Positions 1-33,509 of a stretch of DNA of 33,509 nucleotides are shown here, one piece after another. A program made the translations under genes and the position numbers. The notes beneath the pieces are model-generated. The model did not search any database. It saw only the letters and a program-made list of their open reading frames with translations, and had not been told where the DNA came from. Numbering within the stretch: the stretch's first letter is position 1; every line of letters starts with the position of its first letter. The DNA comes from Thermoflexus hugenholtzii JAD2 (GTDB taxonomy: Bacteria > Chloroflexota > Anaerolineae > J036 > Brachytrichaceae): assembly GCA_945877855.1 (NCBI GenBank), contig CAMDWA010000032.1:1-33509 (forward strand), given 5' to 3'.

Positions 1-32
1 AAACCCTCTCCGAGAAAAATCAAAGCGATAAG

Positions 33-120
33 GTCAAAATCACGAGAGGGCCTTTAGGCGCGTGGACAAAGCTCACATGCCTAAAGGCCCTCTCGTGATT
101 TTGACGAAAATTTGTTTTAC
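33..120. repeat. Family A hairpin, copy A1
   Basis: Perfect 27-bp inverted repeat (33-59 with 79-105) around a 19-nt loop. The outer stem is GTCAAAATC/GATTTTGAC and the inner stem is unique to this copy. It is followed by GAAAATTTGTTTTAC (106-120), which recurs in inverse orientation at 24434-24448. It lies just past the stop of the minus-strand chitinase-like gene, so it could double as its transcription end, but there is no clean T-tract directly after the stem. Confidence 0.85.
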
Positions 121-145
121 TTGCCCTGTTTTTTGAAAGCTACAG

Positions 146-1525
146 TTAACGCAGCCCAGCCGCAATGGCCTTAACCAAATCGCCTTGAACGGCATCGGCA
201 GACAATTCCCAAATCATCACACCGCCGAGATCGCGGCTGAGCACATAATTCATTTTGCGCCCAATGGCTTGCGGGTCATCGTAGCCCCAAAAGATACCTG
301 CCGTTTTGTTATACAGCCAAGCACCTTGGGTCACGTCATCTCGAAAATTCTCGTATTGGGCATCGGTTTCGCGCAAGGCCTTTAAAGCGCGATAGCTCGA
401 AGTGCCATCACCATGCGACCCGGGAGCGGCGGCTTGGGCGGGTTGCCATAACCCATTGTTGGTGGGGCCAACGCCCTGCCAACCACGCCCAAAAAACGCC
501 ACGCCCATCACCATTTTTTTAACCGGAACCCCGCCATTTAAATAAGTTTGAATGGCAGAATCGGTCCAAGTTTGGTAGGAATAAACTGGGTTGGCGGATG
601 AGCCATAAAGTGACGAATGAAAATTAGTATAGTTGTCCCACGTGCCATGAAAATCGTAAGACATAACGCTGATGTAGTCAAGATAATTGTGAATTTTATT
701 GATTTCAATTTTCTTGATCTTTTCTTGGGTGGCTGGGGCGGCAATTGACAACCAATATGATTTTTGGGTGGTGGTCGTTAAGGCATTTAATTGCTCACGA
801 AATTCGGCCAACAGTGCAGTGAAATTTTGAGTATCTTGAGCGCGATAGTTCTTGCTTGCACCCTCTACGCCCGGAAATTCCCAATCGATATCGATGCCAT
901 CAAACACCCCGGCAGCGCTAATACCCTCACCCACAAACCCTTTGATATAAAGATCAACACATGACTCGACAAATTTTTTGCGCGATTCAGCCGTCAATGC
1001 CACATCCGAAAATTTATCCGACCAATCCCATCCGCCAACCGAAATCATGATTTTCAAATTAGGGAATTGGGTTTTGAGTTTGCGCAATTGGTTCAAGTTG
1101 CCTTTTAGCGTAGCAGCCGCTTCGTCATCGGCAACCCCATCGACACTATTGGCAGCGGTATGGGCCTTTTGAATATCGGCGACCGGATCTCCCAGGACAC
1201 ATTTTAGGTCACTTGAGATATTTGAAAAGGCGTAATTGATATGCGTTAATACCTTAGCCGAGCCGCTTTCGCGAATGTCTTTGACATAATAATTTTGGCT
1301 AGCCACCGCACCCGCTGGATAATAACCAATGACATGCTTAGGCGGCGGCAAGGGTGTTGCCGTTGGCGCAATGGCTGCCGAGGGTGGTTTGGGCGGCGCA
1401 CTGCCCGCGCCACCTTGTCTTTGGCTGCTTTCGGGCACAGCGCTTTGCGGCGAACATGCAGTTAGGCTGATGACGATCAGGGTCGCCATCGTAAGGGCGC
1501 GGAAAAGTTGAGAGTATGAACACAT
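146..1525 (-). CDS. GH18 chitinase-like lipoprotein
   Basis: Predicted secreted, lipid-anchored family 18 glycoside hydrolase of 459 aa. Residues 1-24 form a lipoprotein signal ending in the lipobox LTAC (Cys24), followed by a Pro/Ala/Ser linker to about residue 63 and then a complete TIM-barrel domain. Visible GH18 motifs are SVGGW (162-166), the catalytic DGIDIDWE (209-216, acid/base Glu216), MSYDFHG (288-294) and a late GGVMIWE. Family knowledge: retaining hydrolysis of beta-1,4-GlcNAc polymers such as chitin; peptidoglycan or glycoprotein glycans are alternatives. I chose the start at 1525 because it puts the signal peptide at the N-terminus. The longer reading to 1636 adds 37 residues that run into a dispersed repeat. 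The gene is monocistronic. Substrate is not determinable from sequence. Confidence 0.9.
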   Translation of the reverse strand: MCSYSQLFRALTMATLIVISLTACSPQSAVPESSQRQGGAGSAPPKPPSAAIAPTATPLPPPKHVIGYYPAGAVASQNYYVKDIRESGSAKVLTHINYAFSNISSDLKCVLGDPVADIQKAHTAANSVDGVADDEAAATLKGNLNQLRKLKTQFPNLKIMISVGGWDWSDKFSDVALTAESRKKFVESCVDLYIKGFVGEGISAAGVFDGIDIDWEFPGVEGASKNYRAQDTQNFTALLAEFREQLNALTTTTQKSYWLSIAAPATQEKIKKIEINKIHNYLDYISVMSYDFHGTWDNYTNFHSSLYGSSANPVYSYQTWTDSAIQTYLNGGVPVKKMVMGVAFFGRGWQGVGPTNNGLWQPAQAAAPGSHGDGTSSYRALKALRETDAQYENFRDDVTQGAWLYNKTAGIFWGYDDPQAIGRKMNYVLSRDLGGVMIWELSADAVQGDLVKAIAAGLR

Positions 1526-1631
1526 TTTTGTAATTAAACGCAAATCCCTGTGAATATTAGAAAGGGGTCTTCTCAATAATGTAATACCAACCTCAAGATC
1601 AAGATGGATTTTGGCTGCACATATTTTGTGC

Positions 1632-1745
1632 GTCATTCCGACCCTTCGACAAGCTCAGGGTAAACTACGAGGAGGAATCTTTGCGTAAACATAATCATCA
1701 TGCTGATTTTCCGCAAAGACCCCTCGCTTCGCATCGGGGTGACAT
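1632..1745. repeat. Dispersed fold-back repeat (CTTCGACAAGCTCAGGG type)
   Basis: The segment begins GTCATTCCGACCC and ends CGGGGTGACATGG. It contains CTTCGACAAGCTCAGGG and internal inverted words (ATCTTTGCG at 1677-1685 against CGCAAAGAC at 1712-1720). Intergenic repeats of this type are common in several environmental phyla. It covers the upstream end of the longest reading of the chitinase-like gene, which supports the shorter start. Confidence 0.6.
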
Positions 1746-1804
1746 GGCAATTTATTTAACCTGTTTTATTCCATTTTGATGAAGTAGTTGGTATAAGATA
1801 AATA

Positions 1805-1871
1805 GAGCAGATGCCGAGTTGATGAAAGGTTTTGCCGATTTCCTCAATTTTTACCCTTTCTTTTGGGGTAA
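1805..1871. repeat. Family A solitary left flank with a minor hairpin
   Basis: GAGCAGAT, then GAGTTGATGAAAGG, then TTTTGCCGATTTC (1805-1842), nearly identical to 33317-33354 and to the left flanks of the complete hairpins at 11643 and 24323. The complementary right tail is absent. Instead a short TTACCC (1851-1856)/GGGTAA (1866-1871) hairpin follows. Confidence 0.75.
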
Positions 1872-1957
1872 CACTTTAGTGTATAAGAGATTTTCCTAGA
1901 TTGGTCGTGGGGCAAAGGTTGCAAATTTTGCTACGTCGAGCGATTCATATCTCGTTC

Positions 1958-1963
1958 TATAAT
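1958..1963 (+). promoter_or_regulatory. -10 box of EamA gene, leaderless type
   Basis: TATAAT ends 8 nt before the ATG at 1972. There is no Shine-Dalgarno sequence in between and no clear -35. Transcription would begin at or within about two bases of the start codon. Confidence 0.6.
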
Positions 1964-1971
1964 CGCCGCCC

Positions 1972-2844
1972 ATGTCTAGTCTGCTCGGCGTTTTCCTCGG
2001 TTTAGCCTCTGCCATTGTATGGGGCAGTGGTGATTTTTTCGGCGGGCGGGCGGCGCTCAAGGCCAGCCAATATCAAGCGTTATTGCTAACCGGCGTGGCG
2101 GGCTGGCTGGCCTTGTTGGGGTTAATGTTGGTATTCGGCGAATCATTGCCAACCGGGCAAAATGTGATGTGGGCGCTTGTGGCAGGTCTAGGCGGCGCAT
2201 TGGGGCTTCTATCGCTTTATCACGGGTTGTCGCTAGGCAATTCGGCCATTGTCGCGCCCACTTCGGCTGTCACCAGCGCCGCCGTCAGCGTTATTTATGG
2301 CAGCCTGCGCGATGGCTTACCCAACCCGCTCAAGCTACTCGGCTTTGTCTTGGGGCTATTGGGCATTTGGTTTGTGGCGCAAACAAGCAGCAGCAACAGC
2401 CAAAATATCGGCGAGGGTCAAGTGCCTCCCAAAAAGCCGAGCACCTCACCTTTAATTTTTGCGCTGTTGGCGGGTTTAGGCTTTGGCCTGTTTTTTGTCT
2501 TTATCGCCCAAGTCGAATCTACAGCCGTGTTTGCGCCGCTGGTGGTCTCACGTTTAGCCATCATTGTGGTCGCCATCGGCTTACTAATCATTCAGCGCCA
2601 AGCCATCCCCAACCCCCTGCGCAACCCCGCCGGTGTGGTGGCTGGCTTGTTTGATGTGGGCGGCAATGTGTTATTTTTGTTCGCCAAACAATACGCTCGT
2701 TTCGATGTCGCATCGGTCTTATCGTCGCTTTACCCAGCCAGCACAGTTTTATTGTCATGGCTTATTCTCAAAGAGCGCTTAAGCAAAACCCAAGTGCTTG
2801 GGCTTTTGATTTGTTTGGTCGCCGTTGGGTTAATATCGATATAA
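1972..2844 (+). CDS. EamA/DMT-family permease
   Basis: Integral membrane protein of 290 aa in the drug/metabolite transporter (EamA) superfamily. About ten hydrophobic segments form two homologous halves. The N-terminal half contains the typical WGSGDFF and AxxxxPTSAVTSAAVSVIYG stretches. The second half ends with the characteristic SSLYPASTVLLSWLILKERL, a hallmark of the last helices of EamA repeats. A Ser/Asn/Pro-rich hydrophilic linker (about residues 137-155) joins the halves. The family exports or exchanges amino acids, nucleotides and other metabolites; the substrate here is unknown. Translation appears leaderless, with TATAAT 8 nt before the ATG. The gene stands alone between repeats. 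Confidence 0.9.
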   Translation: MSSLLGVFLGLASAIVWGSGDFFGGRAALKASQYQALLLTGVAGWLALLGLMLVFGESLPTGQNVMWALVAGLGGALGLLSLYHGLSLGNSAIVAPTSAVTSAAVSVIYGSLRDGLPNPLKLLGFVLGLLGIWFVAQTSSSNSQNIGEGQVPPKKPSTSPLIFALLAGLGFGLFFVFIAQVESTAVFAPLVVSRLAIIVVAIGLLIIQRQAIPNPLRNPAGVVAGLFDVGGNVLFLFAKQYARFDVASVLSSLYPASTVLLSWLILKERLSKTQVLGLLICLVAVGLISI

Positions 2845-2851
2845 AATTCTC

Positions 2852-2905
2852 GTCAAAATCATAATTCCTCTACCTTCGTAGAGGATAGGGGATTGTATTT
2901 TTGAC
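2852..2905. repeat. Family A hairpin, imperfect copy A2
   Basis: GTCAAAATC (2852-2860) and ATTTTTGAC (ending 2905) bracket a CCTCTAC/GTAGAGG stem (2867-2873/2878-2884) with a CTTC loop. Pairing between the two is imperfect. It sits 7 nt after the EamA stop, so a terminator role is plausible. Confidence 0.6.
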
Positions 2906-2934
2906 ATATATGGAGCAAATTCCTAGAACTTGGT

Positions 2935-3011
2935 TATATCTGCCCTCACTCCTTTAGGGAGATAAGGGGATTTGGCAGGTTTTAATTTACTGGGGCGTGA
3001 TCGCTCGATCA
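2935..3011. other. Short inverted repeats between convergent genes
   Basis: A weak stem (TGCC...CTCC ttta GGAG...GGCA, about 2941-2978) is followed by TGATCG-CT-CGATCA (2998-3011). The latter includes the stop codon of the minus-strand PIN toxin. It may serve convergent termination. No gene is seen. Confidence 0.35.
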
Positions 3012-3446
3012 TAAGATACTGTTTTTTTGCCTATACAAGATAAGTGTTTCTCCAGCAATCAGCACGGGGGCGTTAATAAATTGTTCTACTGCTTGATTGT
3101 GTAAGTGTTTTCTGTCAAAACTTACTAATACATCAACGGCTGCTTTTTTTGCTGCGGCAATGATAGGTGCATCAAATGGGTCAGTGACATAAGCATATGC
3201 GTTTCTGATTTCTTGTAGATCAGCATTGACGATATGCCAATACGGTTGGGTTCGTAACTGGGCGAGTGTTTTTATCTGGTCTGGCTTTTTTAGCTGCAAG
3301 TTAGTTTCAACTTCAACGAACGCATGATTACAGGTAACCAGTTCTAATTGTTGTGTTTGCGCCAGTCTTACCAGTTCAAATGATGCACCTGTAAGCGATA
3401 TACATGTAGCAAATATAACATTTGCATCAAAAAATACCCTAAACAT
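3009..3446 (-). CDS. PIN-domain toxin (VapC-like), module 1
   Basis: Predicted PIN-family ribonuclease toxin of 145 aa. Acidic residues expected to bind the catalytic metal are visible: Asp7 in FFDAN, Glu in FVEVE, Asp in DPFDAPIIAAA and Asp in SFDRKH. Its start lies 8 nt inside the end of the upstream AbrB-like antitoxin gene, the standard coupled TA arrangement. It is clearly paralogous to the toxin at 16886-17317: both share D-P-x-D-A-P-I-I-A-A, SFDRKHLH and an INAPV tail. Family knowledge: VapC-type toxins cleave specific RNAs, often tRNA or rRNA, and are neutralised by direct binding of the antitoxin. The RNA target here is not predictable. Confidence 0.85.
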   Translation of the reverse strand: MFRVFFDANVIFATCISLTGASFELVRLAQTQQLELVTCNHAFVEVETNLQLKKPDQIKTLAQLRTQPYWHIVNADLQEIRNAYAYVTDPFDAPIIAAAKKAAVDVLVSFDRKHLHNQAVEQFINAPVLIAGETLILYRQKNSIL

Positions 3447-3732
3447 GGGTTTGTTCTAACTCTTGACTTAGTTCAGGGTATGCTTTTTGAAAGGCAATTG
3501 CACGGTTTTCTTGCCACTCGTCATACGTAATTCCTGCAGCTTTTAGTGCTTTTTCAAACTCGTTTTCAATTTCAAATGTTTGTTCGTTTAATGCGCGAAT
3601 AGAGATTTCGCCATTGTTTTTGATGACCCAAGCAACATTACTTCCCTTATCTACGCCTAGCTTTTCGCGGATGATCTGGGGCATGATGAGGTGTCCTTTT
3701 ACGCCCATCTTCACTACTTCAATTGTTGACAT
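3439..3732 (-). CDS. AbrB/SpoVT-family antitoxin, module 1
   Basis: Small DNA-binding antitoxin, 97 aa. The N-terminal swapped-hairpin AbrB domain (about residues 1-47) reads MGVKGHLIMPQIIREKLGV then KGSNVAWVI. The acidic helical C-terminal half (about 50-97) is the expected toxin-binding part. The start at 3732 is 8 nt after AGGAG. An ATG at 3738 is too close to it, and the longer reading to 3831 would run through the promoter. The gene precedes and overlaps its PIN partner by 8 nt. A -10/-35 pair and an 8-bp palindrome lie directly upstream, consistent with autorepression by the complex. Confidence 0.85.
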   Translation of the reverse strand: MSTIEVVKMGVKGHLIMPQIIREKLGVDKGSNVAWVIKNNGEISIRALNEQTFEIENEFEKALKAAGITYDEWQENRAIAFQKAYPELSQELEQTHV

Positions 3733-3750
3733 TTGCATAGCTCCTATATA

Positions 3751-3802
3751 AGTTATAACTATTATAACTTTTAGTATACTTGGTTTTGTTTTATTAGACC
3801 AA
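3751..3802 (-). promoter_or_regulatory. Promoter and operator of TA module 1
   Basis: On the minus strand: TTGGTC (3797-3802), an 18-nt spacer and TATACT (3773-3778). Three nt downstream comes the perfect inverted repeat AGTTATAA-TAG-TTATAACT (3751-3769), then AGGAG (3741-3745). The palindrome occupies the initial transcribed region, a typical autorepressor site. It is unrelated in sequence to the operator of the paralogous module at 16536. Confidence 0.75.
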
Positions 3803-3899
3803 GTTGATCTGTTTTTTGTTCGATCAGGCAAAATTATGGGCAGCCGGTCTTAGTAATATTAAGTTGCTGTTTTGATCTTTATACTACAATCTCACATCG

Positions 3900-3918
3900 A
3901 TAGTGAAATCGGTGAACC
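3900..3918. repeat. Family A solitary right tail
   Basis: ATAGTGAAATCGGTGAACC closely matches the right tail of the complete copies (GTGAAATCGGC then GAAAACC), but no complementary left arm is present. It lies about 20 nt upstream of the phosphatase -10 box. Confidence 0.5.
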
Positions 3919-3936
3919 TGCGCTATCTTTTTAATT

Positions 3937-3942
3937 TAAAAT
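3937..3942 (+). promoter_or_regulatory. -10 box of phosphatase gene, leaderless type
   Basis: TAAAAT ends 6 nt before the ATG at 3949, with no Shine-Dalgarno sequence. Confidence 0.5.
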
Positions 3943-3948
3943 TTTGCT

Positions 3949-4689
3949 ATGCAGTTCTACTTTATACGCCACGCCCAATCGCAAAATAATGCGTTATGGG
4001 ATGCGACCGGCTCAGATGCCGCCCGCCTCGAAGACCCCGAACTCACCCTGATTGGGCAACAACAAGCCCAATATGTGGCCGAATTTATGCGGGTTGGGCA
4101 AACCAAAGCCGCCACCAACACCCACAAACACAAACACGACCCGCAAAATGTGCATGGGCTTGAGCTAACCCATTTATATTGCAGCCTAATGACCCGCGCC
4201 GCACAAACCGCCACCGCCATCGGCAACGCCATCAATTTGCACCCAGTGGCATGGCCCGATGTGCATGAACATGGCGGCATCTATTTAACCAATACCGCCG
4301 GTGAACGGGTGGGCTTGCCCGGCAAACCACGCAGCTACTTCAGGCAAAACTTCCCACATTTGCAATTGCCCAACGACCTTGATGAACAGGGTTGGTGGCA
4401 AAACCGCCCGTTTGAAGTTTGGGATGTATGTAACCAACGCGCCGCGCGTTTTGTAAATGAGCTACAAGCCCGGCATGGCAATAGCAATGATCGGGTGGGC
4501 GTGGTCAGTCATGGGGCGTTTTATGGCTCGGTCATGCGTTACATTCTAAAAATGCCGCCTTACGACGATCATCCATCTTGGTTTACGCTCAACAATGTCG
4601 CCATCACCCGTGTTGACTTTAACCCCAAAGAAATTTTGGTGGTTTACATGAATCGCTGTAACTTTTTGCCCAGCGAAATGGTAAGTTGA
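3949..4689 (+). CDS. Histidine phosphatase superfamily protein
   Basis: 246-aa member of the phosphoglycerate-mutase-like (clade 1) histidine phosphatases. The catalytic motif is at the extreme N-terminus, FIRHAQSQNN, with the His that becomes phosphorylated. The other pocket residues are visible as the TRAAQTATAIG segment, the Glu in VHEHGGIY (the likely acid) and the second His in GVVSHGAFYGSVMR. The mid-region PGKPRSYFRQNFP and the WW/W-rich segment are insertions seen in diverse environmental members, so the substrate cannot be named. Its stop codon lies within a tandem-word fold-back shared with the convergent kinase. A leaderless start is likely. Confidence 0.85.
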   Translation: MQFYFIRHAQSQNNALWDATGSDAARLEDPELTLIGQQQAQYVAEFMRVGQTKAATNTHKHKHDPQNVHGLELTHLYCSLMTRAAQTATAIGNAINLHPVAWPDVHEHGGIYLTNTAGERVGLPGKPRSYFRQNFPHLQLPNDLDEQGWWQNRPFEVWDVCNQRAARFVNELQARHGNSNDRVGVVSHGAFYGSVMRYILKMPPYDDHPSWFTLNNVAITRVDFNPKEILVVYMNRCNFLPSEMVS

Positions 4690-4760
4690 TAGTAGATAGT
4701 TGAAAGTGATAGTGATAGTTGCGTATTTAACTCTCAACTATCACTATCAACTATCTACTT
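4683..4760. repeat. Family B tandem-word fold-back, copy B1
   Basis: The left arm 4691-4720 is built of AGTAGATAGTTGA- and TAGTGATAGT-like words. The right arm 4735-4760 is its near-perfect complement. The element contains the stop codons of both convergent genes (TGA at 4687-4689, TAG complementary to 4755-4757). It could act as a bidirectional terminator stem. Confidence 0.8.
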
Positions 4761-5699
4761 CATACGCTCAACCCTCAGCGCCTCACCCGACCCCATCACT
4801 TCGGTGGCGAGGCTGCCCAAGCGGTTTGCCAATTGCCCAGTTTGCGGCAATGCCCAACCATGCAAACAGCCATAAATTGCGCCAGCGCTAAAGGCATCGC
4901 CCGCGCCGGTGGTATCGATGACCTTGGCAGGCACGGCGGGTAACGAATGGGCTTGGTCGCGGGTGGCGATGACGCAGCCATTTGCGCCAAGCTTGAGCGC
5001 AACCATACAAACCCCCGTGTCAAAAAAAGACGCAAGCAATTCAGGCACGGTTGGCTGACCTTGGGCCAATGGGGTCGGCATGATGGCCTCGGCCTCGTCG
5101 CGCCCCATCACGCACAACGCCAAATGCGGCAACAAGGCCCGTATTTGCTCGGGCGCATTTTGGGCCGGGTAAAGCGCGGGGTCAAGCGAAATAGGTATTT
5201 GACGCTGCCGCGCCCATTCAACCGCCTGCCACACCGCCGCCCGCTGCGGCAAATTGAGCAAGGCATAACCCGAAATGTGCAGCCAATCGGCCTGCTCAAA
5301 CAGCGCGGGGGGCATTTGGCCCGGGTCGGTGTGAACATTGGCCCCACGATGGGTAAACATACTGCGTTCACCATCGGGGGTGATGGCGTTGAACAACACC
5401 GAAGTGCTAACAATGGGGTCACGCTGCACGGTGCTGGTCGCTACCCCACAGCGCTGCAAGGCTTGCAAGGCAATGCTGGCCCATTCATCTTGCCCAACCC
5501 GCCCGATGATGTGAGCGGTCAGGTGTTGGAGGCCGCCCAGCCTGCCCAATTTTGCCAGCACCACCGCCGCATTGCTAGCCGAGCCGCCCAGCGACAATTG
5601 TATGCCGCTGGTCAGCACCTCGCCACCCAGTGCCGGTAGCGCTGGCACGCGCATTTGCACATCAATATTGATATCGCCGAGCAGTAAAACGTGTTTCAT
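4755..5699 (-). CDS. PfkB-family carbohydrate kinase
   Basis: 314-aa ribokinase/PfkB-type sugar or nucleoside kinase. The N-terminal strand is LLLGDINIDV. PfkB signature 1 is recognisable in the GGSASNAAVVLAKLG substrate-binding region. The C-terminal signature DTTGAGDAFSAG carries the catalytic Asp and the anion-hole GAGD. NPDR-like substrate specificity cannot be read out; members phosphorylate ribose, fructose, adenosine, KDG and others. The start at 5699 begins the domain exactly. The upstream transposase gene stops one nucleotide before it, so transcription and translation may now be driven through the transposase. The stop codon is inside fold-back B1. Confidence 0.9.
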   Translation of the reverse strand: MKHVLLLGDINIDVQMRVPALPALGGEVLTSGIQLSLGGSASNAAVVLAKLGRLGGLQHLTAHIIGRVGQDEWASIALQALQRCGVATSTVQRDPIVSTSVLFNAITPDGERSMFTHRGANVHTDPGQMPPALFEQADWLHISGYALLNLPQRAAVWQAVEWARQRQIPISLDPALYPAQNAPEQIRALLPHLALCVMGRDEAEAIMPTPLAQGQPTVPELLASFFDTGVCMVALKLGANGCVIATRDQAHSLPAVPAKVIDTTGAGDAFSAGAIYGCLHGWALPQTGQLANRLGSLATEVMGSGEALRVERMK

Positions 5700-5700
5700 T

Positions 5701-6195
5701 TTAAAAATACGACTCAGGCGTAACGTCATACATAACGCTAACTTCACGCAATGGGGGACTGGCATACAAACTAAAGTGCGAGCTTACACCCTTGTAATGT
5801 GGTGCGTTATCGATATCTAACACATACTCTAATGCTGCAACTGTGCTGGTTGCTACATGATGTGTTTTTTGATTTTCCACATAGGCCACAGCTATTGGCA
5901 GCTGTTTTTCGCCCAGGGTTAGCACGCCATAGCCGCGTTGCCATTGCAATTTAAATTCATGCGAGCTTGCGCCTTTTACAAGATGTAACAAATCTGCAAT
6001 CGCTACTTTAGGCGGCACCGACACAATCATATGAATATGGTCATGCCAGCCATTAATTGCATGAACCATTGTTTCAAGCTCATTGGCTTTGCGAACGCAA
6101 TATGCAAACAAACGCGGCTCAATGTCAGGGGTAATGAGCGCCTCGCGGTTTTTTGTGCTCCAAATTAAATGATAAAACGTGCGCCAATATGACAT
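5701..6195 (-). CDS. REP-associated tyrosine transposase (Y1_Tnp, IS200-like fold)
   Basis: 164-aa single-strand DNA transposase of the HUH superfamily. The metal-binding pair is His53-x-His55 in HDHIHMIV. The nucleophile is Tyr105 in AYVENQKTHH, followed by the conserved Asn-Gln and His-His that mark the RAYT/IS200 group. The N-terminal YHLIWSTKNR is also typical. There is no tnpB or accessory gene. Palindromes lie directly upstream (6251-6347) as expected for REP-RAYT loci, where the domesticated enzyme nicks and moves REP hairpins. A GATAAT box ends 8 nt before its ATG. The last residues (about 150-164) may derive from the former kinase leader, since the stop is one base from the kinase ATG. 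Confidence 0.88.
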   Translation of the reverse strand: MSYWRTFYHLIWSTKNREALITPDIEPRLFAYCVRKANELETMVHAINGWHDHIHMIVSVPPKVAIADLLHLVKGASSHEFKLQWQRGYGVLTLGEKQLPIAVAYVENQKTHHVATSTVAALEYVLDIDNAPHYKGVSSHFSLYASPPLREVSVMYDVTPESYF

Positions 6196-6209
6196 ATTGG
6201 GGCATTATC
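6184..6209 (-). promoter_or_regulatory. Transposase promoter box and start-codon palindrome
   Basis: GATAAT (6204-6209, minus strand) ends 8 nt before the ATG. The perfect palindrome CCAATATG-A-CATATTGG (6184-6200) covers the start codon. It could be an operator, or an RNA hairpin that occludes initiation. Confidence 0.5.
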
Positions 6210-6250
6210 TCCGATGATTTGCTTGCGCTAGTTAAATGCACTGTGCATAT

Positions 6251-6363
6251 GCCCGTGAATACACTTTTCAAACGCGCTGAAGCGCGTTCGCCGGATTTTT
6301 AATGCGTTTTAACGCATTTGTTTTATTCAGACCGTGAAATTCACGGGCAGGCATACGCAAATC
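6251..6363. repeat. Family C palindromic element next to RAYT
   Basis: Outer arms CCCGTGAA (6252-6259) and TTCACGGG (6340-6347) bracket AACGCGCT-GA-AGCGCGTT (6271-6288) and AATGCGTT-TT-AACGCATT (6301-6318). The right end is CCGTGAA-A-TTCACGG followed by GCAGGCATACGCAAAT. The right-end unit recurs at 16362-16396. This is the natural candidate for the REP substrate of the adjacent transposase. Confidence 0.7.
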
Positions 6364-6462
6364 TGTGCTGAAAGACAAATTCTAAGTCTTAATTTGGCGC
6401 ATCTGCCACCCCCCCCGATAGCCAGCGCATGAAACCCTGCCCGAGCGAAGCCGAGGCCGCAG
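6364..6462. other. Leader of the GT-C gene, no promoter recognised
   Basis: AAAGAC...GTCTT forms a small hairpin near 6371-6390. A run of eight C follows near 6410. No convincing -10 or Shine-Dalgarno sequence is seen ahead of the TTG/GTG starts. Confidence 0.3.
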
Positions 6463-9072
6463 TTGGGCAACGTGGCTGCGCCGCAAGTTAAAATACCTAC
6501 GTTGCGCAAGATACACGCTCGCCTCGGCCTTGCCGCGGGTTTCATCTACCTCATCCTCGGCCTCAGCCTCGCCTACAACATGCGCGGGCTGCGTTTCGAT
6601 GACCCCTTCATCACCTATCGCTACGCCGAAAACCTCGCCAGCGGCAACGGCTTTGTGTTTAACGTTGGCGATGCCAAGCCAACGCTGCTCACCACCAGCC
6701 CACTCTACGCGCTGTTGCTCAGCCTGCCCCGTTTCTTAGGGGCCGATATCCCCAGCGCCAGTTATTGGATCAGCGTCGCAGCACTGCTAGCAGCAGCCTT
6801 TGGCATTTATGCACTGGGGCTTCAGCAACAACGCCCATTTGTCGGGTTTTCGGGCGGCTTGGCCCTGCTGCTTTTTCCATTGTTGTGGCTCACTATGGGT
6901 TTCGAGACCCCGCTATTTATTGCCGTGTCGGTATGGGCCGCGTGGGCGATGGGGCTAGGCCGACGTCGCACCGGTGCGCTGTTGGCTGGGGTGTTGTGTG
7001 GCGTGGCAATGGGGCTGCGTGGCGATGGCGTGTTGGTGCTAATGGCGATCATCACCATCATGCTCATATGCGCCTTGCCGCAACCGCACAGCCTCGCCCT
7101 CGCCCTACCCATCCCCCCGCCCCAAACCGGCTGGCAACGGCTAGGGCTGCTGCTACGCAGAGCATTCATCACCGATCGCCCCAGCACCCTCAGCGGCAAC
7201 TTTACCCACGCCCTCAAAACTCTCCGTCAACCCTCAACGCTCAACTATCCACTCTTAACCCTGTGCGCTGCCCTCGCCGTTTACGCCCCCTTCGCCCTGT
7301 GGCTCACCCTACAATTTGGCTCACCCATCCCCACCACCCTCGCCACCAAAACCGCCCAAGCGGTGGCGGGCTTAACCGGCTTTTACCCATTCACGCGCTA
7401 CCCCGAAGGGGCGCTCATTCTCATCCGCGCCTACCGCGAGCAATCGCGTTTTTTCTTTAGCGTGCTGATCGGGTTAGCCATTGCCTTGGGGCTGCGCACC
7501 CTATTACGCTCGTTACTGTTGCTTTTCAGGCGCAACAAACGCCAATGGGCGGCGCATTTGGCGTGGTCGCTTGTGCAATTTGGCCAAACGCAGGGTGGCT
7601 TGGCCGTGCTGATTTTATGGGCGGTGCTGCATTTTGTTGGCTACAGCCTCTTGGGCGTGGCCCCCTATGTTTGGTATTACGCCCCCATGATCCCGGGCAT
7701 TACCGTGTTGGTTGGCATGTTGGCGACCCGCCAACGCCCACAAGCGCGGCTGGCCCAAGTGTTGGGCGCGCCCGGTCAGTGGCTGCACCGCGCTGTTTTT
7801 TTGTTGAATTGTGCGCTGCTGCTGGTGGTCGATCTCGCCATTATTGGGGTATTACGCGGGGGCACGCCGCCCCCACCCAGCCAAATCGCGGCCAAAATTT
7901 TACCCGAAACCAAGGTCGATATTTATCGGCGGGTGGGCGAATGGCTGCGCGACAACACCCCGCCCAACGCCAGCATCGGTGTCACCGAGCTGGGCGTGAT
8001 GAGTTATTACGCCCAACGCCACGCCGTCGATTTTCTCGGCCTCACCCACCCCCAATACCGCGACAGCATACGACATGGCGACTTTTTGCGCGGCCTCTTA
8101 GCCGAGCAACCCGACTATGTGGCGTTAACCAACGTCAATTCAATCTATACCCTCAACCCACAACAAGAGGCATGGTTTCGGGCGCTCTATCAGCCAGTCG
8201 CCCAATTTGAAGACGCGCGTTTTTGGGGGTCGCCAATGACAATCTGGCAACGAGCACAAGCGCCGATAACGGCGGCCCAAGCCATCGACAATGGCCTGCA
8301 CGATCTGGGCGATGGCTGGCAAGTGACAGGATTACGTAGCAACAGCCAAAGCGTGGCGGCTGGGCAAGCCATGCGCATTAGCGTGCGCTTGCGGGCGGGC
8401 ACGGGCGCGGCTGGGCGCGAATTGCGGATGCAACCGATTTTCATGCAGGGTGATGATGGTTTGCCGGTCGTCAGCCGCCTCATCAACACCCAACTTTGGC
8501 GGCAACACGATGAAGACTGGGTCGATTTTGCCTTTGTAGCACCCGCCGAGCTAAAAAAAGGCGCATATCGCATCAACCTACGCTGGGTTGACGGCGGGCC
8601 AGAGGTCAACGCTGGGCTGATCAAAGTGCCATTGGGCGAGGCTACAACCCCACCGAGTGCGTTACTCACCGATTTGAGCAACGGGGTGCGGGTGGCGCGG
8701 CTGGCAGCGCCCCTGACAGCTTGCCTCGGCAAAACTGTCGAGATCCCATTACAATGGCTGGGCGGCGATGCCCTTGGCAATAATTTGACAGCGTTTGTGC
8801 ATGTGCGTGACGGGCAGGGTAAAACCATCGCCCAAACCGATGGCCCGCCGCGCAATGGCCTCTACCCCACCTCGGTGTGGGGGCACAATGAGGTCATCCC
8901 CGACCCGCGCTCCCTGCCGCTTCCGGCGGCGCTTTCGGCGGGCAATTATGCTATCGTGGTGGGGTTATATGCCCCACAATCAGGGGCGCGGCTGCCGGTG
9001 TCGCCGTCGGCTTATCGCACCGCCGATGGCGGTGTGCAGATTGGCGAGTTACAGATCGAAAAGTGTGATTAA
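6463..9072 (+). CDS. GT-C type membrane glycosyltransferase-like protein
   Basis: 869-aa membrane protein. Residues up to about 470 hold roughly ten transmembrane helices. The first loop has the GT-C acidic motif in FDDPFITYRYAENLASGNGFVFN, then the TTSPLYALLLSLP segment typical of polyprenyl-phosphate-sugar-dependent transferases. A soluble part follows (VGEWLRDNTPPNASIGVTELGVMSYYA, about 500-600). The C-terminus (about 600-869) carries two beta-sandwich-like modules ending FVHVRDGQGKTIAQTDGPP and VVGLYAPQSG. Start codon is TTG at 6463 or GTG at 6472. Likely role: addition of a sugar to a surface glycan or protein outside the membrane; donor and acceptor are unknown. Residues about 248-266 are encoded by tandem-word sequence like family B. 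Confidence 0.75.
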   Translation: MGNVAAPQVKIPTLRKIHARLGLAAGFIYLILGLSLAYNMRGLRFDDPFITYRYAENLASGNGFVFNVGDAKPTLLTTSPLYALLLSLPRFLGADIPSASYWISVAALLAAAFGIYALGLQQQRPFVGFSGGLALLLFPLLWLTMGFETPLFIAVSVWAAWAMGLGRRRTGALLAGVLCGVAMGLRGDGVLVLMAIITIMLICALPQPHSLALALPIPPPQTGWQRLGLLLRRAFITDRPSTLSGNFTHALKTLRQPSTLNYPLLTLCAALAVYAPFALWLTLQFGSPIPTTLATKTAQAVAGLTGFYPFTRYPEGALILIRAYREQSRFFFSVLIGLAIALGLRTLLRSLLLLFRRNKRQWAAHLAWSLVQFGQTQGGLAVLILWAVLHFVGYSLLGVAPYVWYYAPMIPGITVLVGMLATRQRPQARLAQVLGAPGQWLHRAVFLLNCALLLVVDLAIIGVLRGGTPPPPSQIAAKILPETKVDIYRRVGEWLRDNTPPNASIGVTELGVMSYYAQRHAVDFLGLTHPQYRDSIRHGDFLRGLLAEQPDYVALTNVNSIYTLNPQQEAWFRALYQPVAQFEDARFWGSPMTIWQRAQAPITAAQAIDNGLHDLGDGWQVTGLRSNSQSVAAGQAMRISVRLRAGTGAAGRELRMQPIFMQGDDGLPVVSRLINTQLWRQHDEDWVDFAFVAPAELKKGAYRINLRWVDGGPEVNAGLIKVPLGEATTPPSALLTDLSNGVRVARLAAPLTACLGKTVEIPLQWLGGDALGNNLTAFVHVRDGQGKTIAQTDGPPRNGLYPTSVWGHNEVIPDPRSLPLPAALSAGNYAIVVGLYAPQSGARLPVSPSAYRTADGGVQIGELQIEKCD
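7208..7254. repeat. In-frame tandem-word segment inside the GT-C gene
   Basis: CGTCAACCCTCAACGCTCAA followed by CTATCCACTC uses the same words as fold-backs B1 (CTCTCAACTATCAC) and B2 (CCCTCAACCTTGAACC, ACTATCCACTATC). The reading frame stays open (TLRQPSTLNYPLLTL). Confidence 0.5.
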
Positions 9073-9101
9073 CGGTGAAAGATTCATGTCAATTACAATC
9101 T

Positions 9102-9344
9102 TCATACAGCCACAAGCGTATATTCAGTTTCTTCGGTGCGCCAAGCTGCATAAATTAGTGCTTGACGAATATCGTCTGCTTCTAGATAGGGATATGCTTT
9201 TAAGATATCGGGCTGAGTATACCCAGAGGCAATTAAACCGATAATCGTCCCAACAGTAACACGCATTCCACGAATACAGGGCTTTCCACCCATCACGTTT
9301 TGATTAAAGGTGATTCGATCTAAATTAAGATTTGTAACCCTCAT
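9102..9344 (-). CDS. DUF433 protein, antitoxin-like, orphan
   Basis: 80-aa DUF433 protein. Family markers are ITFNQNVMGGKPCIRGMRVTV followed by an ARLLA/SGYTQPDILKAYPYLEADDIRQAL helix pair, a winged-helix-like fold. DUF433 proteins commonly precede a DUF5615/PIN-like toxin as its antitoxin. Here the 29 nt after the stop lead straight into the convergent GT-C gene and no toxin is present, so it is an orphan or a stand-alone regulator. TATGAT (9351-9356, minus strand) ends 6 nt before the ATG, which predicts a leaderless mRNA. The gene is divergent from the FAD monooxygenase. Confidence 0.8.
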   Translation of the reverse strand: MRVTNLNLDRITFNQNVMGGKPCIRGMRVTVGTIIGLIASGYTQPDILKAYPYLEADDIRQALIYAAWRTEETEYTLVAV

Positions 9345-9482
9345 GGTTAAATCATAGCATGAGATCGGCTATTCCCTAATTTGCTTTTCGACTTTTGTAA
9401 TCACCTATGTATGCAATTACAATTTGTTTATTAGCTGTTTCGTGCGCGTGCCCAGACGCGCACGAAGCGGTATTATTACAAA
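9345..9482. promoter_or_regulatory. Divergent promoter region with GC-rich operator-like palindrome
   Basis: Leftward -10 TATGAT at 9351-9356. Rightward -10 TATTAT at 9471-9476, 6 nt before the ATG at 9483. A perfect 11-bp inverted repeat TTCGTGCGCGT (9439-9449)/ACGCGCACGAA (9456-9466) with a 6-nt centre covers the expected -35 of the monooxygenase, where a bound repressor would block polymerase. Confidence 0.6.
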
Positions 9483-10643
9483 ATGAAACAAATAATCATT
9501 ATCGGCGGTGGCATTGGCGGCTTATGCACGGCGCTGGCACTACAACAAAAGGGCTTAACCGCTCAGGTTTACGAAACGGTCAACGAGATCAAGGCCGTTG
9601 GCGCGGGCATCATCTTGGCCCCCAACGCCATGAATGTATTGGCGCGGCTGGGGCTGGCCGACCGCGCCAAAGCGCTTGGCATGGAATTAGAACACCTTGA
9701 ATTGACCGACGCGGCTGGCAAAAAATTAATGCCAGTGCCCAATAAAGAAGAAACAATACGCGATTTTGGGTTTGCAATGATAGCGCTCTTACGCTCATCA
9801 CTATATGACCTGTTGCTTAAAGCGCTGCCCCCCAACACAGTGCTGACCAACAAACATTTTGAGCGCTACGAAGAAAACGCCGACGGCGTGACCGCCCATT
9901 TTACCGATGGCACACAGGCCACCGGCAGCGTGCTAATTGGGGCCGATGGGGTGCGCTCGGCGGTGCGGCGGCAATTGTTGCCACAAGTGCAATTGCGTTA
10001 TTCTGGTCAAACCTCATATCGCGGGGTAGCCAATATGGCATTGCAAGGCGCACAAGCCCATATTGCGCGTGAGGCCTGGGGCAGCCCTATTCGATTAGGG
10101 TTTGTGCCCATTGGATTTGGTCAAACCTATTGGTATTCAACCGTGCAAACACCCGCCGGTGGCACTGATGTTGACAAAGCCAGTGCAAAACGCCAATTGC
10201 TAGCATGGGCGCAAGAATTTGATGGCATAAGTCGCGCGATTATCGAAAATACACCCGATCAAAGCGTCATTCGCACCGATATGTATGATTTGCCGCCCTT
10301 GCCAACGTGGCACAGCGGGCGGGTGGTTTTGTTGGGCGATGCCGCCCACGCCACCACACCAAACCTCGGCCAGGGTGGGTGTCAGGCCATCGAAGATGCC
10401 TTCGTCATTGCCGATCAATTGAACCGATTGTCAGCACAACAAGCGCCACAACACGCATTCGCCGAATATGAGCGCATACGCAAACCCAAGGCCGAGTTGG
10501 TGGTGGCACGCTCGCGCCAGCTTGGGTCAATGGTGCATTTGCGTTATGGCTGGCAGCGTGCCTTGCGCAATGGGCTGTTGCGCCGCATACCCGCCTCGAT
10601 GGGCAAAAAACAGAGTCAAGACATTCTCGCGCTAAATTTTTAG
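9483..10643 (+). CDS. FAD-dependent aromatic-type monooxygenase
   Basis: 386-aa class A flavoprotein monooxygenase (PHBH/UbiH fold). The dinucleotide motif GGGIGG is at residues 8-13. The DG motif is seen as GADGVRSAVR, binding both FAD and NAD(P)H. The FAD-ribityl motif is GRVVLLGDAAHATTPNLGQGG. These three in order define the group, which includes salicylate hydroxylase, UbiH, TetX-like enzymes and zeaxanthin epoxidase. Hydroxylation or epoxidation of a small aromatic or isoprenoid is likely; the substrate cannot be called and no pathway partners are adjacent. Expression looks controlled by the palindrome upstream. The start lacks a Shine-Dalgarno sequence. Confidence 0.87.
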   Translation: MKQIIIIGGGIGGLCTALALQQKGLTAQVYETVNEIKAVGAGIILAPNAMNVLARLGLADRAKALGMELEHLELTDAAGKKLMPVPNKEETIRDFGFAMIALLRSSLYDLLLKALPPNTVLTNKHFERYEENADGVTAHFTDGTQATGSVLIGADGVRSAVRRQLLPQVQLRYSGQTSYRGVANMALQGAQAHIAREAWGSPIRLGFVPIGFGQTYWYSTVQTPAGGTDVDKASAKRQLLAWAQEFDGISRAIIENTPDQSVIRTDMYDLPPLPTWHSGRVVLLGDAAHATTPNLGQGGCQAIEDAFVIADQLNRLSAQQAPQHAFAEYERIRKPKAELVVARSRQLGSMVHLRYGWQRALRNGLLRRIPASMGKKQSQDILALNF

Positions 10644-10647
10644 GACA

Positions 10648-10716
10648 GATTTCACGCAAAGACGCAAAGGCGCGAAGCTTTTTAATTTTTGCGCCTTTGC
10701 GTCTTTGCGTGAAATC
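10648..10716. repeat. Perfect 26-bp fold-back of ACGCAAAG words
   Basis: Arms 10648-10673 and 10691-10716 are perfectly complementary around a 17-nt A/T-rich loop. The stem combines GATTTCAC (family A core) with repeated GCAAAGAC/GCAAAGGC words (family B style). It lies 4 nt after the monooxygenase stop and may terminate it. Confidence 0.85.
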
Positions 10717-10771
10717 TTTCTTGATAAATCCGTATTGTTTGATGTTTGCATGTGCATTTGCCTAAAACGGC

Positions 10772-10777
10772 TATACT
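10772..10777 (+). promoter_or_regulatory. -10 box of the phosphatase-family gene
   Basis: TATACT ends 9 nt before the ATG at 10787. A short or absent leader is predicted and there is no Shine-Dalgarno sequence. Confidence 0.55.
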
Positions 10778-10786
10778 CGCGGCAAC

Positions 10787-11635
10787 ATGCAGCTTATTAA
10801 CCTGAACGGCACATCCCCCTCCGAGCCAACGCTCGATTTAGCCGCCACACTTGAATTTGCGCGTCAACTCGCCCGCGACACAGGCGAATATTTAACCCAC
10901 ACCCAAGCCGACATCGCCGCTCTTAGCCAACAAACCCTCAAATATGATGGCAGCGTCGTCACCGCTTCCGATATCGAATCGGATCGCCGCATCACCGCCG
11001 CTATTTTGCAGCGTTTTCCAAGTCACACCATTTTGTCTGAAGAACGTGACCGCGTTTATGCCGGGCAAGAATGGTGCTGGATGATCGACCCAATCGACGG
11101 AACGAGCAATTTTGCCAGTGGCTACCCAATTTGGGGCGTGTTAATTGGCCTATTGCATTATGGGGTGCCGGTGCTGGGCGTGGCCGATTTTCCGTTATTA
11201 CACGAACAATTTTATGCCGCTAAGGGCTTGGGCGCATGGCGCAACGGTTTGCCCATTCGCGGGGCTGCCCATGCAAAATTCGAGCATTATCATTTGCTGG
11301 CGTGTTGCTCGCGCACCTTTAAACATGGCGATTTGCCGCTCAAGGTCAAGGCGCGGGTGGCTGGCTCAAGCGGCTACGATTTGGCCTCGGTGGCCTGTGG
11401 GCGCTGCGCCGCAACCATTAACATGACGGTGCATGTATGGGACGTGGCTGCGTGTTGGGTGTTGCTGAACGAGGCCGGTGGTTTCGCCCAAACCACCGTG
11501 CCTAATCAATTGTTCCCCCTCAAACAAGGCATCGACTATGCTTCGGTCGAATTTGCTATTTTGGCGGCTGGCAACCCTACGCTTTTGGCCGAAGCCAACG
11601 CCAAACTGAGTGACCGCGTGAAAGTGAGCGGATAG
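10787..11635 (+). CDS. Inositol monophosphatase family protein
   Basis: 282-aa Mg2+/Li+-type phosphatase (FIG superfamily). The metal site is built by Glu85-Glu86 in LSEERD, DPIDGT (101-106) and the late WDVAACWVLLNEAGG, whose Asp is the third ligand site. All key residues are present. The family dephosphorylates inositol phosphate, histidinol phosphate (HisN type), PAP or fructose-1,6-bisphosphate. A HisN role is possible because a lone hisH lies 20 kb away, but nothing local supports it. It converges on the amidohydrolase across a perfect hairpin (A3). Confidence 0.88.
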   Translation: MQLINLNGTSPSEPTLDLAATLEFARQLARDTGEYLTHTQADIAALSQQTLKYDGSVVTASDIESDRRITAAILQRFPSHTILSEERDRVYAGQEWCWMIDPIDGTSNFASGYPIWGVLIGLLHYGVPVLGVADFPLLHEQFYAAKGLGAWRNGLPIRGAAHAKFEHYHLLACCSRTFKHGDLPLKVKARVAGSSGYDLASVACGRCAATINMTVHVWDVAACWVLLNEAGGFAQTTVPNQLFPLKQGIDYASVEFAILAAGNPTLLAEANAKLSDRVKVSG

Positions 11636-11642
11636 GAATAGA

Positions 11643-11735
11643 ATAGATTCTGAGTTAATAAAAAGTCTTGCCGATTTCACGATCGATCCCTCAAAGCTAC
11701 GCTTTGGGGGATCGATCGTGAAATCGGCGAAAACC
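11643..11735. repeat. Family A hairpin, copy A3
   Basis: The left flank AGATTCTGAGTTAATAAA leads into GCCGATTTCAC. Arms 11670-11697 and 11701-11728 pair over 28 bp with a single T-G wobble and a 3-nt loop (TAC). The right side continues GAAAACC. It fills the gap between two convergent genes, ending 13 nt from the stop of the minus-strand amidohydrolase. Confidence 0.9.
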
Positions 11736-11741
11736 ATCGCC

Positions 11742-13334
11742 TTATATCTTCCACTCGCCGCCCACCATCACCCGATTGACTTTGGTGGTTAACATTTGTT
11801 CGGGCGAAATGGCCGTAAGATCCTGTGAAAGCATGATCAAGTCGGCCAATTTGCCAACTTCGAGCGAACCAACCTCGCGCTCACTGCCACCGGCATATGC
11901 TGCACCCAAGGTATAGCCATAAATGGCTTCGTCGATGGTCAAGCGCTGCTCTGGCTGCCAGCCTTGTGAGCTGGGGCTGCCATCGGCCCGCCGTCGCGTA
12001 ACCGCCGCATAAATACCAAGAAACGGATCAAATGGCTCAACTGGGGCATCTGACCCAAACGCCAGCTTTGCGCCAGCGTTTAGCAATGAGCGCCACGCAT
12101 ACGACAAATTCGAGCGTTGTTCGCCCAACAGTTTTAAGGCCATTGGCATGTCTGAGGTGCAGTGAATGGGCTGCGGTGAGGCGATCACGCCTAATTTTGC
12201 AAATCGTGGGATATCTTCGGCATCGAGATGTTGGGCGTGTTCGATGCGGTGGCGCAAATGAGGCATTGGGCCAAGTGCTTTTTGGCAATTTTCAATTGCA
12301 TCTAACACATCGCGATTGCCGCGATCACCAATGGCATGAACGACAATGCAAAAATTAGCCTTAGCACAGCGAATGGTGACATCAAACAACTCTTCTTTAT
12401 CAAAGGTGGGCAAACCACAGTTATCGCCATCATTTAAATAAGGTGACAACATAGCCGCTGTGCGCTGGCCTAGTGCACCATCGATAAAAATTTTGACCCC
12501 GCCAATGCGCAGCCAACTATCGCCAAAACCACTATGCAACCCAAGATCGATAATCGTCTCTAAATCTTCGACCGGCAATTGCTTGACAATGCGCAAGGTC
12601 AATTTGCCTTGTTGTTTCAAACGTTGATAGGTCGAAAATGTTTTCATCCCGCCTGCGCCATCCATACAATGCACACCGGTTAGCCCAGCCAAATTCATGG
12701 CGTGCATTACGTCGATCACGGCAGCTTCTTCTTGTTCAAGCGTCAACTCTGGCACATGTTGATCGACCAAACGCAAGGCCGTTTCGAGCAACATCCCGCT
12801 CGGCGCACCGCTGGCATCATGCACAATTTCACCACCGGGCGGGTTAGGCGTATAGGCAGTAATGCCACAGGCCCGCATGGTAGCGGTATTGATCCACATC
12901 CCATGCCCACTGCGCGAGCTAAGCGCCACAGGGTTGTTAGGCGCAACCGCGTCTAAATCTGCCGCCGTCGGAAACTCTGGCGAACCCCAATCATTATGTT
13001 GAAACCCGCGCCCCAGCAACCATTCACCCGGCTTGGCTTTATCGGCTGCGGCTTTTACAATCGCTAACGCTTGCGCTTTGCTCGGCACATCCATCAAATT
13101 TATGCGTTTCATCGCCAAACCGGTCCATTCAAGGTGCAAATGGGCATCGATCATGCCCGGCATCACAAATGCCCCATTGAGATCAATATGCTGCGCATCG
13201 GGTAAATGAATTGCCTTTATTTCGGCATCGCTGCCAATGGCCACAATTCGATCATTCGCAATGGCGATCGCACTTGCGCGGGGTTGGTTGGGGTTCACCG
13301 TATAGATGTTCCCATTGGTAAAAATGTAGCTCAT
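11742..13334 (-). CDS. YtcJ-like amidohydrolase (Amidohydro_3)
   Basis: 530-aa metal-dependent hydrolase of the YtcJ/N-substituted-formamide-deformylase type. The N-terminal beta-sandwich is FTNGNIYTVNPNQPRASAIAI, then the first metal motif MPGMIDAHLHLEWTG, the WLLGRGFQHNDWG segment specific to this subgroup, the later HAIGDRGN and HRIEHAQ histidines, and FGSDAPVEPFDPF with the catalytic Asp. The C-terminus returns to the sandwich (VGKLADLIMLSQD). The length is typical. Substrates are N-acyl or N-formyl amines; physiological targets are mostly unknown. No strong promoter was identified in the A/T-rich upstream stretch. Confidence 0.88.
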   Translation of the reverse strand: MSYIFTNGNIYTVNPNQPRASAIAIANDRIVAIGSDAEIKAIHLPDAQHIDLNGAFVMPGMIDAHLHLEWTGLAMKRINLMDVPSKAQALAIVKAAADKAKPGEWLLGRGFQHNDWGSPEFPTAADLDAVAPNNPVALSSRSGHGMWINTATMRACGITAYTPNPPGGEIVHDASGAPSGMLLETALRLVDQHVPELTLEQEEAAVIDVMHAMNLAGLTGVHCMDGAGGMKTFSTYQRLKQQGKLTLRIVKQLPVEDLETIIDLGLHSGFGDSWLRIGGVKIFIDGALGQRTAAMLSPYLNDGDNCGLPTFDKEELFDVTIRCAKANFCIVVHAIGDRGNRDVLDAIENCQKALGPMPHLRHRIEHAQHLDAEDIPRFAKLGVIASPQPIHCTSDMPMALKLLGEQRSNLSYAWRSLLNAGAKLAFGSDAPVEPFDPFLGIYAAVTRRRADGSPSSQGWQPEQRLTIDEAIYGYTLGAAYAGGSEREVGSLEVGKLADLIMLSQDLTAISPEQMLTTKVNRVMVGGEWKI

Positions 13335-13593
13335 AGTTTAATAATTAAAATTATGCTTGATTTATATCATAACGTTGCGTAGATTATGAGTATATCTCCT
13401 AATATCTCATTATTTTCGTGGTGCAAAGAAAGTTTTTCTCAGCAAATTCGGTCTAAAGAATGAGAAGGAAATAAGTTAATAGCAGATAGTAGATAGTGGA
13501 TAGTTAAGAATAAATCGTAATACCTTGATCTGTTACTTCATCCCTCAACCTTGAACCACTATCCACTATCTGCTATCTACCACTTCTGGTAAA
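13335..13593. repeat. Intergenic region with family B fold-back B2
   Basis: The left arm about 13481-13508 (words AGCAGATAGT, AGATAGTGGATAG) pairs with the right arm about 13553-13584 (ACTATCCACTATCTGCTATC). A further small inverted repeat, ACCACTT/AAGTGGT, abuts the GTG start of the next gene. The remaining A/T-rich 140 bp (13335-13475) show no gene and no clear promoter. Confidence 0.75.
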
Positions 13594-15855
13594 GTGGTAG
13601 GCGTGGCAATAAAGAGACGCTGGCGATGGGATCATGGGCTGCTATTTGTGGCTGGGCTATTGCTTTATAGCGCAACCTTACAAACCGATGTGCAAGCCGC
13701 CGACAGCGGCGAATTTCAGGTTGTCGCGTGGACATTTGGCATTGCCCACCCGCCCGGTTACCCGCTGTTTACCCTCATCAGCGGGCTATTTGCCCATTTA
13801 CCATTGGGCAGCCCTTATGCCCAAATGGCGTTTATGTCGGCGCTGGTTTCAGCCATCACTTTGGTATTAGTGGCTGCGAGCACCGCCAAAATCGCTCAAA
13901 CCCAACATTTCAGCACTTTATTACCCGCGCTTGCCCTCGCCACCAGCACCACCTTTTGGGCACAAGCCACCACCGTCAATATTCGCAGCCTGACCACATT
14001 TTTTATGGCGCTCATGCTGTGGGCCATGTTACAAAATACCCGTTGGGGCCTAATCTTGTTTTTTGCGGCCTTTGGCTTGGGGGTTGGGCATCATCTGTCG
14101 TTGCTTTTTCCCGGGGCCGTGTTTGCTGTTTATGTTTTGGTGAATTGGGTGCGCAGCGGGGCAATACGCCGCGCCCACGCGATAGGGCAGGCCATCATCA
14201 TTGCTGCCGCCAGCCAATTGGTTTGGCTCTACCTGCCGATTCGAGATGCCGCCAACGCCCGCTTTGCACCCGGCAACCTCAACACCTTCGCCAACGTGCT
14301 CTATCACATACGCGGTGGCGGCTTCGAGGGCGATATGCTGTATTTTGTCTTCAAAGAACCCCAATTATTGTGGGATCGTTTGGCATTATTACCGCAATTG
14401 CTCACTTTTCAATTTGGCCCCGTCTTGCCTTGGTTGATGGCGCTTGCGGCACTCAACTTGCTCATTCGCCGCACATGGCTCGCCTGCACTTTGTTGCTGG
14501 CTTTTGCCTTGCATTTATTCATCACCCTCACCTATCGCGCCCCCCAAACCGTCGAATATGCCCTGCCGGCATGGCTCATTGCCTGTGTCGCCATTGGCGA
14601 AATTAAAAATTTAAAATTTAAAATGGAAAATGGAAAATTAGACCAATTTCTAATTCCTAATTTTAAATTTTTCATTTTAAATTTTAAATTTGCAATTCTC
14701 TTGGTTTTCGTCGGCCTAAATTTCAGCCAACGTTTGCCAAGTTTTGTGGCGTTGGCAAATGACCACAGCGTGCGTGATGCCGCCCAACGCACGCTTGAAA
14801 ATGCCGCACCCAACAGCCACATTTTTGCTCAATGGCATCAGGCCACCCCGATGTGGGCCATGCAAAGCATCGACGGTCTGCGCCCCGATGTCACCGTCGA
14901 GTATGTTGACCCGCGTGGCGGCGCGGCTTACGCCACCCAATTCGCCCGCCGCATCGCCCAATCGACCGCACCCGCCCGCTATGCCACCAGCTACGATGCC
15001 GCTGCCTTTGCCACCGCCAATTTATGCGCCATCCCCCAACAAGCCATTCCGGTATGGGAGGTATTTTCATGCCCACTGACCAGTGCCAAGCCAAGCGCTA
15101 CAGCGCACTCGCCGTTGCTGTTTGATGGGCGCATCGACGTTTTTAGCGTCAAGCCCGACCGCGAGGCCATTCAACAAGGCGGGCGCTTCGACGTTATCGT
15201 CATTTGGCGGTCAGCCGCGGGTTTTGTCGATGGCGATTCGCTCAGCGTGCGCCTGATGTATCCCGATGGGCGTTTGGCAAGCAATATCGACCTGCGGCTT
15301 GACCCGCAGCAACAGCCCGGCCAAGTGCAAGCGCAGCGTATTACACTCGGTGTGCCGCTTGATTTGCCGCTCGGCCCGCGCCCGTTGCTCATCGGGGCCT
15401 ATCGCAGCGGGCAAATTTTTAAAACACCAGCCAACAGCGATTTTGTGGCTGTTGAATCGCTGCTCGTGCAGCCAAATACAAGCGAGATAACGCAGCCCCC
15501 GCCCAGCATCATTCGCTTTGCCGACCAAATGCAGTTAATGGCTGCCAACATTCAGCGGCGTGGCGATGTTGCCATTGTTGACCTCGACTGGCTAGCCTTG
15601 CAGCCACTGACCACCGATTACATCGTGTCAGTGCGGCTCGAAGGCGATGGCTTTTTCAAATCTCACGATGGCGTGCCCGCCTTGGGGGCCATCCCCACCC
15701 TCAAATGGCTGGCCGGTTCGCGCATCACCGACCGCCACGTCATCGCGCTCGATGGCTATCGCGGCCCCCTGCGTGGGCGCGTCGTCGTCTACGATTCGAC
15801 GACCGGCCTCCCCCTGCCCAAACTCAGTAGGGAAGTGCTGAGTTCTGAGTTCTGA
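13594..15855 (+). CDS. DUF2723 membrane protein (GT-C/PMT-like)
   Basis: 753-aa polytopic membrane protein with the DUF2723 hallmark near the N-terminus: Gln-Thr-Asp-Val-Gln then AADSGEFQ, followed by GIAHPPGYPLFTLISGLF and MSALVSA. About ten transmembrane segments run to residue 380. DUF2723 is related to protein O-mannosyltransferases and is frequent in Chloroflexota and Bacteroidota. The soluble C-terminus (about 400-753) carries beta-rich modules (GGRFDVIVIWRSAAGF, LGPRPLLIGAYR) like those on the GT-C protein upstream. The start is GTG at 13594 or 13603. Residues about 336-368 (Lys/Phe/Asn-rich) are encoded by an A/T-rich fold-back. The last residues LSSEF come from CTGAGTT tandem words, and the stop lies there. 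Confidence 0.82.
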   Translation: MVGVAIKRRWRWDHGLLFVAGLLLYSATLQTDVQAADSGEFQVVAWTFGIAHPPGYPLFTLISGLFAHLPLGSPYAQMAFMSALVSAITLVLVAASTAKIAQTQHFSTLLPALALATSTTFWAQATTVNIRSLTTFFMALMLWAMLQNTRWGLILFFAAFGLGVGHHLSLLFPGAVFAVYVLVNWVRSGAIRRAHAIGQAIIIAAASQLVWLYLPIRDAANARFAPGNLNTFANVLYHIRGGGFEGDMLYFVFKEPQLLWDRLALLPQLLTFQFGPVLPWLMALAALNLLIRRTWLACTLLLAFALHLFITLTYRAPQTVEYALPAWLIACVAIGEIKNLKFKMENGKLDQFLIPNFKFFILNFKFAILLVFVGLNFSQRLPSFVALANDHSVRDAAQRTLENAAPNSHIFAQWHQATPMWAMQSIDGLRPDVTVEYVDPRGGAAYATQFARRIAQSTAPARYATSYDAAAFATANLCAIPQQAIPVWEVFSCPLTSAKPSATAHSPLLFDGRIDVFSVKPDREAIQQGGRFDVIVIWRSAAGFVDGDSLSVRLMYPDGRLASNIDLRLDPQQQPGQVQAQRITLGVPLDLPLGPRPLLIGAYRSGQIFKTPANSDFVAVESLLVQPNTSEITQPPPSIIRFADQMQLMAANIQRRGDVAIVDLDWLALQPLTTDYIVSVRLEGDGFFKSHDGVPALGAIPTLKWLAGSRITDRHVIALDGYRGPLRGRVVVYDSTTGLPLPKLSREVLSSEF
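14600..14697. repeat. A/T-rich tandem-word fold-back inside DUF2723 gene (B6)
   Basis: The left arm 14600-14641 (words TTTAAAATT, AAAATGG) pairs with the right arm about 14650-14697 (TTTTAAATT, CATTTTAAAT). Base composition is sharply unlike the flanking gene, yet the frame remains open and encodes KNLKFKMENGKLDQF and PNFKFFILNFKFA. Confidence 0.85.
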
Positions 15856-15945
15856 GTAGAAAGTACAAAGTGGCAAGTGGCAAGTGCAAAGTAGAGAACA
15901 ACTTGTTTACTACTTTGCACTTACCACTTGCCACTTTGCACTCTA
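15835..15945. repeat. Family B fold-back B3
   Basis: CTGAGTT tandem words (to 15857) precede a left arm 15862-15900 of AAGTGGCAAGTGGCAAGTGC-type words. The right arm 15903-15942 is its complement. The element contains the stop of the DUF2723 gene and abuts the stop of the convergent KTSC gene. Confidence 0.85.
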
Positions 15946-16152
15946 TATCTTCTCCCACGCATACGTGGTTTTGATGAAATGGGCAAAAAATTGACCGATG
16001 GAGGGCGCAGCTAGCAAGTCGCGGTAGACGCGCTGTGGCACAGCATAATATTGATAGACCTCGCCGCTGTTAAATTCGACCTCAAGCGTCTGGGTATTGG
16101 GGTCATAACCCACCGCGCATAAGCTGCTCGACTCCACTAATTTGCGTTTCAT
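15943..16152 (-). CDS. KTSC-domain protein
   Basis: 69-aa protein consisting of one KTSC domain. It begins with a Ser-Ser pair, then VGYDPNTQTLEVEFNSGEVYQYYAVPQRVYRDLL and ends with the FAHFIKTTYAWEKI segment that in the family reads near Lys-Thr-Ser-Cys/Tyr. Function is unknown; the domain occurs alone or fused to nucleic-acid enzymes. The start at 16152 begins the domain and has GGGAG 9 nt upstream; the longer reading to 16191 crosses the TATACT promoter-like box. It converges on the DUF2723 gene. Confidence 0.8.
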   Translation of the reverse strand: MKRKLVESSSLCAVGYDPNTQTLEVEFNSGEVYQYYAVPQRVYRDLLAAPSIGQFFAHFIKTTYAWEKI

Positions 16153-16192
16153 AGTGCGTTGCTCCCTCAGATAAAGTATACCCATAAACAAA

Positions 16193-16506
16193 TAATGCAG
16201 CCCTTAGACATGGCGTGTTGGGGATACGAAGCCTGCCTTCACAGGCTAAGAATTTAGAGTGCGAAAGCGGTCTTTGTGTGCGATGCGCAGGATTTTAATC
16301 CCTATGCGAGCGAGATGATATACCAATAAAGGGTAAGAATTGACAATACCTTCGCATCTCGCCCGTGAATTCATTCACGGGCAGGCAATCGCAAATTGGC
16401 GAAGGTATTGAATTGAGGAATGCCTATCTCAGTATATCCACTAAGATATACTGAGATAGCTTATGCCCCCGTTCTCTATCCACCCTCGCCAAGTAAACAC
16501 TGGCAC
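16193..16506. repeat. Gene-free stretch with family C copy and a 15-bp hairpin
   Basis: 16344-16410 is a nested palindrome. The outer arms CAATACCTTCGC (16344-16355)/GCGAAGGTATTG (16399-16410) enclose CCCGTGAA-ttca-TTCACGGG (16362-16381) plus GCAGGCAATCGCAAAT, matching the element beside the RAYT at 6332-6363. A separate perfect 15-bp hairpin, CTATCTCAGTATATC (16424-16438)/16445-16459, follows. No gene is seen. Confidence 0.75.
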
Positions 16507-16550
16507 TTGCAAAACAAGCTTGAATTTTGTATAATACATGAAATTCATGT
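16507..16550 (+). promoter_or_regulatory. Promoter and operator of TA module 2
   Basis: TTGCAA (16507-16512), a 17-nt spacer and TATAAT (16530-16535) are followed immediately by the palindrome ACATGAA-A-TTCATGT (16536-16550). This is the strongest promoter-like sequence in the window. The operator position matches that of TA module 1, but the sequence differs. Confidence 0.8.
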
Positions 16551-16589
16551 AATCTATGCTTTTTAACCCTATCTCAATGTGAGGAAATA

Positions 16590-16889
16590 ATGCAAGCCGC
16601 AACATCTAAAATTCAAGAACGTGGAAATACTACTATCCCGCAAAGCGTCAGAGATTATCTAAAGCTCGATAAAGGCGCAAGCATCGTCTATACCTTCAAG
16701 CCCAACGGCAAAGTAGAAATAGAAAAAGTTACCGTCCAACAACAAAAGCAAATTGATGACATCTTCGACGCACTTGACAATATTAACGATGCACTCAAGG
16801 CGCAAGGGGTGACATTTGAACAACTTATGCAAACAGGCAAGGAAGAGCGCAAAAAGTTATTTAACGAGCTACCCTTAACCAATCTATGA
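16590..16889 (+). CDS. AbrB/SpoVT-family antitoxin, module 2
   Basis: 99-aa antitoxin. The AbrB swapped-hairpin domain (about residues 5-47) reads KIQERGNTTIPQSVRDYLKL then KGASIVYTFKPNGKVEIEKV. The C-terminal half is helical and charged, with Gln-rich and Asp-rich stretches that should wrap the toxin. GAGGA lies 4 nt before the ATG. The stop overlaps the toxin start by 4 nt (ATGA), coupling translation. Architecture is the same as the antitoxin at 3439-3732, but identity by eye is low outside the core domain, so the two are diverged relatives rather than a recent duplication. Confidence 0.87.
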   Translation: MQAATSKIQERGNTTIPQSVRDYLKLDKGASIVYTFKPNGKVEIEKVTVQQQKQIDDIFDALDNINDALKAQGVTFEQLMQTGKEERKKLFNELPLTNL

Positions 16890-17317
16890 AACCGCGCTTT
16901 TTTATGGACGCAAGCGCGATCTTCTCAATGATTACCTCAAAAACAGGCGGCGCACGTGAGCTATTAAGACTTGCCATCCTTGATCAAATCACCCTTATCA
17001 CCAGCGTCTATGCTTTTATCGAGGTCAAAAGAGCAATTGGAAGACACGACCCCTCATTAACCCACTTTGTAGATCAACTGCAAGCGCAATCATTTTGGCG
17101 CATTGTCAATCATGACCCAAACGAAATACCAAACGCCAAGCAAGCAGTAACAGACCCCGATGACGCGCCCATTATTGCAGCTACAAAGCTTGCAAAAGTA
17201 GATGGGCTTATCAGCTTTGATCGAAAACATCTACACACAAAAGAGGTCGAAGCCTATATCAACGCGCCAGTTATAACCCCAGGTGACGCGCTGCAACTTA
17301 TACGCTCAAGCCAATGA
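16886..17317 (+). CDS. PIN-domain toxin (VapC-like), module 2
   Basis: 143-aa PIN-family ribonuclease toxin. Putative metal-binding acids are Asp8 in FFMDAS, Glu in FIEVKRA, Asp in DPDDAPIIAATK and Asp in SFDRKH. The C-terminal half aligns without gaps to the toxin at 3009-3446 (DAPIIAA, SFDRKHLH, EVEAYINAPV). The N-terminal half, which contacts antitoxin in this family, is far more different, consistent with separate partner specificity. It is the last gene of its two-gene operon. Sequence after it (17318-17450) has no gene. Confidence 0.86.
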   Translation: MKPRFFMDASAIFSMITSKTGGARELLRLAILDQITLITSVYAFIEVKRAIGRHDPSLTHFVDQLQAQSFWRIVNHDPNEIPNAKQAVTDPDDAPIIAATKLAKVDGLISFDRKHLHTKEVEAYINAPVITPGDALQLIRSSQ

Positions 17318-17452
17318 AAGAACGTCTTCAGCCAAACCCGAAAAAAAGTATTGTCATCCCTGAACGCATCCCATCAGAGATACAACCCCCGCGCACCTAA
17401 CCAAGCTATTGTTTAAATCCCGAACATCTTCAATCAACCACGCCCAAAGACA

Positions 17453-17458
17453 TATAAT
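17453..17458 (+). promoter_or_regulatory. -10 box of amidohydrolase gene, leaderless type
   Basis: TATAAT ends 7 nt before the ATG at 17466, which places transcription start on the start codon. This decides the start over an upstream reading from 17409 that would include the promoter itself. Confidence 0.65.
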
Positions 17459-17465
17459 CTCTCAT

Positions 17466-18701
17466 ATGTCAAACATCACTCTAATTGAAAACGCCAATGT
17501 ATTAGATGTCGTGGCAGGGGCGCTGACACCCAACCAGCGCATCGTCATCGACGGCAAAAAGATCGCCCGTATCGAGCCGATGAGCACCGAGCGCAACACG
17601 CCCACCGATGCCACCATCATCCACGCCGATGGTAAAACTGTCATGCCCGGCCTGATTGACTGCCACGTGCATGTAATGGCTTGGACAGCCAACCTATCGC
17701 AACTCAAACGCGGCTCGCCCAATTACAATGTGTTGCGGGCGGCAGGCGTGATGCGCGATATGCTCATGCGCGGCTTCACCACCTTGCGCGATGCGTGCGG
17801 GGCCGATTTTGGTCTGCAAGATGCCGTGAATGAAGACCTCATCCCCGCACCGCGTTTGTTCATTTGCGGGCGCTCGCTCTCGCAAACCGGTGGGCATAGC
17901 GATAGCCGTAGCCGCGGCGAGATCGACCTAACCACCATGACTGATCCTGTTGGCTTTGGGCGCATTGTCGATGGCGTGGATGCGGTGCGACAAGCCTGCC
18001 GCGAAGAAATTCGACGCGGGGCCAACCACATCAAACTGATGCTCGGCGGCGGCGTGGCCTCACCCACCGATCGGCTGACCAACGACCAGTATTCGCTCGA
18101 TGAAATTCGGGCGGCGGTAGAAGAAGCCGCAATGGCAGATTTGTATGTGATGGCGCACACTTACACCGCCCGCACCGTCAATCGCGCCCTTCAATGTGGC
18201 GTGCATTCGCTTGAGCATTGCAATTTGATCGACGAAAGCAGCATTGAATTGTTTTTGAAACATGGCGCGTGGATGGTGCCGACCTTGGTGACATATGAGG
18301 CATTGGCGGCTGAAGGGGTGAAGGCCGGGCTGCCCAAAGATGTTGAACACAAAATTTATTTGGTGCTCGATAAAGGCCTGAGTGCGCTTGAAATGGCGTA
18401 TAAGGCCGGGGTAAAGCTAGCCTATGGCACCGACTTGCTGGGCGATATGCACCGTCATCAATTACGCGAATTTCTCATTCGGGCGCAGGTGCAACCCAAC
18501 ATCGAGATCATACGCAGTGCCACCAGCTATGCCGCCGATTTGCTACGCGCCAAGGGGCAATTGGGCGTGCTAGCCCCCGGCGCGTGGGCCGATATTATCA
18601 TCGTTGATGGCAACCCACTTGCCGATATTACATGCCTCACCAACCCCGACCGCTACCTCAAGCTGGTCATGAAGGCTGGGAAGGTATATCGGGAAGGGTA
18701 G
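17466..18701 (+). CDS. Imidazolonepropionase/prolidase-like amidohydrolase
   Basis: 411-aa metal-dependent hydrolase of the amidohydrolase superfamily, of the group annotated as Xaa-Pro dipeptidase-like or imidazolonepropionase-related. Metal site elements in order: GKTVMPGLIDCHVHV (HxH), IKLMLGGGVASP with the Lys expected to be carboxylated, VMAHTYT, VHSLEHCN and LAYGTDLLGDMH with the catalytic Asp. The SQTGGHSDSRSRG loop is typical of the group. Substrate is probably an N-acyl amino acid or Xaa-Pro peptide, inferred from family only. Its last 35 nt overlap the 3' end of the convergent ornithine-cyclodeaminase-family gene. Confidence 0.87.
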   Translation: MSNITLIENANVLDVVAGALTPNQRIVIDGKKIARIEPMSTERNTPTDATIIHADGKTVMPGLIDCHVHVMAWTANLSQLKRGSPNYNVLRAAGVMRDMLMRGFTTLRDACGADFGLQDAVNEDLIPAPRLFICGRSLSQTGGHSDSRSRGEIDLTTMTDPVGFGRIVDGVDAVRQACREEIRRGANHIKLMLGGGVASPTDRLTNDQYSLDEIRAAVEEAAMADLYVMAHTYTARTVNRALQCGVHSLEHCNLIDESSIELFLKHGAWMVPTLVTYEALAAEGVKAGLPKDVEHKIYLVLDKGLSALEMAYKAGVKLAYGTDLLGDMHRHQLREFLIRAQVQPNIEIIRSATSYAADLLRAKGQLGVLAPGAWADIIIVDGNPLADITCLTNPDRYLKLVMKAGKVYREG

Positions 18702-19656
18702 CAGCCGCCAATACAGCCTGCGCTGCCGCAATATCTTCAACCGCCAAGCCATCTGACTTGAAGAAGGTGATGCGCTGCGGGTCGTAGGGAAATTGCACTG
18801 CCCCTGCCGCCAATTCGCCTAGCTCGGCCACAATTTGGTCGGCAGACCAGGTGCCCTCGGCGATGGGAATGAGCAAATCGCCAGCCTCGTGTAAGGCCGC
18901 CGCACGCTGATCCACTGTGACAATAGCGCGATTGAGCAAAGTTGCATCGACCTCGCGCATGAGCGGTGTATAAGCGCCCACGGCATTGACGTGGGCGCCA
19001 AGTTTTACCCAGGCCCCATCAAATAACGCTTGGCGCGAGGTGGTGCAGCACACGATCACATCGGCCTCGCGCACAGCGGCTTCATATGCGGCGGCCTCGT
19101 CGATGGTGATCGCAACATAGCGGCGGCTGGGGTCTGCATCGCCCAAACGGGTTGCCAATTGCGCCGCCGATGCCCCACGACTGATAATACGCACCTCACG
19201 AATGGGGCGCACGGCGCACACGGCCTCAATTTGATGGGCGGCTTGCCCGCCCGCGCCAAAAATGGTAAGCACCGCCGCGGCTGGGTTTGCCAAAATATCG
19301 GTGGCTAGCCCCGTCACCGCGCCGGTGCGTAAGGCCGTGAGATAAGTGCCTTCGAGCAAGGCTTTGGGTTGCCCATTGGCGGCATCGAGCAATAGCACAA
19401 TGGCATGAATGGTGGGCAGCCCATTGGCTGGGTTGCCCGGGAACACAGTGACCACTTTTTGCCCCAAACCACCGCCAGCAATATGGGCAGGCATAAACAA
19501 GCATAAGCCATTGGGGGTGTTCATGCCCAGCCGCACCGGCATGGTGACGGCCCCAGCGTGTAAGGCTTGAAAGGCGCTGCGCATGACTTCGATCGCCGCA
19601 GACATCGGTAAGGCTTTTTTGATCTCGTCGGCGCTGTAATAGGGTAACGTATTCAT
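18667..19656 (-). CDS. Ornithine cyclodeaminase / mu-crystallin family protein
   Basis: 329-aa NAD(P)-dependent enzyme. The N-terminal substrate domain has MPVRLGMNTPNGLCLFMPA and the GQKVVTVFPGNPANGLPT segment; the Lys there is the family catalytic residue. TALRTGAVTGLATDILA precedes the Rossmann motif IFGAGGQAAHQ. The C-terminal half has DVIVCCTTSRQALFDG and VNAVGAYTPLMREVD. Members include ornithine cyclodeaminase, alanine dehydrogenase, SbnB, and EutC of hydroxyectoine use, so the substrate is uncertain. It overlaps the convergent amidohydrolase by 35 nt. GATAAT lies 11 nt before the ATG. It is divergent from the HD gene across 53 bp. Confidence 0.85.
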   Translation of the reverse strand: MNTLPYYSADEIKKALPMSAAIEVMRSAFQALHAGAVTMPVRLGMNTPNGLCLFMPAHIAGGGLGQKVVTVFPGNPANGLPTIHAIVLLLDAANGQPKALLEGTYLTALRTGAVTGLATDILANPAAAVLTIFGAGGQAAHQIEAVCAVRPIREVRIISRGASAAQLATRLGDADPSRRYVAITIDEAAAYEAAVREADVIVCCTTSRQALFDGAWVKLGAHVNAVGAYTPLMREVDATLLNRAIVTVDQRAAALHEAGDLLIPIAEGTWSADQIVAELGELAAGAVQFPYDPQRITFFKSDGLAVEDIAAAQAVLAAATLPDIPSQPS

Positions 19657-19709
19657 GATGAGGATCGATTATCCCGCTTTTGACATCATGTATCATTATT
19701 TTGCATAAG

Positions 19710-20306
19710 ATGGAAACGATTGACCTGTTATTTGCCCGCCATAGACCCGATGTTGCTCATGCCGAGCATGTGGCTTTGCTGGCCAGCCAATTGTTTGAAG
19801 GCACTCATAGCTTGCACCAACTTGATGAACGCGCCTTAAGTATGTTGCATACGGCAGCACTCTTGCACGATATTGCAGCCTTGCAAGACCGCGACACCCA
19901 TCATATTTTGGGGCGCGATTTGATTATGGCTTCGGATTTGCATGGGTTTAACAAAATTGAGCGGCAAATGATGGCCTGTATGGTAGCGTTTCATCGCAAT
20001 AAGCGATTTAAACCCCGCACCGAGCCATTGTTTGCGCGGCTAGATGCCAGCCGTCAGCAAACGACCATCATCTTAACTGGTTTGTTGCGTGTGGCCGATG
20101 GACTGGATCGCTCGCATAGCCAAAGCACGCATATTCACCAAATTGCGCCAAAGTCGGATGACATGTGGGTGATTACGACGGTAGGGGCCTATAGTAATAG
20201 CGATTGTGAGCAGGCCAATGAAAAGACTTTGACAGATTACACCCCATTGCCTTTATTGTGGGCCATCCCCTTGCAAAAATTAGGGCCGGGGTCAATGAAA
20301 AGATGA
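19710..20306 (+). CDS. HD-domain protein, Ppx/GppA C-terminal type
   Basis: 198-aa stand-alone HD phosphohydrolase-like protein resembling the C-terminal domain of exopolyphosphatase/guanosine pentaphosphatase. Metal-binding residues are His in HAEHVALLASQLF, the HD pair in MLHTAALLHDIA and the late Asp in LLRVADGLDRSHS, with the family's MMACMVAFHRNKRFKP in between. The catalytic ASKHA domain of Ppx is absent. The role may be nucleotide or polyphosphate-linked signalling; this is inference. The start at 19710 follows a TATTTT box by 7 nt. A reading from TTG 19680 would begin inside a TTGACA element. Confidence 0.75.
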   Translation: METIDLLFARHRPDVAHAEHVALLASQLFEGTHSLHQLDERALSMLHTAALLHDIAALQDRDTHHILGRDLIMASDLHGFNKIERQMMACMVAFHRNKRFKPRTEPLFARLDASRQQTTIILTGLLRVADGLDRSHSQSTHIHQIAPKSDDMWVITTVGAYSNSDCEQANEKTLTDYTPLPLLWAIPLQKLGPGSMKR

Positions 20307-20309
20307 TAG

Positions 20310-20365
20310 GCCAAAATTTCCCTGTCTCCACTTCCTATACGGAGTGGAGACAGGGAAATTTTGGC
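20310..20365. repeat. Family A hairpin, copy A4
   Basis: Arms GCCAAAATTTCCCTGTCTCC plus ACT (20310-20332) and 20343-20365 are perfectly complementary. The outer CCAAAAT/ATTTTGG is shared with A1 and A7 and the inner part is unique. It begins 4 nt after the HD gene stop. Confidence 0.85.
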
Positions 20366-20375
20366 AATACGCTTC

Positions 20376-20466
20376 CATTTAGTTAAAAATATTGCCGATT
20401 TCACTATATCCATCCCTACCGTAGGCAGGGATGGATATAGTGAAATCGGCGAAAACTTGTTTTGGC
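20376..20466. repeat. Family A hairpin, copy A5
   Basis: Arms GCCGATTTCAC + TATATCCATCCCT (20394-20417) and 20427-20450 pair over 24 bp. The right tail GAAAACTTGTTTTGG (20451-20465) matches A1 and inverse A7. It forms a tandem pair with A4 between two convergent genes. Confidence 0.88.
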
Positions 20467-20499
20467 TAATATGACATTGTCAAGTTAAGGTACTGTTGT

Positions 20500-21813
20500 T
20501 TACTCTGGATCCCAGCGCTTATCGGGTTGCCAAAAGCCAAGTTTTGGTGTATTCCAAGCACTGGTGTCTTCAAACAACCCACTGGGTGGGCGCAAATTCT
20601 CACGAATACCCTCGTAATTGAGGTCAACACCCAAGCCCGGGGTTTCGGGCACAGCCACATAGCCGTCTTGCATATAGTTTTTGGGCAAACCAGTCACTAA
20701 GCCCTCCCAAAATGGCAAATCTAGGCCATGATGCTCAAGCGCCACAAAGCTAGGAATGGCGGCGGCGCAATGCACATTTGCCATAAAGGCGATGGGCGAA
20801 CCGGCAAAATGCAGCGCGGTAGGCAAGGCAAAACGCTCGGCATAATCGGCAATGCGTTTGGTTTCAAGCATACCGCCCGCCGTGAGCAAATCGGGGTGAA
20901 TGATATCGACGGCGCGTTTTTCGATCATTTCGCGGAAGCCATCTAACAAATACAATTCTTCCCCCGCCGCCGTCGGCACATTAACCGCGTCAGTCACCAT
21001 TTTGTGACCATCGACATCGTGCCATTGCACAGGGTCTTCCATCCATGCCAAGCCATACGGTTCGAGGGCGCGGCCCAGTTTAATCACTTCTTTCATGGTC
21101 ATCATGCCGTGCCCATAATGATCAATACACAAAGATGTTTCCCAACCAACGGCTTCGCGCACCGCTGCCACCACCTCAACCATACGCGCAATACCAGCGT
21201 CGGTCACATTTACGCCTGTGCCACTGCCGGGCGCGTTCCACCAATTGCCTGTGTGATATTCGTGTTGGGTGGGTGTGCCGATGCGCATGCCGGGCAACCC
21301 AGTTAACAAGTGCATACCAATATCAAATTTGATAAATGTCAGACCCATTGCTTTGCGCCCCAACACCCGCTCGACATAACCGGCTGGGGTTGGGTTTTGG
21401 GCTTTGGGGGTGTCGGCATATAAACGCACTTTATCGCGGTATTTGCCGCCGAAAAATTGGTAACACGGCACACCATAGGCCTTGCCGATCAAATCCCATA
21501 GTGCAATTTCGATGCCGCTAACGCCGCCGCCTTCGCGGCCCCAACTGCCAAATTTTTTCATGTTGCGAAAAATCATATCGACATTACATGGGTTTTGGCC
21601 TAACAACATGCTTTTAAAGCGCAATGCATCTTCTTTGTGCCCAGCATCACGCACTTCGCCAATGCCATAAATGCCTTGATTGGTATCGATGCGCAAAATT
21701 GGGTAATCGTAATTGCTGGCAACCACCGCCAAACGTATATCGGTGATTTTTAATTGCGAAGGCTGTGAATAGGTGTTGACGGTATTGAGCGATTTTTCAA
21801 TTGGGTCAGACAT
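20500..21813 (-). CDS. Mandelate racemase/muconate lactonizing enzyme family protein
   Basis: 437-aa enolase-superfamily enzyme. The N-terminal capping domain has LKITDIRLAVVASNYDYPILRIDTNQG and GVSGIEIALWDLIGKAYGVP. The barrel domain carries the Mg2+ ligands as Asp in LCIDHYGHGMM, Glu in AWMEDPV and Glu in TAAGEELY. The usual Lys-x-Lys base on strand 2 reads Phe-Ile-Lys-Phe-Asp. HFAGSP near the C-terminus offers a His as an alternative catalytic base, as in the mandelate racemase subgroup. Family chemistry is alpha-proton abstraction from a carboxylate, probably an acid-sugar dehydratase or racemase; substrate unknown. TAAAAT (21823-21828, minus strand) ends 9 nt before the ATG. Confidence 0.87.
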   Translation of the reverse strand: MSDPIEKSLNTVNTYSQPSQLKITDIRLAVVASNYDYPILRIDTNQGIYGIGEVRDAGHKEDALRFKSMLLGQNPCNVDMIFRNMKKFGSWGREGGGVSGIEIALWDLIGKAYGVPCYQFFGGKYRDKVRLYADTPKAQNPTPAGYVERVLGRKAMGLTFIKFDIGMHLLTGLPGMRIGTPTQHEYHTGNWWNAPGSGTGVNVTDAGIARMVEVVAAVREAVGWETSLCIDHYGHGMMTMKEVIKLGRALEPYGLAWMEDPVQWHDVDGHKMVTDAVNVPTAAGEELYLLDGFREMIEKRAVDIIHPDLLTAGGMLETKRIADYAERFALPTALHFAGSPIAFMANVHCAAAIPSFVALEHHGLDLPFWEGLVTGLPKNYMQDGYVAVPETPGLGVDLNYEGIRENLRPPSGLFEDTSAWNTPKLGFWQPDKRWDPE

Positions 21814-21878
21814 AATAAGATGATTTTAGCGCTGTTTTCGTGGCGTTTCAATATATGGGGTTTCTTATTACCAGCGGC

Positions 21879-21884
21879 TATAAT
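21879..21884 (+). promoter_or_regulatory. -10 box of HlyD-like gene
   Basis: TATAAT with a leader of about 25 nt to the ATG at 21917. The Shine-Dalgarno sequence is weak (TGGAAT). Confidence 0.5.
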
Positions 21885-21916
21885 CCTTTTAGCTGATTTG
21901 GAATAAACGCGACACC

Positions 21917-23407
21917 ATGCACACGATTAAAATTGCCATTATTTGCTCATTTGCCCTATTGACGGCAGCTTGTAACACCCGCACGGTGAGCCGCACCGGC
22001 CCGAGCGGGGTTGCCAAACCCCGCGCCGATGAAGCCGCCACGCCAATTGGCCCATTACCCACCCGCACCGTAGCACCCAAAGTGAGTGTATCTACCGATG
22101 GGGCGCTGGCATTGGCGGTACCGCCCATTCCGGTGGCGTTTGAAACAACCGGCAAAGTATTGGCGGTGAATGTTCAACCCGGCCAAAAAGTGAGCAAAGG
22201 CATGATCTTGGCAACGCTAGACGACACAACCTTGCGTGATGCGTTAGCCCAAGCCAAAGAATCACTGACCTTGCAATTGGCCCAAGCCAAACAAGCCGCC
22301 ACCGGGCCAAAACAATCAGACATTGACAGCGCACAAGCCGCGTTCAATTCAGCCCAAGCGCGTTATGCTGAAATTGCGCGGGGGGCAACGGCGACCGATT
22401 TACAGCAAGCCCAATCGGCTTTGGCTGCCGCCCAAGCCCGCTATGATGACGTGGTGCGCGGCGCCAGCACCAACGATTTGCAACAAGCCCAAGCCGCCTT
22501 GGCTGCCGCCGAGGCGCGGCTGGCGCAGGTAAATAATGGGGCAACCGATAGCGAAAAAGAACAGGCCTTGCGCAGTTGGAATCAGGCCAAAAACTCGTTG
22601 TGGCAATCGCAAATTACCCGCGATGCCAATTGTGCCCGTGATAAAAATGGCGCAACTTGTTTGTCGAACCAAGCCAGTGTGGGCAGTGCGTTTGAATCGG
22701 AGCGCTCGGCTTATGATCGTTATCAGGCCACCCTTAAGCCATCGAGCGTCGATAAAATCAAGTCGGCTGAAGCCGAGGTTGCTTCGGCCAAATCACGTTT
22801 GGCCACCTTGCAGGCACAAAATGGCAAAGACAAGGTGGCACAGGCGGCAGCAGATTTAGCTGCGGCCCGCTCGCGGTTAAACACCCTACAGAGCCAAAAT
22901 TCGCCCGAAAAATTGGTGCAAGCCAACGCCGATGTTGCCGCGGCACAAGCACGGTTGCAACAGGCCAAACAAGGCCAAACCGATGAGGCCAAGGCGGTTA
23001 GTGATGCACAAATTGCGCAATCGCGCAGCAATGTTGACCGCGCCGAGCGCAATTTAGACAAAGCCAAGTTGCCCTCGCCCTGCGATTGCACGGTGCAAGA
23101 TGTAAATATTGCGGTGGGCAGCAGCGCGAGCGGGGCCGCCATGACCTTGCTTGAAACCAAAAGTATGGTGTTTAAAACCAACAACCTCAGCGAGCGTGAT
23201 TTGGCAGCGCTAAAGGTTGGCACGCTCGCCCAAGTGCGGCTCAAACCATTCGAAACCAGCTTTACCGGCAAAGTGTCGGCCATTTTGCCGCAATCGACGG
23301 CCTTGCAAGGCAACACCGCCGTCTTTACGGTGCTCATCACGCTTGACCCCAGCAGTGAAGATTTATTGCCGGGCATGACTGGTACAGCAGAGTTAGCGGT
23401 AAAGTAA
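21917..23407 (+). CDS. HlyD/RND-type efflux adaptor lipoprotein
   Basis: 496-aa periplasmic-adaptor-like lipoprotein. The signal ends in the lipobox LTAAC (Cys19). The first half of a biotinyl-lipoyl hairpin, GKVLAVNVQPGQKVSKGMILATLDD, is followed by a long Ala/Gln-rich coiled coil (about 105-385) with two near-repeats of ARGATATDLQQAQSALAAA / RGASTNDLQQAQAALAAA. The second lipoyl half is LPSPCDCTVQDVNIAVGSS, then a beta-barrel domain and DLLPGMTGTAELAVK. Family role: links an inner-membrane ABC or RND pump to export. No ATPase or permease gene follows, so its partner must be elsewhere. Next comes ywbE, 44 nt downstream. Confidence 0.85.
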   Translation: MHTIKIAIICSFALLTAACNTRTVSRTGPSGVAKPRADEAATPIGPLPTRTVAPKVSVSTDGALALAVPPIPVAFETTGKVLAVNVQPGQKVSKGMILATLDDTTLRDALAQAKESLTLQLAQAKQAATGPKQSDIDSAQAAFNSAQARYAEIARGATATDLQQAQSALAAAQARYDDVVRGASTNDLQQAQAALAAAEARLAQVNNGATDSEKEQALRSWNQAKNSLWQSQITRDANCARDKNGATCLSNQASVGSAFESERSAYDRYQATLKPSSVDKIKSAEAEVASAKSRLATLQAQNGKDKVAQAAADLAAARSRLNTLQSQNSPEKLVQANADVAAAQARLQQAKQGQTDEAKAVSDAQIAQSRSNVDRAERNLDKAKLPSPCDCTVQDVNIAVGSSASGAAMTLLETKSMVFKTNNLSERDLAALKVGTLAQVRLKPFETSFTGKVSAILPQSTALQGNTAVFTVLITLDPSSEDLLPGMTGTAELAVK

Positions 23408-23451
23408 GAAGATACAGTGCTTTATTATTCAGTAAATCAAACAACTATCAT

Positions 23452-23646
23452 ATGAACGGTCAAACCCGAAGAGACATCAAACCCGGTTTAGAAGTTGAAA
23501 TTGTGCAAAAACAAGATCAACGCAGTGGACGGCGCACACGCGGCATTGTCAAAGACATCTTGACCAATTCGATCACCCACCCGCATGGCATTAAAGTGCG
23601 GCTGCAAACCGGCGAGGTGGGGCGCGTGCAAACGATTATCGGTTAA
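23452..23646 (+). CDS. ywbE: YwbE-family small protein (DUF2196)
   Basis: 64-aa protein matching the YwbE/DUF2196 family over its full length: RRDIKPGLEVEIVQKQDQRSG, then RGIVKDILTNSITHPHGIKV and RLQTGEVGRVQ. This is a small all-beta KOW-like fold of unknown function. Normal length for the family. No Shine-Dalgarno sequence is seen. It converges on the VapC gene with 4 nt between stop codons. Confidence 0.87.
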   Translation: MNGQTRRDIKPGLEVEIVQKQDQRSGRRTRGIVKDILTNSITHPHGIKVRLQTGEVGRVQTIIG

Positions 23647-23650
23647 AGGC

Positions 23651-24037
23651 TCACCACAAGATATCGACCTGATATTGCTGAACCAGCCCATCATCAGTGA
23701 CCAAGCGCAGGCCTTCGATCTGCGCTTGTATCACCAACAAGCGGTCAAATGGGTCACGATGGAGTAAAGGCAAATCATGCACCGCCAACCCATGCGTCAA
23801 CGCAATCGGCAATATCTCAAATCGGTTGATTTCAATTTGCTGCGGCACAAATTCTTTGGCATGATAGGGTAACTTTAGCCGTCCCATCCCTGCTTTAATG
23901 GCAATCTCCCAGCCTGTTGCGGCACTCACATAGACCATTGAAGCACTATCTGCAATCGCGGCTCGTGCCGTCGATGATAATCGAGGGTCATTCATCACCC
24001 ACCATAAAAAGGCGTGAGTGTCTAATAACAATTTCAT
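23651..24037 (-). CDS. VapC-type PIN-domain toxin, module 3
   Basis: 128-aa PIN ribonuclease of the common Phd-partnered type. Catalytic acids are Asp6 in LLLDTHAFLWW, Glu in GWEIAIKAGMGRL and Asp in LLHRDPFDRLLVIQAQ, with VTDDGLVQQY at the C-terminus. All are intact. The ATG follows directly on the stop of the antitoxin gene (TAAATG), so translation is coupled. It belongs to a different PIN subgroup from modules 1 and 2 (LLDTHAFLWW start). Confidence 0.9.
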   Translation of the reverse strand: MKLLLDTHAFLWWVMNDPRLSSTARAAIADSASMVYVSAATGWEIAIKAGMGRLKLPYHAKEFVPQQIEINRFEILPIALTHGLAVHDLPLLHRDPFDRLLVIQAQIEGLRLVTDDGLVQQYQVDILW

Positions 24038-24271
24038 TTAACGATAAAATTCACCAACAATTGCCTCTGGCAATGGGTCATTAAAATCATCCGACATTTC
24101 AACTAAGCCTTCGGCACTACCCGGTTGACGCTGCACCTGTTGGACAATGGGCACCAGTCTCGCCACTGGCTTGCCCGCCATCGCAATCACGACAATTTCA
24201 CCTAACCGCACCTTGGCAATGAGCTTTGAAAAATGGGTTTTAGCTTGGTGCATATTTACAATTTCTTGCAT
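24038..24271 (-). CDS. Phd/YefM-family antitoxin, module 3
   Basis: 77-aa antitoxin. The N-terminal Phd/YefM DNA-binding domain (about 1-50) reads VNMHQAKTHFSKLIAKVRLGEIVVIAMAGKPVARLVPI. The C-terminal tail, rich in Asp/Glu and ending AIVGEFYR, should insert into the toxin. AAGGAG lies 5 nt before the ATG. It is first gene of the pair, abutting vapC. Operator repeats directly upstream support autorepression. Confidence 0.9.
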   Translation of the reverse strand: MQEIVNMHQAKTHFSKLIAKVRLGEIVVIAMAGKPVARLVPIVQQVQRQPGSAEGLVEMSDDFNDPLPEAIVGEFYR

Positions 24272-24288
24272 ACAAACTCCTTTGGTTT

Positions 24289-24313
24289 AGTCTACTAGAC
24301 TAGTCTTAGTATA
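24289..24313 (-). promoter_or_regulatory. Promoter and operator of TA module 3
   Basis: The minus-strand -10 TATACT (24308-24313) is followed at once by interlocking palindromes: AGACTAGTCT (24297-24306) and AGTCTA-C-TAGACT (24289-24301). The repeated half-site AGTCTA/TAGACT suggests two overlapping dimer sites for Phd. Confidence 0.75.
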
Positions 24314-24322
24314 CTTTAATAG

Positions 24323-24406
24323 CGCAGATTCCAAGTTGATAAAAGTTTCGCCGATTTCACTATCTCGCCTCCAAGCGCTGCTTGGAGGCGAGATAGTGAA
24401 ATCGGC
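24323..24406. repeat. Family A hairpin, copy A6
   Basis: The left flank GCAGATTCCAAGTTGATAAA leads to GCCGATTTCAC. Arms 24350-24376 and 24380-24406 are perfectly complementary over 27 bp with loop GCT. It lies between divergent transcription units, so it is not simply a terminator there. Confidence 0.92.
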
Positions 24407-24433
24407 CCTCCAGCTTTTAGGAATTTGGGCTAA

Positions 24434-24502
24434 GTAAAACAAATTTTCACCAAAATCGCAATGCCCTTATCCCATGCTGGGATAAGGGCATTGCGATTTT
24501 GG
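24434..24502. repeat. Family A hairpin, copy A7 (inverse orientation)
   Basis: GTAAAACAAATTTTCA (the reverse complement of the tail of A1) leads into arms 24450-24474 and 24478-24502, perfectly complementary over 25 bp with loop TGC. The outer part is CCAAAATC/GATTTTGG. It sits 27 nt from A6. Confidence 0.92.
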
Positions 24503-24585
24503 CTCTTTATCCTGAGGGTTTACTCCAACTGAAAAATGCTCAAGTAAAATATTCAAAGACAACCCGCCCTACCTGATACAACATC

Positions 24586-25800
24586 ATGCTAAAAATTAAC
24601 CCGACCCAACTTCAATCTGACCTCGATGCCCTAAACCAATTTGGGCACAACGCCGCTACCGGCGGCATGAACCGCGTGGCCTATAACGAAGCTGATATGC
24701 AAGCCCGCCGTTGGTTTGATGCCCAAATGCGCGAATTGGGACTAACGGTGCGGGTAGACGCGGCTGGCAATAGCATCGGCACGTATGCTGGCAGCCAAAA
24801 TTTGCCCCCCATCGCCCTAGGCTCACACACCGACACCGTGCCCGAAGGCGGCAAATATGATGGCGCACTGGGCGTAACTGCCGCCTTGGCCTGTGTGCGG
24901 GCGCTCAAAACAGCCAATATTCGGCTACAACATCCGGTCGAGGTGATCAATTTCACCGCCGAAGAAGCGACGATGGGCGGCGGCACTTTTGGCAGCTTGG
25001 CAATGGCAATTGGCTTGCCCGCTGGCTACGCCGATAAACCGGCATGGGATGGCCGCCCCGTTCACGCGCATTTGAGCGCGGCGGGGATTGACCCCGCGGG
25101 GATTGGGGCCGCTAAACGTGCGGTGGGCAGCGTTGCCGCTTATTTTGAGTTGCACATCGAGCAAGGGGGCAACTTAATCGGTGAAGGCAAAGATATTGGC
25201 ATCGTCGAAGGCATTGTCGGTATTCGGCGCTATTTATTGGCCTTTGATGGCGATGCCAACCATGCCGGAACCACCCCCATGCATTTGCGCAATGATGCCT
25301 TGGTCAAGGCCGCGCCCATCATTCACGCTGTGCGTAATCTGGCGCTCAAGCATGGCATCGTCGCCACCATTGGCAGCATGTCGGTCAAACCCGGCGCGTC
25401 GAATGTCATCCCCGGGCGGGTCGATGTTGTGGCCGAAATGCGCAGCCTCAAAGGCAGTGTTTTAGATGCCGCTGAACGCGATTTACAAAGCATCACCGAG
25501 TCATTGGGCGGCAGCTATGCCCGTATGTCGATCAAAGAGGAGATGATTTGTGATGAACAATTGCAACAGGCTTTGGTCATGGCTTGTGGCGAATTGTGCT
25601 TAAGCCACCGTTATTTGCCGAGCGGGGCCGGGCATGATGCGATGTGTATGGCGGCCATTTGCCCATCGGTCATGTTGTTTGTGCCCAGTGTCGGTGGCAT
25701 CAGCCATTCACCCAAAGAGTTTACCTCGCTTGAAGATTGTGTAAATGGGGCCAATGTGATGTTGGGGGCGCTGTTACATATTGATGCACAATTAAGCTAA
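24586..25800 (+). CDS. M20 hydantoinase/carbamoylase-family amidase
   Basis: 404-aa Zn-dependent amidohydrolase of the N-carbamoyl-L-amino-acid hydrolase/allantoate amidohydrolase group. Metal motifs in order are GSHTDTVPEGGKYDGALGV (His and bridging Asp), FTAEEATMGGGTFGS (catalytic Glu-Glu), FELHIEQGG (His) and the C-terminal HSPKEF (His). The lid domain has the Asn-His-Ala-Gly-Thr-Thr-Pro-Met motif of the family. It releases ammonia and CO2 from N-carbamoyl amino acids or ureido acids; which one is open. Its stop shares a base with the next ATG (TAATG), giving a tight two-gene operon with the dehydratase. Confidence 0.9.
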   Translation: MLKINPTQLQSDLDALNQFGHNAATGGMNRVAYNEADMQARRWFDAQMRELGLTVRVDAAGNSIGTYAGSQNLPPIALGSHTDTVPEGGKYDGALGVTAALACVRALKTANIRLQHPVEVINFTAEEATMGGGTFGSLAMAIGLPAGYADKPAWDGRPVHAHLSAAGIDPAGIGAAKRAVGSVAAYFELHIEQGGNLIGEGKDIGIVEGIVGIRRYLLAFDGDANHAGTTPMHLRNDALVKAAPIIHAVRNLALKHGIVATIGSMSVKPGASNVIPGRVDVVAEMRSLKGSVLDAAERDLQSITESLGGSYARMSIKEEMICDEQLQQALVMACGELCLSHRYLPSGAGHDAMCMAAICPSVMLFVPSVGGISHSPKEFTSLEDCVNGANVMLGALLHIDAQLS

Positions 25801-26759
25801 TGTTAACGCCAAACACCATCACCCTCGCCCACATTCAAGCGGCGCGCCAGCGCATCGCTGGTTCTATCATGCGCACCCCTTTGGTGCGTTTGAATGTGGA
25901 TGACGCGCCTGCCGACATTTACCTTAAGCTCGAAAATTTGCAGCCAATTGGCTCATTTAAACTGCGCGGGGCGGGTAGCGCCATTACCCAAGCCAGCTCA
26001 GACCAACTGGCTGCCGGTGTTTATACCGCTAGCGCGGGCAATATGGCGCAAGGGGTGGCATGGCATGCGCAGCAGCTCGGCATCGCCTGCACCGTTATTG
26101 TGCCCGACACCGCCCCCGAAACCAAACTGGCCGCCATTCGGCGCTTGGGTGGCACGATCATCAAAGTGCCATATGCAACTTGGTGGGAAGTAATCGTCAC
26201 CCATCATTACGCTGGCATGAGCGGGTTATTTGTGCATCCGGTTAGCGATCCGGCGGTGATTGCGGGGAATGGCAGTATTGGGCTTGAAATTATGGAAGAT
26301 ATGCCCGATGTCGAGACGGTTTTGGTGCCTTATGGCGGTGGCGGGTTGTGTGCAGGCATCGCCAGTGCCATTCACGCCATTAAGCCCACTGTTAAAGTGA
26401 TTTCGGTTGAGCCAGATACAGCGGCGGGGTTTTATACCTCACGGGCCGCGGGCCGGCCCGCCGAAGCCGCATTTACCCCATCGTTTGTCGATGGCGCGGG
26501 CAGCCGCAGCGCGTTGGCCGACATGTGGCCGCTGACCAGCCAAGTGTTAGACGATGCCTGCACCGTCAGCCTCAACCAAGTGGCTGCCGCCATCAAATTG
26601 ATGATTGAGCGCAACCGGGTGGTGGCCGAAGGTGCTGGGGCGCTGGCGACCGCTGCGGCCTTGGCAGGCCGCAGCCATGGCAAAACGGTGTGTGTGGTGT
26701 CGGGCGGTAATATTGATTCAGCCAAAATCAGCAAAATTTTGGCGAATGAAATCCCTTGA
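25800..26759 (+). CDS. PLP-dependent threonine/serine dehydratase family protein
   Basis: 319-aa fold-type II PLP enzyme without an ACT regulatory domain, as in catabolic threonine ammonia-lyase, serine racemase and EutB-like enzymes. The Schiff-base lysine is Lys54 in GSFKLRGA. The phosphate-binding glycine loop is PYGGGGLCAGIA. The pyridine-N contact lies in VVSGGNID. ASAGNMAQGVAWHA is the conserved Asn loop. It is translationally coupled to the upstream M20 hydrolase, which suggests that the product of deacylation or decarbamoylation is a beta-hydroxy or amino acid that is then deaminated. EutB-like function is an untested possibility. Confidence 0.88.
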   Translation: MLTPNTITLAHIQAARQRIAGSIMRTPLVRLNVDDAPADIYLKLENLQPIGSFKLRGAGSAITQASSDQLAAGVYTASAGNMAQGVAWHAQQLGIACTVIVPDTAPETKLAAIRRLGGTIIKVPYATWWEVIVTHHYAGMSGLFVHPVSDPAVIAGNGSIGLEIMEDMPDVETVLVPYGGGGLCAGIASAIHAIKPTVKVISVEPDTAAGFYTSRAAGRPAEAAFTPSFVDGAGSRSALADMWPLTSQVLDDACTVSLNQVAAAIKLMIERNRVVAEGAGALATAAALAGRSHGKTVCVVSGGNIDSAKISKILANEIP

Positions 26760-26830
26760 ATTTGCGATTAATAGTGTGAATGCAATACCTTCAAACATTT
26801 ATTAAACCTTGGCGTGAACGCACCAAACAC

Positions 26831-27655
26831 ATGTCATACACAATCAAACGTGTGTCTTTATTGGTGGTGGGTGGCACTGCCTTGTTTGCAGTGGCAGCCT
26901 CGTCACTGGGGTTGGGGTTGGGGGGATTGCTGGCGTTGTTGATCGCCTTTGGCTGCCAGATTGGGTTGTTTATATTGACGCAAAGCAAACCGAGCGAAGC
27001 CCTACCTGCCCCAGCGCCACCACCTGTTGTCAACACCCTCATTTCACCAACCGTTGTGGTAAACGAGGTGCGCACCGCCGCCTTGGTGAGCTATGGGCAA
27101 ATTGGCACGGTAAAAATACGCAAAGAACGCCAACGTCAAAAAGGCGAGTTGCGCTCGATGATGCTCGACCCATTTATTGGCGAAGAATTGATGATGGAAG
27201 TGGGGGTGCGCGTCATTGCTGGGGTCAATTTGAAACACCTGCGCGATGAGGATGTGTATATTGCCGCCGATGGCAAAAGCGCCGAGATTACATTGCCGCC
27301 GACCAAGGTCTTTATGGTCTATGTCGATGAATCATTGACACACATCTTGTGGCACAAAAAAGGCTGGCTCAGCTCGCACGATATCAACATGATGGACGCA
27401 GCCCGCCGCGAAGCAATGGAAAGCATGGTCAATGCCGCCATTGAAAAAGGCTTGCTCGAAAAAGCCGGTGATCAGGCCGCACAAACTGTCGCCAGCATTG
27501 CGCGAGGTTTGGGGCTAGAGCATGTCACTGTTCGCCCAACCATGCCCGCCATTGGGCAGCACTACGAAGAATTGCATGACCCCGAATTGCGTGAACGCGC
27601 CATTGAATTACCCTTACATAAGCCCGACAACCCGCCTTTGGTGAGTAGCGAGTGA
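26831..27655 (+). CDS. DUF4230 membrane-anchored protein
   Basis: 274-aa protein with two hydrophobic segments near the N-terminus (about residues 8-52), then a Pro/Ala linker and a DUF4230 domain (about 75-240). The domain begins VVVNEVRTAALVSYGQIG and contains GVRVIAGVNLKHLRDEDV and AEITLPPTKVFMVYVDES. The domain has a prohibitin-like look but no known biochemical role. The C-terminal tail is charged and Pro-rich. The start at 26831 was chosen because it begins just before the first helix; an upstream ATG at 26780 adds 17 hydrophilic residues. It lies 71 nt after the dehydratase and may be co-transcribed with it. Confidence 0.75.
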   Translation: MSYTIKRVSLLVVGGTALFAVAASSLGLGLGGLLALLIAFGCQIGLFILTQSKPSEALPAPAPPPVVNTLISPTVVVNEVRTAALVSYGQIGTVKIRKERQRQKGELRSMMLDPFIGEELMMEVGVRVIAGVNLKHLRDEDVYIAADGKSAEITLPPTKVFMVYVDESLTHILWHKKGWLSSHDINMMDAARREAMESMVNAAIEKGLLEKAGDQAAQTVASIARGLGLEHVTVRPTMPAIGQHYEELHDPELRERAIELPLHKPDNPPLVSSE

Positions 27656-27678
27656 GAGATGCCGCTTAGCTTAAATGA

Positions 27679-28140
27679 CTATGCCTCAAGTTGCCGGGAT
27701 TGCACCGGTGATGACAACACCAACATGGTCATCGTTTCGCCATAGCGCCCAATATCGCGCAGCAACGCCTCTAACGCCGTGATTGATGTCGTTTGCACCT
27801 TGAGCACATATGAAATATTGCCCATCACATGATGACACTCTAATACCTCTGGCACAGTTTTGATATAGTCAACTGCTCGCATTTCATCACGCTTGGCAAC
27901 CGTAAAATGCATAAACGCTAACACGCCCCGCCCCAACAAGCTAGCGTCGATCTCAGCATGATAACCGCGAATAATGCCGGCATCTTCCAATTTGCGCACC
28001 CGTTCTGCCACCGCTGGGGTTGATAGATTCACCCGCCGCCCCAATTCGCTAAACGACAAACGCGCATCGGCTTGTAACAAGGTCAACAATTGCCAATCAG
28101 TGGCATCAGGTTTATGCGGTATTTTCAAATCAGCAAGCAT
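27679..28140 (-). CDS. Lrp/AsnC-family transcriptional regulator
   Basis: 153-aa regulator. The N-terminal winged helix (about 10-65) reads DWQLLTLLQADARLSFSELG then LSTPAVAERVRKLEDAGIIRGYHAEID. The C-terminal RAM domain (about 70-148) has VPEVLECHHVMGNISYVLKVQTTS, which binds amino acids and mediates octamer assembly. It is divergent from the LysE exporter across 96 bp, the classic arrangement in which an amino-acid-sensing regulator controls an exporter. TAAAAT (28147-28152, minus strand) ends 6 nt before its ATG. Confidence 0.92.
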   Translation of the reverse strand: MLADLKIPHKPDATDWQLLTLLQADARLSFSELGRRVNLSTPAVAERVRKLEDAGIIRGYHAEIDASLLGRGVLAFMHFTVAKRDEMRAVDYIKTVPEVLECHHVMGNISYVLKVQTTSITALEALLRDIGRYGETMTMLVLSSPVQSRQLEA

Positions 28141-28236
28141 TTTGCAATTTTAATTTACGCTCGCTAAGTCGTTTGCCGTAAATACCTTTCATCGTTTATT
28201 GCCCTTTCTCGGCTTTTTGGCTATCTTTTCAGCCAA
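28141..28236. promoter_or_regulatory. Divergent Lrp-LysE control region
   Basis: Leftward -10 TAAAAT (28147-28152) and rightward -10 TATCTT (28222-28227) both sit 6-9 nt from their ATGs. An inverted repeat TTTGGCT (28216-28222)/AGCCAAA (28231-28237) with an 8-nt centre straddles the rightward -10 and reaches the start codon, a candidate regulator site. Confidence 0.55.
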
Positions 28237-28854
28237 ATGAATGAACTCACCTTTTTTATCTTTCTTCAAAGCATTTTTATTGGGTTAACGCTGGCGGCCC
28301 CAGTTGGGCCAATTGGGGTGCTCACCATTCGGCGCACCCTTGCATATGGGCGTTGGACGGGATTTGTGTCGGGGCTAGGCACCGCCACCGCTGACGCGGT
28401 TTATGGCTTCATTGGCACGCTCGGCATCACGGCCCTAAGTGGGCTACTCATCCGCAATCAATCTATTTTGGCGATAGGCGGCGGGTTGTTTTTATGTTAC
28501 TTGGGGGTGCAAACATTGCGGGCCAGCCCCACCACCCATGCGGCGCAGGCCCGCACCATGGGCGGTTTATTGGGCATTTATCTATCGGCGTTTTTGCTTA
28601 CCCTAACCAACCCCATGACAATTCTTGCTTTTGGGGCCATTCTTGCCAGCCTCATGCCTCATTCGGCAACCAGTGGCACTAACACGGCAATCATGGTGGT
28701 GCTAGGGGTTTTTATTGGCTCTACGTTATGGTGGTTTTTGCTAAGCACCTTTGCCGCCCTCTTTCGGCATCGGCTCAACACCCATGCCCAATGGATCAAC
28801 CGCATTTCTGGTGTGGTGATAATCATATTTGGGGTGCTGAGTTTGATAAGGTAA
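28237..28854 (+). CDS. LysE-family amino acid exporter
   Basis: 205-aa LysE/RhtB translocator with six predicted membrane segments. The N-terminal signature is GLTLAAPVGPIGVLTIRRTLAYGR, then SGLGTATADAVYGFIGTLG, and the mid-protein motif LTLTNPMTILAFGAI; all are hallmarks of the family. It exports amino acids when intracellular pools are high. The divergent Lrp-type gene is the likely regulator. A palindrome overlaps its -10 box and start codon. It ends 6 nt from the stop of the convergent SH3 gene, with ATAAGGT/ACCTTAT (28846-28864) over the junction. Confidence 0.93.
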   Translation: MNELTFFIFLQSIFIGLTLAAPVGPIGVLTIRRTLAYGRWTGFVSGLGTATADAVYGFIGTLGITALSGLLIRNQSILAIGGGLFLCYLGVQTLRASPTTHAAQARTMGGLLGIYLSAFLLTLTNPMTILAFGAILASLMPHSATSGTNTAIMVVLGVFIGSTLWWFLLSTFAALFRHRLNTHAQWINRISGVVIIIFGVLSLIR

Positions 28855-28860
28855 ATAACC

Positions 28861-30477
28861 TTATTTCACTGGCACAAGGTTAAGGTTACCGTTAATTGTG
28901 CCAAGCGATGCAAACACCCATGCCGCACTGGCATTTGGGTATGCGATCTCGACCCATGATCCATCACGGGTACGGGCAACAATGGGAAAACGCTGGACCA
29001 CCCGCGCTGTGGCCTGCACCTTGGCTTGCGTATTGGGTGCGCTGCGCACATTCATCACAGCGGCGTTGATGGTGATCGTTGGGTTAGGGTTAAGCGGTGA
29101 TGAGATAGGGGTAACCGTTTGGGGATTCAAAATGGGAGGCGGCGGGGTTGAAGAAGCAGACAGTGCAGGGCTGAGGTTTTTAACGCCCCCAAGGGTGGCA
29201 AAAACCCAACCCTCACCGCCTGTTGGCAAAGTCACTCGTGCCCACGTCTTGGCACTATCCCAAGCCAAAATCGGCAATTCTTGCCCTTGTTGCGCACGCC
29301 CCACAATGGGCGCTGTCAATGATGGTGCATTCCGAAGGTTTGCGGCGGCCACATTCACCCGAAAAACCCCAAGCCCAGATTGCGCCGTCATCGTTATCTG
29401 ACCACTGACTACTGGCGACTGATTACTGCCCAGCGCCGCCAACGTTTGCAGCGTCACCAACAAATGCAGGTCTGACCCGGCGGGGCTAAGATGGAAATCG
29501 GCGTTGCCTTCGTCAATCAGACCGCCATTCGGCAAACCCTGCGCTGCTTGCCAAAAATCGAGCAGCGGCACGCCATATTCAGCCGCCAATTTGCGAATAG
29601 TGTCATTGATAGCATGATTGGGCGCACCGGCTTGGGCTTCGAGGTTGTCGGCCTTGGTCACCGCAATTGGCAACACACCATAACGCAAGGTGGTGTCGAG
29701 TATGGCGCGATAATTTTTGTCAAATTCCTTCCACAAAAACTGATCGCCCGTGCCCAATTCAATAAAAGCAAAACCAGCATTTGAGCGGCGCAATTCGCAA
29801 GTGAGCGGGTTTTCACCCGCCCTACATTCGGCAGGGTCAGCCCAACTGACATCAAGCAACGACGAGGCCCGAAAGCCGCCTTTGGCTGCGATGCTCCAAT
29901 GCGGGAACGACTTGCCGAAGCGGCTGATGCTGGCCAACAAATAGGGATGGTCAGAGGGCACTTGATATAGCCCCGCCGCCACACGGCCTAAATAGGCGTT
30001 TGGTTCGGCGTTGCAATCGCCCACCACCGTAAATTTATTGGGATCGCGCCCGCTGCTTTGCAGCAATTTGATTTTGGCCTGAAAATTGGCAAAATTGGGG
30101 ATATAGCTGGGCAAGGCTGGCACGCTGGCGAGCGGCGCGCCGATAAAATTTTGGCGAGTGATGGGCACAGTCTTTAATTCGCCCGATTTAGCCGCCCCCA
30201 ATGACACATGCAACCATGCATCGCCGCGTTGAATTTTGCCACCACTGAGCCGCAGCCATTCGCCATCGGCACTGCGCTCAAGCACCTCATATACCTCATC
30301 TTTAAACACCGCCACTGTGTTTGGCGCGGCAAAATCTGGCCCCACCCGCACCCATGCGCCGGGCGCAGTGATCACAAACGTAATCGCTGAGGTGGCAGCA
30401 ATCGGCTGCACAGGCGCAAGCCAGCCATTCAGCCAAAACAGAATGAAGGCAAGTAGGCGATAAGTTTTATGTGGCAT
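28861..30477 (-). CDS. Secreted SH3b / SGNH-like / SH3b-SH3b protein
   Basis: 538-aa exported protein. A signal peptide (about 1-28) is followed by a bacterial SH3 domain (about 32-95: APGAWVRVGPDFAAPNTVAVF). The central 110-350 region has an SGNH-hydrolase-like outline (FTVVGDCNAE, FIELGTGD, GVLPIAVTKAD, NADFHLSPAGSD). Two more SH3b domains follow (about 370-430 with NLRNAPSLTAPIVG; 465-538 with NVRSAPNTQAKV), joined by a Pro/Ser/Thr linker. The block I serine is replaced by Cys (GDC) and the usual DxxH reads ADFH, so hydrolase activity is doubtful. SH3b modules often bind cell wall. Residues encoded by 29397-29431 come from tandem words. Confidence 0.65.
   Translation of the reverse strand: MPHKTYRLLAFILFWLNGWLAPVQPIAATSAITFVITAPGAWVRVGPDFAAPNTVAVFKDEVYEVLERSADGEWLRLSGGKIQRGDAWLHVSLGAAKSGELKTVPITRQNFIGAPLASVPALPSYIPNFANFQAKIKLLQSSGRDPNKFTVVGDCNAEPNAYLGRVAAGLYQVPSDHPYLLASISRFGKSFPHWSIAAKGGFRASSLLDVSWADPAECRAGENPLTCELRRSNAGFAFIELGTGDQFLWKEFDKNYRAILDTTLRYGVLPIAVTKADNLEAQAGAPNHAINDTIRKLAAEYGVPLLDFWQAAQGLPNGGLIDEGNADFHLSPAGSDLHLLVTLQTLAALGSNQSPVVSGQITMTAQSGLGVFRVNVAAANLRNAPSLTAPIVGRAQQGQELPILAWDSAKTWARVTLPTGGEGWVFATLGGVKNLSPALSASSTPPPPILNPQTVTPISSPLNPNPTITINAAVMNVRSAPNTQAKVQATARVVQRFPIVARTRDGSWVEIAYPNASAAWVFASLGTINGNLNLVPVK
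29397..29431. repeat. In-frame tandem-word segment inside the SH3/SGNH gene (B8)
   Basis: On the minus strand it reads as GTCAGTA/GTCAGTG-like heptamers (CAGTAATCAGTCGCCAG, then TAGTCAGTGGTCAG), encoding SNQSPVVSGQ between the SGNH-like and second SH3 domains. Confidence 0.55.
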
Positions 30478-30504
30478 AGATTCAGAGCAACTTGCTCATT
30501 TGAC

Positions 30505-30601
30505 GAACAAGACGAACAATTTACCACAAAGCACACAAAGAACTCAAAGATTTACAGTGTGCCTTCTTAAACATCGGAGGTTTTTGAAACCTCCGATGTT
30601 T
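30505..30601. terminator. CACAAAG words and 15-bp hairpin after the SDR gene
   Basis: Arms 30569-30583 and 30587-30601 (AAACATCGGAGGTTT) are perfectly complementary with a 3-nt loop and touch the SDR stop codon. A plausible terminator for the minus-strand SDR, although the following tract is not T-rich. ACACAAAGAACTCAAAG words precede it. Confidence 0.6.
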
Positions 30602-31440
30602 TATAACTCAAACCCATCATAGCTTGGCGCATTGGCATGATCGGAAATCGCCCAGGTTTTGCGCCACAATGACGACGCACCATCCACATTGAGTGTGATG
30701 CCAGTGATGTAGGCGGCGGCGGGCGAGAGCAAAAATGTGACCGCCGCCGCCACTTCGCTTTCGCGCCCAAAACGCTTGAGCGGAATGTCTTGGCGAGCTG
30801 GTTCTAAATACGATTTTAGAAAAGATTCATCGTAATGTTTAAAGCCATTGCCCTCAATGATGCCGGGCGCAACCGCATTGACCCGCACCCCATTTTGTGC
30901 CCACTCAACTGCTAAGGTTTGGGTGAGGTTGACCACACCCGCCCGCGCCGCACCGGTGTGCGCCATGCCCGGAAAACCACGCCACATTTCAGCCACAATG
31001 TTGACAATTGCGCCACCTGTGTTTTGCATACCGCGCATATAGGCCTCGCGGCACATCATAAAGGTGCCGGTCAAATTTGTTTCAACCACTGCATGCCAAC
31101 CTTTTTGCGAAATTTTGGCAGCAGGTGATGGAAATTGACCACCGGCGTTGTTAACAAGCGTATGAATGGGGCCAATTTCGGTCTCTATGGCATTAAAAAG
31201 CGCCTTAATTGAATCTTCTTGGCGAATGTTGACGCTAAAAGTCGATACGCGCCCACCATTGCCACGAATTTCGGCGGCGGTTTGTTGCAGTGGCTCGGCG
31301 CGACGCGCCGCCAAAATAACATGTGCACCCAGCCCGGCCAATTCATGTGCAATGGCACGCCCAATACCAGTGCCACCACCAGTAATTAACATCACACGAT
31401 CTCGAAATAAATCAGGGCGAAAGATAGATTGATAAGGCAT
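30601..31440 (-). CDS. Short-chain dehydrogenase, trans-2-enoyl-CoA reductase (PECR)-like
   Basis: 279-aa SDR. The cofactor loop is TGGGTGIG (about 20-27), AARR sets NADP preference, and NNAGG (97-101) is intact. At the active site the classical Tyr-x-x-x-Lys is replaced: the segment reads MAHTGAARAGVVNLTQTLAVEW, with Thr162 and Arg166 at the two positions. The same pattern (HSGAARAGVYNLT) is known to me in peroxisomal trans-2-enoyl-CoA reductase, so a fatty-enoyl-CoA reductase role is the best call, with 2,4-dienoyl-CoA reductase next. The start at 31440 begins the domain; the longer reading runs into repeat B4. Confidence 0.82.
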   Translation of the reverse strand: MPYQSIFRPDLFRDRVMLITGGGTGIGRAIAHELAGLGAHVILAARRAEPLQQTAAEIRGNGGRVSTFSVNIRQEDSIKALFNAIETEIGPIHTLVNNAGGQFPSPAAKISQKGWHAVVETNLTGTFMMCREAYMRGMQNTGGAIVNIVAEMWRGFPGMAHTGAARAGVVNLTQTLAVEWAQNGVRVNAVAPGIIEGNGFKHYDESFLKSYLEPARQDIPLKRFGRESEVAAAVTFLLSPAAAYITGITLNVDGASSLWRKTWAISDHANAPSYDGFEL

Positions 31441-31450
31441 ATTTGTATTT

Positions 31451-31545
31451 TCAGGGGCAGGGGGCAGAGTTGCAAACTGCAAAGTAGCAAAGTAGCAGAG
31501 TTACTACCTGCCACTTTGCCATTTTGCAACTCTGCCCTACAACCT
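31451..31545. repeat. Family B fold-back B4
   Basis: The left arm about 31461-31493 (GGGGCAGAGTTGCAAACTGC, then AAAGTAGCAAAG) pairs with 31509-31538 (CTGCCACTTTGCC, TTTTGCAACTCTGCCC). It lies between the hisH stop and the SDR start, both on the minus strand. Confidence 0.8.
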
Positions 31546-32184
31546 TTACATTTCTGCGAAATTTTTCAACATTTGCAACCCCACATCTTGGCTTTTTTCG
31601 GGGTGAAACTGAATTCCCATCACATTGGCATGACCTACCACCGACGGAAAATCGTAGCCATAATCGGTGGTGGCTAACACATGGTGTGGGTTGGTCATAC
31701 CTGCATGATAAGAGTGAACAAAATAAGCATAGCCATTGTCGGGAACCCCTTTCAACAAAATATGTTCTTGTACAGGTTTTACGTTGTTCCAACCAATATG
31801 TGGGATTTTCAAAGATTGGGCGGGGGGGCTAGACTGGTGCGGCGGTGTGCGTGCAAAATCGAAACGGATCACATGCCCTGGCAACAAGCCCAACCCCGGC
31901 CATGCGCCCATTTCTTCGCCCACCTCAAACAACAATTGCATCCCAACGCAGATGCCTAAAAATGGAGTTCCACTTTTTCCGATGCGTTGCATCAATTCAA
32001 ATAAACCACGCGTACGCAACCCGTTGGCACAATCGGCAAATGCGCCAACTCCGGGCAAGACGATTTTATCGGCTTGTTGAATGACCTTTGGGTCATCGGT
32101 TAATATAATTTTTGCGCCCACAAATTCGAGCGCCTTGCAAATATTGCGCAAATTACCTGCGCCGTAGTCAATAACTGCAATCAT
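31546..32184 (-). CDS. hisH: Imidazole glycerol phosphate synthase, glutaminase subunit HisH
   Basis: 212-aa class I glutamine amidotransferase. It begins IDYGAGNLRNICKALEFVG, has the oxyanion strand LPGVGAFADC, the nucleophile Cys79 in GICVGMQ and the His-Glu pair in IQFHPEKSQ; PHIGWN and YFVHSY are HisH-specific. It makes ammonia from glutamine for HisF in histidine biosynthesis. A short Pro/Ser/Gln insertion (ARTPPHQSSPPAQS) precedes PHIGWN. No hisF, hisA or hisI is adjacent, so the his genes are dispersed or this copy is a paralogue for another pathway. Fold-backs B4 and B5 flank it on both sides. Confidence 0.92.
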   Translation of the reverse strand: MIAVIDYGAGNLRNICKALEFVGAKIILTDDPKVIQQADKIVLPGVGAFADCANGLRTRGLFELMQRIGKSGTPFLGICVGMQLLFEVGEEMGAWPGLGLLPGHVIRFDFARTPPHQSSPPAQSLKIPHIGWNNVKPVQEHILLKGVPDNGYAYFVHSYHAGMTNPHHVLATTDYGYDFPSVVGHANVMGIQFHPEKSQDVGLQMLKNFAEM

Positions 32185-32185
32185 A

Positions 32186-32318
32186 AATTAATGGTCATTG
32201 GTTAATGGTTAATGATCAATGGTTAATAGTTGACAGTTAGGCGTTGAGAATTAATAATGACCATAATCCCTCTACCGCTATTAGCCATTGACCACTAACC
32301 ATTAACCATTAATAATAG
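32186..32318. repeat. Family B fold-back B5
   Basis: The left arm 32188-32229 (words TTGGTTAATGGTTAATG) pairs with 32278-32318 (CTAACCATTAACCATTAAT). The stop codon of the kinase-like gene (complement of 32302-32304) lies inside, and its final Asn-Gly are encoded by the repeat word. Confidence 0.85.
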
Positions 32319-33138
32319 AGAGCGCCCCAAGCGCGGTGGCATGGCCGGGGGTGGGTGGCACAACAATAGTGGTGCGATAAAGCGCCCCAACCCCTTCAAC
32401 CGTTTTACGAATACTGGGCACTTCGATAAGATGCCCGACCACCACGATGGGTGACAATTGCTCGGCGCGGGCCGCATTTACCGCAATCAGCGCAATGGTT
32501 TGTGCTACCAGCGTCATCAGCCCTGCGGCAATATCTTTGCGCGAAGGCGGGATGTCGCTATGGGCCGCCCGCCCAAAATTAACCGCAGTCGCATTTTTAG
32601 GCAAATGGCTTATTTCACTGCCAATGGCATCGGCAATCGATAAATCGACCCCGTTAGAATCGCCGCGACTGGCTAACGCCTCAATTTCATGAATATCGGT
32701 GGTGTTGAGCAACAACTGGCTAAGGCCAAGCAAGGTACCACCCCCAACGGCAGTGCCGCTAATATGCCGCACCTCTTTGCCACGCGCCGCCGCAATTGAA
32801 GTGCCGGTTCCGGCACTCATCACCACCGCTTCATTTAGCCCCGACAAATGCAAGCCACCGGCCCCCACTGAGGCAATTTCATTAACATGAATAATGGCAG
32901 TATTGCCAACATGATCGGGCAACAAGCGGTGTTTACCGCCGGTCACAGCCACTTTCGCCAAGTTATGCAATGCGACACCAGCCAACTGTAACACCCGACG
33001 TAACTCGTCTACCGACATGATTGGGTTACTTGGCACAGTCATCAATTTTGGGTTGCCCGTCGCATCCAATACAACCACATCGGTGTTGGTAATGCCAAAA
33101 TCAACAGCAGCAATATTTATAGGGTTAGATTGATCCAT
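32302..33138 (-). CDS. Type II pantothenate kinase-like protein (ASKHA fold)
   Basis: 278-aa protein resembling bacterial type II pantothenate kinase (CoaW/Fumble family). Motifs are AVDFGITNTDVVVLD (phosphate 1), VAVTGGKHRLL, VVMSAGTGTSIAAA (phosphate 2 region) and ISGTAVGGGTLLGLS, a strong signature of this family; PPTPGHATALGAL closes the domain. The probable role is phosphorylation of pantothenate, the first step of CoA synthesis; a BadF/BcrA-like ATPase role is a weaker alternative. The length suits the family. The stop is supplied by repeat B5, and hisH follows downstream on the same strand. Confidence 0.78.
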   Translation of the reverse strand: MDQSNPINIAAVDFGITNTDVVVLDATGNPKLMTVPSNPIMSVDELRRVLQLAGVALHNLAKVAVTGGKHRLLPDHVGNTAIIHVNEIASVGAGGLHLSGLNEAVVMSAGTGTSIAAARGKEVRHISGTAVGGGTLLGLSQLLLNTTDIHEIEALASRGDSNGVDLSIADAIGSEISHLPKNATAVNFGRAAHSDIPPSRKDIAAGLMTLVAQTIALIAVNAARAEQLSPIVVVGHLIEVPSIRKTVEGVGALYRTTIVVPPTPGHATALGALSIING

Positions 33139-33316
33139 AACTATAGTGACGATTTTTACACATGGTTACTTACGCTTTAACAAGGCGCTTGACCCAGTTT
33201 TAGATCCCAAAGTTTAACACCAGCCATCACTTTCAAAACAAATAAGCATTCTATTCCCAATTATTCAAAAATCACCTCGTTTTGTCTTGTCAGCACTCTG
33301 AATTCTAATTAAGCTT
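33139..33316. other. Gene-free stretch, A/T-rich
   Basis: No open frame, hairpin or promoter stands out apart from CTATAGT close to the kinase-like start. It leads into the family A half-element. Confidence 0.4.
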
Positions 33317-33354
33317 GAGCAGATTCTGAGTTGATGAAAGGTTTTGCCGATTTC
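33317..33354. repeat. Family A solitary left flank
   Basis: GAGCAGATTCTGAGTTGATG then AAAGGTTTTGCCGATTTC, nearly identical to 1805-1842. Only a weak CTTTT/AAAAG pairing follows, so the hypervariable stem and right tail are missing. Confidence 0.8.
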
Positions 33355-33382
33355 ATCTTTTCAGTAGTTTAGTCTAAAAGTA

Positions 33383-33443
33383 GGGATGTTGTTCAAACCT
33401 GTAGTAAAACAGAGGGTATGAAAAAAAAGAAGAACAACATCCC
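33383..33443. repeat. 12-bp inverted repeat around a possible transposase start
   Basis: GGGATGTTGTTC (33383-33394) is inverted at 33432-33443. The second arm lies within the first codons of the partial gene below. It could be a regulatory hairpin or an element terminus. Confidence 0.55.
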
Positions 33444-33509
33444 CCCGCAGTATACAAAACAGTCGAAGCGATGATAGCAACGCTAGCAAGCATCAACAAA
33501 GGAACAGAT
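33418..33509 (+). CDS. Partial gene, possibly frameshifted transposase start (cut by window end)
   Basis: The ATG at 33418 opens MKKKKNNIPP and stops at 33472-33474. The -1 frame is open through the window end and encodes VYKTVEAMIATLASINKGTD. A run of eight A followed by G (33421-33429) is a classic -1 slippery tract, and a second run of six C (33441-33446) could be an indel site. Either programmed -1 frameshifting or a mutation joins the frames. Alternatively a separate ORF begins at ATG 33471, overlapping the first by ATGA. Product unknown; a transposase is a guess from the structure of the locus. Confidence 0.3.

Follow-up and report, generated by a model that had tools for sequence, protein, structure and literature searches.

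How does a complete inverted repeat come to be read as protein inside a membrane protein gene? The question was raised by a 33,509-nucleotide stretch of Chloroflexota DNA (hereafter the window), in which a first-pass annotation made from the letters alone had reported an A/T-rich fold-back lying in frame, as an exact insertion of about 98 bp that added about 33 residues to the protein. Our analysis suggested that the fold-back is very probably an old copy of a dispersed heptamer palindrome, translated in frame, tolerated and drifting. The features on which the argument turns are as follows:

13594..15855, + strand: host gene of a 753-aa TMEM260-like (PF11028) membrane protein, with a putative GTG start
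14601..14641, + strand: left arm of the heptamer hairpin (41 nt), located by repeat search; encodes a Lys/Glu/Asn-rich, probably disordered loop
14642..14656, + strand: loop between the arms (15 nt), where conservation between sister species is lowest
14657..14697, + strand: right arm (41 nt); encodes NFKFFILNFKFAI, with which the last predicted membrane helix begins

The fold-back and its host protein

The host protein matched the Pfam profile PF11028 with an E-value of 5.5e-23 and a score of 82.1 bits, which is above the curated cut-off of 24.2; we take this family to be the one that had earlier been named DUF2723. Orthologues of the TMEM260-like protein were present in 58 of the 60 relatives searched. 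Its AlphaFold model, with a mean pLDDT of 71, gave structural matches to the GT-C glycosyltransferases ALG12 and ArnT.

The two arms of the fold-back are 88% complementary, its G+C content is 13.3% in a host gene of 57.3%, and the ORF from 13594 to 15855 stays open across it, so that it encodes residues 336-368, EIKNLKFKMENGKLDQFLIPNFKFFILNFKFAI. A complete A/T-rich inverted repeat interrupting a G+C-richer gene without breaking its frame, as first described, was thus confirmed. The predicted RNA fold of the region reached -33 kcal/mol versus -14.7 (sd 2.95) for shuffled sequences (z = -6.2), and none of the 200 shuffles folded as well. The arms are built of heptamers with a period of 7 (AAAATTT AAAATTT AAAATGG AAAATGG), which describe the array better than the word TTTAAAATT proposed before. 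Four period-7 arrays of equal strength were counted in the window, versus none expected from 30 Markov-randomised versions of it.

In the orthologues of the two sister species (93% and 80% protein identity), the fold-back occupies the same site in the same frame and at the same length, with no indel. The alignment revealed that it is absent from the TMEM260-like orthologues of G002, another member of the genus, and of other genera, and no equivalent Lys/Phe-rich segment, which the first-pass annotation had named as the contrary observation to look for, was seen among these aligned repeat-free relatives. The gain in length is much smaller than the repeat. Counted on the alignment, the loop together with the start of the final helix takes up 44 residues here, 37 in G002 and 31 in the shortest relative, which leaves a net excess of only ~7-13 residues and not the 33 of an exact insertion. 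This difference counts against our explanation and suggests that native sequence was lost or replaced; we infer that the entry of the repeat into this gene was accompanied by the loss of some of it.

In the AlphaFold model, residues 338-354 on the left-arm side form a loop with pLDDT below 50, and the right arm begins the long helix 355-388, which is the last one of the protein. When residues 336-368 were removed in silico, one hydrophobic segment was left where two helices belong. The right arm is therefore probably now part of the last membrane helix, according to a model of medium confidence. The placement of the repeat in a tolerant loop before the final helix was accordingly correct for its left half, the right arm instead supplying the first part of the modelled helix.

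Dispersal of the family and its host genes

The fold-back turned out to be one of many in-frame copies and not the local oddity that the first-pass annotation had implied. A search with the 98-bp query revealed about 40 places in its own genome, with family hairpins of 70-126 nt, and similar copy numbers in G003 and G001; no match was found in G002, a further genus member. Among the 298 genomes of the class, three had a match at E <= 1e-8, all of them congeneric MAGs (Chloroflexota, kin of Thermoflexales). The sister genomes are recorded as MAGs REEB501 and AQU-02; Roseilinea and further members of Thermoflexales come next in relatedness. A BLAST search of plasmids in PLSDB, with the low-complexity filter on, gave no match to the repeat.

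Since all three repeat-bearing genomes are apparently MAGs (two of them by name), and palindromic reads can be made by whole-genome amplification (PMC13265396), the repeats might be products of assembly or amplification. The same sites, however, are filled in three separately assembled, sequence-divergent genomes, and the frames are intact in conserved genes. Such an origin is extremely improbable, and an assembly artefact was rejected in view of the sites shared among the three MAGs.

Copies occur in intergenic DNA as well as in frame within genes. In the own genome, 17 of 44 copies lie inside stop-free frames of at least 250 codons, a count made on stretches chosen because they hold the repeat, with three of the 17 being single arms. 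Translated copies give a stereotyped peptide, NLKFKMENGKL...SFSILNSKF, and annotators who meet such stretches within real enzymes can read them as repeat-derived. Openness is what defines a long ORF and therefore proves nothing alone for the copies inside ORFs; the weight for in-frame insertion comes from homology on both sides of the insert and from the finding that only 16 of the 48 other copies have any open frame. The hosts that could be named with Pfam and NCBIfam are listed below:

Enzymes, first group: NAD-dependent DNA ligase (LigA), RlmN, galactokinase (GalK), heavy-metal (copper-type) P-type ATPase
Enzymes, second group: molybdopterin dehydrogenase, UDP-sugar dehydrogenase, MoeA, RACo, CobD, WecG
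Other hosts: ABC-F-like protein, several membrane proteins
Hosts seen in sister genomes: DegT aminotransferase, amine oxidase-like protein

DNA topoisomerase I (TopA) is also a host in a sister species. Homology on both sides of the insert was found for LigA, RlmN, TopA, GalK, the P-type ATPase, MoeA, RACo, CobD and others. In LigA, RlmN and TopA, the insert is absent from relatives, among which the same positions vary in length, and the solved homologues of LigA, RlmN and galactokinase are gapped in the alignment at the insert position. The long RlmN loop of G002, when searched, gave no inverted repeat. LigA and RlmN each have one full-length match in their own genome, and the host proteins are presumably made and working with the insert. 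The earlier view of the fold-back as a repeat that became protein was upheld, in that a dispersed genomic repeat is read in frame here and is missing from repeat-free orthologues.

Age and fate of the inserts

Searches with the flanks of copies that lacked a located orthologue revealed that most sites are filled in the sister species too, so most insertions are older than the three species. Comparison of the sister species gave no clean empty site whose ends could be defined. In the ABC-F gene (L118/L225) G001 is without the insert, and at L113/L205 its sequence differs, the ends not being clean. Recent mobility of the A/T family was accordingly not supported for want of a clear empty site between sister species, and insertion as a discrete unit is a matter of inference for the same reason; the copies presumably arose through mobility or a copying process.

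In the pair of most closely related genomes, changes at codon positions 1, 2 and 3 numbered 52, 50 and 62 in the inserts (1089 nt) and 102, 68 and 421 in the flanks (8757 nt), all counted on stretches chosen around the repeat, in which orthologous copies are not independent. The inserts changed at a rate of 0.151, versus 0.144 at flank third positions. Length changes of copies inside ORFs were multiples of 3, twice amounting to 21 (three heptamers), and those of intergenic copies mostly were not.

These data bear on the proposal that the inserts have been adopted, with selection on amino acids keeping a useful loop or helix and the right arm serving the TMEM260-like protein as a working membrane helix. 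The modelled position of the right arm in the last helix and the predicted loss of a hydrophobic segment without it are consistent with adoption, as is the right-arm peptide, which has changed little in the closest sister species (NFKFFILNFKFAI versus NFPFFILNFKFAI). Over all inserts, however, changes fall evenly across codon positions and as fast as at flanking third positions, and deletions of 7-8 residues have occurred in the inserts of LigA, xanthine dehydrogenase, WecG and ABC-F. Adoption is thus unlikely, and the even spread of changes left selection on the peptide unsupported across the inserts.

It was also considered that the hairpin is kept as a DNA or RNA structure, for instance one that signals pausing, processing or termination within the message, with which the strong predicted fold and the presence of the same hairpins between genes would agree. 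The arms of a copy, however, paired equally well across genomes and within one, and double changes that preserved a pair were few, which indicated that the palindrome is not being kept; termination within LigA or TopA would moreover be harmful. A structural role is therefore very improbable, and selection on the hairpin was rejected, as there was no compensatory pairing.

The simplest reading of the sequence comparisons would be neutral drift under constraints on frame and stop codons. In the preferred explanation, an old, tolerated palindrome, the element would consist of tandem heptamers, with 4-5 words in each of two arms and a short loop between them. Its entry into the TMEM260-like gene would date from the common ancestor of the three sister species or from earlier, and the copies that survive would be those lying between genes or at an indel-tolerant gene position in a stop-free frame. 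In the TMEM260-like protein, the first half may lengthen a flexible loop, and the second half may have become the first part of the final membrane helix. Drift of the inserts would be about neutral under only two rules, to keep the frame and to make no stop, and the hairpin would no longer be maintained. Three related genomes make the fate of such inserts measurable, as change that is even over codon positions and bound to the frame, with pairing lost.

Known repeats and other hairpins

The closest known systems are RPEs, followed by Wolbachia elements and Methanocaldococcus jannaschii repeats. RPEs (Ogata et al. 2000, 2002) are described as short dispersed hairpins, present between genes and in frame in conserved genes, at insert sites that are common to related species and lie at surface or loop positions; on present knowledge, they are tolerated and not useful (PMC2229807, PMC3767692). 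The Rickettsia Gmk protein is translated and active with its insert (PMC2229807). If an RPE-like repeat is taken as a palindrome of ~80-150 bp at many places, intergenic as well as in frame in conserved genes, at tolerant positions and absent in other lineages, the Chloroflexota family agrees, with hairpins of 70-126 nt at about 40 places, 17 of 44 copies in frame in the repeat-selected stretches with Pfam homology around them, and the inserts of LigA, RlmN, TopA and the TMEM260-like protein together with the gaps in structures. It likewise resembles Rickettsia RPEs in its conserved hosts and shared sites. Unlike it, RPEs measure 105-146 bp and are not described in these sources as tandem heptamers (PMC2229807, PMC3767692). 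In this comparison of behaviour, the heptamer structure, the variety of words and the Chloroflexota lineage of the host set the repeats apart from RPEs. The repeats of Wolbachia and M. jannaschii are also palindromes read as protein in housekeeping genes (PMC2996958, PMC2229807); they belong to other lineages.

Most known cases of protein-coding palindromic repeats have so far come from Rickettsia, Wolbachia and a single archaeon. With over fifteen genes that host in-frame copies, the Chloroflexota clade implies that such repeats also recur in bacteria remote from obligate intracellular ones. Our literature search found no description in Chloroflexota, which is weak evidence given its partial coverage.

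STRR repeats of cyanobacteria have a tandem heptamer unit, with several different words per genome. The period-7 arms of the Chloroflexota hairpins likewise consist of tandem heptamers, which links them to the high number of heptamer repeats, so far unexplained, in certain bacteria. Heptamer repeats are described in Nostoc and Xanthomonas (PMC4692102). The leading feature of the Chloroflexota repeats is their placement in frame within many enzymes, which is not known to be reported for STRR and other bacterial heptamer repeats. Nematomorpha mitochondria, too, have inverted repeats inside translated genes; there the repeats are perfect and under selection, with both arms encoding conserved regions, whereas the Chloroflexota arms drift and their peptide is unconserved (PMC6649704).

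A palindrome scan of 208 kb, in stretches chosen around the A/T repeat and hence not an unbiased genome count, revealed hairpins of AATTACG, ATTTTGG, AAGGATG, GGTTAAT, ATAGTGG, AGTAGTC, ATGAGCC and GGGATTA words, so that at least eight different words share the same period-7, paired-arm architecture. The heavy-metal P-type ATPase gene carries three in-frame hairpins (L119:1655-1749, 2365-2442 and 2918-2992) with the words GGGATTA, ATTTTGG and AAAATTG. In the RACo gene (L107:3376-3417 versus L204 of G003), one arm has been rewritten between sister species from a GAAAATT-type to an AGAACCA-type heptamer, with nearly identical flanks and the frame kept. On the grounds of at least eight words with one architecture, the word switch in RACo and repeated in-frame entry into conserved genes, we tentatively raise the possibility, which we hold to be rather doubtful, that a word-independent process builds or copies tandem-heptamer hairpins in these genomes. 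If so, protein lengthening would be driven by the hairpin architecture and not by one transposon sequence.

Several further hairpins were observed. The loop of an A/T heptamer hairpin at L214 of G003 (orthologue of L105:14696-14785) encloses a second hairpin, which is of another kind and richer in G+C. The Roseilinea TMEM260-like orthologue (L032:2361-2445 and L189:3024-3108) contains a different G+C-rich in-frame hairpin in the same loop, suggesting that this loop has accepted palindromes more than once; BLAST found the hairpin to be single-copy in its genome, and we therefore do not propose a second dispersed family in Roseilinea. In the window, an ATAGTGG-type heptamer hairpin (13484-13578) lies directly upstream of the GTG start of the TMEM260-like gene. 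Another, of AGTNNNN words (15838-15947), spans the 3' end of the gene and encodes its final residues and stop codon, an arrangement common to G003.

REP and REPIN sequences, which are accompanied by Y1 (RAYT-type) transposases (PMC3733652, PMC3116915), are dispersed hairpins too, and an IS200-like Y1 gene is present in the window. REPs are mostly extragenic and 20-40 bp long, unlike the Chloroflexota heptamer hairpins. The Y1 gene of the window (5701-6195, - strand) encodes an IS200/IS605-type Y1 transposase (PF01797, NF033573) and is possibly RAYT-like. Near-perfect hairpins that start with GCCGATTTCAC and have 3-nt loops were found at window positions 11670-11728, 20394-20450 and 24350-24406, and they form a family of their own, REP- or MITE-like and separate from the heptamer hairpins.
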